Positions 1 through 59,138 of a stretch of 59,138 nucleotides of DNA are shown here, one piece after another. Source of the DNA: an uncultured Candidatus Actinomarina sp. (lineage in GTDB: Bacteria > Actinomycetota > Acidimicrobiia > Actinomarinales > Actinomarinaceae); NCBI GenBank assembly GCA_902555055.1, contig CACDQN010000006.1:1-59138 (forward strand), read 5' to 3'. The position numbers and the translations under genes were made by a program. A model generated the notes under the pieces. The model did not search any database, had not been told where the DNA came from, and saw nothing but the letters and a program-made list of their open reading frames with translations. Each line of letters opens with the position of its first letter. Position 1 is the stretch's first letter.

Positions 1-1272
1 ACAAATAAATTAAATGAAAAAGAAAATTTTCATAAAGACTTAGCTCAGGAATTATTGAAAAAAGAAAATTTATTAGAGAGTATTAATGAAAATGAGCAAT
101 TTAAAAATGATATTAACATTCAAAAAAATGAATTAGAAAATCAAGTAATTCAAATTGAAAAGGAAATTAGTTTAGTATCTAACCAACTTGTATCATCTCA
201 AGAAAGAATAAAAGCTCTAACAGAACAAAATGATGATTTAAACAAAATCAAGAATGAACTATCTAATAATTCATCTAATGAAAATAAAAGTGATCTTTCA
301 GACATAATAGATTCAACGAAACTTTTTATTGAATTTTCAAATAAAACATCTGATACATTAGAAATTAAAGCTCTATATTTTGATGAGAAATATGGAAATT
401 CAAATAAAAAAATATTAACAATTGATGATGAAATCGAGAATTTAAATAAAGAATATTTCAAGCATAAAGAGACTCTTACAAATATTGCTATAAAGAAATC
501 TGAGTACAATAATTCTAAATCTCAGCATTATTCAAACTTAACAAATATTTATGGTTTAACAATTGAAGACATTACTAATTATTTCCTAGAAAATGAAAAT
601 CAGGAAATGATTCAGAATGAAATTAAAGACATTGAACTCAAGTTAGAAGAAATTGGTACCGTTAATTATTTAGCGAAAGAAGATTTTGAAACACTAAACA
701 GCAGATTTGAAGATATTACTTCTACAATCGAGGATTTGAACTTAGCTAAAAAGGAATTATTAGAGAATATTACTGAAATAGAAAAGGAAATAGAATTTCA
801 AATTGAATCATCCTTTAATTCTATATCGGTACATTTTTCTGAAATTTTTGAAACATTGTTTCCAGGAGGAAATGGATCTCTTTCTTTCACAGATAAATCA
901 AATATTCTTGAAACAGGGATTGAAATTTCAGTACAACCAAGAGGTAAAAAAGTCAAAAAATTAAGTTTATTATCAGGTGGAGAGCGTTCTTTAGCAGCTA
1001 TAGCTTTTCTTTTTTCAATATTTAAATCATTCCCAAGCCCTTTTTACATACTTGATGAAGTTGAAGCTGCATTAGATGATGCTAATTTACACCGTATGAT
1101 TAATTTACTCAAACATGTTAAAAATGATGCCCAATATATTATTGTTACCCATCAACAGCAAACAATGCATGCTGGAGATATATTGTATGGCGTCACTATG
1201 GAGCCAGGATCTGGATCTAGAGTTTTCACAAAAACAAAAAAAGATTTTGAAAGCATGATTAATAACAAATGA
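1..1272 (+). CDS. smc: Chromosome segregation protein SMC, C-terminal part (partial)
   Basis: The reading frame is open at the first base, so this is the 3' end of a gene cut by the window edge (423 codons visible). SMC forms a DNA-bound ATPase ring with ScpA and ScpB that compacts and segregates the chromosome. The first 250 or so residues are rich in Glu, Lys, Asn and Leu, as expected of coiled coil. The C-terminal head then shows the ABC signature LSLLSGGERSLAA, Walker B with D-loop FYILDEVEAALDD, and the switch histidine in YIIVTHQQQTM. The Walker A half of the head would lie upstream of the window. The stop overlaps the next ATG (ATGA at 1269-1272), so cdd is probably translationally coupled to it. 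Confidence 0.95.
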   Translation, partial: TNKLNEKENFHKDLAQELLKKENLLESINENEQFKNDINIQKNELENQVIQIEKEISLVSNQLVSSQERIKALTEQNDDLNKIKNELSNNSSNENKSDLSDIIDSTKLFIEFSNKTSDTLEIKALYFDEKYGNSNKKILTIDDEIENLNKEYFKHKETLTNIAIKKSEYNNSKSQHYSNLTNIYGLTIEDITNYFLENENQEMIQNEIKDIELKLEEIGTVNYLAKEDFETLNSRFEDITSTIEDLNLAKKELLENITEIEKEIEFQIESSFNSISVHFSEIFETLFPGGNGSLSFTDKSNILETGIEISVQPRGKKVKKLSLLSGGERSLAAIAFLFSIFKSFPSPFYILDEVEAALDDANLHRMINLLKHVKNDAQYIIVTHQQQTMHAGDILYGVTMEPGSGSRVFTKTKKDFESMINNK

Positions 1273-1652
1273 ATAACGACCAATTGGCTCAATTAGCAAA
1301 GGACATAGCCACTAAAGCATACGCACCATATTCAAATTTCAGGGTAGGAGCAGCTTTAATAACAGATTCTGGAAATGTATATTCAGGATGCAACATTGAA
1401 AACGCATCATACCCAGCTTCTGTTTGTGCTGAAGATGTAGCAGTTGTTAAGGCAATATCTGAAGGTGAAAAGAAAATTAATACAATTGCTGTAGCTTGTA
1501 TTGACGCAGAATCTGATACCGCAATATTTCCGTGTGGGATTTCAAGGCAAAGACTTGCAGAGTTTGATACAGAATTTGTATTAGTTGTTGATGAAACAGG
1601 GTACAAAACTTATAAATTTGAAGAAATATTACCTTATAATTTTAAATTTTAG
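1269..1652 (+). CDS. cdd: Cytidine deaminase, atypical zinc site
   Basis: This 127-residue protein has the length and layout of the small homotetrameric cytidine deaminases, which convert cytidine or deoxycytidine to uridine in pyrimidine salvage. Visible family motifs are FRVGAA, GCNIENASYP, CAE at 53-55 (zinc ligand Cys53 and catalytic Glu55) and PCG at 88-90 (Cys89). The second cysteine of the usual PCxxCRQ motif is Ser92 (PCGISRQ), and the Arg that normally follows CAE is Asp56. Those are a zinc ligand and its charge partner, so activity is uncertain. ATG overlaps the smc stop by four bases, and the 3' end overlaps convergent etfA by four. It sits near three other nucleoside-salvage genes. 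The fold is confident, the activity less so. Confidence 0.85.
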   Translation: MNNDQLAQLAKDIATKAYAPYSNFRVGAALITDSGNVYSGCNIENASYPASVCAEDVAVVKAISEGEKKINTIAVACIDAESDTAIFPCGISRQRLAEFDTEFVLVVDETGYKTYKFEEILPYNFKF

Positions 1653-2566
1653 ATATTTTCATTAATTTTAGGAATAACGCTTAAAGTATCTCCTACAATT
1701 CCTAAGTCTGCGAGTTGAAATATAGGCGCTTCTTCATCTTTGTTTATAGCAATAATAAATTTTGAATCTTTCATACCAACTTGATGTTGTGTTGCTCCAG
1801 AAATACCGCATGCGATATACACGTCAGGCTTTACAGTTTTACCAGTTTGTCCTACCTGTTGAGAATATGGCATCCAGCCAGCATCAACAATAGCTCTTGT
1901 TCCACCTATTGCTGCATTTAGTTTATTCGCTAGATCTTCTACTAATGATAAATTTTCTTTTTCAACCATACCTCTACCTGCAGATATAACAATTTTGGAA
2001 TCTTCAAGTTGGGGGCCAGATTTTTCTTCTTTAAAAACATCAAAGATTTCAATAGAAGAATTTTCTACTTCAATAGTCTCATATTCACTATTAAGTTCAA
2101 TATCTATTGGATCAAAAGATTTTGGTCTGATTAATAATAGTGAATGAGAAGATGTAATTTTTGTCTTGTAAATACTTTCCCCACCATTAATTGAGTTAGT
2201 TGTTATTACTGCACTATCTTGAATATCAAAATCAATAACATTTGATACCGGACTAGATGATAAATCAACTGACAAGAAAGAAACTAGGTCTCTGGATTGA
2301 TATGTAGATGGTGCTAAAACTAATGATATATTTTCTTCTTGAATGATTTGTGAAAGCTTATCTGCAACATTATTAAATTGAAGTGATTCAGCGCTTCTTT
2401 TTATATAAGTTTGTTGAAAAGTACTAGATCCTAGAACTGGTGATTCTACACTTCCAACCGTTACAACTTTGAAATCTAATCCTAAACCACTTGCTTTATT
2501 TATGATTTCTAAAGTACCTGAACTTAACTTATTATCAATTACTTCACCAAGTATGAGTGTTTTCAT
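1649..2566 (-). CDS. etfA: Electron transfer flavoprotein alpha subunit
   Basis: This 305-residue ETF alpha subunit binds FAD and, with EtfB, passes electrons from acyl-CoA and other dehydrogenases to the quinone pool through ETF-quinone oxidoreductase. The C-terminal FAD domain is clear: GRGMVEKENLSLVEDLA, GTRAIVDAGWMP, the run QVGQTGKTVKPDVYIACGIS, then TQHQVGMKDSKFIIAINKD. The N-terminal half is the divergent Rossmann-like domain. It lies downstream of etfB with a four-base overlap, the usual order, so the two are co-translated. Its 3' end meets convergent cdd. Confidence 0.95.
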   Translation of the reverse strand: MKTLILGEVIDNKLSSGTLEIINKASGLGLDFKVVTVGSVESPVLGSSTFQQTYIKRSAESLQFNNVADKLSQIIQEENISLVLAPSTYQSRDLVSFLSVDLSSSPVSNVIDFDIQDSAVITTNSINGGESIYKTKITSSHSLLLIRPKSFDPIDIELNSEYETIEVENSSIEIFDVFKEEKSGPQLEDSKIVISAGRGMVEKENLSLVEDLANKLNAAIGGTRAIVDAGWMPYSQQVGQTGKTVKPDVYIACGISGATQHQVGMKDSKFIIAINKDEEAPIFQLADLGIVGDTLSVIPKINENI

Positions 2567-3312
2567 ATTACTTTAAGTTCCTTTAATTTTTCAATAACTA
2601 CTTGGTAGGCTTCTCCCTCATCAATAATTGTTTCACCATTTTTGGAATTTTCTATTTTTTCAATATCTAAAAACTCTAAATTTTGTGATGCATTCATATT
2701 TAAGGATGATAACTCAACTTTTTCTATAGGTTTTTGTTTAGCTGCCATAATATCTTTAAAATTGGGGTATCGAGGTTCAACACCACCTGCAGTAACAGAA
2801 AGAACACATTTTTCAGGCATTGTAACTTTCTCAGAGCCTTCTATGGTTTGTCTTGTTAAGGTTACATTATCAGAAATTTCAATAGCTTTTATGTATGAAA
2901 TACAATCTAAGTTTAAAAATCTAGCAACCTGTTGAGGAACAGTTCCCGTGTACCCATCAGTTGATTCAGTACCAAAAATTACAATATCTGCATCAGTAGT
3001 TTTTGCAAGCTCGCTTAGAATGCTTGCAGTCATAAGAGAATTTGCTCCTTTTAAAGAATCATCATCTACGTAAAGAGTTTTATCAGCTCCCATTTGCAGT
3101 GCTTGTTGTAGACCCTTTTGAGTTCCGGCAGGTCCCATAGAAATAACCGTTACCTCACCATCGTATTTTTCTCTAAGCTGAAGTGCAATTTCAATACCAT
3201 ATCTGTCAGTATCATCAAGAACTTGTTCATCAGGTCTTGAAATAAGTCCGTTGTCATAAGTTATTTCATTTGCTGGATCTGGTATTTGTTTAGCGCATAC
3301 GGTGATGTTCAT
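2563..3312 (-). CDS. etfB: Electron transfer flavoprotein beta subunit
   Basis: This 249-residue ETF beta subunit shows the family landmarks: the N-terminal strand MNITVCAKQIPDP, the acidic stretch DDTDRYGIEIALQL, GPAGTQKGLQQALQMGADK and GTESTDGYTGTVPQQVARF, which is the AMP-binding loop region. A late segment, VTLTRQTIEGSEKVTMPEKC, is the recognition-loop area that docks on partner dehydrogenases. It is first in a two-gene etfBA unit. Only about 19 bases separate it from the purine nucleoside phosphorylase gene upstream, so readthrough from the salvage genes is possible. Confidence 0.95.
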   Translation of the reverse strand: MNITVCAKQIPDPANEITYDNGLISRPDEQVLDDTDRYGIEIALQLREKYDGEVTVISMGPAGTQKGLQQALQMGADKTLYVDDDSLKGANSLMTASILSELAKTTDADIVIFGTESTDGYTGTVPQQVARFLNLDCISYIKAIEISDNVTLTRQTIEGSEKVTMPEKCVLSVTAGGVEPRYPNFKDIMAAKQKPIEKVELSSLNMNASQNLEFLDIEKIENSKNGETIIDEGEAYQVVIEKLKELKVI

Positions 3313-3331
3313 AGATTTATATTAATTTATT

Positions 3332-4159
3332 TCAATTATTACTGATATTAATTTGAGATAAAAATTCTTTCATAAATGTTTGTAGTTTAACTTTAGAAAG
3401 TTCAGCAATTTCAATTACTTCATTATGGTCTAGTGGGCTGTCACTAATTCCTGCTGCTAAATTTGTAACAAGAGAAAAAGCAGATACATTCATACCGGCA
3501 TGTTTTGCCACTATTGCTTCAGGAACAGTAGACATTCCAACTAAATCTGCTCCTATTCTTTTTGCAAAATTTACTTCAGCGGGAGTTTCATATGTTGGTC
3601 CAGTGAACCAAGCATATATTCCAGTTTTAAACTCAAAATGATTTTTTGAGATTGACTCTGCTATTTGTAAAAATTGTTTGGAATAAACTTCTGACATATC
3701 AGGAAATCTTGGACCAAAATCATCTAAATTTTTTCCTATTAGTGGGTTATCACCTGTTAAATTAATATGGTCGGTTATTGAGACTATATCGCCTGGATTG
3801 TAATCTAAAGAAATACCTCCTGCAGCATTTGTAAGTATTAAATTTTTAGCACCTAATGAGGAAAAGGTTCTTACTGGAATTACTAATTCTTGAATGGGGT
3901 AACCTTCGTAATAGTGAGCTCTACCAGATAAAATAGCTGTATATTTCCCCTCTATTTCTACGATGCTTAATGTACCTGAATGGCCTTCTATTGATGGTTG
4001 TAGAAAATTTGGAATATCAGAATAACTGACTTGATGCATTATTTCATAGTTCTTCTCAAAACCGCTCATTCCAGATCCGAGAATAATTACAGTGTGAATC
4101 TCTTTATTTGAAGTTAACTTATTAATAAAATTTTTTGCTTCGTTTATTTGATCTAACAT
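3332..4159 (-). CDS. punA: Purine-nucleoside phosphorylase, trimeric type
   Basis: This 275-residue enzyme splits inosine or guanosine with phosphate to give the base and (deoxy)ribose 1-phosphate. Trimeric-type motifs are visible in order: VIILGSGMSGF, GRAHYYEGYP, LTNAAGGI, WFTGPTYETPAE, the purine-binding Glu in GMSTVPEAIVAKH, and Asn in SLVTNLAAG. The product ribose 1-phosphate is the substrate of phosphopentomutase, encoded about 20 bases upstream, so the two work in sequence. The start ATG is the one that places the family N-terminus normally. Confidence 0.94.
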   Translation of the reverse strand: MLDQINEAKNFINKLTSNKEIHTVIILGSGMSGFEKNYEIMHQVSYSDIPNFLQPSIEGHSGTLSIVEIEGKYTAILSGRAHYYEGYPIQELVIPVRTFSSLGAKNLILTNAAGGISLDYNPGDIVSITDHINLTGDNPLIGKNLDDFGPRFPDMSEVYSKQFLQIAESISKNHFEFKTGIYAWFTGPTYETPAEVNFAKRIGADLVGMSTVPEAIVAKHAGMNVSAFSLVTNLAAGISDSPLDHNEVIEIAELSKVKLQTFMKEFLSQINISNN

Positions 4160-4179
4160 TTAATAATTAGGTTAATGAA

Positions 4180-5331
4180 TTAAATATCATTTAAAAAGCT
4201 ATTACCTGGAAATATATTTTCTAATTCAAAATAATCTGAAATAGATGAAGCTACATTGTGGAAACCTGATAAGTCACCAATATATTTAGCCTTACAATTT
4301 TTTTTATAAGCAACCATTGGTACAAATTCTCTCGAATGATCTGTTTTGCCGTCTGTTGGATCAGTGCCATGATCACCAGTGAAGATGATTAAATCCTCAT
4401 CACGAATTTCTTCTAAAATTTTTCCAATTTCTTTGTCAATTATTTGAAGTCCTTTGTAATACCCTTCTGGGTCTTCTCTATGTCCATAGAGCATGTCTAA
4501 GTCAACTAAATTTACAAATGTAAATTGATGTGTACCATTTATAATTTCATCAAGAAGATAATTTAATCCATCCTTGTCTCCTTCCGTGTGAACATAATTT
4601 GTTAAATATTCCGTTCCAAATAAATCAGTAATTTTTCCTATTCCATAAGTTTTAATATTATTTTTATGAAGAAGGCTAAGAATAGTTTCACCCGGGGGAG
4701 TCATACCAAAATCTTTTCTATCGTATGTTCTTTTAAAGTTACCTTTATCACCAACGAATGGTCTTGCAATAACTCTTCCAATATTATATTGATTACAATA
4801 TTTTCTTGAAATTTTACAGATTTCATAAAGTTTTTCTATACTGCAAACTTCTTCATGAGCAGCAATCTGAAAAACTGAATCTCCTGATGTATATAAAATT
4901 AGATTGCCTGTTTCCAAATGCTCACTTCCAAGCTCTTCAATAATTTCTGTACCAGAAGCATGCCTGTTGCCAATAAAATAACACTTTGCTTCTTTTTCAA
5001 TTTTTTGGATTAGTTCTTGAGGAAATCCATTTTCAAAGATACTAAATTCAGTCTTAGTAGTTAACCCAGCTAATTCCCAGTGGCCTGTTGTAGAATCGTT
5101 ACCAACAGAGTCTTCTGAAAGCCTACCAACTGTTGCAATGTTTAAATCATTCATATTTAAAACATCTGTAATTTTTCCAAAACCAAGTTTATCCATATTA
5201 GGTAGGTCTACACCACCAACAGCTTTAGATACATTCCCTAAAGTGTTAGTACCTAAATCGCCGTAAATATCTGCATCCGGTGCTTCTCCAACACCTAAAG
5301 AATCAATAACAACTAGAAAACAACGTTTCAT
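4180..5331 (-). CDS. deoB: Phosphopentomutase
   Basis: This 383-residue alkaline-phosphatase-superfamily enzyme interconverts (deoxy)ribose 1-phosphate and 5-phosphate, linking nucleoside breakdown to the pentose phosphate pathway. The start MKRCFLVVIDSLGVGEAPDA carries the metal-binding Asp. Thr in DSTTGHWELAG is the phosphorylated residue, and the C-terminal metal site is IIFTGDHGTDPT with the following DHSREF. The length is normal for the family. It follows upp with a one-base TAATG overlap and precedes the purine nucleoside phosphorylase, so the three form a minus-strand salvage operon. Confidence 0.96.
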   Translation of the reverse strand: MKRCFLVVIDSLGVGEAPDADIYGDLGTNTLGNVSKAVGGVDLPNMDKLGFGKITDVLNMNDLNIATVGRLSEDSVGNDSTTGHWELAGLTTKTEFSIFENGFPQELIQKIEKEAKCYFIGNRHASGTEIIEELGSEHLETGNLILYTSGDSVFQIAAHEEVCSIEKLYEICKISRKYCNQYNIGRVIARPFVGDKGNFKRTYDRKDFGMTPPGETILSLLHKNNIKTYGIGKITDLFGTEYLTNYVHTEGDKDGLNYLLDEIINGTHQFTFVNLVDLDMLYGHREDPEGYYKGLQIIDKEIGKILEEIRDEDLIIFTGDHGTDPTDGKTDHSREFVPMVAYKKNCKAKYIGDLSGFHNVASSISDYFELENIFPGNSFLNDI

Positions 5332-5951
5332 TAAATTGTACCGAAAAGTCTATCTCCCATATCACCTAAACCAGGGACAATGTACCAGTTTTCATTTAAT
5401 TTCTCATCTATATTTCCAGTAACAAGCGTTACATCAGGATGAGTTTCTTCTAACTTTTTAATTCCCTCAGGGGCTGAGATTACAGTTAAAGCAATAATAT
5501 TTTTAGGTGATGATTCCTTTACTTTATCAATAGCAAACGACAATGAACCACCTGTTGCAAGCATAGGTTCCAGAATAAAAACATTCTTATTTTCTAGATT
5601 AGGAAGGTTTTCATAATAATATTCAGGTTCTGCTGTTTCTTCATTTCGTTGAACACCTATATATCCAAACGCAACATTAGGTATTAAATCCTTAACGCCA
5701 TCCACTAGTCCAAGCCCAGCACGAAGGACAGATACTGCAACATTCTCATTTTCGATTTCATAACCGACTGTCTTTGTTAAAGGCGTTTCTACCTCTTTAT
5801 TTGAAAGGGAAATATTTTTAGACCCTTCCAGAATTAATAAATAGGAAAGTTTTGAAGCATAAGTTCTGAAATCTTCAACAGTTGTATTTTTGTCTCTTAA
5901 TATAGTTAAATAATGATTTTTTAATGGATGTGATAGTTCTATTACTTGCAT
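5331..5951 (-). CDS. upp: Uracil phosphoribosyltransferase
   Basis: This 206-residue enzyme makes UMP from uracil and PRPP. The PRPP-binding loop is present as EPMLATGGS (usually DPMLATGGS, so the first Asp is Glu here). The uracil pocket and C-terminal signature are also present as YIVPGLGDMGDRLFGT. VLRAGLGLVDG in the first half is the conserved substrate-loop segment. It is the promoter-proximal gene of the upp-deoB-punA operon and is divergent from rpsP across about 127 bases. Confidence 0.96.
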   Translation of the reverse strand: MQVIELSHPLKNHYLTILRDKNTTVEDFRTYASKLSYLLILEGSKNISLSNKEVETPLTKTVGYEIENENVAVSVLRAGLGLVDGVKDLIPNVAFGYIGVQRNEETAEPEYYYENLPNLENKNVFILEPMLATGGSLSFAIDKVKESSPKNIIALTVISAPEGIKKLEETHPDVTLVTGNIDEKLNENWYIVPGLGDMGDRLFGTI

Positions 5952-6078
5952 CAGAATCAGATTAGCAAAACATTAAATCTTTTCTAGTTATTTTTCTTAA
6001 GAAGTTAATCTAATAAATATACATTTTATGTTTTACATCATGTAATATTATGTATTGCTATTTAAATAAAGGAAATAA

Positions 6079-6480
6079 ATGCCTGTAAAAATAAGACTTG
6101 CACAAAGAGGTAAGAAAAAAAATAGAACTTACAGAGTTGTAGTCGCGGATTCTCGATCTCCAAGAGATGGACGTTTCATTGAAGATTTGGGTTACTATGA
6201 TCCACATCACAATCCTTCAAAAGTTGAAATAAATGTTGAAAAAGCTGTATCTTGGCTTGATAAAGGTGCACAGCCATCTGAACGAGCTCAAAAGTTACTA
6301 GAAATATCAGGAGCTTGGGCTCAATGGAGATCTTCAAAAGGCGAAGTCGTATCAATACCCACTGCACCTGAAGAAAAAATTAAAAGTAGTTCAAAAGCAA
6401 ATATAAAAAAGCAGGAAGCATCTAACACTTCTGAAAGTGAAGCTACAAATGAGGATTCATCAGAAAAGGAAGAAGAGTAA
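6079..6480 (+). CDS. rpsP: 30S ribosomal protein S16 with acidic tail
   Basis: S16 is a small-subunit assembly protein. The first 80 or so residues are typical: MPVKIRLAQRGKKKNRTYRV, VVADSRSPRDGRFIEDLGYYDP, and a later AVSWLDKGAQPSERA. The rest, to residue 133, is a low-complexity tail rich in Lys, Ser, Glu and Asn that core S16 lacks; tails like this occur in actinobacterial S16. GGA at 6071-6073 is a fair ribosome binding site for ATG 6079. It opens the rpsP-khpA-rimM run. Confidence 0.97.
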   Translation: MPVKIRLAQRGKKKNRTYRVVVADSRSPRDGRFIEDLGYYDPHHNPSKVEINVEKAVSWLDKGAQPSERAQKLLEISGAWAQWRSSKGEVVSIPTAPEEKIKSSSKANIKKQEASNTSESEATNEDSSEKEEE

Positions 6481-6482
6481 TC

Positions 6483-6734
6483 ATGGCTTCAGGTTCTATA
6501 GTAAAGAATGTCGTTGAATACATAGTTTCTCAGATTGTAGAAGATCCTAAATCTGTAAAAGTAGATATTGCAGATTCTGATGATGAAAATGTATCAATTG
6601 AGGTTAGAACTTCACCTAACGACATGGGTAGAGTCATTGGCAAGCGTGGAAGAGTAGCAAGAGCAATTCGCACTGTAGCTCAAGCCGCTGCAGATGAAGA
6701 AGGACTACAATCTAGCGTCGAATTTATTGACTAA
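6483..6734 (+). CDS. khpA: KH-domain RNA-binding protein KhpA
   Basis: This 83-residue single KH-domain protein has the GxxG RNA-binding loop in MGRVIGKRGRVARAIRT. KhpA, usually with KhpB/Jag, binds small and messenger RNAs and affects cell size in Gram-positive bacteria. The position between rpsP and rimM is conserved across Actinobacteria and Firmicutes. Only two bases separate it from rpsP, and its 3' end lies inside the likely start of rimM. Confidence 0.92.
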   Translation: MASGSIVKNVVEYIVSQIVEDPKSVKVDIADSDDENVSIEVRTSPNDMGRVIGKRGRVARAIRTVAQAAADEEGLQSSVEFID

Positions 6735-7224
6735 TAATAATCTCTTTTATATTGGCAAATTAGGAAAACCCCATTCTCTAAAGGGATTTCAATATATAAA
6801 TATCGAAATTTTTTTTAGAAATCAAAATTTAAACAATATTGAATTAAGAGTAGGAAATGAATACTTGATCGTTGATAAGTTTAAAAATCATCTAAAAAAT
6901 AGAAACTTAATAAAATTCGTAGATTTTGATTCTATTGAATCCATAGAAAATTTACGAGATTCAGATGTATATCTTTCTAAAAAATTAATTAACAAATTTA
7001 TAAATATAAATAACCTTCCATGGCCTGGATTTTTTAAAGATTCAGAGGTTACTCCTGATGGTAAAGTTCTAACCAGTTTTCAATATTTGAATAAAATGAT
7101 TTTTTGTAATATTAAAGGTATTGATGATTTTCCAATCCCTTATAATGAAAACTTTTTTATATATAAAAATGGAAATTTAGAACTTATTAATGATGAATTA
7201 GCTACACAACCATTCAAAAATTAA
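6694..7224 (+). CDS. rimM: Ribosome maturation factor RimM
   Basis: RimM binds S19 and helps mature the 3' domain of 16S rRNA. The N-terminal beta-barrel start FYIGKLGKPHSLKGFQYI is the family's (V/I)GxixkPHGlkG motif. The C-terminal PRC-barrel ends with FPIPYNENFF followed by GNLELINDEL. The protein diverges strongly and is very rich in Asn, Ile and Lys. The start is uncertain. ATG 6694 overlaps khpA by 41 bases; a TTG at 6727 overlaps it by 8 and places the family motif at a more usual distance. Neither has a clear ribosome binding site. Its 3' end overlaps the convergent amidotransferase gene by 27 bases. Confidence 0.85.
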   Translation: MKKDYNLASNLLTNNNLFYIGKLGKPHSLKGFQYINIEIFFRNQNLNNIELRVGNEYLIVDKFKNHLKNRNLIKFVDFDSIESIENLRDSDVYLSKKLINKFININNLPWPGFFKDSEVTPDGKVLTSFQYLNKMIFCNIKGIDDFPIPYNENFFIYKNGNLELINDELATQPFKN

Positions 7225-7902
7225 TTTACTATATTTGTCTTCTACCATATTTTCAGGATGCCATTGAATTCCTATTGCTTCCCAGTCATTAGTTGTTTCA
7301 ATTCCCTCTATCACTCCATCAGGTGATTTAGCAGTTATCTTCAAATCTTTACCAAGTGTGTTTATCCCTTGATGATGAATCGAATTAACGCTTATTTTCT
7401 CTTCTTCAACTAAAGAATACAATTTAGATTCTTTATCGATATGAATATCATGAATGTGTGATCTTGCATCCTCGAAAGGTTTATCATGATTTATCTCTGT
7501 AAATCCTGAATCATATAAATCTTGATATAGTGTGCCTTCTTTATAAACATTCAGTAATTGATTACCTCTACAAATAGCAAGAGTTTTAATCATGTTTTTT
7601 TCAGCAGATTTAAAAAGCTTTAATTCAGTAGAATCTCTGTTGTCAGAAATTCTTGATGTCTTATCTTCTACGTCTTGTCCATACATATTTGGATTTATAT
7701 CACCACCACCAGATACAATAAGGCCATCAAAGTTTGAAATATCAATATTATTTAAATTACTTTGAGGTCCAATTATTACAGCTGTACTTCCATAACTATT
7801 ACACAAATTAACAAAATCATTGTTAATAACTACACATGGAATATTACCTGGAGCCATATCAACATTTTTAATGCCAGTTGAAATTCCAATTAACTTATTC
7901 AT
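7198..7902 (-). CDS. Class I glutamine amidotransferase-like / gamma-glutamyl hydrolase (peptidase C26)
   Basis: This 234-residue protein is of the peptidase C26 (PuuD / GATase1-like) family, which hydrolyses gamma-glutamyl bonds. The nucleophile elbow is TLAICRGNQLLNV (Cys), and the His-Glu pair is in IGIQWHPENM. GLIVSGGGDINPNMYG is the conserved upstream loop. In characterised members the substrate is gamma-glutamyl-GABA; here it is unknown. The gene overlaps the RidA-like gene upstream by eight bases and ends the minus-strand gap-like, gap, ridA-like group. Confidence 0.85.
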   Translation of the reverse strand: MNKLIGISTGIKNVDMAPGNIPCVVINNDFVNLCNSYGSTAVIIGPQSNLNNIDISNFDGLIVSGGGDINPNMYGQDVEDKTSRISDNRDSTELKLFKSAEKNMIKTLAICRGNQLLNVYKEGTLYQDLYDSGFTEINHDKPFEDARSHIHDIHIDKESKLYSLVEEEKISVNSIHHQGINTLGKDLKITAKSPDGVIEGIETTNDWEAIGIQWHPENMVEDKYSKLIFEWLCS

Positions 7903-8311
7903 AGCTAAATATACACTGAACTTCTACACATACATTTAGAGGTAAACTTTTAACACCTACCGCTGATCTTGTTGCTTTTTCTGTAAAATAATTTGTTAAT
8001 GTATCTGTAAAACCATTTAAGACCTTTGCATGATCTTCAAAAGTTTCATCAGCATTAACAAACCCAACAACATTTAAGGGTTGAAGTTTATTAATATCAG
8101 TATTTGCTTTCAAAGTTGATATTGTCAGTTCAGCGCATAAAGCTGCAGCTAAATAAGCATCATCTATGGTTATATCATTTGGTACTTTACCAATATATTT
8201 CTTGTTATCACTAATTGGAACATGTCCTGAAGTGAATATAAGATTCCCAGATTTTTTGTAGGTAACATAGTTCCCTATGGCTTTAGGGGGTAAGGGCAAT
8301 TCTTCATTCAT
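7895..8311 (-). CDS. RidA/YjgF/UK114 family protein
   Basis: This 138-residue Rid-family protein belongs to a family of trimeric deaminases that hydrolyse reactive enamine/imine intermediates from PLP enzymes. FTSGHVP, AAALCAELTI and the C-terminal RSAVGVKSLPLNVCVEVQ are visible. They include the conserved Arg and Glu of the ligand-binding cleft, with an LPLNV variant typical of a non-archetypal Rid subgroup. Its exact substrate is not predictable. It is three bases downstream of gap and overlaps the amidotransferase gene, so all are probably on one transcript. Confidence 0.88.
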   Translation of the reverse strand: MNEELPLPPKAIGNYVTYKKSGNLIFTSGHVPISDNKKYIGKVPNDITIDDAYLAAALCAELTISTLKANTDINKLQPLNVVGFVNADETFEDHAKVLNGFTDTLTNYFTEKATRSAVGVKSLPLNVCVEVQCIFSYE

Positions 8312-8314
8312 TTT

Positions 8315-9310
8315 TTAGAGTAGCTCCTTTATTAAATCAACCACTCTATTAGAGTAACCCCACTCATTGTCATACCAGCATACAACTTTTAAATGATTGT
8401 TATCCAAAAGCTGAGTTGAAGATGCATCATATATGCTTGAGTGTGGATTATTAAGAATGTCGGTTGATACAAGTGGAATTTCTGAATACTCCAAGATACC
8501 TTTTAGCTCACCCTCAGACGCTTTTTTAATCGCACTATTTACTTCTTCAATAGTTACGTTTTTCTCAAGTTCAACAACTAAATCAACAACACTACCATCA
8601 GGAACAGGAACTCTCATTGCCATACCATCAAGTTTTCCATTTAATTCAGGTAGTACCATACCTACTGCTTTAGCTGCTCCAGTAGAAGTTGGGATAATAT
8701 TTTGTGTAGCACTCCTTCCTCTTCTGAAATCGCTGTGTGTTGTTTCAGCTAGGGCTTGATCATTGGTGTAGGCATGAATAGTAGTCATCAATCCTGATTT
8801 AATTCCAAAATTATCATTAAGAACTTTAGCAATAGGCGCTAGGCAATTTGTAGTACATGAAGCATTTGAAACGATTTTATCATCATCATTTAAGTCGTTA
8901 TTATTTACTCCCAGAACGATTGTTGCATCTATTTCATCTTTGGGTGGTACAGTAAGTAGAACTTTTTTTGCTCCAGCTTCAATATGCTTATTGAGTGATT
9001 CATTGTCTCTAAAAATTCCAGTAGATTCAATGACTACGTCGACATTATGCTCTTTCCATGGCAAATCTTTAGGATCTTTTATTGACACAAGTTCAATAGT
9101 TCGTTCATTTACTTTTAATTTATTACCTTCTACTGACACATCTGCATCTAAAACACCCATTACTGAATCATGCTTTAGTAAATAAGCTAAATTTTCATAG
9201 TTTCCTAAATCATTAATGGCTACAACATTAAATGGCGAATTGTTTTCAATTATAATTCTTAGAATTGATCTCCCAATTCTACCGAATCCATTAATTGCAA
9301 TATTTCCCAT
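8315..9310 (-). CDS. gap: Glyceraldehyde-3-phosphate dehydrogenase (catalytically complete copy)
   Basis: This 331-residue phosphorylating GAPDH converts glyceraldehyde 3-phosphate to 1,3-bisphosphoglycerate. The NAD fold starts INGFGRIGRSILR. The active site SNASCTTNCLAP holds catalytic Cys152, and TTIHAYTNDQ holds His179 with the Thr182 and Asp184 of the substrate phosphate site. Arg233 is in MRVPVPDGS, and WYDNEWGYSNRV is the nicotinamide-binding end. Two bases separate it from a GAPDH-like paralogue upstream, whose last codons (ATGGATATGGAG) also supply a GGAG ribosome binding site for this ATG. Confidence 0.97.
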   Translation of the reverse strand: MGNIAINGFGRIGRSILRIIIENNSPFNVVAINDLGNYENLAYLLKHDSVMGVLDADVSVEGNKLKVNERTIELVSIKDPKDLPWKEHNVDVVIESTGIFRDNESLNKHIEAGAKKVLLTVPPKDEIDATIVLGVNNNDLNDDDKIVSNASCTTNCLAPIAKVLNDNFGIKSGLMTTIHAYTNDQALAETTHSDFRRGRSATQNIIPTSTGAAKAVGMVLPELNGKLDGMAMRVPVPDGSVVDLVVELEKNVTIEEVNSAIKKASEGELKGILEYSEIPLVSTDILNNPHSSIYDASSTQLLDNNHLKVVCWYDNEWGYSNRVVDLIKELL

Positions 9311-9312
9311 AT

Positions 9313-10314
9313 TTACTCCATATCCAATTTTTTTAGTGTATCAATAATTCGTGCTGCATATCCCCATCCATTATCAAACCAAATAATTAATTTAATTTTT
9401 TTATTATTAATACCCATTGTGGCAAGACCATCTACTAGACCGGAAAGTGTGCTTCTGACTACATCGGAAGAAACTATAGGATCATAAGTAATTCCTATTA
9501 TGTTTTTCAAAATATTTTTAGACATATCCTCTATGAGTCCATTTATTTCTTCAATAGATGTTTCTTTTTCTAAGTCAATGGTTAAATCAACAGTACTTCC
9601 ATCAGGTACGGGAACTGTCATTGATGATGAAGCGACTTTATTTTTAAATTCTGGAAGTACCTCAACTATTACATCAGAAGATTTAGTAATACTGGGTATG
9701 ATATTTTCTCCAGCAGCTCTATTTAATCTAAATCCTTCTCCAGCAACATCTGCCAGTCTATTAGAGTTTGAGTATCCATGTACTGTTGTTAAGAACGCAC
9801 GCTTAATTCCAACTTTTTCGTCTAGATGTTTCAAAATTGGTGAGACTGCATTTGCAGTATTTGACCCTAACGAAAAGGAATTCTGCGTGAAGTCAACTTT
9901 ATCATCATTTGCACCAGGAATATATATTTGTACATCACCAAATTCCATCGGTGTAGAAGCTATTAAGACTTTTTTACAACCTTTATTGATGTGTCCATTA
10001 ATTTCATCAATCATTTGGGGTTTACCAGTAGCAAGAATTACTACATCAGTATTTAAAGATTTCCAATCTGCTTCTGTTGAATCTTTCCAATTATTGAAGA
10101 GAATTTCTTTTCCATTAACAATGATTCCATTTTCAGATTCTTCAATTGTTGCGTCAAGCTTTCCATATATAGAGTCATACTTAAGAAGATAGATAAGATT
10201 TTTCTTGTCAGCTGTGTCTGAAATTGAAATTATGTTTATATGCTCATTGGAAATAGATTGTCTAAATAAATCTCTACCTATTCTTCCAAATCCTAAGAGT
10301 GAAACTTTTGTCAT
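9313..10314 (-). CDS. GAPDH-like protein lacking the catalytic cysteine
   Basis: This 333-residue protein aligns along its full length with the neighbouring GAPDH and keeps the NAD fold (LLGFGRIGRDLFRQ), His179 in TTVHGYSNSN and the nicotinamide end WFDNGWGYAARI. The active-site position is Asn152 (LGSNTANA instead of NASCTTNC). The substrate phosphate-site residues are also changed: Thr182 to Ser, Asp184 to Ser, Arg233 to Thr, and Gly211 to Lys at the second anion site. A dehydrogenase mechanism through a thiohemiacetal is therefore not possible. It may be a structural or regulatory GAPDH partner, an NAD sensor, or a new activity. It has a good ribosome binding site (AGGAAAATAAATG) and an intact frame, so it is not decaying visibly. 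Confidence 0.9.
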   Translation of the reverse strand: MTKVSLLGFGRIGRDLFRQSISNEHINIISISDTADKKNLIYLLKYDSIYGKLDATIEESENGIIVNGKEILFNNWKDSTEADWKSLNTDVVILATGKPQMIDEINGHINKGCKKVLIASTPMEFGDVQIYIPGANDDKVDFTQNSFSLGSNTANAVSPILKHLDEKVGIKRAFLTTVHGYSNSNRLADVAGEGFRLNRAAGENIIPSITKSSDVIVEVLPEFKNKVASSSMTVPVPDGSTVDLTIDLEKETSIEEINGLIEDMSKNILKNIIGITYDPIVSSDVVRSTLSGLVDGLATMGINNKKIKLIIWFDNGWGYAARIIDTLKKLDME

Positions 10315-10335
10315 TTATTTTCCTAATAATTATTT

Positions 10336-10354
10336 TTGTAACATCTTGTTACAA
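10336..10354. promoter_or_regulatory. Inverted repeat in the gap-like / cofG divergent promoter region
   Basis: TTGTAAC, a five-base spacer, then GTTACAA: a perfect 7+7 palindrome in the 72-base region between the GAPDH-like gene (minus) and cofG (plus). The size and placement fit a dimeric repressor site acting on one or both promoters. No regulator gene lies beside it, so the factor is unknown. Confidence 0.4.
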
Positions 10355-10386
10355 TCAAGTAATAATATAGCTTAAAAAAGTAGTTT

Positions 10387-11505
10387 ATGATAAATATAAC
10401 CAAAAATATCAATGATTTTATATTTGGCGATATTCCTACAAGTGAATTAATTGAAGAGTCACATCAGAAAAAAATAGAACATTTCGGTAAACCTATAACT
10501 TATAGTCCTAAAGTATTTATTCCCCTAACAACTATGTGTAGAGACAAATGTGCTTATTGTACATTTGTAAAATCTCCTAATGATGGTGGTGAATACCTAT
10601 CAATAAATGATGTGCTGAGTATTGCTAAAGCTGGAGATGCTGTAGGTTGCTACGAGGCTCTTTTTACTCTAGGTGACAAACCGGAGATAAAGTGGAAAGC
10701 TGCAAAAGATCAGCTAAATGATTTAGGTTATGAATCAACTCACCAGTATTTAATTAATTGCATGAAGGAAGTTAATAAAACTTATAACATTCTTCCACAT
10801 GCTAACCCAGGATTGATGTCTAAGCAGGAAATCACCGATTTGAAACTCCACTCACCTTCGGGTGGCATAATGATTGAAAGTTTCTCAAAAGATATTTACT
10901 CAAAAGGAAAACCGCATTATAAAACAACAACTAAGTATGTTGACTTAAGATTAGAAACATTAAACAATGCTCTAGAAGTTAAATACCCGATGACCACAGG
11001 TTTACTATTAGGACTAACTGAAACTAAAGATGAGTTAATAAATGATATTGAGCAAATAATCAATCTATCAAAAAATAATCCAGCTATTCAAGAAATAATT
11101 TTGCAGAATTTTAGAGCAAAACTTAATACATTGATGAGAAACAATGCTGAAGTAACGAATGATTTGTATTTGAGAATTATTGCTACAACTAGAATTTTTG
11201 TTCCTGGTCATATTTCAATCCAGGTTCCACCAAATCTTTCTCCAGATATAACTTTATTTTTAAAAAGTGGAATAAATGATTTAGGAGGCATTTCACCTTT
11301 AACTATTGACTGGGTTAATCCAGATCATTTATGGCCTGATTTAGAAAAATTAAATACTGAAGTTATAAATTCAAATCAAATATTAAAAAAAAGGCTTCCC
11401 GTTTATCCTCGATTTATTGAAAAAGAATGGTTAAATGAAGCAATGTTTGAAAAAATTAATAATATTATTGATACTGACGGTTACCCGAGGGAAAATAATG
11501 AGTAA
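10387..11505 (+). CDS. cofG: FO synthase subunit CofG
   Basis: This 372-residue radical-SAM enzyme, with CofH, makes 7,8-didemethyl-8-hydroxy-5-deazariboflavin (FO), the chromophore of coenzyme F420. The cluster motif is CRDKCAYC in TTMCRDKCAYCTF. TLGDKPE, LPHANPGLM, TGLLLGLTE and the QNFRAK segment are CofG landmarks, followed by GGISPLTIDWVNP. The gene has no evident Shine-Dalgarno sequence, so it may be leaderless. Its end (YPRF, then GYPRE) resembles the linker of actinobacterial fused FbiC, and cofH begins inside its last codons. The two are separate genes here. Confidence 0.95.
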   Translation: MINITKNINDFIFGDIPTSELIEESHQKKIEHFGKPITYSPKVFIPLTTMCRDKCAYCTFVKSPNDGGEYLSINDVLSIAKAGDAVGCYEALFTLGDKPEIKWKAAKDQLNDLGYESTHQYLINCMKEVNKTYNILPHANPGLMSKQEITDLKLHSPSGGIMIESFSKDIYSKGKPHYKTTTKYVDLRLETLNNALEVKYPMTTGLLLGLTETKDELINDIEQIINLSKNNPAIQEIILQNFRAKLNTLMRNNAEVTNDLYLRIIATTRIFVPGHISIQVPPNLSPDITLFLKSGINDLGGISPLTIDWVNPDHLWPDLEKLNTEVINSNQILKKRLPVYPRFIEKEWLNEAMFEKINNIIDTDGYPRENNE

Positions 11506-13336
11506 AAATATTTCATACTTGCGAATACGACCTTGTGATAATGACAATGAAATATATTTAAACTCGAGAAAAAATGAAGGAACATCAGCATTCTTAATCA
11601 AAGAAGACACCTCTGTTGATATTGAATTAATTCATAGTAAAGAGTTTCAAACTATATCTAAAAATATTGAGATTGATAGTGATATGTGGATAGTTAATGA
11701 AAATAACTGGAAAACGTATAAAACCTCAGAGAGTAAAAGGCTTATATATAAACATTCAGGATCTCGTGAAATTGCTCTTGAAGTCATTGATAGACTAAAT
11801 CCTGGTTTTGTTTTAATAAATAATGTTAGTGATATAGCTTTTTTTAAATCAATTAAAACTAAAAATGAATTTTTAATTAGTAGTTATGCTGATTCGACAG
11901 AAGAAGCTTTATTGCTATCTAATAAGGGAATAGACGACCTTCTACTAAGAGATTGGAGTTCAGAGCAAATATTAGAACTCCAAAATCACATTGGTTTTAA
12001 TTATTACGAGAGAACTGTCTTATCACCTCTTTTTTCTATTGATGAAGCCAGAGAGTTGTTTGATTCAAAAAGATATTTTCGGTACCTTAATGCAAAAGAT
12101 GTAAGAGGTTATAGGCGAGTAAAAACTGAATGGTCTCCTGGTAGTGGTCTTCCTTTACATAAATTAGATAATTTTGAACATAATAATATTTCTCAATTTC
12201 AAGATGAAGTATTTGATGAAATTATTCAAAAAATTAACAATTCAGAGCCGATCAGCGAAGATGATTTATTTAAGTTATTTAAAACATCTGGTACAAAATT
12301 AAATGATATTGTTGAAGTCGCCAATAAGTTAAACCTTGAAAAGAATGGAAATAAAGTAAGTTTTGTTAAGAATAGAAATATTAACTACACAAATCAATGT
12401 TATTACAAATGTGGGTTTTGTGGATTCTCAAAAGGGCCTAATAGTTTAAATTTGAAAGAGAAACCTTACTCTATTGATATTCCAGAGATTGTTGACAGGT
12501 CAGTAGAAGCATATGAAATGGGTGCTTCTGAGGTTTGCCTTCAGGGTGGTATTCATCCCGAATATACTGGCGAATTTTATATGTCTATGATTCAGGAAAT
12601 AAAAAATGCAGTACCCGATTTACATATACATGGATTTACCCCTTTAGAAATATGGCAAGGTGCTGAAACTATTAATACTCCAGTAGAGGAATACTTGGAA
12701 ATGCTTAGGGATGCAGGTTTAAATACGCTTCCTGGCACTGCAGCTGAAATACTCGACGACAGGGTTAGGCGATATTTATGTCCAGATAAAATAACCTCTT
12801 CTCAATGGGCTTACGTTATGGAAGTTGCTCACAGTTTAGGAATTAAATCTACTGCAACAATTATGTTTGGACATATTGATGATGTTCAATCATGGGTGAA
12901 TCATTTTAAATTAATAAGGGATATCCAATCAACTACAGGAGGTTTTACAGAGGTTGTTCCTCTTCCTTTTGTACATATGGGTTCACCAATATACTTGCAG
13001 GGTAAAAGCATGCCTGGACCCACATGGGATGAAGTAGTCCTTATTCATGCCCTCGCAAGAATATTTTTTCTTAACAGCATTGATAATATACAAGCAAGTT
13101 GGGTTAAGTTAGGACATGATGGTGCAGGAAAACTTTTACATGCAGGAGTCAATGACCTTGGGGGAACATTAATAAATGAAAATATTAGTCGTGCTTCAGG
13201 TGCGGATCACGGTCAAGAAACAACTCAAAATCAGTTTATTGAAATAATATCAAACGAAAATAAAATACCCATGTTAAGAAATACGTTGTATACAGATTTT
13301 AAAAAAATGGAAAAAGCTCATACTAAAAATGAATAA
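11498..13336 (+). CDS. cofH: FO synthase subunit CofH with a long N-terminal extension
   Basis: The C-terminal ~370 residues are CofH, the radical-SAM partner that joins a tyrosine-derived fragment to a diaminouracil in FO synthesis. The entry NRNINYTNQCYYKCGFCGF holds Cys301, Cys305 and Cys308, followed by EVCLQGGIHPEY, HGFTPLEIWQGAE, the LPGTAAEILDDRVR run and the C-terminal LGHDGAGKLLHAGVNDLGGT. CofH alone usually has its cysteines near residue 60-70, so about 235 N-terminal residues are extra and I do not recognise them. ATG 11498, behind GAGGGA and overlapping the cofG stop by eight bases, is preferred to an ATG at 11435 that would add residues read from inside cofG. Confidence 0.9.
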   Translation: MSKNISYLRIRPCDNDNEIYLNSRKNEGTSAFLIKEDTSVDIELIHSKEFQTISKNIEIDSDMWIVNENNWKTYKTSESKRLIYKHSGSREIALEVIDRLNPGFVLINNVSDIAFFKSIKTKNEFLISSYADSTEEALLLSNKGIDDLLLRDWSSEQILELQNHIGFNYYERTVLSPLFSIDEARELFDSKRYFRYLNAKDVRGYRRVKTEWSPGSGLPLHKLDNFEHNNISQFQDEVFDEIIQKINNSEPISEDDLFKLFKTSGTKLNDIVEVANKLNLEKNGNKVSFVKNRNINYTNQCYYKCGFCGFSKGPNSLNLKEKPYSIDIPEIVDRSVEAYEMGASEVCLQGGIHPEYTGEFYMSMIQEIKNAVPDLHIHGFTPLEIWQGAETINTPVEEYLEMLRDAGLNTLPGTAAEILDDRVRRYLCPDKITSSQWAYVMEVAHSLGIKSTATIMFGHIDDVQSWVNHFKLIRDIQSTTGGFTEVVPLPFVHMGSPIYLQGKSMPGPTWDEVVLIHALARIFFLNSIDNIQASWVKLGHDGAGKLLHAGVNDLGGTLINENISRASGADHGQETTQNQFIEIISNENKIPMLRNTLYTDFKKMEKAHTKNE

Positions 13337-13964
13337 ATATCAAGTTATTACACTTTTTCCTGATTTGATTGAGGAATGGAAAAAGGTTGGAATAATCAAT
13401 CAAGCTCTAAAAAATAATTTAATCGAAATTTCTACTGTTAACCTTCGTAATTTTGGAATAGGGGAATACAAGCAAGTAGATGACTCACCTTATGGGGGAG
13501 GGCCTGGTATGGTTTTAATGCCAGAGCCTTTGGATAATGCAATTTTACAAAATGAAGCTAAAAAAAATGTTTTTCTAACACCTTCTGGACAACAATTAAA
13601 CGAAGATTTAATACAAGAGCTTCTTAAATATGATTCCCTTAATTTAATTTGTGGTAGGTATGAAGGTTTTGACCAGCGAGTAATTGATATGCATTCCGAT
13701 TATGAGATATCAATAGGTCATTCCGTTGTTTCTGGAGGTGAAATTCCTGCATTGTATCTTTTAGAAGCTATTTTAAGAAGAATTCCTAATGTATTAGGTA
13801 ATCCTGAATCATTAACTAATGAAACTTTTGTTAATAATCAAAAAGATTTTCCCGTATATACACGTCCAGAAACCTATAAAGACAATAAAGTACCAGACGT
13901 ACTTCTCTCAGGAAATCACAAAGAAATAGACAATTGGAAAAAGAATAATTTAAAAGACATATAA
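13329..13964 (+). CDS. trmD: tRNA (guanine-N1)-methyltransferase TrmD
   Basis: This 211-residue SPOUT methyltransferase makes m1G37 in tRNAs, preventing +1 frameshifts. Motifs are VITLFPD, RNFGIGEYKQVDDSPYGGGP, LICGRYEGFDQRV and the knot segment SIGHSVVSGGEIPALYL (usual form SIGDYVLSGGE, so Asp is His here). It ends shortly after YTRPETYKDNKVPDVLLSGN and is shorter than the usual 230-250 residues. It overlaps the cofH end by eight bases and precedes rplS, the conserved rimM-trmD-rplS order with F420 genes inserted. Confidence 0.95.
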   Translation: MNKYQVITLFPDLIEEWKKVGIINQALKNNLIEISTVNLRNFGIGEYKQVDDSPYGGGPGMVLMPEPLDNAILQNEAKKNVFLTPSGQQLNEDLIQELLKYDSLNLICGRYEGFDQRVIDMHSDYEISIGHSVVSGGEIPALYLLEAILRRIPNVLGNPESLTNETFVNNQKDFPVYTRPETYKDNKVPDVLLSGNHKEIDNWKKNNLKDI

Positions 13965-14001
13965 ACTGTATTTACTTATATAATTCTTCCTTGGAGTGAA
14001 T

Positions 14002-14346
14002 ATGGATTTAATAAAAAACATTGAAAAATCGTACATTAAAGATGAGTTACCTTCATTTAAATCAGGAGACACTGTCAAAGTTAATGTTAAAGTTTCAGAA
14101 GGAAATAGAGAAAGAATTCAAACCTTTGAAGGTGTGATAATTGCTGTTAATGGTGTTGGCGTTAATAAATCAATTACCGTAAGAAAACTCTCTTTTGGAG
14201 TTGGTGTTGAAAGAATCTTTCCTGTCCATGCTCCTATAGTTGACTCAATCGAAGTAATTAGAAAAGGTAAAGTTAGACGTTCAAAACTCTATTACTTGAG
14301 AGATAGAGTTGGTAAATCTGCAAAAATTAAAGAAGATCGTAACTAA
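14002..14346 (+). CDS. rplS: 50S ribosomal protein L19
   Basis: This 114-residue L19 sits at the 30S-50S interface. It shows [20 protein letters not shown], the TFEGVIIA loop, [20 protein letters not shown] and the basic end [18 protein letters not shown] 14002 is chosen because GGAG at 13993-13996 lies five bases upstream; a GTG at 13996 overlaps that site and would add only two residues. Confidence 0.96.
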
Positions 14347-14366
14347 TTAATTAAAATAAAATTATT

Positions 14367-14951
14367 ATTCGAAAAATTATTAAAACACTGTTAACTATTT
14401 TTGTAGCAATTTTAGCTGCCACATTTGTTAGAACTTTTATTATTCAAATATATTTTATACCTTCATCTTCTATGGAACCAACCTTAGAAATAAATGATAG
14501 GGTACTTGTTTTAAAAGATGCACTAACTCCAATAAATATTGAAAGTGGAGATATAGTTATTTTTTACAGTCCTGAGATTCCGTACTCTCAGGACTTTTTA
14601 GAAGAATATTTTCAAGCTCTTCAAGTTTGGAATTTAAACACAAGTGATTCCATACTTAACACAGCAATAATAAAAAGAGTTGTTGGTGTTGGAGGTGATG
14701 TTGTAAACATCGAAAAAGATGGAAAAGTTTTTGTTAACGGCAAGGAATTTATAGTTTTAAACATTGAAGAATCAAGTTACTTTGAGAATCAGACATACAC
14801 TGTCCCAGTAAATGAATTTTTTGTTTTAGGAGATAATAGAATTAATAGCCAAGATTCGAGATATATTGGAACTGTGCCTACAAGAAATATTATTGGAAAA
14901 GCATCTTATGTTATATTTCCTTTTGATAATTATAAAAAACTAAATGATTGA
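14367..14951 (+). CDS. lepB: Signal peptidase I, non-canonical start codon
   Basis: LepB removes signal peptides at the outer face of the membrane. Catalytic Ser is in PSSSMEPTLE (codon 14469-14471), and the general base Lys is in IIKRVVGVGGDVV. The C-terminal signature is VLGDNRINSQDSRYIG. The first ATG (14472) falls after the catalytic serine and would remove it along with the membrane anchor. The frame is open upstream to a stop at 14352 and encodes a short basic stretch plus a transmembrane helix, as expected. That part contains no ATG, GTG or TTG. I place the start at ATT 14367, just before Arg-Lys; ATT 14361/14364 or CTG 14388 are alternatives. No clear ribosome binding site is seen. 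Confidence 0.8.
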   Translation: MRKIIKTLLTIFVAILAATFVRTFIIQIYFIPSSSMEPTLEINDRVLVLKDALTPINIESGDIVIFYSPEIPYSQDFLEEYFQALQVWNLNTSDSILNTAIIKRVVGVGGDVVNIEKDGKVFVNGKEFIVLNIEESSYFENQTYTVPVNEFFVLGDNRINSQDSRYIGTVPTRNIIGKASYVIFPFDNYKKLND

Positions 14952-15531
14952 AGATAAAATTTGGGAAGCTGATCCCAACAAATACATAATTGGCGCTGAT
15001 GAAGTTGGCAGAGGCTGTTTTGCTGGACCAATAGCAGCTGCTGCAGTTAAAATTAAACATTCACATCTCCATTTATTAAAAGAAGTAAGAGATTCAAAAA
15101 AGCTTTCTCCAAAAAAAAGATCTGAAATTTTAAGTATTGTCAGAGAAAATGACATCGAATATTCTTATTCTTCGTACGATAATAAATTTATTGATATTTA
15201 TGGTATAAAAATTGCAAATGAAAAAGTATTAGAAGAATCTATAGGTTCTATATACAAAACTGGTGATTCAGTTTATGTCGACCATTTTAAAATCAAAAAA
15301 TATAATGCAGTTTCTGTAATTAGAGGAGAGGACAACTGCAGAGCAATTGCACTTGCTAGCATTATTGCAAAAGTTATAAGAGATGAGTACATGATTGATA
15401 TTTCAAAATCTTATGCGGAATATCATTTTGAAAATAATAAAGGTTACGGTACCAAAGTACATCGCCAGGCTATAACTAAATATGGATTATCTGATATTCA
15501 TAGAAAATCATTTAATTTAATGCCCAAATAA
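14944..15531 (+). CDS. rnhB: Ribonuclease HII
   Basis: This 195-residue RNase HII cuts 5' of ribonucleotides embedded in DNA. The first active-site block is IIGADEVGRGCFAGPIAAAA (Asp-Glu pair). Then come RDSKKLSPKKR, the third acidic residue region with VSVIRGEDNCRAIALASIIAKV, and the end NKGYGTKVHRQAITKYG. It overlaps lepB by eight bases, in the conserved rplS-lepB-rnhB order. Its last 20 bases are overlapped by a small gene on the other strand. Confidence 0.95.
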   Translation: MIEDKIWEADPNKYIIGADEVGRGCFAGPIAAAAVKIKHSHLHLLKEVRDSKKLSPKKRSEILSIVRENDIEYSYSSYDNKFIDIYGIKIANEKVLEESIGSIYKTGDSVYVDHFKIKKYNAVSVIRGEDNCRAIALASIIAKVIRDEYMIDISKSYAEYHFENNKGYGTKVHRQAITKYGLSDIHRKSFNLMPK

Positions 15532-15619
15532 GAACAGCAATTGTAAGTATCAAAGCAGCTACGATATTTACATAATCAGTTTTGTTAGCTTTATATTCTC
15601 TATTTGGATTAAATCCCAT
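15512..15619 (-). CDS. Small single-pass membrane protein, 35 residues
   Basis: ATG at 15619 reads to TAA at 15512-15514. The protein begins MGFNPNREYKANKTD, a basic, soluble stretch, and ends with one hydrophobic helix of about 17 residues (YVNIVAALILTIAVLIWALN), giving an N-in topology by the positive-inside rule. It fills the gap between rnhB and the enoyl-CoA hydratase gene and overlaps the rnhB end by 20 bases. The clear soluble-then-transmembrane design and the lack of any other feature there argue that it is real. No clear ribosome binding site is seen. Function is unknown. Confidence 0.55.
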   Translation of the reverse strand: MGFNPNREYKANKTDYVNIVAALILTIAVLIWALN

Positions 15620-15657
15620 ACATACATTCTAAATTATTTTGTATTAAACTTCTAAAT

Positions 15658-16413
15658 ATGGTTCTTGAATATAAGAATGAAAATGATATTAAATTTATAC
15701 AATTTAATGACGAAAGTTCACGAAATGCAATAGGTTCGGAAGATTGGAGTTCATTGATTACACAAATTGATGAATTTGAAAAAAGTGATCTTAAGTATCT
15801 AGTCATTAAACATGTAAATGGAAATTATTCTGCCGGTGCACAATTAGGAGAAAATATTAATGCATTAATGGATGATGTTTCAGCTGCCGCACTTAGATTA
15901 TGGAATTGTAAAAAACCTGTAATTTCACTTGTTGATGGAATTGCTGCTGGGGCAGGTTCTAACATGATGCTCTTAAGTGATTTTATTATTGCTACTCCCG
16001 AAACTAGATTTATAGAAGTTTTTGTAAGAAGAGGTTTAGTAGTTGACTTTGGAGGATCTTGGGTTCTTCCTAGAATTATTGGTATCCAAAAGGCAAAAGA
16101 ATTGATGATGACTTCAAATGAAATAAGTGGAGAGGAATTAAACAATTTAGGTGTACTTTATAAAATGACTAGTACAGAAAATATTGATGTTGAGTTTAAT
16201 AATCTTATCGAAAAATTAAATAATCAAAGTTTTATCTCAATTTGTATGGTTAAGCAGCAAATTAGAGATGGTCTTGATTTAACCTTTGAACAGTCTTTAC
16301 AGAATGAAACAGATAATCAAAATAGCAGATTCTTACATTCTGATGCTGCTGAAGGTATGGTTGCCTTTTTAGATAAAAGAAAACCTCAATTTAAAAATAC
16401 ATTAGATGAATAA
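15658..16413 (+). CDS. Enoyl-CoA hydratase/isomerase family protein
   Basis: This 251-residue crotonase-fold protein has the oxyanion-hole residues in YSAGAQLG and in DGIAAGAGSNMML. GLVVDFGGSWVLPRIIG has Asp at the position typical of the isomerase-like subgroup rather than the two Glu of true hydratases, so the reaction could be enoyl-CoA isomerisation or hydration of an unusual substrate. The C-terminal helical part (FLDKRKPQF) is the usual trimerisation end. ATG follows an AT-rich stretch with no obvious ribosome binding site. EtfAB in the same window would accept electrons from the matching acyl-CoA dehydrogenase step. Confidence 0.88.
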   Translation: MVLEYKNENDIKFIQFNDESSRNAIGSEDWSSLITQIDEFEKSDLKYLVIKHVNGNYSAGAQLGENINALMDDVSAAALRLWNCKKPVISLVDGIAAGAGSNMMLLSDFIIATPETRFIEVFVRRGLVVDFGGSWVLPRIIGIQKAKELMMTSNEISGEELNNLGVLYKMTSTENIDVEFNNLIEKLNNQSFISICMVKQQIRDGLDLTFEQSLQNETDNQNSRFLHSDAAEGMVAFLDKRKPQFKNTLDE

Positions 16414-16418
16414 AATAA

Positions 16419-16447
16419 TTGTATAAATATTCATATATTTGTATATT
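16419..16447 (+). promoter_or_regulatory. Likely sigma-70-type promoter of the amino-acid binding protein gene
   Basis: TTGTAT at 16419-16424 and TATATT at 16442-16447 are separated by 17 bases in the only gap before the binding-protein gene. This would start transcription near 16454 and give a short leader that includes the GGAGG ribosome binding site at 16475-16479. Confidence 0.5.
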
Positions 16448-16487
16448 TATGCAATAATTCTAACTTAAGAAAACGGAGGTTTACTAA

Positions 16488-17375
16488 GTGAACACTAAAA
16501 AATCACTCCTATTAATTATTGCTCTTGCATTAGTTGCAGCTGCCTGTGGTGGCGGATCAGCAACTCCTTGTGATGAAGTAGAAATTACAACAGGAGAAAA
16601 TGGATTACCTGATCTTGATGGATGTGAGTTTACATTTGCTGTTGAGAATGCGTATTTGCCATTTAATTATATTGATGCAGCTGACGGCGAAGCAAAAGGT
16701 TGGGACTATGATGTCTTTAACCATATGGCAGAATTAATGAATTTCGTGCCAGTTTACGTACCAGCAGCTTGGGATGGAATGATTCAAGCAGTTTCTGATG
16801 GTCAGTTTATGATCGCAGGTGACGGAATTACCATAACAGCTGAAAGAGACGAAATTATTGACTTCTCTAACGGATATATCAATTTAGCTCAGAGAGTACT
16901 TGTAGCAGTCGGAAATGATGATATTACAAGTATTGAAGATCTTAAGAGCGGAGATTACACAGTAGCTACTCAAAAAGGAACTACAAACTATGAGTTTGCG
17001 GTTTCTGAACTAGGAGAAGACAAAGTTAAAGCATACGATGACTTTAACTTTGCTATTCAAGCTGTAATCTCAGGAGACGCAGACGCATCAATTATTGATG
17101 AAACTGCTGGCCTAGGTTATATGGGAGCTAATAAAGACCAAGTAAAACTAGTTGGAGGAGATTTAACCTCTGAACAACTCGGTTTCGCATTTCCTAACGG
17201 AAGCCCATTAGTAGATGTAGTTAATCAAGGTTTAGAAGCAATGGAAGCAAGCGGAAAACTTGCAGAAATTAATGCTAAATTCTTCTCACCAGATTTTGCT
17301 GTAACATACGATGATATAGCAGAGTGTGATGAAAACATTCCTGAGGAATATTTACCAGAGGACTGTGAAGTATAA
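16488..17375 (+). CDS. Amino-acid ABC transporter substrate-binding lipoprotein (family 3)
   Basis: This 295-residue periplasmic-type binding protein has a signal peptide ending in LALVAAAC, so Cys20 would be lipidated and anchor it outside the membrane. The family 3 fold shows CEFTFAVENAYLPFNY, GWDYDVFNHMAEL, DGMIQAVSDGQFMIAGDGIT, TAERDEIIDFSNGY and VATQKGTTNYEF. The ligand is probably an amino acid, possibly a polar one, but is not predictable. GTG 16488 is the start, behind a strong GGAGG. A cysteine-containing acidic C-terminus (CDENIPEEY, then EDC) is an unusual extra. A perfect hairpin separates it from its permease. Confidence 0.92.
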   Translation: MNTKKSLLLIIALALVAAACGGGSATPCDEVEITTGENGLPDLDGCEFTFAVENAYLPFNYIDAADGEAKGWDYDVFNHMAELMNFVPVYVPAAWDGMIQAVSDGQFMIAGDGITITAERDEIIDFSNGYINLAQRVLVAVGNDDITSIEDLKSGDYTVATQKGTTNYEFAVSELGEDKVKAYDDFNFAIQAVISGDADASIIDETAGLGYMGANKDQVKLVGGDLTSEQLGFAFPNGSPLVDVVNQGLEAMEASGKLAEINAKFFSPDFAVTYDDIAECDENIPEEYLPEDCEV

Positions 17376-17403
17376 GTAAGTTTTTATTTATATTTAAATT
17401 TGT

Positions 17404-17429
17404 AATAGGCACGGAAATCCGTGCCTATT
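17404..17429 (+). terminator. Perfect 11-bp hairpin between binding protein and permease
   Basis: AATAGGCACGG, loop AAAT, CCGTGCCTATT: a perfect 11-base-pair stem followed by only a short T-rich run (GCTTTAATAT). It is too weak in T residues for full termination. Such hairpins after binding-protein genes normally protect the upstream mRNA or stop part of transcription, so that the binding protein is made in excess over the permease. Confidence 0.75.
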
Positions 17430-17448
17430 GCTTTAATATAGGAAAATA

Positions 17449-18204
17449 ATGAAAATAAAGAACCTATTAAAACCTGACAATTGGTGGATATTAATATTAA
17501 GTGGTGTTATCGCTTATATGGTATATGTTATTTTTTCAAACCCTGAATATAATAAAGCTTTCAATTTTATTCTTCCAGGCCTTGCTATAACTTTTCTTTC
17601 AACACTAATTTCTTTTATTGTTGCTATATTTCTGGGTCTTGTTTCTGGAATAGGTCGGATATCTAAAAACAAATATGCTAGAACAATCTCTAGAACTTAT
17701 ATTGAATTTATAAGAGGTGTCCCAGTTCTGATTTTAATATTTACAATAGCATTTGTTGTTGTTGTCAGAGGTGCTGAATTATTTAATATTAATAATGGCA
17801 ACGTTCCCATGCTTGTTCGTGCAATTATTGCTTTATCTGTATTTTATGGCGCTTACATAGCAGAAGTTTTTCGCGCTGGTATTGAATCTGTTCATCAAGG
17901 GCAAAGAGAAGGTGGGGCCTCTTTGGGTTTGTCTGACAGACAAATTATGCGATATATTGTTTTACCCCAAGCATTTAGAAACATGCTTCCCGCTCTTGGT
18001 AATGATTTCATATCTATGATGAAAGACTCCTCACTGCTTTCTGTATTAGCTGTAGAAGATCTTACTTATAGAGGACGATTATATTCTGGCAGTACCTTTA
18101 GGTTTGCTGAAACCTACCTAGTTCTTACTGTTTTATACTTAATCATCACACTTATACTGTCAGGCTTGCAAAGAAAACTAGAAAAAAGACTTGAATCTCA
18201 CTAA
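17449..18204 (+). CDS. Amino-acid ABC transporter permease (HisM/GlnP type)
   Basis: This 251-residue integral membrane protein has about five or six transmembrane segments. The ATPase-docking EAA loop is EGGASLGLSDRQIMRYIVLPQ, preceded by AYIAEVFRAGIESVHQGQ. It works with the binding protein encoded upstream. The ATPase subunit is not next to it in this window and must be supplied from elsewhere. The 3' end overlaps xerC by 14 bases. Confidence 0.93.
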   Translation: MKIKNLLKPDNWWILILSGVIAYMVYVIFSNPEYNKAFNFILPGLAITFLSTLISFIVAIFLGLVSGIGRISKNKYARTISRTYIEFIRGVPVLILIFTIAFVVVVRGAELFNINNGNVPMLVRAIIALSVFYGAYIAEVFRAGIESVHQGQREGGASLGLSDRQIMRYIVLPQAFRNMLPALGNDFISMMKDSSLLSVLAVEDLTYRGRLYSGSTFRFAETYLVLTVLYLIITLILSGLQRKLEKRLESH

Positions 18205-19048
18205 TAAAAAGTACCAAGATAAAATTGTTAAAGAATATTTAGCATATTTAAGTAAAGTTAAAGGCTATTCATCACACACAGTAACTTCTTATGAATACGA
18301 CATATTTCAATATTTGGAAATTAATCAAGATATTGGTGAATTTTCATTGTATTTAAAATTATTAAGTAGAAAAAATTATGCTAAATCAACAATTAATAGA
18401 AAAATCACTTCAATTAAAACTTTTTTAAAATGGGCATCTAAAATGGATTACTTTGATGCAACCCTTATTCAAACAGTAACAAACCTTAAATCAGAAAAAA
18501 AATTACCAAATATCCTAAGTTCTTCATATATCAATAAGTTATTGGATGAATTACCATTTCAAACTACCAAAGAAATTAGAGATAAAGCAATTTTAGAATT
18601 AATGTATTCATCTGGCTTAAGAGTAAGTGAAGTAGCTAATTTAAAAATTCAAAATTTCAAACTTAATAAATCTATAAAAGTACTCGGAAAAGGTAGCAAG
18701 GAAAGGGTATTGCCAATAACTGCAAGAGCTGGAAAATCTATTTCTAGTTATCTTAAAGTTGCAAGGATAGAGTTAGCGAATAATAAATCACATGATTACA
18801 TGTTCTTAGGCATAAGAGGTGGTCAGTTAAGTGAAAGAGAGATAAGGAGAATAGTAAATCTCAGAGTTGGTACGTTTCCACATAGTTTAAGACATACCTT
18901 TGCAACTCATCTACTAGAGGGTGGAGCAGATTTAAGAGTTGTTCAAGAACTTTTGGGTCATAATGATCCAACAACCACACAAATTTATACACACGTATCA
19001 AAAAAACAACTTAAAGAAAAGTTTAAACAATCTCACCCTAGGGGTTGA
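18191..19048 (+). CDS. xerC: Tyrosine recombinase XerC
   Basis: This 285-residue tyrosine recombinase resolves chromosome dimers at dif with XerD and FtsK. The SAM-like N-terminal domain (YLSKVKGYSSHTVTSYEYDI) is followed by the catalytic domain, with Arg in SSGLRVSEV, Lys in LGKGSKERVLPI, His and Arg in HSLRHTFATHL, His in LLGHNDPTTTQ and nucleophile Tyr in IYTHVS. Its position just before rpsB is the standard actinobacterial one. TTG 18191 is the only plausible start near the family N-terminus. It overlaps the permease gene, so this is gene packing, not a mobile element. Confidence 0.93.
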   Translation: MNLTNKKYQDKIVKEYLAYLSKVKGYSSHTVTSYEYDIFQYLEINQDIGEFSLYLKLLSRKNYAKSTINRKITSIKTFLKWASKMDYFDATLIQTVTNLKSEKKLPNILSSSYINKLLDELPFQTTKEIRDKAILELMYSSGLRVSEVANLKIQNFKLNKSIKVLGKGSKERVLPITARAGKSISSYLKVARIELANNKSHDYMFLGIRGGQLSEREIRRIVNLRVGTFPHSLRHTFATHLLEGGADLRVVQELLGHNDPTTTQIYTHVSKKQLKEKFKQSHPRG

Positions 19049-19101
19049 ATAATATCAAATAGATATTAGAATTTTATAGAAATTAGACACCATATTTACA
19101 A

Positions 19102-19130
19102 GTTTCCTTGGTGAACGAAAGTTTGGAAAC
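19102..19130 (+). promoter_or_regulatory. Possible stem-loop in the rpsB leader
   Basis: GTTTCC at 19102-19107 and GGAAAC at 19125-19130 can pair around a 17-base loop in the 126-base gap between xerC and rpsB. Ribosomal protein S2 autoregulates through its leader in other bacteria. The pairing here is short and untested. Confidence 0.25.
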
Positions 19131-19174
19131 CGCTTATGCAAGGAATATGGGATGAAATAACCAAAGGAGAAACT

Positions 19175-19885
19175 ATGTCGACGTCGATGAAAGACTTGCT
19201 TGAAGCAGGAGTTCATTTTGGCCATCAAACACAGAGATGGAACCCAAAGATGGACAAATATATTTATAGTGCGAAAAGTGGAATTCACATTCTTGATTTA
19301 AGAATTACCTATGAAGCAATTGAAAAATCACAGGATTATATACAAAAACTTGTAGCTAATAGTGGAAAAGTACTTTTTGTTGGAACTAAACCACAAGCTC
19401 AACAAGTAATAGAAGATCAAGCAATTAGAGCAGATATGCCTTATGTTAACTTCAGGTGGTTGGGTGGAATGCTAACTAACTTTAAAACAATTATTAAAAG
19501 AGTTACTTATCTTAAAGAATTAATGGCACTTGAATCATCTGGTGAAATTAATGCATACACAAAATCAGAAAGATTAAAAATAAGACGGGAAATTGAAAAA
19601 CTTAATAAATCAATAGGTGGAATTGTTAATTTAAATAAATTACCCGAGGCTCTTTTTGTTGTTGATCTAGCGAATGAATCAACAGCTATAACAGAAGCTA
19701 AAAAATTAGGCATACCTGTCATAGGTCTGGCTGATTCTAATGTTGACCCAGAGGGAGTAGAAATTGTTGTCCCAGGTAATGATGATGCTATCAGATCAAT
19801 AGAATTAATAACTTCAGCTATTGCCGATGCTTGTTTGAAGGGATCAGGAAAAAGAGCAGAAGTAGAAAATAAGGAGAATAGCTAA
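19175..19885 (+). CDS. rpsB: 30S ribosomal protein S2
   Basis: This 236-residue S2 begins MSTSMKDLLEAGVHFGHQT and shows RWNPKMDKYIY, LFVGTKPQAQ, NFRWLGGMLTNFKTI, VVDLANESTAITEAKKLGIP and DDAIRSIELITSAIADA. ATG 19175 is preferred because GGAG lies just upstream (AAAGGAGAAACT) and it matches the family N-terminus. An ATG at 19136 would add 13 unrelated residues. It heads rpsB-tsf-pyrH-frr. Confidence 0.97.
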   Translation: MSTSMKDLLEAGVHFGHQTQRWNPKMDKYIYSAKSGIHILDLRITYEAIEKSQDYIQKLVANSGKVLFVGTKPQAQQVIEDQAIRADMPYVNFRWLGGMLTNFKTIIKRVTYLKELMALESSGEINAYTKSERLKIRREIEKLNKSIGGIVNLNKLPEALFVVDLANESTAITEAKKLGIPVIGLADSNVDPEGVEIVVPGNDDAIRSIELITSAIADACLKGSGKRAEVENKENS

Positions 19886-20493
19886 TGTCGATTTCAGCTA
19901 GTGATGTAAAAAAATTACGTGATATGACTGGTGCGGGCATGATGGATGCCAAAAAAGCTCTTTCTGAAAACGATGGTGATTTTGATAAAGCAGTTAAAAC
20001 TTTAAGAGAAAAAGGATTAGCTGATTCAAAAAAACGTGCTGATAAAGAAGCGAACCAGGGAACTATAGGAGACTATATTCACTATCAACAAGATAGAGCA
20101 GTCTCTGGTGTTTTAGTAGAATTAGCATGTGAAACTGATTTTGTAGCTAAATCAGATGAATTTAAAAATGTTGCTAAACAAATAGCGATGCATATTGCTG
20201 CATTAAAGCCAGAATTTTTAAATATTGAAGATGTTCCATCTGACAGAATTGATGAAGAAAAAGACATTATACAAAAACAATCCGAAAATGAAGGTAAGCC
20301 TAAAGATGTTATTTCTAAAATTGTAGATGGTAAAATTTCTTCTTTTTACAAAGATTATGTATTGAATGAACAAACTTTTTGTAATCCAGAATTTTATGAA
20401 GGAAAAGTTGGCATAATGATAGAAGAACTTTCTGGAAAACTTGGTGAAAAAATATATATAAAAACATTCTCAAGAATAGAAGTAGGTAGTTGA
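19885..20493 (+). CDS. tsf: Elongation factor Ts
   Basis: This 202-residue nucleotide-exchange factor for EF-Tu has the N-terminal UBA-like domain VKKLRDMTGAGMMDAKKAL and the core segment VELACETDFVAKSDEFK. The family TDFVA motif contacts EF-Tu. It is shorter than E. coli Ts, as in many streamlined and actinobacterial versions. It starts on a TAATG overlap with rpsB and is co-translated. Confidence 0.96.
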   Translation: MSISASDVKKLRDMTGAGMMDAKKALSENDGDFDKAVKTLREKGLADSKKRADKEANQGTIGDYIHYQQDRAVSGVLVELACETDFVAKSDEFKNVAKQIAMHIAALKPEFLNIEDVPSDRIDEEKDIIQKQSENEGKPKDVISKIVDGKISSFYKDYVLNEQTFCNPEFYEGKVGIMIEELSGKLGEKIYIKTFSRIEVGS

Positions 20494-20494
20494 A

Positions 20495-21196
20495 ATGAGT
20501 AGGGTTCTACTTAAACTTTCTGGAGAATCCTTTGCTAATCCTGAAACTAACTTCGGCATTCAGCCAGATATAATTGAAAGAATTGCTTCAGAGATAACAC
20601 ATGCAAACAAAGAGGGTATTCAGATAGGAGTTGTAGTTGGTGGAGGAAACTTCTTTCGCGGAGTACAAGAATCAGCTCAAAATATGGCTCAGGCAAATGC
20701 TGATTATATGGGTATGCTTGCAACGGTAATTAATGCAGTTGCTCTAAAAGATGCATTAGATAAGAATGGTACTCAAACCAGAGTGCAGTCAGCAATAACA
20801 ATGACTGCTGTTGCTGAACCATATATTCGGTTAAGAGCAATTAGACATTTGGAAAAGGGGAGAGTAGTTATTTTTGCTGCTGGTACTGGTAACCCATATT
20901 TTACAACCGACACAGCTGCTTCACTACGTGCAGCAGAAATTGACGCAAATTTAATGCTCAAATCTACGAGAGTTGATGGTGTTTATGATAAAGATCCAGA
21001 AAAGGATAAATCAGCTTCAAAATATGAAGAAATATCATACAAAGAAGTTGTATCCAGTAAATTAAAAGTCATGGACTTGACTGCAATAACTTTATGTGAA
21101 GAAAATGAAATGCCCATAAGAGTCTTCAATGGAACAAAAAAAGAAAATATATATAGTGCTTTGATTGGTGAAAAAATCGGCACTTTAATAAAATAA
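20495..21196 (+). CDS. pyrH: UMP kinase
   Basis: This 233-residue amino-acid-kinase-fold enzyme makes UDP from UMP, feeding all pyrimidine nucleotides. It shows LLKLSGESF, VVGGGNFFRG, ADYMGMLATVINA, the UMP pocket IFAAGTGNPYFTTDTAA and DGVYDKDPEKD. One base separates it from tsf. The window's upp makes UMP, so salvage flows into this enzyme. Confidence 0.97.
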   Translation: MSRVLLKLSGESFANPETNFGIQPDIIERIASEITHANKEGIQIGVVVGGGNFFRGVQESAQNMAQANADYMGMLATVINAVALKDALDKNGTQTRVQSAITMTAVAEPYIRLRAIRHLEKGRVVIFAAGTGNPYFTTDTAASLRAAEIDANLMLKSTRVDGVYDKDPEKDKSASKYEEISYKEVVSSKLKVMDLTAITLCEENEMPIRVFNGTKKENIYSALIGEKIGTLIK

Positions 21197-21200
21197 AAAT

Positions 21201-21752
21201 ATGTCCGAAGCACTAATAAAACTAATAGAAGAAAAAATGCTCACATCTATTAATCACCTTGTAGATGATTTTGCAACAATTAGAACTGGTAGAGCAAATC
21301 CTTCATTGGTTGATAAATTAAATGTAGAATATTATGGTACAAAGACCCCACTTCAACAACTTGCTACAATTTCTGTTCCTGATCCTAAATTATTAGTAAT
21401 TCAACCATTCGATAAATCTGCTTTGGAAGAGATAGAAAAATCTATAATGAATGCAGATATAGGATTAAATCCAGCTAATGATGGCGAAGTCATAAGAATT
21501 CCAATACCTCCCTTATCTGAAGAGAGAAGAAAAGAATTAGGTAAAGTTGCATCAAAATTTTCAGAAGATGCAAAAGTATCTGTTAGAAGCCACAGAAGAT
21601 ATGGGATTGATGAAATTTCTAAATTAAAAGATGATCATTCTGCAGATGAAATTAAACGATTAGAATCAAAAGTACAGGAATTAACAGATAATTTTGTTAA
21701 TAAAGTTGATGAATTACTTTTGGTGAAGCAGAATGAATTACTTGAGGTTTAG
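21201..21752 (+). CDS. frr: Ribosome recycling factor
   Basis: This 183-residue RRF splits post-termination ribosomes with EF-G. It shows FATIRTGRANPSLVDKLNVEYY, the hinge PLQQLATISVPDPKLLVIQPFD and RIPIPPLSEERRKELGK, giving a normal length and two-domain pattern. It follows pyrH by four bases, and its end overlaps the cdsA start by 20 bases. Confidence 0.97.
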   Translation: MSEALIKLIEEKMLTSINHLVDDFATIRTGRANPSLVDKLNVEYYGTKTPLQQLATISVPDPKLLVIQPFDKSALEEIEKSIMNADIGLNPANDGEVIRIPIPPLSEERRKELGKVASKFSEDAKVSVRSHRRYGIDEISKLKDDHSADEIKRLESKVQELTDNFVNKVDELLLVKQNELLEV

Positions 21753-22653
21753 AAAATTATATCAAGCCGATAATGACGGCACCTTTTGGCCTGGGTATAT
21801 TGAACTTCCTGATAATGATATTGAACCAGAACCTGAAAATGATAGTCAAAATAGAAATTTCAGTTTACTTTCAAATCCAAGGGTTTATACAGGTATAGGT
21901 CTACTAGCCCTTGTAACTTTATTTTTCTTAAATAAAACAACTGCTCTTATTCTTTTAGTAATTATTGCTCTTATAGCTACAAAAGAGTGGTTTGATATTT
22001 TTGATTATGGAATAATGCTTCCATATCCTTTACTTTTATATGCTTCTCTCGCACCATTAATAATTGTTTATTTTTATGGTTATGAAAATTACTATTTACC
22101 TTTTTTTATATTTCCACTGGGTGTCGTGATATATACGGGTTCTTTTGTAGAGTATGGCATCTATGAAAAATTTGGAAGTTCTTTTTTATTTCTTGTATGG
22201 TTTGGTTCTGGAATAGGAGCTATTGGATATATATTAAGTAATTTTGGCTCATTATTTACCTATCTTTTATTAATTTCTATATCTTTGTCTGACATAGCAG
22301 CATATGAATTTGGAAGAAGATATGGAAAAAGAAAATTAGCAAGTAATATATCTCCAAATAAGACTGTAGAAGGTTTTCTCGCTGGTCTTATTGTGGGTGT
22401 TGTTGTTAATTTTTTTGTGTTAAGCAATACTTTAGAATTATCGTTAATTCAGAGTTTATTACTTTCTGTAATTTTTATACTTTTTGCAACTTTAGGTGAT
22501 TTATTTGAATCAAAAATTAAAAGATCTGTTGAAATAAAAGATGCTAGTTCTTTATTACCTGGTCATGGCGGGGTATTAGACAGAATTGATTCACAATTAT
22601 TAAGTTTTCCTGTCTTAGTGTTCTTTATTCATTTTTTAGATTTAATCCAATAA
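21733..22653 (+). CDS. cdsA: Phosphatidate cytidylyltransferase
   Basis: This 306-residue membrane enzyme makes CDP-diacylglycerol, the precursor of most phospholipids. About 55 N-terminal residues are soluble and acidic (PDNDIEPEPENDSQN), followed by about eight hydrophobic segments. The family signature is spread over SPNKTVEGFLAG, GDLFESKIKRSVEIKDAS and LLPGHGGVLDRIDS. In many bacteria dxr follows; here rseP follows directly. ATG 21733 lies within the frr end. Confidence 0.93.
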   Translation: MNYLRFRKLYQADNDGTFWPGYIELPDNDIEPEPENDSQNRNFSLLSNPRVYTGIGLLALVTLFFLNKTTALILLVIIALIATKEWFDIFDYGIMLPYPLLLYASLAPLIIVYFYGYENYYLPFFIFPLGVVIYTGSFVEYGIYEKFGSSFLFLVWFGSGIGAIGYILSNFGSLFTYLLLISISLSDIAAYEFGRRYGKRKLASNISPNKTVEGFLAGLIVGVVVNFFVLSNTLELSLIQSLLLSVIFILFATLGDLFESKIKRSVEIKDASSLLPGHGGVLDRIDSQLLSFPVLVFFIHFLDLIQ

Positions 22654-22669
22654 GTGTAATAATTAATAT

Positions 22670-23773
22670 ATGAATGCTATTTTAACGATTGCTTTATTAA
22701 CTCTTTTTGTAGTTTTGCATGAATTAGGTCATTATATATCTGCAAGAAGATCAAAAATCGCTGTATCTGAATTCTTTGTAGGTTTTGGTCCTAAAATATT
22801 TTCATTTAAAAAAAATAAAACTGAGTATGGCTTGAAAGCATTTTTATTGGGTGGTTATGTAAAAATACCAGGTATGGATCAGAATGAAAGTCCTGAGGGG
22901 TATGAAAACAATGAATTATTTCATACTGCAACATGGACAAAAAAATTATATATTGCTTCTTCCGGAATCATAGTTAATTTCTTACTTGCTTGGATAATAT
23001 TATTTTCTATATTTGCTTTTTATGGGATTGAACAACCAACCTTAGAAATTAGCACTATTGGAACATCCTCTGTAAGCGAGAGTGATTCTGCACCTTCCGA
23101 AATAGCCGGTTTAAAACCTGGTGATGTTATTTATTCTTTTAATGGTAAGAGTGTGAATAATTGGGATAGTTTAGTCAGCGTAATTGAAGTAAATCCAAAT
23201 CAAGAGGTAAGTATTGGATATACAAGAAATTCCCAAAAATATATCACTACAACAATACTTGAAGCTAGAGATATAAATAACAAAAGTTATGGATACCTTG
23301 GTGTATCTCCAGTGTTGGAAAGGCAAACTTTAAGTATCTTAGAAGCTGTCCCAGCTACAACATTAGTTGAGTTAGATATGACCAAATCAGCAATACAGGG
23401 AATAGTTACTCTATTTAGTCCTGCAAATTTACAAACACTATTAGGTACGTACTCAGGTGAATCCATTCCTGATGAGGTAAGGCCATTGAGCCCAATAGGA
23501 TTAGCACAAGCAGGAAATCAAATTGCCGAAGGTGGCTACGTCAATCTATTTAGTTTACTTGCTTTTGTGAATATATTTTTAGCTGTTTTTAACTCAATTC
23601 CGCTAGTGCCTCTAGATGGTGGAAGAATAGTGCTTGCACTTTATGAGGGCATCACTGGAAAAAAAGTAGAAGATAAAAAACTTTACCCTATTGCTGCAGT
23701 TGTTATTATAGTTTTCGTCTTTTTAGGAATTACTGCTTTCTATTTAGATATAACTCAACCAATAAAATTATGA
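22670..23773 (+). CDS. rseP: Site-2 intramembrane zinc metalloprotease RseP
   Basis: This 367-residue M50 protease cuts membrane-bound anti-sigma factors or remnant signal peptides within the membrane. The zinc site is VVLHELGHYISARR, and the second motif is NSIPLVPLDGGRIV. A PDZ domain with GLKPGDVIYSFNGKSVNNWD lies between them. Four transmembrane segments are expected. The order cdsA, rseP, ispG is conserved. The stop overlaps ispG (ATGA). Confidence 0.95.
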   Translation: MNAILTIALLTLFVVLHELGHYISARRSKIAVSEFFVGFGPKIFSFKKNKTEYGLKAFLLGGYVKIPGMDQNESPEGYENNELFHTATWTKKLYIASSGIIVNFLLAWIILFSIFAFYGIEQPTLEISTIGTSSVSESDSAPSEIAGLKPGDVIYSFNGKSVNNWDSLVSVIEVNPNQEVSIGYTRNSQKYITTTILEARDINNKSYGYLGVSPVLERQTLSILEAVPATTLVELDMTKSAIQGIVTLFSPANLQTLLGTYSGESIPDEVRPLSPIGLAQAGNQIAEGGYVNLFSLLAFVNIFLAVFNSIPLVPLDGGRIVLALYEGITGKKVEDKKLYPIAAVVIIVFVFLGITAFYLDITQPIKL

Positions 23774-24990
23774 TAAAAAGAAGAAAAACAACTCAATTTA
23801 TGCTTGGAAATATTGGAGTTGGCTCTGAACATCCCATCTCAGTCCAATCTATGACTACAACTAAAACTAGAGATACTGAGAAAACTCTCGAACAAATATA
23901 TGAAATAGCATCAAATGGTGCTGACATCGTAAGAGTTACCTGTAATGAAATTGAAGCTGCTGAATCATTGGTTAAAATCTGTGCTAGAAGCCCAGTCCCG
24001 GTTGTTGCAGATATTCATTTTCAATACAAGTTAGCTTTAGCTGCTATTGAAGCTGGAGTCCAGGGATTAAGACTTAATCCTGGAAACATTAGAAATGAAA
24101 AGCAAATCAAAGAAGTTGCAAAAGAATGTTTAAATGCAGATATTCCCATACGCATTGGTGTTAATGCTGGTTCATTAGACAAAGACATATTAGATAAGTA
24201 TGGAGATGCTACTCCAGAGGCACTAGTTGAATCAGCTTTACTAGAAACTAGGTATCTTCAGGATGTTAATTTTCATAATATTAAAATTTCCGTAAAACAT
24301 TCAAATGTGCCATCCATGATTGATTCCTATAGATTACTTGCTGAAAAAGTCGACTATCCGTTACATTTAGGAGTAACTGAAGCAGGACCATTACCTGGCG
24401 GACTAATTAAATCTATCGCAGGTATATCTACATTATTATCGGAAGGTATTGGTGACACTATAAGATTATCACTTACTACTGATCCGATTGAAGAAGCAAA
24501 ATATGGTAGACAGTTACTTGAGTATCTTAATTTAAGAGAAAGAAAATCTTTAGATTTAATTGCATGTCCCAGTTGCGGAAGAGCAGAAGTAGACGTAATA
24601 GAGATCGCAAGTCAAGCTCAAACTGCTTTGGAAGAACAAGGCTTTCCTTTACAAGTTGCAGTTATGGGTTGTGTTGTGAATGGTCCTGGAGAAGCTAGGT
24701 CTGCAGATTTAGGAATTGCCGCTGGTAAAGGAAGGGGCCATCTTTTTATAAAAGGTCAAGTTGTAAAGGTAGTAAAAGAAAATGAAATGGTTGAAGCTTT
24801 AGTTCAAGAAGGACGCCTTCTTGTTGAAGAGGGAATAGAGGCGAGATTAGCGGCTGCAGATAAAAATGCTGCAACTATTGCTGCACAGGATGCTAAAGAT
24901 CTAATAAATTCTCAAGGCGATATTAATGACTTTGATAAAAAAACAAAATCAGTTATTGAGATATCTACAAATACTGATATTGAAAATTAA
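23770..24990 (+). CDS. ispG: 4-hydroxy-3-methylbut-2-enyl-diphosphate synthase (IspG/GcpE)
   Basis: This 406-residue enzyme is the penultimate step of the MEP isoprenoid pathway, using a 4Fe-4S cluster to reduce the cyclic diphosphate MEcPP to HMBPP. It shows VGSEHPISVQSMTTTKTRD at the start and VADIHFQYKLAL in the TIM-barrel. The cluster ligands are ACPSCGRAEVDV and GCVVNGPGEARSADLG. About 40 residues after the usual end (AADKNAATIAAQDAK onward) are an extra tail. It overlaps rseP by four bases. Confidence 0.96.
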   Translation: MIKRRKTTQFMLGNIGVGSEHPISVQSMTTTKTRDTEKTLEQIYEIASNGADIVRVTCNEIEAAESLVKICARSPVPVVADIHFQYKLALAAIEAGVQGLRLNPGNIRNEKQIKEVAKECLNADIPIRIGVNAGSLDKDILDKYGDATPEALVESALLETRYLQDVNFHNIKISVKHSNVPSMIDSYRLLAEKVDYPLHLGVTEAGPLPGGLIKSIAGISTLLSEGIGDTIRLSLTTDPIEEAKYGRQLLEYLNLRERKSLDLIACPSCGRAEVDVIEIASQAQTALEEQGFPLQVAVMGCVVNGPGEARSADLGIAAGKGRGHLFIKGQVVKVVKENEMVEALVQEGRLLVEEGIEARLAAADKNAATIAAQDAKDLINSQGDINDFDKKTKSVIEISTNTDIEN

Positions 24991-25008
24991 AACCTTTAAG
25001 ATATAAAC

Positions 25009-26439
25009 ATGGTTGAAAAAATAACTCCTATGTCGGATGACTTTAATCAGTGGTATACAGACATTATTCAACAAGCACAACTTGCAGACTATTCACCAGT
25101 AAAAGGAACTATGGTAATAAGACCATATGGATATTCATTATGGGAAGGTGTACAAAGTTATTTAGATAAAAGATTTAAAGATACTGGTCATGAAAATGCT
25201 TATTTTCCTTTATTTATTCCAAATTCTTTTATTCAAAAAGAAGCTGAACACGTAGAAGGTTTTGCTCCAGAGTTAGCAACAGTAACACATGCGGGCGGAA
25301 AGGAACTGGAAGAACCATTAGTTGTCCGTCCAACTTCTGAGACAATAATTAATCATATGTTTTCCAAGTGGATTAAAAGCCATAGAGACCTTCCGATGTT
25401 AATTAATCAATGGGCAAATGTAGTACGTTGGGAGATGCGCACTAGATTATTTTTAAGAACATCAGAGTTCCTCTGGCAAGAGGGTCATACTGCTCATAAA
25501 ACAGAAGAAGAAGCAACACTAGAAGCTAGACAAATGTTAGATATATACGCAGAGTTTGCAGAAAATGTAGCAGGAGTATCTGTTGTAAAAGGAATTAAAT
25601 CCGCAAATGAAAGATTCGCTGGAGCTACTACTACCTATTCTATTGAAGCAATGATGAAAGATATGAAAGCTTTGCAAGCAGGAACATCTCATGAGCTAGG
25701 ACAAAACTTTTCCAAAGCTTTTGATATTCAGTTCACTGACGAAAATAATGAATTAAAGTACCCTTATCAAACGAGCTGGGGTGTGAGCACAAGGTTAATT
25801 GGAATGATAATTATGGCACATGGAGATGATAAAGGACTCCAACTTCCTCCGAAACTTGCGCCAAGTCAGGTTGTGTTAATTCCAATAACACCTAAAGAAG
25901 AACATAAAGAACCAGTGATGAAAATTGTAAATGAAATAAATAATGAAATTGGTAGTAAGTTCAGAGTAAAAATTGATGATAGGGAAAACTTGTCACCCGG
26001 TTTCAAATTTAATGAATGGGAATTAAAAGGAGTACCTTTGAGAATAGAAATTGGACCTAAAGATATTGAAAATGGTTCTGTTGTCTTTTCAAGAAGAGAT
26101 GGTACAGACGATAAATTTTCCGTCCCAATATCAGACATCAGTAAAAAAATTGACTCTGTTTTAGAAGACATACAAATTAACATGCTTGATTCTTCTAAGA
26201 AATATCAAGAAGATAACACTATACACGTAAGTACTAAAGATGAGTTGATAGAAGCCTTAAATTCTAAACCAGGTTTTGTGACTTGTTATTGGCATGAAAA
26301 TAGTGATGACGAAAACGAAATTAAAGAACTTACAAAAGCAACTCTAAGGTGCTATTTGCTGGACTCAACTGAAACAGATACAGCAGTAAACGATTCTTCT
26401 CAAAAAGGAAATCTAGCCATATTCTCTAAGGCATATTAA
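25009..26439 (+). CDS. proS: Prolyl-tRNA synthetase, archaeal/eukaryotic type
   Basis: This 476-residue class II synthetase charges tRNA-Pro. Motif 2 region QWANVVRWEMRTRLFLRTSEF, followed by WQEGHTAH, and the C-terminal domain without the bacterial editing insertion mark the archaeal/eukaryote-like form rather than the longer bacterial form. Further landmarks are LVVRPTSETIINHMFSKWI, GTSHELGQNFSKAFDIQF, SWGVSTRLIGMIIMAHGDD and the end AIFSKAY. It follows ispG by 18 bases and ends before a short promoter and terminator region. Confidence 0.95.
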   Translation: MVEKITPMSDDFNQWYTDIIQQAQLADYSPVKGTMVIRPYGYSLWEGVQSYLDKRFKDTGHENAYFPLFIPNSFIQKEAEHVEGFAPELATVTHAGGKELEEPLVVRPTSETIINHMFSKWIKSHRDLPMLINQWANVVRWEMRTRLFLRTSEFLWQEGHTAHKTEEEATLEARQMLDIYAEFAENVAGVSVVKGIKSANERFAGATTTYSIEAMMKDMKALQAGTSHELGQNFSKAFDIQFTDENNELKYPYQTSWGVSTRLIGMIIMAHGDDKGLQLPPKLAPSQVVLIPITPKEEHKEPVMKIVNEINNEIGSKFRVKIDDRENLSPGFKFNEWELKGVPLRIEIGPKDIENGSVVFSRRDGTDDKFSVPISDISKKIDSVLEDIQINMLDSSKKYQEDNTIHVSTKDELIEALNSKPGFVTCYWHENSDDENEIKELTKATLRCYLLDSTETDTAVNDSSQKGNLAIFSKAY

Positions 26440-26448
26440 TAAAATCTC

Positions 26449-26477
26449 TTTAACTTATACTCAGAGTTTGGTAAAAT
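26449..26477 (+). promoter_or_regulatory. Likely promoter of the rimP-nusA-infB operon
   Basis: TTTAAC at 26449-26454 and TAAAAT at 26472-26477 are separated by 17 bases, directly after proS. Transcription would begin near 26484 and run through the hairpin at 26503-26527 before reaching rimP. Confidence 0.4.
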
Positions 26478-26502
26478 TTAATAAGACAATATAACTATGT
26501 AT

Positions 26503-26527
26503 AGTGGGTGTCAAACCCGCTTTTTTT
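26503..26527 (+). terminator. Intrinsic terminator in the rimP-nusA leader (possible attenuator)
   Basis: AGTGGGT, loop GTCAA, ACCCGCT (7 pairs with one G-U) followed by a run of T residues to 26527. It ends only seven bases before the GGAGG at 26534-26538 that serves rimP. It either ends proS transcription or attenuates the nusA operon from a promoter at 26449-26477. Confidence 0.75.
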
Positions 26528-26543
26528 ATGAATGGAGGTTTTT

Positions 26544-27017
26544 ATGGTTTCTGAAAATGAAATCTACCAAGCCTTCGATTTGTATCTAAAAGAAGAAAAT
26601 CTTGAACTTTACGATCTTAATTTAGTTGATTTTCCAGATATTTCTAAGATAGAAGTTTATGTTTACTCATCGAATACTATTAATTTAGACTTAACTTCTA
26701 GACTCAATAAGCAATTCCAAAGACTTCTAGAAAATATGGGAATAGAAAAAGGTTCTTATGATATGGTTGTCTCAAGTCCTGGAATTGAAAGAAAACTTAA
26801 GACTTTTCGCCATTTTGAAATGGCATTAGATGAATTAGTTAAGATAAAAACTATAGAGCCAATCAATAATATCTATTCTCATGAAGGGGTAGTACATTCT
26901 GTAAAACATGATGAAATCTTTTTAAAGATTAACGATGAAATTCTTCAAATAAAATTTATAAATATTAAAAATGCAAAAATTGAATTTAAACAGTTTAAGG
27001 AAAAAGTTAAAGGATAG
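26544..27017 (+). CDS. rimP: Ribosome maturation factor RimP
   Basis: This 157-residue protein is needed for 30S maturation. The central YDMVVSSPGIERKLKTFRHF is the RimP hallmark, followed by the SH3-like C-terminal domain (IKTIEPI, then IEFKQ). ATG 26544 is chosen because GGAGG lies five bases upstream; an ATG at 26532 would overlap that site. It opens the rimP-nusA-infB-rbfA set. Confidence 0.93.
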   Translation: MVSENEIYQAFDLYLKEENLELYDLNLVDFPDISKIEVYVYSSNTINLDLTSRLNKQFQRLLENMGIEKGSYDMVVSSPGIERKLKTFRHFEMALDELVKIKTIEPINNIYSHEGVVHSVKHDEIFLKINDEILQIKFINIKNAKIEFKQFKEKVKG

Positions 27018-27019
27018 TT

Positions 27020-28054
27020 ATGAAATTAGGAAATGAGAGTAAACAAGCCATTGAGTCATTAGCGTTGGATAAAGGTGTTGCAGTTGAAAGTATGTATGAA
27101 GCACTAGTTTCTGCATTTAGATCAGCATATATGAGAATCCCTAATGCTGCAGAAGAGGCAAGAGTAACATTAAATCCAGATTCTGGGGAGGTATTAATTT
27201 ATGCCCAAGAATTAGATAATGAAGGAAATGTTATTGAAGAATGGAAGGTAGAACTGGATGAAGATGAATTTGGTCGAATAGCTGCTCAGTCTTTTAAACA
27301 AATGATGACTACAAAGATAAGAGATGCTAAAAGGGCAACAGTTTTAGAAGCTTACATTGGAAGAGAAGGGGAGTTAATTACAGGTATTGTTACACAATTT
27401 GACCCACGCTTCAATCAAACAATTTTGGATTTACAAGATGCTGAAGCTGTAATTCCTTCTGGAGAAAGAGTTCCTTTTGAAAGACTAGAGAGAGGAAATA
27501 GAGTTAAAGCATTAATCACTGAAGTTAGAGAAGATGCAAAGGGTATACCAATTATTGTCAGTAGAAGTAAAGCAGAATTTGTTCAAAGAATGCTTGAACT
27601 TGAAGTTCCTGAGCTTACTGATGGTACTGTAGAATTGCGTGCAATAGCAAGAGAACCTGGCAGTAGAACTAAAATTGCAGTATTTTCAAACGATCCAAAT
27701 GTAGACCCAAAAGGTGCCTGTGTTGGTTCCAGAGGAAATAGAGTCAGACAGATAGTAAATGAACTTCGAGGAGAAAAGTTAGATGTTGTTGAGTGGAGAG
27801 AAGACAAAGTTAGATTTATAAAAGAAGCTTTAGGGCCTGCTGATATTGATGAAGTTGAAATTGATGAAGACTTGAAAACAGCAAGAGTTGTTGTCAAAGA
27901 TAATCAGCTTTCATTAGCAATTGGCAAAGAAGGACAAAACGCACGTTTAGCAGCAAAACTTACTGGATATAAAATCGACATTGAGGGCCTTGGGGATTCT
28001 CCACAAGAGGAACCTGCAGTTGAAGAAGATGCCCCTAATAAAGAGGAAGAATAA
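27020..28054 (+). CDS. nusA: Transcription termination/antitermination factor NusA
   Basis: This 344-residue NusA binds RNA polymerase and RNA in pausing, termination and rRNA antitermination. It has an N-terminal RNAP-binding domain, an S1 domain with ITGIVTQFDPRFNQTILDL, then two KH domains; KH1 includes DPKGACVGSRGNRVRQIV and KH2 includes LAIGKEGQNARLAAKLTG. It has no C-terminal AR repeats, as in most Gram-positive NusA. The usual ylxR gene between nusA and infB is absent; infB begins on the very next base. Confidence 0.96.
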   Translation: MKLGNESKQAIESLALDKGVAVESMYEALVSAFRSAYMRIPNAAEEARVTLNPDSGEVLIYAQELDNEGNVIEEWKVELDEDEFGRIAAQSFKQMMTTKIRDAKRATVLEAYIGREGELITGIVTQFDPRFNQTILDLQDAEAVIPSGERVPFERLERGNRVKALITEVREDAKGIPIIVSRSKAEFVQRMLELEVPELTDGTVELRAIAREPGSRTKIAVFSNDPNVDPKGACVGSRGNRVRQIVNELRGEKLDVVEWREDKVRFIKEALGPADIDEVEIDEDLKTARVVVKDNQLSLAIGKEGQNARLAAKLTGYKIDIEGLGDSPQEEPAVEEDAPNKEEE

Positions 28055-30070
28055 ATGGCCAAAAAGCGAATACATCAAATCGCTAAAGAACTTGATATAG
28101 CTTCTGCTGATATTCTTTTTCATGCTAAAGAATTGGGAATTGAAGTTAAAACGGCTTCATCGGGATTAACTGAAGAAGAAGAGCAATTAGTTAAACTATC
28201 CTTATTTCCTGAATCTGAATCAGAATCTGAAAAAGTTGAGGAAATATCTGAATCTAAAGATGAGATTCCTGAATCTCAGGAAACAGATAATAATGATATA
28301 TCACAAGATGATGCGGTTTCAATTGTGGAAATTACTAAAAATTCAACCCCTAATCAGATAAGTAATATCATTGATATTGATGCTACCCAAATAGTTGGAG
28401 ATTTGATGTCTTTTGGAATTATGAAAGCGATAGATACCCCACTTGAAGATAGTGACATTGAGAAAATTCTTGAGAAATATAATTTAATTGCGGATCTAAT
28501 AGAACCAGTCACCATATCCAGAGAAGATATTATTGATTTTGAAAATTTTGAAGACGATCCAGAAAAATTACAATTAAGAGCTCCAATAATAACTGTTATG
28601 GGCCATGTTGATCATGGAAAGACAAGCCTTCTGGATTACATTAGGAATGAAAAAGTAGCAGATGGTGAAGCTGGTGGAATCACCCAACATGTTGGAGCAT
28701 ATAAAGTTCATACAGGTGAAACAGGCATTACATTCATAGATACTCCTGGTCATGAAGCTTTTACTCAAATGAGAGCAAGAGGTGCAAATGTAACAGATAT
28801 TGTCGTTCTAGTTGTTGCAGCAGATGATGGAGTTATGCCTCAAACAATAGAAGCTATTAATCATTCAAAAGCTGCGGAGGTTCCGATTGTAGTTGCTATT
28901 AATAAATGTGATCTTCCGGAAGCTAATCCATCCATGATTAAGGCTGACTTAACTAAATATGATTTAATTACTGAAGATTTAGGTGGAGAAGTTCCTGTAG
29001 TTGAAGTTTCTGCATTAAAAGGAACAGGAATCGATGATTTATTGGAAACACTTGCATTAGTTGCTGAAATAGAAGAATTAAAAGCAGATTTTGAGACTGA
29101 AGCATCTGGTTACATAATTGAATCTAGAATGGAAGTTGGTAGAGGAAACGTAGCTACAGTTATTGTTACAAGAGGTACCTTAAAACAAGGTGATTTTCTT
29201 TATGCGGGACAAGCATTTTGCAGGGTTAAATCTATGTTTGATCATAACAATAAAATTCAAAAAACAGTTGTACCTGGTTCACCAGTTGATCTTATTGGTT
29301 GGGATGAATCACCTACTGCTGGTGACCAATTTGTAGCAGTAAAAAATCAAAAATTAGCCAAATCAAAAGCTGAGGATAATAAAAACAAACTTAAGATACA
29401 TGATGATACATCTTTTTCCGTAGAGACTCGTATGTCAGATATGATGAAACTCCTACAAGAAGGAGAATTAAATAACGTCAATATTATTTTAAAAGCTGAT
29501 ACAAATGGATCTGTAGAGGCTATAAGAGATGGCGTAAATAAATTATCTACTGATGATGTAAATATACAAATTGTCCATTCTGCTGTTGGTGGAATCGTAC
29601 TTTCAGATGTAGATTTAGCAGGAGCTACTGATTCCTTAATAATTGGATTTAACGTTAGACCGGATAGTCAAGCACGTAATATGGCACAGAGTAAGGGTAT
29701 AGATGTTAGAACATATAGTATAATTTACGAACTTTTGGACGATGTATCAGAAGCAGTAATAGGTCAAATGACAATAAAAACAGAGGAAGTAGTTATTGGC
29801 ATGGTTGATGTTAAGACTACATTTAGAGCACCAAAAGTTGGTGTAGTTGCTGGATCAATTGTTAGTGAAGGTAAGGTTGAACTCAATGCTAAAGCAAGAT
29901 TATTACGACAAGGTGTTGTTATTTATGAAGGAAATATTGTTTCTCTAAGGCGTTTTAAAGATAATGTTGAAGTTGTGAATGAAGGCCTAGAGTGTGGTAT
30001 CGGCCTTTCTGATTATAAAGATATTAAAGAAGGGGATACCATAGAAATTCTTGGTGAAGTAGAAGTATAA
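28055..30070 (+). CDS. infB: Translation initiation factor IF-2
   Basis: This 671-residue GTPase delivers fMet-tRNA to the 30S subunit. The small N-terminal domain (RIHQIAKELDI) and an acidic linker precede a second IF2_N-like part. The G domain then shows MGHVDHGKTSLLDYI, DTPGHEAFTQMRARG and NKCD. Domain IV ends with the C-terminal EGNIVSLRRFKDNVEVVNEG. It is shorter than typical actinobacterial IF-2 because the linker is reduced, consistent with streamlining. It directly abuts nusA. Confidence 0.97.
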   Translation: MAKKRIHQIAKELDIASADILFHAKELGIEVKTASSGLTEEEEQLVKLSLFPESESESEKVEEISESKDEIPESQETDNNDISQDDAVSIVEITKNSTPNQISNIIDIDATQIVGDLMSFGIMKAIDTPLEDSDIEKILEKYNLIADLIEPVTISREDIIDFENFEDDPEKLQLRAPIITVMGHVDHGKTSLLDYIRNEKVADGEAGGITQHVGAYKVHTGETGITFIDTPGHEAFTQMRARGANVTDIVVLVVAADDGVMPQTIEAINHSKAAEVPIVVAINKCDLPEANPSMIKADLTKYDLITEDLGGEVPVVEVSALKGTGIDDLLETLALVAEIEELKADFETEASGYIIESRMEVGRGNVATVIVTRGTLKQGDFLYAGQAFCRVKSMFDHNNKIQKTVVPGSPVDLIGWDESPTAGDQFVAVKNQKLAKSKAEDNKNKLKIHDDTSFSVETRMSDMMKLLQEGELNNVNIILKADTNGSVEAIRDGVNKLSTDDVNIQIVHSAVGGIVLSDVDLAGATDSLIIGFNVRPDSQARNMAQSKGIDVRTYSIIYELLDDVSEAVIGQMTIKTEEVVIGMVDVKTTFRAPKVGVVAGSIVSEGKVELNAKARLLRQGVVIYEGNIVSLRRFKDNVEVVNEGLECGIGLSDYKDIKEGDTIEILGEVEV

Positions 30071-30076
30071 TTTAAA

Positions 30077-30427
30077 ATGAGCGAACAAAAACGAGGTGGA
30101 AGAATCAACAGAATCAATCCACTAATTCACCAAATTGTATCGAGAGCTTTACTAAGAAACTCTGATCCATTACTAAATAAAGCTACAGTAACACATGTAT
30201 CAACTTCACCTGATTTAAAGAAAAGTATAATTTTTGTTTCAACGTTAGAAGAAAATAAAGGAAGTTTAAAAAATTCACTTGAAAAAAATAGAACAAAAAT
30301 ACAGAAAGTTCTAAGTAGAGAAATGACTACAAGAAATGTTCCGAAATTAATTTTTGAAATTGATAATACTTTAAATAACGTTACAAGAATAAATGAATTG
30401 ATACAGAAAGTTAATACCGATGAGTGA
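30077..30427 (+). CDS. rbfA: Ribosome-binding factor A
   Basis: This 116-residue KH-like protein is needed for 16S rRNA 5' end maturation and cold growth. It shows a helix with RINRINPLIHQIVSRAL, then DPLLNKATVTHVSTSPDLKK and VSTLEENKGS, matching the family TVTdVxvSxDL pattern. It follows infB by six bases, and the stop overlaps the nrnA start by eight bases. Confidence 0.9.
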   Translation: MSEQKRGGRINRINPLIHQIVSRALLRNSDPLLNKATVTHVSTSPDLKKSIIFVSTLEENKGSLKNSLEKNRTKIQKVLSREMTTRNVPKLIFEIDNTLNNVTRINELIQKVNTDE

Positions 30428-31361
30428 ACTTTTTAAAAATCTAGAAAATAAATCAATATTAATAACGGGACATGTAAATCCAGATGGAGATGCATTAGGC
30501 GCTGCTCTTTCTTTTAAAATTATATTAAACGAACTAGATCATGACGCTGACGTATGCTTTGATATTAATGTAAATTTACCTTCTAATTTAAATCACTTAC
30601 CTCTGCACTTAATTACACAAGAGCCTATTGAAAAATATGATAAAGTATTTGTTTTTGATTGTGGTAATCCACAAAGACTTGGAAAATTAGAGCCATTGGC
30701 TAACACAGCAACTGAAGTTGTAGTTGTTGATCATCATATTGATCCTTCTTTTGGAGATATTCAAATTATTGATCCTACTGCAGCAAGTACAACTCAAGTT
30801 TTATATAGAGAAATTAAAAAATTTGATTATAAAATCTCTCGAGATGTAGCTAATTGTTTAATGACCGGTTTAATTACTGATACTGGAAGATTTCAATATT
30901 CAAATACAGACTCAGAAGTTTTTAATATTGCAGCAGAACTTATGAATTCAGGCGCTGAATTAACAAAAATTAGTGAAAATATTTATGGTTCGATTTCATT
31001 TAACGCCATGAAACTTCAAAGTGAAATAATTAAAAGAATTGAATTGTTCACTGAACACTCCTTAGTAGTTTCTTATGTTCTTCAGGAAGACTATAAAAAA
31101 TATAATATTGAAGAATCCGAATTAGATTTTCTTATTGATTCAGTTAGGTTAGTGAAAGAATCAAACATAGCACTGTTACTTAAGGAACAGTCAGATAACT
31201 CATTTAAAGGAAGTTTAAGATCTAGAAATGATATTGATGTACAATTAATCGCTTCGGAATTTGGTGGTGGGGGACACAAAGCTGCCTCAGGATTTTCAAC
31301 AACTCATGACATAGAAAATATTATTGATAAAGTAAAAAAAGCAATTGAATCTCAACTCTAA
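30420..31361 (+). CDS. nrnA: DHH-family phosphoesterase, NrnA-like (nanoRNase/pAp phosphatase)
   Basis: This 313-residue DHH/DHHA1 enzyme is likely to degrade 2-5 nt RNA or pGpA/linear dinucleotides and pAp. The metal sites are HVNPDGDALGAALSF, VFDCG, and the name-giving DHH in VVVDHHIDPSFGD. The DHHA1 domain ends in ASEFGGGGHKAASGFS. Between rbfA and truB is its conserved position in Gram-positive bacteria. It overlaps rbfA by eight bases and truB by 17. Confidence 0.93.
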   Translation: MSELFKNLENKSILITGHVNPDGDALGAALSFKIILNELDHDADVCFDINVNLPSNLNHLPLHLITQEPIEKYDKVFVFDCGNPQRLGKLEPLANTATEVVVVDHHIDPSFGDIQIIDPTAASTTQVLYREIKKFDYKISRDVANCLMTGLITDTGRFQYSNTDSEVFNIAAELMNSGAELTKISENIYGSISFNAMKLQSEIIKRIELFTEHSLVVSYVLQEDYKKYNIEESELDFLIDSVRLVKESNIALLLKEQSDNSFKGSLRSRNDIDVQLIASEFGGGGHKAASGFSTTHDIENIIDKVKKAIESQL

Positions 31362-32220
31362 TTTTTACTTAATTGAAAAACCAAAATCTTGGACTTCTCA
31401 AGATCTTTGTACAAAATTTAAAAAAACTTATAAATTTAAAAAAGTTGGACATTCTGGCACGCTCGATCCCAATGCAGAGGGATTAATGCTAGTTGCTACA
31501 AATAGCTTTACTAAATTATTTGATTATATCGGGAATACAAATAAAACATATTATGTAAAAGCTTTACTAGGTTATACATCAGAAACATTAGATGTTGATT
31601 CAGATTACAAAAAAATTGAAAATATAAAAGCAGAAGAATATAAAGAAGATATTGAAGCATTTCTTAATAATTTAGTTGGTGAATCTATGCAAACACCTCC
31701 AATCTATTCAGCAATTAAAGTAAATGGAAAAAGACTTTATAAGTATGCAAGACAAAATGTTGAAGTTGATATTCCTAATAGAAAAATTACAGTTTATAAC
31801 ACTAATTTAATATCACTAGACAATGAAACAGTAGAGTTTGATATAACTGTTTCTAAAGGTACGTATATTAGAAGCATAGTTAGTGATATGGGTGAATATT
31901 TAAATACTAAAGCTATTGTTGGAGAACTAATTAGAACTGCTGTAGGTGATTTAAAATCTACAAATATAAATAAAATTACAAATCTTGACAATTTAAACCC
32001 ATCAGACAAAGTTTCACCTCTTAGTTGGTCTGAAGTACTGGATCTACCGTCAGTTGTTTTAGACAGTAGCAAAGAAAATTACATACGTAATGGCCAACTA
32101 CTTGAGAATAGATATTTTAAAACAAGCAATAAACATTTAATTATTATTGATAATCAACTTAAGGCTGTGTACGAACCTTTTAATGAAAAATATTTTAAAC
32201 CAGATAAGGTTATTGTATGA
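31345..32220 (+). CDS. truB: tRNA pseudouridine(55) synthase TruB
   Basis: This 291-residue enzyme makes pseudouridine 55 in the T loop of tRNAs. The catalytic block is VGHSGTLDPNAEGLMLVAT with the nucleophilic Asp. KTYYVKALLGYTSETLDVD and TPPIYSAIKVNGKRLYKYAR are further landmarks. The start is a TTG at 31345 within the nrnA end; no ATG gives the family N-terminus. It overlaps ribF by four bases. Confidence 0.94.
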   Translation: MNLNSNFYLIEKPKSWTSQDLCTKFKKTYKFKKVGHSGTLDPNAEGLMLVATNSFTKLFDYIGNTNKTYYVKALLGYTSETLDVDSDYKKIENIKAEEYKEDIEAFLNNLVGESMQTPPIYSAIKVNGKRLYKYARQNVEVDIPNRKITVYNTNLISLDNETVEFDITVSKGTYIRSIVSDMGEYLNTKAIVGELIRTAVGDLKSTNINKITNLDNLNPSDKVSPLSWSEVLDLPSVVLDSSKENYIRNGQLLENRYFKTSNKHLIIIDNQLKAVYEPFNEKYFKPDKVIV

Positions 32221-33110
32221 ATGTATACGATAGCTTAAATTTAAATACAGTAGTTAACGATAAGCCAGATGTAACCTGTATCGGAGCTTTTGATGGAGTT
32301 CATTTAGGCCATCAAGCACTTATTAATATGGCTAAATCTATAAGTACTAAATATCAAATACTAACTTTTGACCCGGTACCAAAAAAATACTTCGATATTA
32401 TGCACAGATTATTATCCACCAAAGATATGAAGATTGATATTCTAAGTAGCTTTAATCCTGAAAGTGTAATATTTTTAAATTTTGAAGATGTGAAAGATTT
32501 AAATCCTAAAGATTTTTGCAATATCTTAGAGAAAAAATTAAACACTAAATCAATAGTTGTTGGAAAAGATTTTAAATTTGGCAAAAATCGAGAAGGAGAT
32601 GTTAATTTTTTAATTAAATATTTTGGTAAATCAAATGTTCACGTTTTAAATGATTATGTTGTAAATGACTCAAAGATATCTTCAACATTAATAAAATCTA
32701 CTATTAATCAGGGTAATTTAGATTTAGCTAATCAATACTTAGGTTATTCATATAAATTAAAAGGTACTGTCATGCATGGTAATCGCATGGGCCATCAAAT
32801 TGGTTTCCCTACGGCAAATATCAGTATTGATATAAATTTAGTTGTACCAAAATTTGGAGTTTATGAAGTAGTTGTAATTAAAGATGATAAAACATACAAA
32901 GGTGTAATGAATATTGGAAATAAACCAACAGTATCAGATGATATAAATCTAAGTTACGAAGTACATATATTAGATTTTGATGAGGATATTTATGAATCAG
33001 TATTAGAAGTCGAACTTCTGTCGTTCATCAGAGAAGAAATTAAATTTGACAATATTGATCAATTAAAGACTCAAATTGCACTAGATATAAAATCAATTAA
33101 AAATAAATAA
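32217..33110 (+). CDS. ribF: Bifunctional riboflavin kinase/FMN adenylyltransferase
   Basis: This 297-residue enzyme makes FMN then FAD. The N-terminal nucleotidyltransferase domain has CIGAFDGVHLGHQALINMA and the VVGKDFKFGKNREGD loop. The C-terminal flavokinase domain has MHGNRMGHQIGFPTANISID and GVMNIGNKPTV. It serves the window's many flavin enzymes and follows truB with an ATGA overlap. Confidence 0.95.
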   Translation: MNVYDSLNLNTVVNDKPDVTCIGAFDGVHLGHQALINMAKSISTKYQILTFDPVPKKYFDIMHRLLSTKDMKIDILSSFNPESVIFLNFEDVKDLNPKDFCNILEKKLNTKSIVVGKDFKFGKNREGDVNFLIKYFGKSNVHVLNDYVVNDSKISSTLIKSTINQGNLDLANQYLGYSYKLKGTVMHGNRMGHQIGFPTANISIDINLVVPKFGVYEVVVIKDDKTYKGVMNIGNKPTVSDDINLSYEVHILDFDEDIYESVLEVELLSFIREEIKFDNIDQLKTQIALDIKSIKNK

Positions 33111-33148
33111 TCTCACATTAGAATTACGAAGTACTATTATTATCTCGA

Positions 33149-33406
33149 ATGATAAGTAATCAAGAAATTATAAAAGAATACGGTAAGTCAGAAAGCGATA
33201 CTGGTTCTGCTGAAGTACAAGTCGCTTTACTTAGTAATAGAATTGAACACCTGACTGAACATTTAAAAACACACAAAAAAGATCATCACACTAGAAGAGG
33301 TCTTTTAATGTTGGTTGGTAAGCGAAGAAGACTACTTCAATATTTACAAAATCAAGATGTTCAACGATATCGTGATATTATAGAGAAGCTTGGTTTAAGA
33401 AGATAA
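33149..33406 (+). CDS. rpsO: 30S ribosomal protein S15
   Basis: This 85-residue S15 binds the 16S rRNA central domain. [39 protein letters not shown] and the end [14 protein letters not shown] are present, a normal full-length protein. It precedes pnp, as is common; a long hairpin lies between them. Confidence 0.97.
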
Positions 33407-33420
33407 TTAATTGATCTAGA

Positions 33421-33463
33421 GTTATTAATTGAGAGCTTTTGTTGAAAGCTGACAATTAATAAC
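33421..33463 (+). promoter_or_regulatory. Long two-part hairpin in the rpsO-pnp intergenic leader
   Basis: Outer arms GTTATTAATTG (33421-33431) and CAATTAATAAC (33453-33463) pair perfectly over 11 bases. The inner arms AGCTTT (33434-33439) and AAAGCT (33445-33450) pair over six, with a five-base loop. The two stems are joined by an AG/GA internal loop, which can form tandem sheared G-A pairs. It lies 12 bases before the pnp AGAGG ribosome binding site. In E. coli, RNase III cuts such a leader stem and PNPase then autoregulates; here that role is inference. Confidence 0.75.
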
Positions 33464-33484
33464 CTTGGTCACGAAAGAGGTTAT

Positions 33485-35791
33485 ATGTCGATAGACAATG
33501 TAAAAGTAAGTATTGGTAATTCTGATATAGCATTTGAAACTGGAAAACTAGCATTACAAGCTCCAGGTTCAGTTCTTGTTACTTCTGGAGAAACCAATGT
33601 ATTGGTAACTACAGTAGCGAATAAATCAGTAAGAGATGGAATTGATTTCTTTCCATTAACAGTTGATGTAGAAGAAAGAATGTATTCAGCAGGAAAAATA
33701 CCTGGTGGTTTTTTCAGAAGAGAAGGAAGACAAACAGAGAAAGCAATTCTAGCTTGTAGATTAATTGATAGACCACTTCGTCCGTCATTTAAAGATGGAT
33801 TTAGATGTGAAACTCAAATTATTGCAACAGTTTTAAGTGTAGATAATGAAAATGAATATGATATTTTAGCTCTGAATGCTGCTTCATTGGGATTACAACT
33901 AGCAGGCGTTCCACTCGAATCTGCAGTAGGTGCAGTAAGAATGTCTTTAATAAATGATACTTGGATAGCACAAGCAACTAATACAGAGTTAGAAGAGTCT
34001 GTTTTTGATATGGTTGTTGCAGGAAGTTTAAACAGCAAAGGCGAAGTCGATATTGTTATGGTCGAAGCTGGTGCTAGTGATGATGCATTTGAAAAGATTG
34101 ATAATGGAAGTACAGCACCTTCTGAAAACATAGTTGCTGATGGTATAGATTTATCAAAAGAGTATATTGCAAAACTAATTGAAGCACAAAAAGAGCTTGT
34201 TAGTAAAAGAGATATCCCTGTTGTAGATTGGCCAATAGTGGAAGATTATTCTGATGAGCTTAAAGCTAAAATTACAGATGAATATTCTGAAAAAGTAGAT
34301 TCTATAACAGCGTTAACTGATAGATCTGAAAGAAGTGAAAAGCAAAGTGAATTACAAGATGAGGTAATTGAAAAATTTTTAGATGACGAGACAGATAACA
34401 CAAAAGCAATAAAACTGGCTTTTAAATCTTTAGTTAAATCTACTGTACGAAATAGGGTTTTAACTGGCGGTCCAAGATTAGATGGTCGTACTCCAACAGA
34501 CATTAGGAATATATCATCTGAGATTAACCTTTTGCCTACTGTCCATGGTTCTTCATTATTTCTAAGAGGAGAAACTCAAGTACTCAATGTGACTACCCTT
34601 GGTATGTCAAGGTTAGAACAAATGTTAGACACTATTGATACAGTAACCTCCAAAAGATATATGCATCATTACAACTTTCCACCTTATTCAACAGGAGAAG
34701 CTTATCCTATGAGGGGTCCAAAGAGAAGAGAGATTGGTCATGGAGCATTAGCAGAAAAAGCTTTAGTTCCAGTTATTCCACCAAAGATTGATTTTCCTTA
34801 CACAATTAGAGTTGTGAGTGAAGCTATATCGTCTAATGGTTCAACATCACAAGCTTCAGTTTGTGCTTCCAGTCTTTCATTAATGGCAGCAGGTGTTCCA
34901 ATCAGAGAACATGTAGCTGGTATTGCAATGGGATTAATTTCTAATGATGATACTTATGTTACCCTCACAGACATACTTGGAGCAGAAGACGCACTTGGAG
35001 ACATGGACTTTAAAGTTGCAGGTACAAGAAATGTAATAACTGCATTACAACTTGATATGAAGATTGAAGGGTTACCTTCCGATGTTTTAAGAGGTGCGCT
35101 TAATCAAGCAATGGATGCTAGACACCACATTCTTGACATAATGGAAGATACTATTGCCGAACCTGCTGAAAATTTATCTGGTAATGCACCTAGGTTAGAA
35201 ACTATTGAATTGCCCAAAGATAAAATAGGAGAAGTAATTGGACCTAAGGGTAAAAATATTAGAAAAATTGAAGAAGAAACTGGCTGTTCAGTTGAAATTG
35301 ATGATGAAGGTATTTTAACATTAGGTTCCACTGAAGAAGAAGCAATTGCTGCAGGTAAAGAAATGGTCATGTTAATTATTGATCCCCCTGAAGCTGAAGT
35401 TGGAGCGGAATATGACGGAGAAGTTGTAAGTGTTGCAACATATGGTGCTTTTGTAAACATTTTACCTGGTAGAGATGGACTATTACATGTTTCTAAATTT
35501 CATTCAACAAAAAGAGTTAATAACACTGAAGCTGTTGTAAAGAATGGTGACAAAATTAAAGTAAAAGTTGATTCTATTGAGAATGGAAAAGTTAGTTTAT
35601 CTCCAGTGGAAGATTTAGATATTCCGGATGATGCAGTAGGGGAGAGTAAAGGCAAGTCAGGTGACAGAAAACCTTCGCGTCCACGAAATAACAATAGAAA
35701 TAATAGAAGTGATAAAAAAACTGAAAATAATAACAAGTCTTCTAATAGAAAAAGAGTTTCTTTTGAAGATGATTTTGAAAAAGGTCTTTAG
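33485..35791 (+). CDS. pnp: Polyribonucleotide nucleotidyltransferase (PNPase)
   Basis: This 768-residue trimeric 3'-5' exoribonuclease uses phosphate. It has two RNase PH domains; the first has FFPLTVDVEERMYSAGKIPG and FRREGRQTEKAIL, and the second has RLDGRTPTDIRNIS and EGLPSDVL. A KH domain (VIGPKGKNIRKIEEETG) and an S1 domain (YDGEVVSVATYGAFVNILPG) follow. The last 50 or so residues are a basic, Asn/Arg/Lys-rich tail that may bind RNA. The start ATG 33485 follows AGAGG. It ends one base before a convergent gene. Confidence 0.97.
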   Translation: MSIDNVKVSIGNSDIAFETGKLALQAPGSVLVTSGETNVLVTTVANKSVRDGIDFFPLTVDVEERMYSAGKIPGGFFRREGRQTEKAILACRLIDRPLRPSFKDGFRCETQIIATVLSVDNENEYDILALNAASLGLQLAGVPLESAVGAVRMSLINDTWIAQATNTELEESVFDMVVAGSLNSKGEVDIVMVEAGASDDAFEKIDNGSTAPSENIVADGIDLSKEYIAKLIEAQKELVSKRDIPVVDWPIVEDYSDELKAKITDEYSEKVDSITALTDRSERSEKQSELQDEVIEKFLDDETDNTKAIKLAFKSLVKSTVRNRVLTGGPRLDGRTPTDIRNISSEINLLPTVHGSSLFLRGETQVLNVTTLGMSRLEQMLDTIDTVTSKRYMHHYNFPPYSTGEAYPMRGPKRREIGHGALAEKALVPVIPPKIDFPYTIRVVSEAISSNGSTSQASVCASSLSLMAAGVPIREHVAGIAMGLISNDDTYVTLTDILGAEDALGDMDFKVAGTRNVITALQLDMKIEGLPSDVLRGALNQAMDARHHILDIMEDTIAEPAENLSGNAPRLETIELPKDKIGEVIGPKGKNIRKIEEETGCSVEIDDEGILTLGSTEEEAIAAGKEMVMLIIDPPEAEVGAEYDGEVVSVATYGAFVNILPGRDGLLHVSKFHSTKRVNNTEAVVKNGDKIKVKVDSIENGKVSLSPVEDLDIPDDAVGESKGKSGDRKPSRPRNNNRNNRSDKKTENNNKSSNRKRVSFEDDFEKGL

Positions 35792-35792
35792 A

Positions 35793-36308
35793 CTACTTTC
35801 TATTTCCAGTTAATTTTGTAGGACTTGTTGGTTCAGTTGTTACATAAGCTTCAGGACTTACATCTTCAACTATTTTTAATACAGTCCTTAGTTTTTTCCT
35901 TGGTGTTACGCACCAAGCAATAGTAACCTCACCTTCCATACCCTTCCCGTTAATAATCGTAACTCCAAAACCAGCTTCTCGAAGAACATTAGGAAGTTTA
36001 TCTTCTTGGGCATCCTTTGATGAAAAAATTCTAACAACAACATCACCTATTGCTATTGTTGATTCTATATACGAACCAACAATCGTACCCATGGCGAATC
36101 CTAAAGCATATCCAACAATTAATAATGGGTCATTTAAATCTTGTATTACTCTTGAAATAGCAACAACCCAAATAGCTGATTCAACAAATCCTAATATTGC
36201 AGCCAATCCAGATTTACCTTTATTAACATATAGTAGTCTTAATGTTCCAAGTGTTTGATCTATTAATCTTAAAGAAAAGATTAAAACTGCTCCTAAGATG
36301 ATGTCCAT
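35793..36308 (-). CDS. UPF0316 family membrane protein
   Basis: This 171-residue protein has three hydrophobic segments in its first 100 residues (IILGAVLIFSLRLIDQTLGT, AAILGFVESAIWVVAISRVI, IVGYALGFAMGTIVGSYIES) and a cytoplasmic C-terminal DUF2179-like domain (VVVRIFSS, then GFGVTIINGKGMEGEVTIAW). This is the UPF0316 layout. Its role is not established; the C-terminal domain type is often linked to sensing small ligands. It is convergent with pnp with one base between, and lies downstream of plsC. Confidence 0.85.
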   Translation of the reverse strand: MDIILGAVLIFSLRLIDQTLGTLRLLYVNKGKSGLAAILGFVESAIWVVAISRVIQDLNDPLLIVGYALGFAMGTIVGSYIESTIAIGDVVVRIFSSKDAQEDKLPNVLREAGFGVTIINGKGMEGEVTIAWCVTPRKKLRTVLKIVEDVSPEAYVTTEPTSPTKLTGNRK

Positions 36309-36329
36309 ATTTGTATTGTAGAATTTAAA

Positions 36330-37061
36330 TTATTTTATAGAGGCAGTTAATTCTTTATAAACATTATTCATTTTTTCTTGAGTTTCTAGAACAAGCTGAT
36401 CTATGTTCTCTTTAGAATATTTTGAAATATCTATCGGCTCCAGTGTGTTAATAATTGCTTTACCACTCTTCATAAATTTGCTTCCTCTTGGCCAAATGTC
36501 TCCTGTGCCAGCAATGACTACTGGAAGAATCGGAATATTGTTGTCTAAAGCAATATGAAAAGCACCACTTTTAAATGGTAAAAAGTTATCAGCTTTAGCT
36601 CTTGTTCCTTGTGGGTACACCATTATTGACCATCCATTTTTAAAAAGTGTTTTTGCTTGTTCGTTTATACTCCGACGATCATTTTTGTCAGATCTGTCGA
36701 CTTTTATGAAATTAAATGATTTTGCAGCAGTGCGAAAAAAAGGCAGTTTGTAAACTTCTTTTTTGGCCATAAATACCCATTTTATTTTTAAGTATTTAAA
36801 TTGCATCATAGGATCTAAGTTAGACAAATGATTAGATATTACGACATATGGCTGATTTTTCTTGTAATCAAAATTTTTAATTAATGTTACTTTTGATCTA
36901 GCTGCCCACATCCAAGGAACAGTCCATGATTGAGCTATGTAATATTTAATTTTTGTAAATTTATTAAAAAGTCCAACAAACCATATGGAATAAGCAACTG
37001 GTATTGTATAAATTCCCATAATTAATAAATTAAACCAGGTTAACAATTTGTTCTTCAACAT
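36330..37061 (-). CDS. plsC: 1-acyl-sn-glycerol-3-phosphate acyltransferase
   Basis: This 243-residue membrane acyltransferase makes phosphatidic acid from lysophosphatidic acid. The catalytic NHxxxxD motif is VVISNHLSNLDPMMQF. The substrate-binding motif is YPQGTRAKADNFLPFKSGAF, with Gln where the usual form FPEGTRS has Glu. IPILPVVIAGTGDIWPRG is motif IV. An N-terminal hydrophobic anchor is present. ATG 37061 is chosen over a TTG at 37085, which would leave only 14 bases to the divergent folate gene. It feeds cdsA's substrate. Confidence 0.9.
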   Translation of the reverse strand: MLKNKLLTWFNLLIMGIYTIPVAYSIWFVGLFNKFTKIKYYIAQSWTVPWMWAARSKVTLIKNFDYKKNQPYVVISNHLSNLDPMMQFKYLKIKWVFMAKKEVYKLPFFRTAAKSFNFIKVDRSDKNDRRSINEQAKTLFKNGWSIMVYPQGTRAKADNFLPFKSGAFHIALDNNIPILPVVIAGTGDIWPRGSKFMKSGKAIINTLEPIDISKYSKENIDQLVLETQEKMNNVYKELTASIK

Positions 37062-37099
37062 GCTGTAAGTGTAATGTAGAATCAATTACAACAGCAATT

Positions 37100-37612
37100 A
37101 TGAAAGAAAAAATAGAATTAAGAAAGAAACTAAAATCTATTTCTTTGGTCAATTTAGTTCACTCATCACATGTCATAGAGAAATTAAATTCGTACATAAA
37201 AAATAAAATTGTATGTACATACATACCTTTAAATACAGAAATTAATATAAATAATCACTTACTTACTCAATCATTATTAACGACTACAGCATTTGTAGAT
37301 AATCAACTCAAAATTTGTAATTTACAAGAACCTCTTGAAATAAACAAGTTTGGTGTCTATCAACCTGTAGATTTAAACTTTGTTGACAAAGTAGATATCT
37401 TCCTTGTTCCTGGTTTAGGTTTTGACATTAAAGGTAATCGTCTTGGTAAAGGTAGTGGTATTTATGACAAGATTCTTTCGGAATTCAAATATTCTACACT
37501 TTTTGGTGTTACAGATGTAAATCATATTGTTGATTTTATACCCTATGAAAAACATGATATTTCTATGGATGCATTAATTACTCATGATGAAATTATTGAA
37601 ATAAATTTATAG
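37100..37612 (+). CDS. 5-formyltetrahydrofolate cyclo-ligase family protein
   Basis: This 170-residue protein is like MTHFS (YgfA), which converts 5-formyl-THF to 5,10-methenyl-THF with ATP. The ATP/substrate loop is VPGLGFDIKGNRLGKGSGIY (normally GRGGGYYD, with the second Tyr kept in IYDK), and the C-terminal EKHDISMDALITHDE matches EHDVxMDxVVT. The N-terminal KEKIELRKKLKSI is the family start. It is short for the family (about 190) but has all core blocks. Confidence 0.87.
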   Translation: MKEKIELRKKLKSISLVNLVHSSHVIEKLNSYIKNKIVCTYIPLNTEININNHLLTQSLLTTTAFVDNQLKICNLQEPLEINKFGVYQPVDLNFVDKVDIFLVPGLGFDIKGNRLGKGSGIYDKILSEFKYSTLFGVTDVNHIVDFIPYEKHDISMDALITHDEIIEINL

Positions 37613-37624
37613 TAGTGTATTTAT

Positions 37625-38665
37625 ATGGAAGTTAGTGTAAATGTTGGATATTTTGGTCCTCATCTATCGAGTGAAAAATCTCTTTTTAAAGAATTAGACA
37701 AAATTGGCGTATCATGTATTTGGACAGCTGAGGCCTATGGTTATGATGCTGTCACTCCTTTATCATATTTTTCTGGTTTTACTGAAAATATAAAACTTGG
37801 ATCAGGAATAATGCAGATACCAGGACGTTCTCCAGCTATGACTGCCATGACTGCAGTTACAATTGACAAACTTTCTAATGGAAGATTTAGACTTGGTTTA
37901 GGAGTCTCTGGACCTCAAGTTGTAGAAGGATGGCACGGTGTAGCGTACGGCAAACCTCTAAAAAAAACTAGAGAATATGTTCAAATAGTTAGAAATATTA
38001 TAAATCGAGAATCAAAAACAACCTTTGAAGGAGAATATTACAATCTTCCTTATTCTGGCGATGACGCATCAGGACTGGGAAAGCCTTTAAAACTTATAGA
38101 AGAACCTTTAAGAAAAAATATTCCAATCTATTTAGCTGCTATTGGTCCAAAGAATATTGAGCTAACTGCAGAAATAGCAGATGGTTGGCTACCATTTATG
38201 TATTCGCCAACTTTGGGTGATAAGTTCTTTAATCAATTTCTAGATAAGGGGTTTGAGAAATCTGGAGATCCAGATAAAAAGAGTAAATTCAATATTTCAG
38301 CTCCAGTTTTTGCAAAATTATGTGATGAATCTGAAAGGGAAGCCTATTTAGGTACTGCAAGAAATAATTACACGCTCTATGTTGGAGGAATGGGTGCAAA
38401 AGATAAAAACTTTTATTTCAATTTAATGTGTGAATACGGTTACGAAGATATTGCAACTCAGATACAAGAACTTTATTTGAATGGAAATAAACCTGAAGCT
38501 GAAGCACTGTTTCCACCAGATCTCTTGGATGACTTAACACTAGTTGGTTCCAAAGAACGTATAAAGGAAAAATTAGAAGACTGGAAGAACTGTAATGTTA
38601 CAGAATTATCTATTTCTATTCCTTTAGATATTGAAACTATTAGATTCATTAAAGAGTGTCTCTAA
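37625..38665 (+). CDS. LLM-class flavin/F420-dependent oxidoreductase
   Basis: This 346-residue luciferase-like TIM-barrel protein belongs to the group that uses F420 in Actinobacteria or reduced FMN in two-component monooxygenases. WTAEAYGYDAVTPLSYFSG, IKLGSGIMQIPGRSPAMTAM, LSNGRFRLGLGVSGPQVVEGWHG and IPIYLAAIGPKN are the family blocks. The next gene, a flavin-reductase-type protein, starts on the base after its stop, which supports a two-component oxygenase. CofG/CofH in the same window support F420. Substrate is unknown. Confidence 0.88.
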   Translation: MEVSVNVGYFGPHLSSEKSLFKELDKIGVSCIWTAEAYGYDAVTPLSYFSGFTENIKLGSGIMQIPGRSPAMTAMTAVTIDKLSNGRFRLGLGVSGPQVVEGWHGVAYGKPLKKTREYVQIVRNIINRESKTTFEGEYYNLPYSGDDASGLGKPLKLIEEPLRKNIPIYLAAIGPKNIELTAEIADGWLPFMYSPTLGDKFFNQFLDKGFEKSGDPDKKSKFNISAPVFAKLCDESEREAYLGTARNNYTLYVGGMGAKDKNFYFNLMCEYGYEDIATQIQELYLNGNKPEAEALFPPDLLDDLTLVGSKERIKEKLEDWKNCNVTELSISIPLDIETIRFIKECL

Positions 38666-39172
38666 ATGGGTGATATAACTGCCGAAGATATCAATGTTTC
38701 AACATGGAAAATTCCTAGCCCTTTAGGAATAATTGGAAGTCATGCAGATGGTGAATTTAATGGGATGACTGCTAGCTGGATTACTCAAGTTAGCATGCAA
38801 CCGGCACTGATTGGAGTTGGAATTGACAATAAAAGTGTCACATTCAATTTAATGGATAGAAGTGAGTTTTTTACCTTAAATATGTTTTCACCAGATTATA
38901 CAAAAGTATTCGTTAAATTTTCAAAACCAGCAGAATACAATGAAGGATTTTTGAATAAAGAACCGATAATTTTAACAAGTAATACTGTACCAGTATTTGA
39001 GAATGCTACTGTATGGTTTGAATTAAAAACAACACAAAAAATTAATTTAGGTACCCATACATTTTTTATTGGTGAAATCATTGACTGTAAAACTAAGAAT
39101 CCTGACGAAAGAGTTGCTTACATGGGTGATACAAGAATGAAGTATGGTGGAGTTCCAAGAGGTGGACATTAG
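38666..39172 (+). CDS. Flavin reductase-like FMN-binding protein
   Basis: This 168-residue split-barrel protein of the flavin reductase-like family shows ISTWKIP-type entry (VSTWKIPSPLGIIGS), NGMTASWITQVSMQPALIGVG, the FTLNMFS strand, and a C-terminal YMGDTRMKYGGVPRGGH. It directly abuts the luciferase-like gene (TAAATG), so it probably supplies reduced flavin to it or handles the same substrate. Activity with NAD(P)H is not proven from the sequence. Confidence 0.85.
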   Translation: MGDITAEDINVSTWKIPSPLGIIGSHADGEFNGMTASWITQVSMQPALIGVGIDNKSVTFNLMDRSEFFTLNMFSPDYTKVFVKFSKPAEYNEGFLNKEPIILTSNTVPVFENATVWFELKTTQKINLGTHTFFIGEIIDCKTKNPDERVAYMGDTRMKYGGVPRGGH

Positions 39173-39245
39173 TTCACAATTATTTAATATTTTAAAATAG
39201 TAGTTTTTAACTTTATTCTCTATAATTTTCCAATAAAGGAAATTA

Positions 39246-39785
39246 ATGAAAATTAAAAAAGGTGATGTAATTAACGAACTATCTTTACCTGCTATTGATG
39301 GTTCTGTTTTTGATTTGCAATTTGTGCAAGGGCAGAAATTAATGATTTCATTTTATAGATATTCATCGTGTCCTTTTTGTCATTTACGAATAAACGAAAC
39401 TATTAATAACAAAGACAATTTTGGCAATAATTTTCAAGCAGTCGCAATATTTAATTGTAATATAGACAGTCTAAAAAAAGCATCTTCTAAACATGACCCC
39501 TCAATTTTTATTCTTGCAGATGAGAATAGATATTATTTTGACAAATACAGTATTGGTAAAAGTAGCTTTGGAGTATTACTGGGTTCAATATTTGGTTTTT
39601 TTAGATTCATGAAAGCTATATTCATAAAAGGATTCAATCCTTTTACTAGTATGAGTGGAGCATTTACTGGTTTACCCGTAGATCTTCTTATTGATGAAAA
39701 CGGGGTAGTTGTTGATGTTAAATATGGAAAGACAACTATTGACCATATTCCGATGTCAGATGTGATCTCTTTTTCTAAGAATTAG
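39246..39785 (+). CDS. Peroxiredoxin-like (AhpC/TSA family) protein
   Basis: This 179-residue thioredoxin-fold protein has a CxxC motif in YSSCPFCHLRINETI at the end of the first strand-helix unit. This is the position of the peroxidatic cysteine in AhpC/TSA-2 type proteins. A distinctive hydrophobic, Phe-rich insertion (LLGSIFGFFRFMKAIFIKGF) precedes the cis-Pro region LPVDLLIDENGVVV. It may reduce peroxides or act as a thiol-disulphide reductase. AAAGGAAATTA before ATG is a good ribosome binding site. Confidence 0.82.
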   Translation: MKIKKGDVINELSLPAIDGSVFDLQFVQGQKLMISFYRYSSCPFCHLRINETINNKDNFGNNFQAVAIFNCNIDSLKKASSKHDPSIFILADENRYYFDKYSIGKSSFGVLLGSIFGFFRFMKAIFIKGFNPFTSMSGAFTGLPVDLLIDENGVVVDVKYGKTTIDHIPMSDVISFSKN

Positions 39786-39790
39786 TCATT

Positions 39791-40492
39791 TTGAAGAAAT
39801 ATTTTTATCTGTTTCTTTCAAATATATTTCTTTTCATTATTTTTCCGATAATTCGTTTAATAAGTAAAAAATTTTATGAAAAAAATATACTTCCTAAATT
39901 AATTAACTTTACATGCAATTCAGGACCTATTAATTATCAACGAAAAAAAATTATTCCTAATGCCAATGGTAAAGTACTTGAAATTGGAATTGGTCCTGGT
40001 TCAAATCTAAAACATTACGATAATACAAAAGTAACAAGTATTTTAGGGATTGACCCTTCAGAAGAATTGAATCAAATAGCAAAAAAAAGAGCCGTTAAAT
40101 ATAATTTAAATATTGAATTTTTAATTGAGTCTGCAAGTAACTTATCAGTTGAAAATAATTCCATAGACACTGTAGTAAGTACCTATGCACTTTGTTCCAT
40201 ACCTGAGCCTGAAAAAACTTTACAGGAAATAAAAAGAGTGTTAAAAAATGATGGAATATTTATTTTTAGCGAACATGGTTTATCTCCAGATAAAAATGTT
40301 TCCTTTGTTCAAAATACTACAGATTCTTTTTATCCTAAAATAGCTGGTGGTTGTCATACAAATAGAAATATTGAAAAATTAATATTTGATAATGGTTTTG
40401 AATTTATTGAATTAAATAATATATATCTACCAGGTACTCAGAAGTTTTTAGGATATAACTACTGGGGCAAAGCGAAAGTAGAATCTAAATAA
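39791..40492 (+). CDS. Class I SAM-dependent methyltransferase with N-terminal membrane anchor
   Basis: This 233-residue protein starts with a hydrophobic segment (FLSNIFLFIIFPIIRLI), then a UbiE/PmtA-like methyltransferase core: VLEIGIGPGSNLKHY (SAM motif I), ILGIDPSEE, DTVVSTYALCSIPEPEKTLQ and KNDGIFIFSEHG. The end, GCHTNRNIEKLIFDNGF, resembles phospholipid or thiol methyltransferases (METTL7-like). Membrane location suggests a lipophilic substrate. The start is TTG 39791; no better start is available. Its 3' end overlaps a convergent dehalogenase gene by eight bases. Confidence 0.8.
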   Translation: MKKYFYLFLSNIFLFIIFPIIRLISKKFYEKNILPKLINFTCNSGPINYQRKKIIPNANGKVLEIGIGPGSNLKHYDNTKVTSILGIDPSEELNQIAKKRAVKYNLNIEFLIESASNLSVENNSIDTVVSTYALCSIPEPEKTLQEIKRVLKNDGIFIFSEHGLSPDKNVSFVQNTTDSFYPKIAGGCHTNRNIEKLIFDNGFEFIELNNIYLPGTQKFLGYNYWGKAKVESK

Positions 40493-41378
40493 CTGTTAAT
40501 ATTGCCTGAACACATTCCTCTGGACTATCTTCTTGAATAAAATGTCCACCTTGAAGTGTTTTATGAGGCTGGTCTTTGCATCCAGGTACAACCTTAGTAA
40601 AAGCTTTATCTACACCTCTAAAAACCTGATCTTGCTCACTGAAAACACATAAAAACGGCTTCTCCCATTTTTTTAATTCTTCCCAAGCTTTTCTGTTATT
40701 TGCTGAACTTGGATCATCAGGTGTTACAGGTACAAGCATAGGGAATTGTCTTGCTGCTTCTTTGTATGAGTCGTCAGGAAAAGGTGCATTATAAGCATCT
40801 ACTACATGTTGTTCTAAACCGTTAATTGTGCCACCTTTTACAATTCCCCCAGCATGAAAATTTTCAACTGTCTGAGAGTATTGTTTCCAACTTTCAAATC
40901 CTTCTCCTGGAGAATAGTCGCCAGTTGGAAGTCCGGTGTTACTTAAAACGACACTGCTAAATTTATCTTGATTATCAACAACAAGTCTAAGACCTATTAA
41001 TCCACCCCAGTCTTGTCCAAATAAAGTTATATTTTCTAGATTTAAATCTTGTAACCAAGAATTCATCCAAGAAACATACTTTTCATATGTATATGCCGTT
41101 CTTTCAGATAGTTTGTCTGACTTCCCAAAACCAGGCAAGTCAGGAACAACAACTCTCAAGCCACTTTCAACTAGTGGATTAATAAACTTTCTATAAATGT
41201 ATCCCCAGTCTGGTTCTCCATGCAGTAAAAGAACAGTCTTATCGTTATTTGATCCTTCGTCTACGTAATGAATTCTTAGATTTCCGTATTCAGTATTTAA
41301 TGTATAGAAGTTCTCTTCATAGTCCCATTCTTTTATACCTTCAAAGTCTGATGAGTTATTTTTTAATATATTTACCAT
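40485..41378 (-). CDS. Haloalkane dehalogenase
   Basis: This 297-residue alpha/beta hydrolase matches subfamily I haloalkane dehalogenases, which hydrolyse carbon-halogen bonds to an alcohol and halide. The nucleophile elbow is LFGQDWGGLIG with Asp123, and adjacent Trp124 is a halide-binding residue. LLHGEPDWGYIYRK carries the oxyanion region (Glu55), and His279 is in LQGGHFIQED. The cap region has SNTGLPTGDY. An Asp nucleophile separates it from esterases (Ser); epoxide hydrolases also use Asp but usually have other cap residues. The enzyme suggests use or detoxification of marine halogenated compounds. Confidence 0.82.
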   Translation of the reverse strand: MVNILKNNSSDFEGIKEWDYEENFYTLNTEYGNLRIHYVDEGSNNDKTVLLLHGEPDWGYIYRKFINPLVESGLRVVVPDLPGFGKSDKLSERTAYTYEKYVSWMNSWLQDLNLENITLFGQDWGGLIGLRLVVDNQDKFSSVVLSNTGLPTGDYSPGEGFESWKQYSQTVENFHAGGIVKGGTINGLEQHVVDAYNAPFPDDSYKEAARQFPMLVPVTPDDPSSANNRKAWEELKKWEKPFLCVFSEQDQVFRGVDKAFTKVVPGCKDQPHKTLQGGHFIQEDSPEECVQAILTVI

Positions 41379-41387
41379 ACTTTTATT

Positions 41388-41903
41388 TTACAGGTTATGA
41401 ATTACGTTTGTTACCACACCCCAAACAAATGCTTCACTTTCATCTGCAATGACGATTGGGTCAAAAGCGTTATTCTCTGGCTCCAAGAAGATTTTTTTAC
41501 CTTTTTTCCTGTATCTCTTTACAGTAAGTTCATTATCTACAACAGCTATTACAACTTTTCCATCTTCAGCTTTCAAACTCCTATCTACTACTAAGATATC
41601 ATCTGGGAAAATTCCAGCATTAATCATGGATTCTCCCGAAGCTCTTACTAAAAATGTAGAGGCAGGATGTTTCACTAAGTATTGGTTTAAATCTATTTTG
41701 TCTTCTAGGTAATCATCCGCAGGGGATGGGAAACCCGCAGCAACCTTATTGCTATACATTGGTACTTCATACAGGCCTTTATTAATGACTTCAGAAATAT
41801 ACTTAACCTTACTTATCGGAATGCGTACAGCTTTTGTTTCTTCTCCGTACCTACCTTGACCTTTTGGTCTTCCGGCTCCTTTTCTTGCTCCACCTCGCGG
41901 CAT
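41388..41903 (-). CDS. umuD: SOS mutagenesis protein UmuD (autoproteolytic subunit of polymerase V)
   Basis: This 171-residue S24 protease-like protein is cut after RecA activation and then joins UmuC in translesion polymerase V. The cleavage site is Ala56-Gly57 in NKVAAGFPSPADD, the nucleophile Ser92 is in RASGESMINAGIFPDD, and the base Lys129 is in NELTVKRY. A basic Gly/Arg/Lys-rich N-terminus (PRGGARKGAGRPKG) is longer than E. coli UmuD. ATG 41903 is chosen; a TTG at 41945 would place the palindrome at 41926-41943 inside the gene. It is transcribed away from umuC rather than with it. Confidence 0.9.
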   Translation of the reverse strand: MPRGGARKGAGRPKGQGRYGEETKAVRIPISKVKYISEVINKGLYEVPMYSNKVAAGFPSPADDYLEDKIDLNQYLVKHPASTFLVRASGESMINAGIFPDDILVVDRSLKAEDGKVVIAVVDNELTVKRYRKKGKKIFLEPENNAFDPIVIADESEAFVWGVVTNVIHNL

Positions 41904-41925
41904 AAAATGTCTTTCTTTTTTCTTA

Positions 41926-41943
41926 GAATAGTGTACAGTATTC
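41926..41943. promoter_or_regulatory. 18-base palindrome between umuD and umuC, candidate SOS operator
   Basis: GAATAGTGTACAGTATTC is self-complementary except for one symmetric mismatch (G at both base 6 and base 13). It lies 22 bases before the umuD ATG and 14 bases before the umuC GTG, where it would overlap both promoters. Divergent DNA-damage genes sharing one operator fit LexA control. It does not match the Gram-positive LexA site exactly, so the binding factor is inferred. Confidence 0.55.
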
Positions 41944-41957
41944 AAAGGAGTAAGTAA

Positions 41958-43223
41958 GTGAATAATAAAATTTTTGCCTTAGTGGACTGTAATAATTTTT
42001 ATGCATCCTGTGAGAGAATATTCAACCCAAAGCTAGAAGGAAAGCCCATTGTTGTATTATCTAATAATGATGGATGTGTAGTTGCTAGATCAAATGAGGC
42101 AAAAGCTTTAGGTATACCAATGGGAGCTCCATACTTTAAATATAAACAACTTATCAACAGAAATAAAGTTCACGTATTTTCATCGAATTATACCTTTTAC
42201 GGCGATATGTCAGCCAGAGTTATGACCTCACTAAAGTCTCTTGTGAGCGATATAGAGATTTACTCTATTGACGAAGCATTTCTTGATATCAGTAGCTTTT
42301 ATTACTGTGATTTAGAAGAGACCGCTCAAGAGATACGAAGATTAATCAAGCAATGGACAGGTATTCCAGTCTCTATAGGCATAGGCCCAACAAAGACATT
42401 AGCAAAAGTAGCAAATAGGCAAGCTAAAAAGCACACAGTATCTAATGTTTTCGATATACGGGATCAGAGTATAAGAGAAGAGATTTTGAGAGATTTACCA
42501 CTTGAAGAGATATGGGGAATCTCAACAAGATGGGGAAGGAGGCTTCGAAGAATTGGAATAGATACTGCTTATGATTTAACACAGGCAAACGCTCGTCACA
42601 TTAGAAAAACTATCAGCATTGTAGGGGAGAGGATACATCATGAGCTAAATGGTATTTCCTGCATCGGCATAGAAGAGGTCAAGAATAAGAAAAATATCAT
42701 ATCCTCTAAGTCATTTGGTAGAAAAGTAATGTTAGTAAGTGAGTTAGAGGAAGCAGTTTCTAATTATGTTGCTAGAGCATGTGAGAAGTTAAGAGCACAG
42801 GGTTCTAGAGCACAAGGCTTATATGTATTTTTGAGAACAAGTCCATTTGTTGATTCAGAAAAGAGATATAGCAATGGTATGAGTACCTTTTTCACTATAC
42901 CAACGAGTAATACTTCAAAGATTGTAAAAGAAGCAAAGTATTTAACACAAAAACTCTTTGTATATGGATATGAGTATCAGAAGATTGGTGTAATGTTGCT
43001 CGATATTACTGGCGCAGAGAACGAGCAGTATAGTTTTTATGAATATGAGAACTATGATCAATCAGACCGTGTTATGGAGGTACTGGATGGTATTAATAGC
43101 AAGTATGGATCAAGCACATTGACTCTTGGTGCACAGGGTATAAAAAAAGATTGGAAAATGAAGTCAGAACAAAAGTCTGCTGCCTACACAACAAATATGC
43201 TTCAAATACCAGTTGTGAAATGA
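41958..43223 (+). CDS. umuC: Translesion DNA polymerase V subunit UmuC
   Basis: This 421-residue Y-family polymerase copies past DNA lesions at the cost of mutations. Catalytic blocks are [47 protein letters not shown] and [14 protein letters not shown]. The HhH and little-finger parts include [22 protein letters not shown], and the C-terminal DUF4113 shows [19 protein letters not shown]. The start is GTG 41958 behind AAGGAG. Polymerase V with this UmuD is best known from Gram-negative bacteria; the block may have been acquired, which is inference. Confidence 0.95.
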
Positions 43224-43257
43224 GAAAAGTGGGAATTAATCTGTTTAAATTAAAGAT

Positions 43258-44121
43258 ATGGCTTTAGAGAACCCATACGCAAGCTCACTAGATGGTCTTG
43301 CAATAGAAGATCCAGTACAAAGCTTTTTTGATTACTGCAAGAAACGTGAAGCAGTACGTATAAAAAGAGACTCAGGAGAAGCATATCCTTGGAGTGATGA
43401 TCCAATATTACAAAAAGGTCGTTTTTTAAATGTTTTTAGAGAGGATGACAAAGTAAGTAAGTCTATTATTAAATTTGCTGAACCAGCAAAAGAAGACTTA
43501 CCTTTATTGATCCAAGCTTTATTTTTCAGTAGGTGGTGCAATAAAGACTTAACTATAGATAATTTAACAATTAATGATTTAAGTAATCCAGAATCTTTAA
43601 AAGAGAAACTTCTTGGTTTAGAGCAATGGGAGAATTACACAGCATATCCAGTCGAAGATTCCTACTGGGGTAAAAAGTTATATTGCCGCTTAGATGCCGC
43701 AACATATAAATTTTATGAAAAAAAAGAAGAGTTAGCTGAAATAGTATTAAATTCTAATAAAAATGTTATTACTGCTACCGGTAATGTAAACAATCAATTC
43801 ATGATGAATAATGACTTCCCAATATTTATGGCGTTGATAGATATTGCTTGGTTTAGAGAAGATGTTATACCAATCACTACGGATGTTCCAACTGGTATTG
43901 GAGCACAACCATATTTAGATAGGCTTCAAAAGTTTCTTAATTTAGATAGCCACCAAGATGTTGGTATAAAAATGATAGAACTTCAGAAAGAATATTGGCC
44001 AGATGCTAAAAGAGAATTTTATCCTATAGATATAGAATATCAATCCTGTGAATGCCGAAAATACTTTAGTTATGTTAATAATACAAAACTGTTTGAGGGT
44101 AAAAATCTTTTTACAATTTAA
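43258..44121 (+). CDS. Alpha-glutamyl/putrescinyl-thymine pyrophosphorylase-like protein (5-hmdU DNA kinase helical domain family)
   Basis: This 287-residue protein has the signature of the helical family first described with phage thymine hypermodification genes: FFDYCKKREAVRIKRDSG, then PWSDDPIL (44-51) and RFLNVFREDDKVSK (55-68). A helix-hairpin-helix-like PTGIGAQPYLDRL and a C-terminal EYQSCECRKYF follow. Relatives are predicted to act on modified thymines in DNA, and a DNA-glycosylase-like fold has been proposed. No phage genes are nearby; it follows umuC by 34 bases in the same direction, so it may be a damage-response protein. The family assignment is from motif memory and needs a profile search. 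Confidence 0.55.
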   Translation: MALENPYASSLDGLAIEDPVQSFFDYCKKREAVRIKRDSGEAYPWSDDPILQKGRFLNVFREDDKVSKSIIKFAEPAKEDLPLLIQALFFSRWCNKDLTIDNLTINDLSNPESLKEKLLGLEQWENYTAYPVEDSYWGKKLYCRLDAATYKFYEKKEELAEIVLNSNKNVITATGNVNNQFMMNNDFPIFMALIDIAWFREDVIPITTDVPTGIGAQPYLDRLQKFLNLDSHQDVGIKMIELQKEYWPDAKREFYPIDIEYQSCECRKYFSYVNNTKLFEGKNLFTI

Positions 44122-44130
44122 AAGAATTTT

Positions 44131-45363
44131 TTAAGCTTTATCTAAGTTTTTCCATAAATTTCTTGTTGATAGATACCAAACTAATCCAAATAAAAATCCA
44201 AGTACTGGAAATAGCTTAAAGACAAAAAGTACACCAAAAACTGATGCTAGATAGCCAATCATAAGTGTTGAAATTGTATTCATAAAAAAATATAACGAGT
44301 AGTCAATACCCGCAATTCGACCTCTTAACCTATCTGGGGTTAGTACCTGTAGTCCATATGTAGAAAAAGCCCATTGAGAGCCTCCTCCAGAGTGACCTAA
44401 GAATAAGAATAAAACGGTGAGGTATAACGATAGAGTATAGGGAATAAAAAAGTAAAATAATCCCCAAGCCATAATTGTTATTCCAATGGTATTTAATAAT
44501 CTTCCATCAGAACTTCCAAAAAAATATCTAATTACTATTGGACCTACCAATGCACCTATACCTCGGGCACCGAACATGAGGCCAGTACCATAATCTCCAG
44601 CTTGATAAATATCATATGAAAGAACAGTAAACATCGATAAAAGACCACTAGCTGAGATACTGAATGTGGCTTTTGTAATAATTAAAGAGAAAATCTCTTT
44701 TCTTGATGAAGCATATTTCAATCCATCTCTATAACTAATCTCCTCTTTATGAAGATCTTCGGTTGCTTTTTCACTTAAGTTTTTCTTGATTGAAAAAACT
44801 ATTAAAGCTGATATTAGAAAACTTAAGAAGTCAATAGTAAATAACATGTTCCTACTAATTACAGTTGTTAGGTAACCACCTAATCCTGCACCCAAACCTG
44901 CCATTATTCCCCAGCTAGAAAAAAATATTACATTAGCTTCTGCCAAATTTTCTTTTTTTACAACATTTGGAAGTGCAGCATCTGAAGTTGGCATATATGA
45001 AAACCCTACAACAGAAAGCATTCCAAATGAAAATAATATAAAAGAAACATTTTCTGTAGTTACGGCATAAAGGATTAATAACACTACAAATCCCGAAAGG
45101 AATTCAGAAATTGCTAGGACTTTTTTTCTGTCAAACCTATCAGCTAAGTATCCTCCAAAACTTCCCAACAAAAAAAGTGGGGCACTTTGAACAACTAATA
45201 CTAAAGATGTTATAAAGGGATTATCTGTTAAGTCATAAATTATCCCAAGAAGAGGTACAGTTAAAAGCCAATCACCGCCCAGGGTTATTAATCTCGCTGC
45301 AAAAAGTTTTTGGAAATCTTTATTTCTAGTAATTAGAGTAATATATTTCTGTAGATTTTCCAT
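44131..45363 (-). CDS. MFS transporter, DHA3/EntS-type exporter
   Basis: This 410-residue protein has about 12 transmembrane helices. The N-terminal half has GSFGGYLADRFDRKKVLAISE, the MFS loop 2-3 motif. LTPDRLRGRIAGIDYSLYFF matches the PaxRGRxxgi motif of EntS-like (DHA3) exporters of siderophores and macrolides. Substrate is unknown. ATG 45363 is divergent from the next gene with about 50 bases between the starts. Confidence 0.87.
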   Translation of the reverse strand: MENLQKYITLITRNKDFQKLFAARLITLGGDWLLTVPLLGIIYDLTDNPFITSLVLVVQSAPLFLLGSFGGYLADRFDRKKVLAISEFLSGFVVLLILYAVTTENVSFILFSFGMLSVVGFSYMPTSDAALPNVVKKENLAEANVIFFSSWGIMAGLGAGLGGYLTTVISRNMLFTIDFLSFLISALIVFSIKKNLSEKATEDLHKEEISYRDGLKYASSRKEIFSLIITKATFSISASGLLSMFTVLSYDIYQAGDYGTGLMFGARGIGALVGPIVIRYFFGSSDGRLLNTIGITIMAWGLFYFFIPYTLSLYLTVLFLFLGHSGGGSQWAFSTYGLQVLTPDRLRGRIAGIDYSLYFFMNTISTLMIGYLASVFGVLFVFKLFPVLGFLFGLVWYLSTRNLWKNLDKA

Positions 45364-45400
45364 TAGTCATACAACTGTAACTGAATTGAGAAATAACTAC

Positions 45401-45406
45401 TATACT
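45401..45406 (+). promoter_or_regulatory. -10 element TATACT of the SDR gene, near-leaderless
   Basis: TATACT ends nine bases before ATG 45416, so the expected transcription start is only a few bases before the start codon. No ribosome binding site fits between them. No convincing -35 box is seen. Confidence 0.35.
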
Positions 45407-45415
45407 TTGACAATA

Positions 45416-46123
45416 ATGAAAACAGTATTAATTACAGGTGGCACTAGAGGTATCGGCCTATCAACAGCAATCAATTTCCAACAAAAAGGCTGGGAGGTAT
45501 ATATAACTTCCAGAAAACAAGAAAATCTAGACTTAGTTATAAAAGAGTATCCTGAGTTAAAAGGTTTTGTGGCAAGAGCAGATGACCTCGCAGCGGCATC
45601 AGAAACATGTATCAAGATCAAAGATGAAACCGGTTCTTTAGATGTTTTAGTAAACAATGCTGGAACTAATCCCTCAGGTGGAAGTTTAATGGACGTAGAA
45701 CTTTCGGCTGTTCAAAAAACATGGGATGTAAATCTAATGGGGCCTTTAATGTGGACTAGAGAAGCTGTAAAAGCAGGTCTTTCTGAATCAGTTTTAAATG
45801 TTTGTTCTGTTGGTGGAATAAGACCTTCTCAATATATGGGAGCTTATAATATTTCAAAAGCAGGTTTAATTTACATGACAAGACAATTAGCAATGGAACT
45901 TGCTCCCGACATCCGTGTAAATGGCATTGCTCCTGCAATAGTCAAAACTAAATTATCAGAAATGCTTTGGGTAAATGATGAAAAGGGAAGTGCTGATTTA
46001 CACGCGTTGAAAAAACTAGGTGAACCTGAGGATATAGCTAGCCTTATTTACTTTCTATCAGGTGAAGATGCATCATGGATCACAGGGGAAGTCGTAACAA
46101 TTGATGGTGGATTTCTTCTTTAA
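45416..46123 (+). CDS. Short-chain dehydrogenase/reductase (SDR)
   Basis: This 235-residue classical SDR has cofactor motif ITGGTRGIGLSTA, structural NNAG in VLVNNAGTNPSGG, and catalytic Tyr-Lys in YMGAYNISKAGLIYMTRQ. Ser is in NVCSVGG, and the C-terminal ASWITGEVVTIDGGFLL is typical of 3-oxoacyl-reductase-like SDRs. The Arg after the first Gly pair and the ITSRKQ loop suggest NADP(H). Substrate is unknown. ATG 45416 is preferred over an ATG at 45386 because a TATACT box lies between them. Confidence 0.87.
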   Translation: MKTVLITGGTRGIGLSTAINFQQKGWEVYITSRKQENLDLVIKEYPELKGFVARADDLAAASETCIKIKDETGSLDVLVNNAGTNPSGGSLMDVELSAVQKTWDVNLMGPLMWTREAVKAGLSESVLNVCSVGGIRPSQYMGAYNISKAGLIYMTRQLAMELAPDIRVNGIAPAIVKTKLSEMLWVNDEKGSADLHALKKLGEPEDIASLIYFLSGEDASWITGEVVTIDGGFLL

Positions 46124-47058
46124 CCTATAAAGTATTTAGCCAACTCATTGTATATAGGTATTCCAAAAATTATATTAAATGGAAATGTAATACCAAGGCT
46201 TAAACCTAAATATATTGCTGGATTAGCGTTTGGGATTGCATCTTTTACAACAGCGGGTACAGCTATATAGCTAGCACTTGCAGCTAGTACCATTATTAAA
46301 GTTGCATTACCTGAATCTAATGAAAAATAAACTGATGCAATGAGTGCCAAAGCAGAGCTGATAATTGGAGTAATAAGAGCAAAGAGTATTAAGTTTTGAC
46401 TTCTTCCTTTCAATTCACCAAGTCTTTTAGCAACTCTTGTACCCATCACAAAAAGAAATGACAAAAGAATGTAATCAAACAGACTTTCAGTTATTAAATT
46501 AATTTGTGAAAATTGCGAAAAGTTGAATAGGTAACTAATCATTAATGAACCTACTAAAATAATGTTAGGTATCTCTAAAAAGGCTTTTTTGGCAGTTTCT
46601 AATTTACTACCTCTTTCTTTACTTTTTCTTGTAAATAAAAACAATGCCATAAAAATTGCTGGGAATTCCATTACAACTAACACTGCAGACATATAGTCAT
46701 CAAATTGTTGTGAACTATTCGATAAAAAATTAATTGCAGTGACGAAGGTTACAGCACTTACAGAACCATAAGTTCCAGCAAGGGCAGAGGCATCTTCAGT
46801 ATTTAGTATGTTCCTAAGGTATATGTATGCTAATAATGGAATTAAAACTGCCAAAAATATTCCAATTGATAATACATTTACAACATCATTAATAAATCCT
46901 GTTGTTTCTAAACTAATTCCCCCTTTCAAGCCAAGTGAGAGAAGAAGGTAGTATCCAAGGTACTTTGAAAGAACATCAGGAAATAATTTTTTTGTTATTA
47001 ATCCAAATAAAATACCTCCCAAAAATATTAGAAGTGCTGGATTAAGTATGGCATTCAT
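46120..47058 (-). CDS. sbtA: Sodium-dependent bicarbonate transporter, SbtA family
   Basis: This 312-residue membrane protein has about ten hydrophobic segments. Both family half-repeats are visible: GTYGSVSAVTFVTAINFL in the first half and VLAASASYIAVPAVVKDA in the second, followed by PNANPAIYLGLSLGITFPFN. In cyanobacteria SbtA takes up bicarbonate with sodium and is blocked by the PII-like SbtB. No sbtB is seen in the window. In a heterotroph it could feed carboxylases or transport another anion. It overlaps the convergent SDR end by four bases. Confidence 0.85.
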   Translation of the reverse strand: MNAILNPALLIFLGGILFGLITKKLFPDVLSKYLGYYLLLSLGLKGGISLETTGFINDVVNVLSIGIFLAVLIPLLAYIYLRNILNTEDASALAGTYGSVSAVTFVTAINFLSNSSQQFDDYMSAVLVVMEFPAIFMALFLFTRKSKERGSKLETAKKAFLEIPNIILVGSLMISYLFNFSQFSQINLITESLFDYILLSFLFVMGTRVAKRLGELKGRSQNLILFALITPIISSALALIASVYFSLDSGNATLIMVLAASASYIAVPAVVKDAIPNANPAIYLGLSLGITFPFNIIFGIPIYNELAKYFIG

Positions 47059-47117
47059 ATATAAATAGGAATAATAGTGCTTAATTTCATTTTTTTAAGT
47101 GTTTAATCAAATATAAA

Positions 47118-47879
47118 TTATTTAATTTTTCTTATTAAATCTTCGACGCGATTGATATCAACTTTTTTGGATACATCATTGTCATATTTGAAACTGGTTC
47201 CCACTATTAAAATATCTGCTAAATTTTCATAAGCAGAAATATTAGTTGAATTCACTCCAGAACCTATTGCTAATTTACCTTCAGGTACAATTGCTCGTAC
47301 CTTTTGAAGGTCTTCTATATTAATTTCATGCCCAGTACCATCTCCAGTAACAATAACTACATCAGCACCAGCTCTTTCTATTAGTTCTGCCGCATGGTTC
47401 TCTATTTTTGAACCCTGGGGCGGAACAGCATGTTTTACAAATACATCAGCATAAATTTCGATATAGTTACTTAATGATGACTTAAATTGGTTAACTTCGT
47501 GTGAGTTACCTTCAATAATGCCTTGGTCTGTAAACATTGTATTGTTTAAAACATTTATTCTTACAAAATGTGATTTTGTAGCTTCGGCAATGGATAGTGC
47601 AGCTATACCATCATTTCTTAAAACATTGATTCCTACTTTTATATCTCTGTCGATAGTCAAATTTTCAACAACAGTTGTAAAATTAGCTAAAGTTCTTTTT
47701 GATATATTATCTTTTACAAAAGGTGTATCTCCAAAATTTTCAATAATTATTCCATCAACACCACCAAAAATTAAGCTATTCACATCTTCTTGGGCTGAAT
47801 CTATAATTTCCTCTAAAGTTAACCTGTTTGATGGTGATCCAGGAAGACTCTGAAGATGGACTACTCCGTAAACTAACAT
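47118..47879 (-). CDS. BtpA/SgcQ family protein (TIM-barrel)
   Basis: This 253-residue protein begins MLVYGVVHLQSLPGSP, the BtpA family entry. It also shows GGVDGIIIENFGDTPF, VGINVLRNDGIAALSIA, FVRINVLN and the barrel end LAIGSGVNSTNISAYENLADIL, followed by VGTSFKYDN. BtpA was named for photosystem I assembly in cyanobacteria; bacterial relatives are predicted nucleoside- or sugar-related TIM-barrel enzymes. No function can be given here. It overlaps the TIGR03084-type gene by one base and is likely cotranscribed. Confidence 0.85.
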   Translation of the reverse strand: MLVYGVVHLQSLPGSPSNRLTLEEIIDSAQEDVNSLIFGGVDGIIIENFGDTPFVKDNISKRTLANFTTVVENLTIDRDIKVGINVLRNDGIAALSIAEATKSHFVRINVLNNTMFTDQGIIEGNSHEVNQFKSSLSNYIEIYADVFVKHAVPPQGSKIENHAAELIERAGADVVIVTGDGTGHEINIEDLQKVRAIVPEGKLAIGSGVNSTNISAYENLADILIVGTSFKYDNDVSKKVDINRVEDLIRKIK

Positions 47880-48616
47880 TATATTTTCACGTGTTTATAT
47901 TTCATGAACTTTGAAGCAAACTCACCTTCAGTGGTAAGAGTAGGAGAGAAGTTTTTAGAAGTTCTTCCTGTTATAACTCTACACCAATCACTTGCACTTC
48001 CTTTAATACTGTTTTCACTATTCTCATCTCCAAATTGCCAAGCTTTATATTCAGGGCCTATTAGTTCCACTCTAATATTTTCAAATTTACCTTTATTTAA
48101 TTTTGTAGCATGTTCTGCATTCAGCCATCCATATAGTGCTACATGCTCGACTCTTGTTGTATCTTCATATTCTTTATTCATACATTCATAAACATCTAAA
48201 CTATGTGCCCAGGTTTCAGCTAATTTGGTAACTGCAAAAGTTTTGCAATCAATTTCATTTTTCCACCATGTTATTTTTTTTCCTGGTGAAGCTTTTGCAA
48301 GGATTTCAATAACAGCCGCTCTAGACATTCTCCACCATTCAATTACATCTTGTGGTCGCATATCCTTACCTTTAATAATTGCTTGTTTTTCAAACTTTTC
48401 TAAACCTTTAGGTCCGCGGTATTTATTAAAATCTGTCCCTTTTTTCTTTAAGGCATTATGTGCCAAATCCTCAAGTGCAGCTAGGTAGCTTACATGAGCA
48501 GTAATATCCCAATTCTTATATGATGTTTTTGAATTCCAATTTCTAACAGGGATACTTTGCAAATATTGATCAAGCAACTGTTGTTCAGCAACGAGATTAC
48601 TTAGTATTTCTTGCAT
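47879..48616 (-). CDS. TIGR03084-family DinB-like metal-binding protein
   Basis: This 245-residue protein belongs to the DinB/MDMPI superfamily of four-helix metal proteins. That superfamily includes mycothiol-dependent maleylpyruvate isomerase and is widespread in Actinobacteria. Metal-ligand histidines are expected in NWDITAHVSYLAALED and KLAETWAHSLDVYECM. The C-terminal domain has VELIGPEYKAWQFGDE and GSASDWCRVITGRTS. It may be a mycothiol-dependent enzyme; the thiol and reaction are inference. ATG 48616 is chosen over a start 42 bases upstream that adds an unrelated hydrophobic stretch. Confidence 0.8.
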   Translation of the reverse strand: MQEILSNLVAEQQLLDQYLQSIPVRNWNSKTSYKNWDITAHVSYLAALEDLAHNALKKKGTDFNKYRGPKGLEKFEKQAIIKGKDMRPQDVIEWWRMSRAAVIEILAKASPGKKITWWKNEIDCKTFAVTKLAETWAHSLDVYECMNKEYEDTTRVEHVALYGWLNAEHATKLNKGKFENIRVELIGPEYKAWQFGDENSENSIKGSASDWCRVITGRTSKNFSPTLTTEGEFASKFMKYKHVKI

Positions 48617-48710
48617 ATGTATAAGTTTACTTGTGAAAACTATTAACTCCAATGGCAAATCTTATTAAAAAAAACTTTTTTTATATATATATCAGCCTTA
48701 ATATAATTTT

Positions 48711-48923
48711 ATGAAAAAAATATTGAAATTTGTGACACTAGTAGCAGGAGTAAGATTTCTTGTAAAAATATTGTCTGAAAATGTAGATGTAAAAGTACAA
48801 ATAGATAAATTAAGAGATGAACTTGCAACTCTCGAAACTGAAGATTTGGAAAACAAACTAAAAGCATTTTTTAAAAAATACGATCCAAATTTCAATAATC
48901 AAGACGAACAAGAAGAATTATAA
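48711..48923 (+). CDS. Small hypothetical protein, 70 residues
   Basis: I do not recognise this protein. It starts with a short amphipathic or hydrophobic basic stretch (MKKILKFVTLVAGVRFLVKI), then a charged helix with leucine spacing (IDKLRDELATLETEDLENKL), and ends acidic. It may be membrane-associated with a coiled-coil part. It fills the gap between the TIGR03084 gene (divergent) and a Ddn-type reductase 16 bases downstream. TATAAT at 48702-48707 lies so close to the ATG that the start or promoter assignment is doubtful. Confidence 0.55.
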   Translation: MKKILKFVTLVAGVRFLVKILSENVDVKVQIDKLRDELATLETEDLENKLKAFFKKYDPNFNNQDEQEEL

Positions 48924-48939
48924 ATTTTAATATTTTAGT

Positions 48940-49389
48940 ATGTGGAGAATTCTTGGTAAGGTAGCACACCTGTGGCCAACCAATTTTTATAGATTAATTT
49001 CAAAAATTCATTCAAAAATAATAAAATTTAATCATACAAAAGCTGGCGAGTATATTCTTGGAGATCATATTCTTCTTCTTGAAACCATAGGAAATAAATC
49101 ACAAAAATTAAGAAAAACACCCCTAACCTATGCAGAACATAAAGATTCTTATATAGTTGCTGCATCTTTTAGCGGTAATGATAACACTCCTGATTGGTAT
49201 TTTAATTTATTCACATCTCCTCCCTATATAACCGTTAATGATTCTAGGTTTGAAGTAGTGGTTGAAGAAATTCAATTAGATAATAAAGAGTTTTATTGGT
49301 CTTTATTAGATGAGGTATATCCAACCTTCAAAACTTATAGGGAAAGAACAGATAGAGACATACCTTTAATAAGATTTATTAAAGCTTAG
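48940..49389 (+). CDS. Deazaflavin (F420)-dependent nitroreductase/quinone reductase family protein
   Basis: This 149-residue split-barrel protein of the Ddn family uses reduced F420 to reduce quinones or nitro compounds. ILLLETIGNKSQKLRKTPLT is the family's LLxTxGRKSGxxRxxPL segment. VAASFSGNDNTPDWYFNL is the F420 phosphate and substrate region, and YRERTDRDIPLIRF is the family's terminal YQxRTxReIPVxxL. With cofG and cofH it shows that the cell both makes and uses F420. The last 11 bases overlap the convergent AAA gene. Confidence 0.87.
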   Translation: MWRILGKVAHLWPTNFYRLISKIHSKIIKFNHTKAGEYILGDHILLLETIGNKSQKLRKTPLTYAEHKDSYIVAASFSGNDNTPDWYFNLFTSPPYITVNDSRFEVVVEEIQLDNKEFYWSLLDEVYPTFKTYRERTDRDIPLIRFIKA

Positions 49390-50368
49390 GTGATACGGAA
49401 GGCCCTTTTCTTACTATGGTATTCCAGAGTGTTTTGTAATGATCCAGGTCCTCTTTATTGACATGAGGTAATACAAAATGTTCCCAAGCAGATTTCAGTG
49501 GATCATCAGATTTTTTATATATATTTAAACCAACAGGTATCCTTTCAACGATAGTTCTAAGGCTCATCGGGGTCTCAACATTAACACTTATGTCTTCTGA
49601 GATAAATGAGCTATTAATCTCTATTGCAAGTTTTATTATCAGCTCCACATATTCTTTTTGAAGTTTTGGATACCTTAATGAAAAAATTGACTCGAGTTGT
49701 TCTTTTTTTGGAAACGGCTTGTCCCATATAACCCACCTATCAGCAAAAGCCTTGTTCAGTGACTGTGTGCCTGCATAATCTCGTAAGCTTGTTGGGTTCA
49801 TTGTTCCAAATATGAATGTATCGTCTCTGAGCTCAATAACTTCACCGTTGGGTAGTTCTAATTTTTTATGTCTATCTAATAGTGAATGTAAAGCAAATAA
49901 GACTTCAGGTCCTGCTGCATTTAATTCTGATAAATTAACTATTGCAGGGCCACGCAGTGCTCTTGTTAATTCTCCATCTTGCCATCTACTTTCAGTACCA
50001 CCCTTACCATCTCCATATAATTGAACGGAGCCGAGTAAAGTCACGTCCCTGACTTCTCCTGAGAGAGGAATTCTGTAATATGGGTACTTTAATTTTGCAG
50101 CAAATTGTTCAATATCATGATCTTTACCCGTTCCCATATGTCCCTTTAGGGCGATATGAATAGGTATGTCATTTTTAAAAGCATTTATTTTAGAATTAAT
50201 TAATTGAGCTAGTCGATACTGAATACCTAAATCAACATAATATTTATCTATTAATGGAATTCTATTTTTTCTTGATTCATAATCAGAAACTGACTTTAAC
50301 AATTTACATTCATCTAGTTCCACAACTCCTGTTTTACTCTCAGGATTTTTAAATTGTTGAAATGTCAT
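49379..50368 (-). CDS. CobS-like AAA+ ATPase with altered Walker motifs
   Basis: This 329-residue MoxR/CobS-type AAA+ protein resembles cobaltochelatase CobS after the P-loop (HDIEQFAAKLKYPYYRIPLS, then DVTLLGS). The P-loop is GHMGTGKD (76-83), with Asp83 in place of Ser/Thr. Walker B reads AIVNLSELN, with Ser147 where Asp is expected and Glu148 kept. Sensor 1 (FGTMNPTSLRDYAG) and a possible arginine finger (AFADRW) remain. It may bind ATP weakly or act with a different mechanism. It starts on a one-base TAATG overlap with the VWA gene, its obvious partner. Confidence 0.8.
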   Translation of the reverse strand: MTFQQFKNPESKTGVVELDECKLLKSVSDYESRKNRIPLIDKYYVDLGIQYRLAQLINSKINAFKNDIPIHIALKGHMGTGKDHDIEQFAAKLKYPYYRIPLSGEVRDVTLLGSVQLYGDGKGGTESRWQDGELTRALRGPAIVNLSELNAAGPEVLFALHSLLDRHKKLELPNGEVIELRDDTFIFGTMNPTSLRDYAGTQSLNKAFADRWVIWDKPFPKKEQLESIFSLRYPKLQKEYVELIIKLAIEINSSFISEDISVNVETPMSLRTIVERIPVGLNIYKKSDDPLKSAWEHFVLPHVNKEDLDHYKTLWNTIVRKGPSVSPKL

Positions 50369-52320
50369 TATGCTGCTCCGATAGTTGTTTTAATATTTTT
50401 AATAAGTATATCCTTTGTTATGTTTACTATGGAATAAATTAACTGCTCTGGATGTTGAACTTGTATGTTGTTTTCATATTCTTTCCAAGAACCACGATTT
50501 CCGATCCCCACACCTATTACCTCAATTTTATTTTTTTTTGCAAAATTAATACTGTTTTTTAACTCAGGTATAGATCCACGAGTCATACCATCTGACAGTA
50601 CGACAAGTAATTTTGTATTCGATGGGTGAGTAAGCAGTCTCTTTGAAGCATGCATTATGTTTACTTCGTCAACGTTAGTTCCTTTTTCAAACATACTGAG
50701 GGGAGGTACTAAATTTTCATCTAATTTTGAGTCTATCGATGATCTCAAATTTCTTGAAAATTCTATTAATCCAATAAATTTTTCATAATTGTCTCTCCAC
50801 GAATCATTAAACTCTTTTACAAAGTAATGATTAGTAGTATTAAATATTTCTTGAGCTGAGGAACCATATGTTGTATTTAACATTGATGAAATTGCAAATT
50901 TCCTTTTTATATATTCAGATTCCGTTTCTTTAAAATCAGCAGCAAAACCACGATTAAATATAGAAACTTCAAAATCAATATTTAACTCAAAACATATTTG
51001 AGCTAGATAACTTGCACCAATTAGAGCTGCTGATAAAGACCATGGCTTGGGTTGAGTTTTTGATTTTTCAATCATAGATCCACTTCCATCAATTAGAAGT
51101 GATAATGCGTAAGATTTATTAGATAAACGTTGCTTTTGTTCAAACATTCTTTCATATCTTCCTGAAGCAAGCATAATTGGGACATGCGGTGATAGGTCAC
51201 CTTGATCAAATCCACTAATTCTTTGGCGTTTTTGGTTGTGAATAAAATAAGGCTTAATTTTATTAGTGACTTTAAATATAGGTAAATTCCATTGTTTAAG
51301 TAGATTTTCATAAGTTATAAAACCATTGCTATACAAATGTTTAAAGTTTTCTGGAAGTTTTGAAGAAACGATTTTTGACGTATAGCCAGAAGGAAAGTAA
51401 ATATTATTTGAAGCACCAACTTTAGATATGTGGTCATCCATTAAATTTAATTTCTCATCTTTTTTTGTATCTACTTCTTTACCTACAAATTTCTGTAGGG
51501 TATTACCAGTTGTTAAATTATTTGATGATGGAATTAATACTTTGCTTAAATCGTTGATGACACTTTCATCTAGTGACTGAGAAATTTCTTTTTGTTCTCC
51601 TAGGTTATATTTATCTAAATCAGGAAGTATATTGTATCTTCTACATATATCGACCATTTGTACCGAAGCTTCTAAAACTTCTGATATATTTACCTCTTTA
51701 TAATTAAGAGGTTTGAGTAAGTGGAGTGATTCATTCAAAGCTTCCGTAACATTTTTCTTAAAATCTTTATATTCAGGATTTATATAAAGGGTAATGGAAT
51801 GAAATAAAAGTGATAAAAATTGGCTAAATGGAGTTAAAGTTTTAGTTTTATAGAATGATTCTTTGTAAATATCTTGGAGTATAGAATTAAGACCCCCATA
51901 TTCGTTTACAAATACCTTCTCTTCGATTGAATGAATCAATATATCAAAAATATACTTACCAAAAGGGCCAGTCATAATTTCTAAAACATCCAAAATGTTT
52001 TCTACATCGTTAAAATCCTCATCAAAATATTCACTAATTAGGGACATGTCAACTTTGTAATTGGACATTGAGTGGATAGCTTCATGAACAACAGTACCAA
52101 TTAAGACCTCATCTTTATCAAGTGTGGATTGCGATATCGTACCTACCAGTACAGATGGATTGATTACAATATCATCTGCATTATTTGACCTAGACCTACC
52201 GTACCTAATTGAAATATTCTCATTTCCCATTTGAGATTGAAGTAATCTAGTAATAGCAGGACGTATTTTTTCAAAGTCCTCAACTATTTGTGATTCAATA
52301 TTTTTTTTCTTAGAATTCAT
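50368..52320 (-). CDS. CobT-like VWA-domain protein with N-terminal HExxH motif
   Basis: This 650-residue protein ends with a von Willebrand A domain. Its metal site (MIDAS) is LSLLIDGSGSM (Asp411, Ser413, Ser415), with KLLVVLSDGMTRG and EVIGVGIGNRG after it. IMHASKRLLTHPSNTKLL resembles cobaltochelatase CobT. The N-terminal part has VVHEAIHSM (His79, Glu80, His83), a zinc metallopeptidase-type HExxH, and an acidic IEEKVFVNEYGG later, which may complete a metal site. AAA plus VWA pairs act as chaperone-like machines that insert metals or remodel proteins. CobN is not in the window. It is first in a two-gene unit with the AAA gene. Confidence 0.78.
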   Translation of the reverse strand: MNSKKKNIESQIVEDFEKIRPAITRLLQSQMGNENISIRYGRSRSNNADDIVINPSVLVGTISQSTLDKDEVLIGTVVHEAIHSMSNYKVDMSLISEYFDEDFNDVENILDVLEIMTGPFGKYIFDILIHSIEEKVFVNEYGGLNSILQDIYKESFYKTKTLTPFSQFLSLLFHSITLYINPEYKDFKKNVTEALNESLHLLKPLNYKEVNISEVLEASVQMVDICRRYNILPDLDKYNLGEQKEISQSLDESVINDLSKVLIPSSNNLTTGNTLQKFVGKEVDTKKDEKLNLMDDHISKVGASNNIYFPSGYTSKIVSSKLPENFKHLYSNGFITYENLLKQWNLPIFKVTNKIKPYFIHNQKRQRISGFDQGDLSPHVPIMLASGRYERMFEQKQRLSNKSYALSLLIDGSGSMIEKSKTQPKPWSLSAALIGASYLAQICFELNIDFEVSIFNRGFAADFKETESEYIKRKFAISSMLNTTYGSSAQEIFNTTNHYFVKEFNDSWRDNYEKFIGLIEFSRNLRSSIDSKLDENLVPPLSMFEKGTNVDEVNIMHASKRLLTHPSNTKLLVVLSDGMTRGSIPELKNSINFAKKNKIEVIGVGIGNRGSWKEYENNIQVQHPEQLIYSIVNITKDILIKNIKTTIGAA

Positions 52321-52373
52321 TTATTAATCATTATCATTAAAAGTAATACTATAAGTATAAGGATATAAATTTT

Positions 52374-53129
52374 ATGAATGAACAAAGTAAGAAGACTGTT
52401 TTAATTTCTGGTGGTGCTGGAAAAATGGGAAAACTTATTATTGATTATTTAAGTTCAAAAGATAATTATGAAATAATTGGAATCTATGATCCAGCATATA
52501 ATTTAGATGATTACCCATCGGTAACTAATTTAGATGATATAGATCCAGATTATATTTTAGAATTTTCACCTGCTTCAGCTATAAATGAAAATATACAGAA
52601 ATGGAGCACAGCAACATCGAATCTTATTATTGGATCTTCTGGTATTTCAGATGAGTCAATTAGTTTATTAAAAACATTTGATCAAAATAGAAAAGTTGTT
52701 GTAGTTCCAAACTTTTCTATTGGTGCGGCATATCAAAAATTATTATCTACTGCACTTTCTAAAGATTTTGAATCTGTCCATATTATTGAAAAGCATCACA
52801 AAAATAAACAGGATGCTCCTTCAGGTACATCATCAGATCTTGCATCTAGTCTTTTTGATGTTTCTTCAGATAATGTAGTTAGCCATGATGGTGAACATCA
52901 CAATATTAACGGGATTAATATTTACTCTGAAAGGGGAGAAGAGTTTCTTGCTGAGCAGATTGTTAATTTTAAGTCAGAATTTGAAACTTTTTCATTAGAG
53001 CATGTTGTAAATGATAGATCTGCTTATCTTTATGGACTATCTTTAGTACTTGATGAAATTGATAATTTACCAAAATTTACATTGGGTTTAGAAACAATTA
53101 TTGCACAGAAGATTAGTATTTTGTCATGA
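52374..53129 (+). CDS. dapB: 4-hydroxy-tetrahydrodipicolinate reductase
   Basis: This 251-residue enzyme of lysine/diaminopimelate synthesis reduces hydroxytetrahydrodipicolinate with NAD(P)H. The cofactor loop is ISGGAGKMGKLI. The active-site signature is IIEKHHKNKQDAPSGTSSDL with the catalytic His and Lys. PNFSIGAAYQKLL is also family-typical. It overlaps dapA by four bases, so the two consecutive pathway steps are coupled, in reverse of pathway order. Meso-DAP is used in the cell wall. Confidence 0.95.
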   Translation: MNEQSKKTVLISGGAGKMGKLIIDYLSSKDNYEIIGIYDPAYNLDDYPSVTNLDDIDPDYILEFSPASAINENIQKWSTATSNLIIGSSGISDESISLLKTFDQNRKVVVVPNFSIGAAYQKLLSTALSKDFESVHIIEKHHKNKQDAPSGTSSDLASSLFDVSSDNVVSHDGEHHNINGINIYSERGEEFLAEQIVNFKSEFETFSLEHVVNDRSAYLYGLSLVLDEIDNLPKFTLGLETIIAQKISILS

Positions 53130-53998
53130 AAGATTTTGGTAAATTACTCACTGCTGTAGTTACACCTTTTGATCAAAATGGCATACTAAGTACGGATACC
53201 TTCTGGAGACTTTGTAAAAAACTAGTACATGAAAAATCTGATGGACTAGTTTTAAGTGGAACCACTGGAGAATCTCCTAATCTCTCAATGCATGATAGGG
53301 AGATACTTTACAGTACTGCATTAGATTCAGTTGGTAATGAAGCATCAGTAATTGCTGGAACCGGTACATATTCAACTAAAGAAACTTTAGAAATAACAAG
53401 GATGGCTTCTAATTTAGGTGTTGATGGAATTATGATTGTAACTCCTTATTATTCAAAACCATCACAGTATGGAATCATGAAACATTTTGAAGAAGTTTCA
53501 AAAGTTACCGATTTACCGATAATGGCTTACAACATACCAGGTAGAACATCTAAATTAATTGAGTTATCCACTCTCGAAAAACTAGTAGATGACATAGGCA
53601 TACACTCAATTAAAGATGCAGTAGGAGATTTACATTTCAGCAGTGAAGAGATAGGTCTGCTTAAAGATAAATGTCATATTTATTGCGGAAATGATAATGA
53701 GACAATTGAATTTATGAAAATGGGAGCAAAAGGAGTAGTTTCTGTTGCATCTCATATTGTTGGTAAGCAAATAAGTGAACTTATATCCTATGTGCAAAAT
53801 AACAACATTTCTAATGCTGAAGATATTCATGCAAATTTATTAGAACTCTTTACTGCTCTTTTTCAAGAACCTAGTCCAGGACCTGTTAAGTATCTTCTTA
53901 CAGAATCTTGGGAAGATGTTGGTATTCCTTTACTACCAATTACTCCCATAAGTACTGAATTTAAAACTGAATTATTATCAATTTTTAACAAAATTTAA
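53126..53998 (+). CDS. dapA: 4-hydroxy-tetrahydrodipicolinate synthase
   Basis: This 290-residue TIM-barrel aldolase condenses pyruvate with aspartate semialdehyde. It shows AVVTPFDQNG, GLVLSGTTGESPNLSMHDRE (Thr pair of the triad), MAYNIPGRTS (active-site Tyr) and the Schiff-base Lys in HSIKDAVGD. The C-terminal end PGPVKYLLTE is normal. It is coupled to dapB and is followed by ftsK on its own promoter. Confidence 0.96.
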   Translation: MKDFGKLLTAVVTPFDQNGILSTDTFWRLCKKLVHEKSDGLVLSGTTGESPNLSMHDREILYSTALDSVGNEASVIAGTGTYSTKETLEITRMASNLGVDGIMIVTPYYSKPSQYGIMKHFEEVSKVTDLPIMAYNIPGRTSKLIELSTLEKLVDDIGIHSIKDAVGDLHFSSEEIGLLKDKCHIYCGNDNETIEFMKMGAKGVVSVASHIVGKQISELISYVQNNNISNAEDIHANLLELFTALFQEPSPGPVKYLLTESWEDVGIPLLPITPISTEFKTELLSIFNKI

Positions 53999-54028
53999 AT
54001 AAACATTAGTTAATTTTCAAACGATTTA

Positions 54029-54037
54029 TGATATAAT
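54029..54037 (+). promoter_or_regulatory. Extended -10 promoter of ftsK, leaderless
   Basis: TGATATAAT is a perfect extended -10 (TGnTATAAT). It ends five bases before the GTG start at 54043, which places the expected transcription start on or next to the start codon. There is no room for a ribosome binding site, so the ftsK mRNA is probably leaderless. Confidence 0.65.
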
Positions 54038-54042
54038 ATATC

Positions 54043-56406
54043 GTGGCTGTAAAGACATCCACTCGCAAAAGGGTGAATGGGCGTAAGCGGGTGTCTAAAC
54101 AAAACAATTTAATAAATGTAGACAGGGCAGTAAACACTTTAAAATCTACAACTTCTAAAACTGTTAATAGTTTTATTACGTCCTATCAAGCTGTCTCAGT
54201 TTTTATGTTTACATTTGGAACTCTCATAGCACTTTCAATTTTTCAAAAAGGTGGCCCTGTTGGAGATGTAATCTATCGTGCTCTTGAGTGGTGTTTTGGA
54301 TATGGAGTTTATGCTATGCCGGTGTTCTTCTTTTATGGAACTGCAATTCTTATACGTGACAAAGATACTGTAAAGTCTCAAAAAGTTTTAGTTGGTACTT
54401 TTTGGGTACAGATTATCTCTTCTGCAGCATTTCATTCCTTAATCCATGAACAGCCTTTATCAATCAGCGCAGGATCCGATTTAATTTCAAAATCAGGAGG
54501 TCATGTATCTGCATTTCTTGTCCATCCGCTGACAAATAGTTTAGGAATTCAAATGACTCACACAATCTTGTTAGTCGGGTTAGTAATAGCAGTTTTATAC
54601 ATGACTGATATTGAATTAAAGGATTTGGTAGGAGGAGTTCAGGCAATTTTAAAATATATTTATAAATTTATATTTGCCTTCATACAAGCAAGAAAAGAGG
54701 CAAGTACTTTTCAGATTGATGATATGTATGAGAGGCCTTCAAGCAGTAAGGCTGAATCTGTGAAATCTACTACAAAAAAAATTGTAAAAAAAGAAGACAA
54801 TGTATCAGATTTCACAAATTTTAAACAGAAAAAAATTAAGCCACAAAGTACTAAAAATAAAACAAAACAATCATCAGAATCTAAAGATTACAAACTACCT
54901 CCAGTAAGTTTGCTTAAAAAAGGCTCATCCATATCAACTTCTAAGAAGTTACTTCAAGAGACTGCAAAAGATTTGACACAATTATTAAAGGAACATGGCG
55001 TTGAAGCAGAACTCACAAATGTAGTTCCAGGTCCTACAGTTACAAGATATGAAATTGAATTAGCACCTGGAGTAAAGGTTTCTAAGGTAACATCGCTATC
55101 TCACGATATTGCTTATGCATTAGCAACTCCAGATGTAAGATTACTTGCTCCGATACCTGGAAGAAGTGCTATTGGTATTGAAATACCTAATAGGCAAAGA
55201 AAACTTGTCTCTTTAGGTGATGTTTTATCATCAAAGGAAGCTGAAAATGCAAAACACCCATTAAATGTTGGTTTAGGTTTAGATATTGCTGGTAAACCAA
55301 GATTACTTAATTTATCTGAACTTCCACACGTTTTAATTGCAGGGCAAACTGGTGCAGGTAAATCATCTTCCATTAACTCAATTGTTACTTCTTTACTAGC
55401 TAGAACCCATCCAGATGAAGTTAAAATGGTTATGGTTGACCCAAAGAGAGTAGAACTTGGTCAATACAATAATGTACCTCATTTATTAACAAAAGTTATT
55501 ACAAATCCTAAGAAAGCTGTTGATGCACTAGGTTGGGCAGTTTCTGAAATGGATCGGAGATACGACCTCCTAGCAGATAGTCATGTTCGAGATATAAATG
55601 GTTATCACGAAAAATATGATGCAGGATTACTTGATGAAGATAAATTTGATCGATTTCCTTACATCGTAGTCTTTATTGATGAGTTAAATGACCTGATGAT
55701 GGTTGCAGGAAGAGAAGTAGAATCTGCGATTGTTCGACTGGCTCAAATGGCTAGAGCAATAGGAATTCATTTAGTTGTTGCAACTCAAAGACCTTCAGTC
55801 GATGTAATAACAGGTGTAATGAAGGCAAATATACCTTCAAGACTTGCATTTTCTGTAGCATCAACAACTGACTCAAGAGTTATATTAGACCAATCTGGTG
55901 CAGAAAAACTTATTGGACTAGGGGACATGCTGGTTGTTACGGCTTCCAATCCTCGTCTTGAAAGAATTCAAGGAGCTTGGGTTACTGAATCAGAAATCAA
56001 AGATGTAGTTTCATGGGTAAAAGACCAAAAAGAAGCTACTTATAATCCAGCTGTAATCGAAGAACAAAAGAAATCACAATCTTCTTCTACGGAAGATTTT
56101 GGTGAAGATGAAGAACTGTTAAATACTGCTAAAGAATTAGTAATTCGTTCTCAATTAGGATCTACATCAATGCTTCAAAGAAAATTACGAGTAGGATTTG
56201 CTAGAGCAGGAAGATTAATGGATATTCTTGAAGCACAAGGAATAGTTGGTCCTTCTGAAGGTTCAAAAGCAAGAGAAGTATTAATTACTGTTGAAGAGTT
56301 CGAGACAAGTAATCTACCTAGTATTTCCGAGAGCGTAGATGAAGTTACAACTGAAGATAGTGATTTTCAACAAGAGTCATCAGAAGACGATTCTTGGTTT
56401 GAATAA
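54043..56406 (+). CDS. ftsK: DNA translocase FtsK/SpoIIIE
   Basis: This 787-residue DNA pump clears chromosomes from the division septum and activates XerCD. A basic N-terminus and about four transmembrane helices (residues 45-190) lead to a short Lys/Ser linker. The motor shows VLIAGQTGAGKSSSINS (Walker A), VKMVMVDPKRVELGQYN, IVVFIDELNDLMMVAGRE (Walker B) and GIHLVVATQRPSVDVITG. The gamma winged helix that reads KOPS is STSMLQRKLRVGFARAGRLM. GTG 54043 is the start. XerC at 18 kb is its recombination partner. Confidence 0.97.
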   Translation: MAVKTSTRKRVNGRKRVSKQNNLINVDRAVNTLKSTTSKTVNSFITSYQAVSVFMFTFGTLIALSIFQKGGPVGDVIYRALEWCFGYGVYAMPVFFFYGTAILIRDKDTVKSQKVLVGTFWVQIISSAAFHSLIHEQPLSISAGSDLISKSGGHVSAFLVHPLTNSLGIQMTHTILLVGLVIAVLYMTDIELKDLVGGVQAILKYIYKFIFAFIQARKEASTFQIDDMYERPSSSKAESVKSTTKKIVKKEDNVSDFTNFKQKKIKPQSTKNKTKQSSESKDYKLPPVSLLKKGSSISTSKKLLQETAKDLTQLLKEHGVEAELTNVVPGPTVTRYEIELAPGVKVSKVTSLSHDIAYALATPDVRLLAPIPGRSAIGIEIPNRQRKLVSLGDVLSSKEAENAKHPLNVGLGLDIAGKPRLLNLSELPHVLIAGQTGAGKSSSINSIVTSLLARTHPDEVKMVMVDPKRVELGQYNNVPHLLTKVITNPKKAVDALGWAVSEMDRRYDLLADSHVRDINGYHEKYDAGLLDEDKFDRFPYIVVFIDELNDLMMVAGREVESAIVRLAQMARAIGIHLVVATQRPSVDVITGVMKANIPSRLAFSVASTTDSRVILDQSGAEKLIGLGDMLVVTASNPRLERIQGAWVTESEIKDVVSWVKDQKEATYNPAVIEEQKKSQSSSTEDFGEDEELLNTAKELVIRSQLGSTSMLQRKLRVGFARAGRLMDILEAQGIVGPSEGSKAREVLITVEEFETSNLPSISESVDEVTTEDSDFQQESSEDDSWFE

Positions 56407-57210
56407 CTAGACTTTAATTTCTCTTCCTTTAATAATCCTTCTTCTAATAGAAGCTGAAATAGTATCAACTATTAGAACCATTAAAATTGTAACTACAAGG
56501 ACAGTTCCTGCTCTTGGAAAATCTCTAAACCTTAATTGATTGATTAACTCTGCACCAACACCTCCAGCGCCAACAACTCCTAAAACAGCCGAAGCTCTTA
56601 AATTTATTTCGAACCTATATAGCCAATAAGATGTTATCGTTGGCATAACTTGAGGCACAACACCAAAGAAAAGTTCATTTAGCTTTGATCCACCTGAAGA
56701 TTTTATTGATTCTAGTGGACCTTCATCAATTCCTTCTATAACTTCTGATGATAATTTACCAAGTGTTCCTATAGAATGTATGCCTACAGCTAAAGTTCCC
56801 GTAAGAGGACCCAAACCAGTAATTGGTAATAAAACAAAAGCAAGTATCAATTCTGGAAAAGCTCTAATTATATTTAATACTTGTTTAGTCAGCCTACTAA
56901 GAGAATTTAAAGATACATTATTTGCAGCTAAAAACGATACAGGGAAACTAAAAATAGCTCCAATAACTGTTCCAGCCCATGCAATAAAGAGAGATTCAGC
57001 AACTTTTGGGACTATTCTATCAATAGCTTCTTGTGATAAATCTAAGGGGAACATTGCAGAAATTAAAATCCAGATTTTACCAGGGGCTGAAAAAATTCTG
57101 TCTGGTGTAATTTCAAGACCAGATGCTGACCAAATTGAACCAACAACAATTAAAACAGTTATAACGTATTTTAATATTTTTTGATTAAGTGGTTGATTTG
57201 GTATATTCAT
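56407..57210 (-). CDS. phnE: Phosphonate-type ABC transporter permease PhnE (second copy)
   Basis: This 267-residue inner-membrane subunit has about six hydrophobic segments. PhnE blocks are visible: AFPELILAFVLLPITGLGPL, GIHSIGTLGKLSSEVIEGID and the ATPase-docking ESIKSSGGSKLNELFFGVVP, followed by LGVVGAGGVGAELI. It pairs with the other PhnE as a heterodimer. ATG 57210 is chosen because it overlaps the stop of the first permease (ATGA); a TTG seven codons earlier is possible. It is convergent with ftsK without any gap. Confidence 0.92.
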   Translation of the reverse strand: MNIPNQPLNQKILKYVITVLIVVGSIWSASGLEITPDRIFSAPGKIWILISAMFPLDLSQEAIDRIVPKVAESLFIAWAGTVIGAIFSFPVSFLAANNVSLNSLSRLTKQVLNIIRAFPELILAFVLLPITGLGPLTGTLAVGIHSIGTLGKLSSEVIEGIDEGPLESIKSSGGSKLNELFFGVVPQVMPTITSYWLYRFEINLRASAVLGVVGAGGVGAELINQLRFRDFPRAGTVLVVTILMVLIVDTISASIRRRIIKGREIKV

Positions 57211-57986
57211 AATATTTTTCTTCTTAACCAAACACTAAATTGTTCAATTGCAATTACTGCTAAAAGTATCAATACAATAATTGGAGAAATCCTATCAAAT
57301 CTTAAGAATATTCTTTGAGTTTCAATTATTCTTCCCACACCTCCAGCACCAACTAGTCCTAAAATAACTGAAGCTCTTATACAAAGTTCAAATATATATA
57401 AAAAGTAAGCAGTAAAATTTGGAAGTATTTGAGGCAATGCTGATGTAAAAACTGCCTGATTATGTTTTGCACCACTAGCTTTAGCTGCCTCTAAAGGTCC
57501 CAGATCAATACTGTCAATAGTTTCTGAGAGTAATTTACCCATAATAGCCATTGAAAACATAACTAAAGCTAAAACTCCAGCAAAAGGACCTAAACCTACT
57601 GCTACAGTGAACAACATTGCCCAAAATAGATCAGGTATAGTTCTAATAAAATTAAGAAAAGACTTATAAATTATGTAAGTGGTAGTTGTTTGATTAGTTG
57701 CTTTTGAAGCATAAAAAGAAAGTGGAAGAGCTATAAAACAACCTAGGATACTTGCCAATATTGCAATTTGTATTGTTTCTAATAAAGCTTGAGATGCATT
57801 TTCAAATGCCCATTCCCATTTTGGATCAAACAAAGTATCGGTCACTAGTCTTCTATTAGACCAGTTTCTTTTAAAATCTTCTAAATTAAAACCAACTTGA
57901 AAAAATGAGTAAATACTAAATATAATCGCAAAAGGATAGCCTGTAATAGTTAATAAAGAAGGTAAAGGCTTCTTGGGTACTTTAAT
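57207..57986 (-). CDS. phnE: Phosphonate-type ABC transporter permease PhnE (first copy), ATT start
   Basis: This permease shows LFTVAVGLGPFAGVLALVMF, MGKLLSETIDSIDLGPLEAA and VILGLVGAGGVGRIIE, like PhnE. The first usual start, GTG 57845, would remove a predicted N-terminal transmembrane segment. The frame continues 47 codons upstream, encoding KKPLPSLLTITGYPFAIIFS and an extracellular region like other PhnE proteins, back to a stop. It has no ATG, GTG or TTG there. ATT at 57984-57986 lies six bases after AGGAG and overlaps the phnC stop (ATTAA), like an ATGTAA coupling, so I take ATT as the start, giving 259 residues. Confidence 0.85.
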   Translation of the reverse strand: MKVPKKPLPSLLTITGYPFAIIFSIYSFFQVGFNLEDFKRNWSNRRLVTDTLFDPKWEWAFENASQALLETIQIAILASILGCFIALPLSFYASKATNQTTTTYIIYKSFLNFIRTIPDLFWAMLFTVAVGLGPFAGVLALVMFSMAIMGKLLSETIDSIDLGPLEAAKASGAKHNQAVFTSALPQILPNFTAYFLYIFELCIRASVILGLVGAGGVGRIIETQRIFLRFDRISPIIVLILLAVIAIEQFSVWLRRKIL

Positions 57987-58752
57987 CGTCTTCTCCTAGT
58001 AAATCTGATGATTTTATTGCTCTGCCATAAATATTTTCAAAATCCTGATCACTTACATCATTAACTTTTCCATCATAAACTAGTTCACCATCTTTTAAGC
58101 CAATCAACCTTTCACCGAATTCCTTTGCAAGATCTAAAAAGTGAAGATTAACAATTGTTGTTATTCCAAGTTCTTGATTAATTTGTTTTAAATATTTCAT
58201 AACAACCCTTGAAGTTATTGGATCTAATGATGCAACTGGTTCATCAGCTAACATTACTTTTGGTTTTTGCGCAAGTGCTCTTGCAATACCAACTCTTTGT
58301 TGCTGACCTCCTGATAAATTCGAACCTCTCACATAAGCTTTTTCTAGTATCTCAACCTTATTCAAAGATTCAAAAGCAATATCTTTATCTTCTTTGGGCC
58401 ATAATCCAAATATAGAACGTAATGTCGAAACTTGGCTTAATCTTCCTGTTAGTACATTTTTTAATACTGATGATCGATTTACTAAATTAAATGTTTGAAA
58501 GATCATTCCGATATCTGAACGTATAACTTTTAGTTCTTTTTTAGAGGCATTAGTAACATTTCTTGAGTCAACAATTACATCACCTTCGGTAGGTTCAACA
58601 AGGTTGTTTATTGTTCTTAAAAGGGTTGATTTACCAGCACCTGACATTCCAACGATTATAACAAAATCTCCTTCAGGAATTTCTAGTGAGACATTTTTTA
58701 GAGCTTTGACTCCACCTTGATAAGTTACACTTACATTTTTAAATTCAATCAT
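57982..58752 (-). CDS. phnC: Phosphonate-type ABC transporter ATP-binding protein PhnC
   Basis: This 256-residue ABC ATPase powers the two PhnE permeases. Walker A is IIVGMSGAGKSTLLR, the Q-loop region is IGMIFQTFNLVNRS, and the signature is LSGGQQQRVGIARALAQ. Walker B is VMLADEPVASLDP, with the His switch in NLHFLDLA. ATG 58752 is chosen over a TTG three codons upstream. A hairpin with a T run precedes it. No C-P lyase genes are in the window, so the ligand may be a phosphonate, phosphite or other phosphorus compound. Confidence 0.93.
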   Translation of the reverse strand: MIEFKNVSVTYQGGVKALKNVSLEIPEGDFVIIVGMSGAGKSTLLRTINNLVEPTEGDVIVDSRNVTNASKKELKVIRSDIGMIFQTFNLVNRSSVLKNVLTGRLSQVSTLRSIFGLWPKEDKDIAFESLNKVEILEKAYVRGSNLSGGQQQRVGIARALAQKPKVMLADEPVASLDPITSRVVMKYLKQINQELGITTIVNLHFLDLAKEFGERLIGLKDGELVYDGKVNDVSDQDFENIYGRAIKSSDLLGEDD

Positions 58753-58759
58753 ATTTTCC

Positions 58760-58796
58760 AAAAAAAAACTAGGGCAGTATTAACCACCCTAGTTTT
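58760..58796 (-). terminator. Hairpin with T run between phnD and phnC
   Basis: Read on the minus strand: AAAACTAGGG, a 12-base loop, CCCTAGTTTT, a perfect 10-base-pair stem running into nine T residues. This is an intrinsic-terminator shape placed between the binding-protein gene and the rest of its transporter. It probably stops part of the transcripts so that PhnD exceeds PhnC and PhnE. Confidence 0.75.
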
Positions 58797-58803
58797 CTAT
58801 TAA

Positions 58804-59138
58804 TTAATTGTCGTAAAGACCAAATTCTTCTGCTGCTTCTCTCACAACATCGAATTCTGAGTTAACTGCAGGAACTAAATCTGTCCATCCATAAATTTCA
58901 TCCATAATAGCTTGACCTTCTTCAGTCGCTATATATTCAGATAATATTTGATAAATTTTTTCTTTTATTTCTTCTGGTAAATCAGTTCTTACTGCAATAA
59001 CGTCGTTTGGAATTTCTTCAGTTATTCCAAAAGCAATAACTTTTTCACCAACATCTGCATTGGTTTTTCTTAATGTTCTTCTTGCGTCATCATAAGTTAC
59101 ACCAAATTTGGCATCACCATTATAAAGTCCCGCAATAA
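58804..59138 (-). CDS. phnD: Phosphonate ABC transporter substrate-binding protein PhnD (partial)
   Basis: The frame is open to the window end. The visible 110 C-terminal residues begin IAGLYNGDAKFGVTYDDARR and show ITEEIPNDVIAVRTDLPEE and an ILSEYIATEEGQAIMDEIYG stretch. They end WTDLVPAVNSEFDVVREAAE and a few more residues. This is the second lobe of a PhnD-type protein, with the Asn-Asp-Val turn that precedes the region closing on the phosphonate. The N-terminal half, signal peptide and promoter lie outside. It is the first gene of the phnD-phnC-phnE-phnE unit. Confidence 0.85.
   Translation of the reverse strand, partial: IAGLYNGDAKFGVTYDDARRTLRKTNADVGEKVIAFGITEEIPNDVIAVRTDLPEEIKEKIYQILSEYIATEEGQAIMDEIYGWTDLVPAVNSEFDVVREAAEEFGLYDN

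Follow-up and report, generated by a model that had tools for sequence, protein, structure and literature searches.

The DNA analysed here, a stretch of 59,138 nucleotides (the window) from Candidatus Actinomarina (Acidimicrobiia), a marine actinobacterium with a genome of about 1 Mb, encodes a GAPDH paralogue that has lost its catalytic cysteine and probably acts as a non-catalytic subunit, joining the active GAPDH of the adjacent downstream gene in a mixed tetramer. The paralogue is referred to as GapX, a label coined in this analysis. An earlier note on this DNA had proposed three uses for the protein, namely mixed tetramers with the real GAPDH, sensing of NAD, or a new activity. Among these, the comparative sequence evidence favours the mixed tetramer, because one duplication made both genes, the pairing extends across phyla, the stop and start codons overlap, and a conserved S-loop motif is shared by the two proteins.

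Both genes lie on the minus strand. GapX (9313..10314, 333 aa plus stop) is the first gene of the pair, and the true NAD-type GAPDH, gap, occupies 8315..9310 (331 aa). The earlier note had described an intact frame and a good ribosome binding site (RBS) for GapX; a 333-aa ORF was indeed read, and a putative AGGA RBS at 10321..10324, 6 nt before the ATG, is plausible. The ATG of gap at 9310 follows 2 nt beyond the GapX stop codon, and its GGAG RBS sits within the final codons of the paralogue, the coupling site at 9311..9319 being made up of this RBS (9319-9316) and the stop TAA (9315-9313). No further GAPDH was found in the source assembly besides gap and the paralogue, and the GAPDH-I search of the control genomes returned zero additional members. 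Between the divergent starts of cofG and the paralogue, a perfect inverted repeat, TTGTAACA-TCT-TGTTACAA, was observed at 10336-10354. This 8-bp palindrome was rejected as an operator of the paralogue, the second arm being unconserved in relatives, while a TTGATTGTAACAA-like half was present in many of them. The CofH ORF of the window (11435-13336, 633 aa) begins with about 250 aa without a match to CofH or FO synthase, and the CofH domain comes after.

Direct alignment of GapX with the true gap product gave 39% identity and bore out all of the substitutions claimed in the earlier note, which in true-gap numbering are C152N, T182S, D184S, R233T and G211K. One loss absent from that note was added, R197L, which corresponds in position to Arg195 of the second anion site. 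The Asn152 codon AAT of the paralogue (9859..9861, minus strand) stands at the position of the catalytic Cys149 of the literature, and the catalytic Cys152 codon of the true gap is found at 8855..8857 (minus strand). The phosphate-site residues Thr179, Asp181, Arg195, Gly209 and Arg231 are Ser, Ser, Leu, Lys and Thr, respectively, in the window paralogue, while H179, N315, Y319, the GFGRIGR motif and Asp34 were retained. Asp34 is the NAD-selective Asp32 of the literature, and GapX carries both this residue and the dinucleotide motif. Retention of His179, as noted earlier, holds for the window copy and is not universal across the wider family, in which this His gives way to K (four sequences, all from a single Acidimicrobiia family) or R (three sequences, from Acidobacteriota).

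Both GAPDH domains were recognised in the paralogue (PF00044 Gp_dh_N, 7e-26; PF02800 Gp_dh_C, 6e-40), and its 333 aa equal the length of a GAPDH, with no C-terminal extension. With TIGR01534 (type I GAPDH, EC 1.2.1.12), the true gap scored 448 bits, above the curated cut-off of 367.2, while the paralogue scored 270.9 bits, below it. The AlphaFold2 single-chain model of the paralogue has the GAPDH fold (pLDDT 89.8), and the nearest solved fold is G. stearothermophilus GAPDH (1gd1, TM 0.91). Low confidence in the S-loop of the model is not a peculiarity of the paralogue, since the true gap folded as a control shows the same. Type I phosphorylating GAPDH (GapA, 1gd1) and GapX therefore share the fold (TM 0.91), both Pfam domains, the NAD motif, His176, Asn313 and the S-loop frame, but GapX has neither Cys149 nor the two phosphate sites and reaches 271 bits against a cut-off of 367. 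Lacking Cys149 and both phosphate-binding sites, GapX must be considered incapable of the known GAPDH thioester reaction. Replacement of Cys by Ala in the bacterial enzyme abolishes activity, as cited in PMC4106842.

It is hardly conceivable that the paralogue is a decaying duplicate or the product of a sequencing error. The loss of catalytic residues would fit such an explanation, as would the Actinomarina single cell AG-917-O09 (8001-8991 of locus L066, identical to L226; genome G252), in which one frameshift near residue 250 was observed and the remainder of the gene is intact in another frame. Against an error, Asn was found at the Cys position in 39/39 distinct Actinomarina paralogues, and homologues retaining Cys were only 12 of 110, so the loss of Cys claimed in the earlier note is real. 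Against decay, dN/dS for close Actinomarina pairs with enough changes was about 0.06-0.13 for the paralogue (0.02-0.09 for gap), and over 230 Actinomarina pairs the median was 0.155 (0.083 for gap). These values of about 0.1 are far from 1, the value named beforehand as speaking against a maintained gene, and place the paralogue under strong purifying selection. All 30 full-length Actinomarina copies used for dN/dS were intact, and the gene has been retained in streamlined genomes of about 1 Mb. Mean protein divergence of the paralogue (0.39) was similar to the values for ordinary neighbouring genes, cofG and cofH among them (0.41-0.57). Both genes were present in 32 of the 35 Actinomarina genomes searched, and the remaining three, all incomplete, have neither.

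A total of 110 distinct paralogues were found, in Acidimicrobiia, Acidobacteriota, Marinimicrobia and two Oligoflexia-type genomes, a range defined by the phyla that the searches reached. The Actinomycetota samples contained the paralogue in Acidimicrobiia only, where it is present in several families. It was found in 9 of 80 Acidobacteriota genomes sampled and in 13 of 41 Marinimicrobia genomes; occurrence in these two phyla rests on many genomes. Some metagenome bins are misnamed, and single bins are therefore untrustworthy for range. An Actinomarina-like pair was seen in a bin named Euryarchaeota (ARS96) and an Acidimicrobiia-like pair in a bin named Acidobacteria (B22D1T2), both of which are probably misnamed or contaminated.

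Position 149 was occupied by N in 71 of the distinct paralogues, S in 13, C in 12, A in 8, V and F in 2 each, and I and L in 1 each, with at least 12 state changes on the paralogue tree. Asn149 is fixed throughout the Acidimicrobiia clade of this tree. The expectation that homologues would keep Asn next to gap therefore held for the adjacency, which was constant, and for the Asn only in Actinobacteria, where it is the rule. Arg231 was replaced in 107/110 paralogues (T in the window copy), and Glu314 was mostly G (100, including the window copy) or S (9), while Asp32 was retained in 106/110. Cys, His and Arg231 were all retained in only 3/110, from Acidobacteriota, and these members may still be enzymes, which counts against the mixed-tetramer reading. 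GapX is best described as a GAPDH pseudo-enzyme with a likely subunit role.

In 134/134 locus copies in which both genes were readable, a count that includes some genomes fetched twice, gap is immediately preceded by the paralogue in the same orientation; the claim that the two genes always adjoin is thus upheld. At the junction, the stop and start codons typically overlap in ATGA fashion or lie 0-5 nt apart. The complete pair is present twice in each of two Marinimicrobia genomes (L153/L154 in G228; L155/L156 in G236), which suggests duplication of the module as a whole. A wider conserved operon, for example with pgk or tpi, was rejected, as the flanking genes differ between groups in the listed loci read by eye. 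In the same reading, cofG/cofH upstream of the pair was common only to Actinomarina and locus L079. A look-alike of a TrmB-type sugar regulator adjoins the pair in two Marinimicrobia loci (L162 and L166), and look-alikes of glucan-degrading enzymes stand beside it in L162, both as read by eye.

Phylogenetic analysis placed all paralogues of the window type in one clade with support of 100/100. The paralogues together with the paired gaps were split from the solitary gaps, including G. stearothermophilus GAPDH, at 100/99. The paired gaps of four phyla fell on one side of a branch (100/99, 100% of bootstrap trees), separate from the gaps that stand alone in members of these classes and phyla. 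The paired genomes were found partly with the paralogue itself as search query, while the solitary gaps were drawn from broad samples of genomes and picked for closeness to the query. A species-like topology with the Acidimicrobiia gaps forced together was rejected (p-AU 4e-7), and the solitary gaps remained one clade (100/99) when the S-loop was removed from the alignment. The paralogue and its neighbouring gap come from one tandem duplication, and their order has been kept across at least four phyla. From these splits, one duplication made the module, which was then inherited or transferred as a unit. Mirror-tree co-divergence was discarded as evidence of pairing, since the partial r of 0.55 between paralogue and gap was not above the neighbour background (0.61 for gap with another neighbour). 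Five gaps near the module clade (L213-L217) have no paralogue; the active subunit is thus able to do without the partner, which argues against the mixed tetramer. The S-loops of these orphan gaps were mostly without the module motif, and AU tests with the S-loop columns removed did not discriminate between loss of the motif, with reversion of the S-loop once the partner had gone, and a primitive absence (p 0.13 and 0.31).

The S-loop of the paralogue (residues 181-207, YSNSNRLADVAGEGFRLNRAAGENIIP, 9694..9774, minus strand) is the most conserved stretch of the family; residues 181-207 of the true gap lie at 8690..8770 (minus strand). Entropy of the S-loop was 0.38 bits in the paralogues, 0.45 in the paired gaps and 0.86 in the solitary gaps, while for the rest of the protein it was 1.71, 1.06 and 1.19, respectively. 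Elsewhere in the paralogue, no window of the same shape fell below 0.93 bits. The motif RLADVP...R.R.A.ENIIP is common to the paralogue and its partner gap and mostly absent from the solitary gaps, which have RLLDLP...ARAAALSIIP. In comparison with partner gaps, the catalytic and phosphate positions of the paralogue were less conserved than equally constrained sites (p 0.043), and its NAD positions were more conserved (p 0.019). In solved GAPDHs, S-loop residue 188 contacts the cofactor of the R-axis neighbour subunit (PMC3728087). Outside Actinobacteria the predicted catalytic pocket drifts and the putative inter-subunit contact surface does not. The two proteins could share the motif because their common ancestor had it and not because of an interface constraint, and the S-loop also serves homotetramers, which counts against the mixed-tetramer reading.

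No published description of such a bacterial family of Cys-less GAPDHs, or of such a partner, was found in the searchable open-access literature. Erythrose-4-phosphate dehydrogenase, GapB and ArsJ-associated GAPDH are likewise bacterial gap paralogues; they are Cys-dependent catalytic enzymes, and the window protein falls far below their NCBIfam cut-offs. Plastid A2B2 GAPDH (GapA/GapB, PDB 2pkq; PMC3728087) resembles the proposed assembly in having two GAPDH paralogues within a single tetramer, with an S-loop that contacts the cofactor across the R axis. Both plastid subunits are catalytic, and GapB bears a CP12-like C-terminal extension for redox control, whereas GapX is non-catalytic, lacks the extension and is bacterial. 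Trypanosomatid GAPDHL (PMC4106842) has also had its catalytic Cys replaced, is predicted to be inactive and has perhaps kept the cofactor site. The replacement there is Cys152 to Pro, whereas it is Asn in the bacterial window paralogue, and GAPDHL is a eukaryotic part of the paraflagellar rod, of independent origin and not the operon partner of an active GAPDH, so it serves as an analogy only. A second, separate tandem GAPDH pair was observed in four Acidobacteriota loci (L141-L144 in G188, G154, G166 and G198), with a downstream copy that reads SNASCTAHAT and whose phosphate-site residues are changed. The upstream copy of L143 and L144 is otherwise canonical but has Gly instead of the catalytic Cys. 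This pair looks like a convergent case. A solitary Marinimicrobia GAPDH (4880-5863 of L169, G213) also has Gly for the catalytic Cys, with the other key residues largely canonical.

In the mixed-tetramer reading, GapX and GAPDH would be produced in step through coupled translation and would join into a hetero-tetramer, with the contact most likely made across the R axis, the location of the S-loops. GapX may still hold NAD, because its NAD site is kept, and the S-loop of GapX would fill out the active subunit's NAD pocket. The active sites could thereby be tuned by GapX in NAD affinity, cooperativity or stability.

The main rival to the mixed tetramer is that proteins of the Actinobacterial branch have acquired a new activity linked to NAD. 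GapX would then be a free homomeric enzyme with a Cys-independent reaction, for example the oxidation or reduction of a sugar or alcohol, with Asn, His and Ser occupying the former active site. The Acidimicrobiia loop GSNT[AST], in which Asn is invariant over a deep clade, and the kept NAD residues indicate that the old pocket is not freely drifting in this class, and Actinomarina shows no variation at H, S, S and N. Such an enzyme is unlikely: no active-site set is shared by the whole family, position 149 varies among N, S, A, V, I, F, L and C with 12 state changes, and His gives way to K or R in some members. A free enzyme would also have no need of fixed adjacency to gap across phyla, nor any need to conserve its S-loop more strongly than the active sister does.

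GAPDHs are known moonlighters, and a protein with a retained NAD site and lost catalysis that is always co-encoded with gap could be an NAD or redox sensor, regulating glycolysis or gene expression through transient contact with GAPDH or through other targets. This was judged improbable: the protein has GAPDH length and no extra regulatory domain, the wider neighbourhood is not conserved, and joint descent and a joint S-loop motif are explained less simply by a sensor than by a stable assembly. Translation of GapX first and its tight coupling to gap, together with the stretch in the tetramer core being the most conserved, would also suit a chaperone-like or stabilising dummy subunit that helps the partner to fold and has no ligand role. 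Retention of the NAD residues beyond expectation (p 0.019) would be needless in a purely structural part, and a role of this kind is very unlikely.

Textbooks describe bacterial GAPDH as a homotetramer, and sugar metabolism has one of its central points of control at this enzyme. If the mixed-tetramer reading is true, a hetero-oligomeric GAPDH exists in several phyla of environmental bacteria, and one carrier ranks among the smallest free-living actinobacteria of the sea. The broader proposal, about as likely as not, is that of a widespread two-subunit bacterial GAPDH with an obligate, translationally coupled pseudo-subunit, whose S-loop would complete the NAD site and set cooperativity or regulation, the module having arisen from one ancient duplication and having moved or persisted as a unit in at least four phyla. 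Fold-based annotation likely labels the partner as plain GAPDH and so miscounts enzymes. The family also offers a naturally occurring series in which a subunit is retained while its catalytic residues decay: some members that have already lost Arg231 still keep Cys, and others have N, S, A, V, I, F or L in its place. With such a series and two small genes, the takeover of regulation by a pseudo-enzyme is testable in E. coli.
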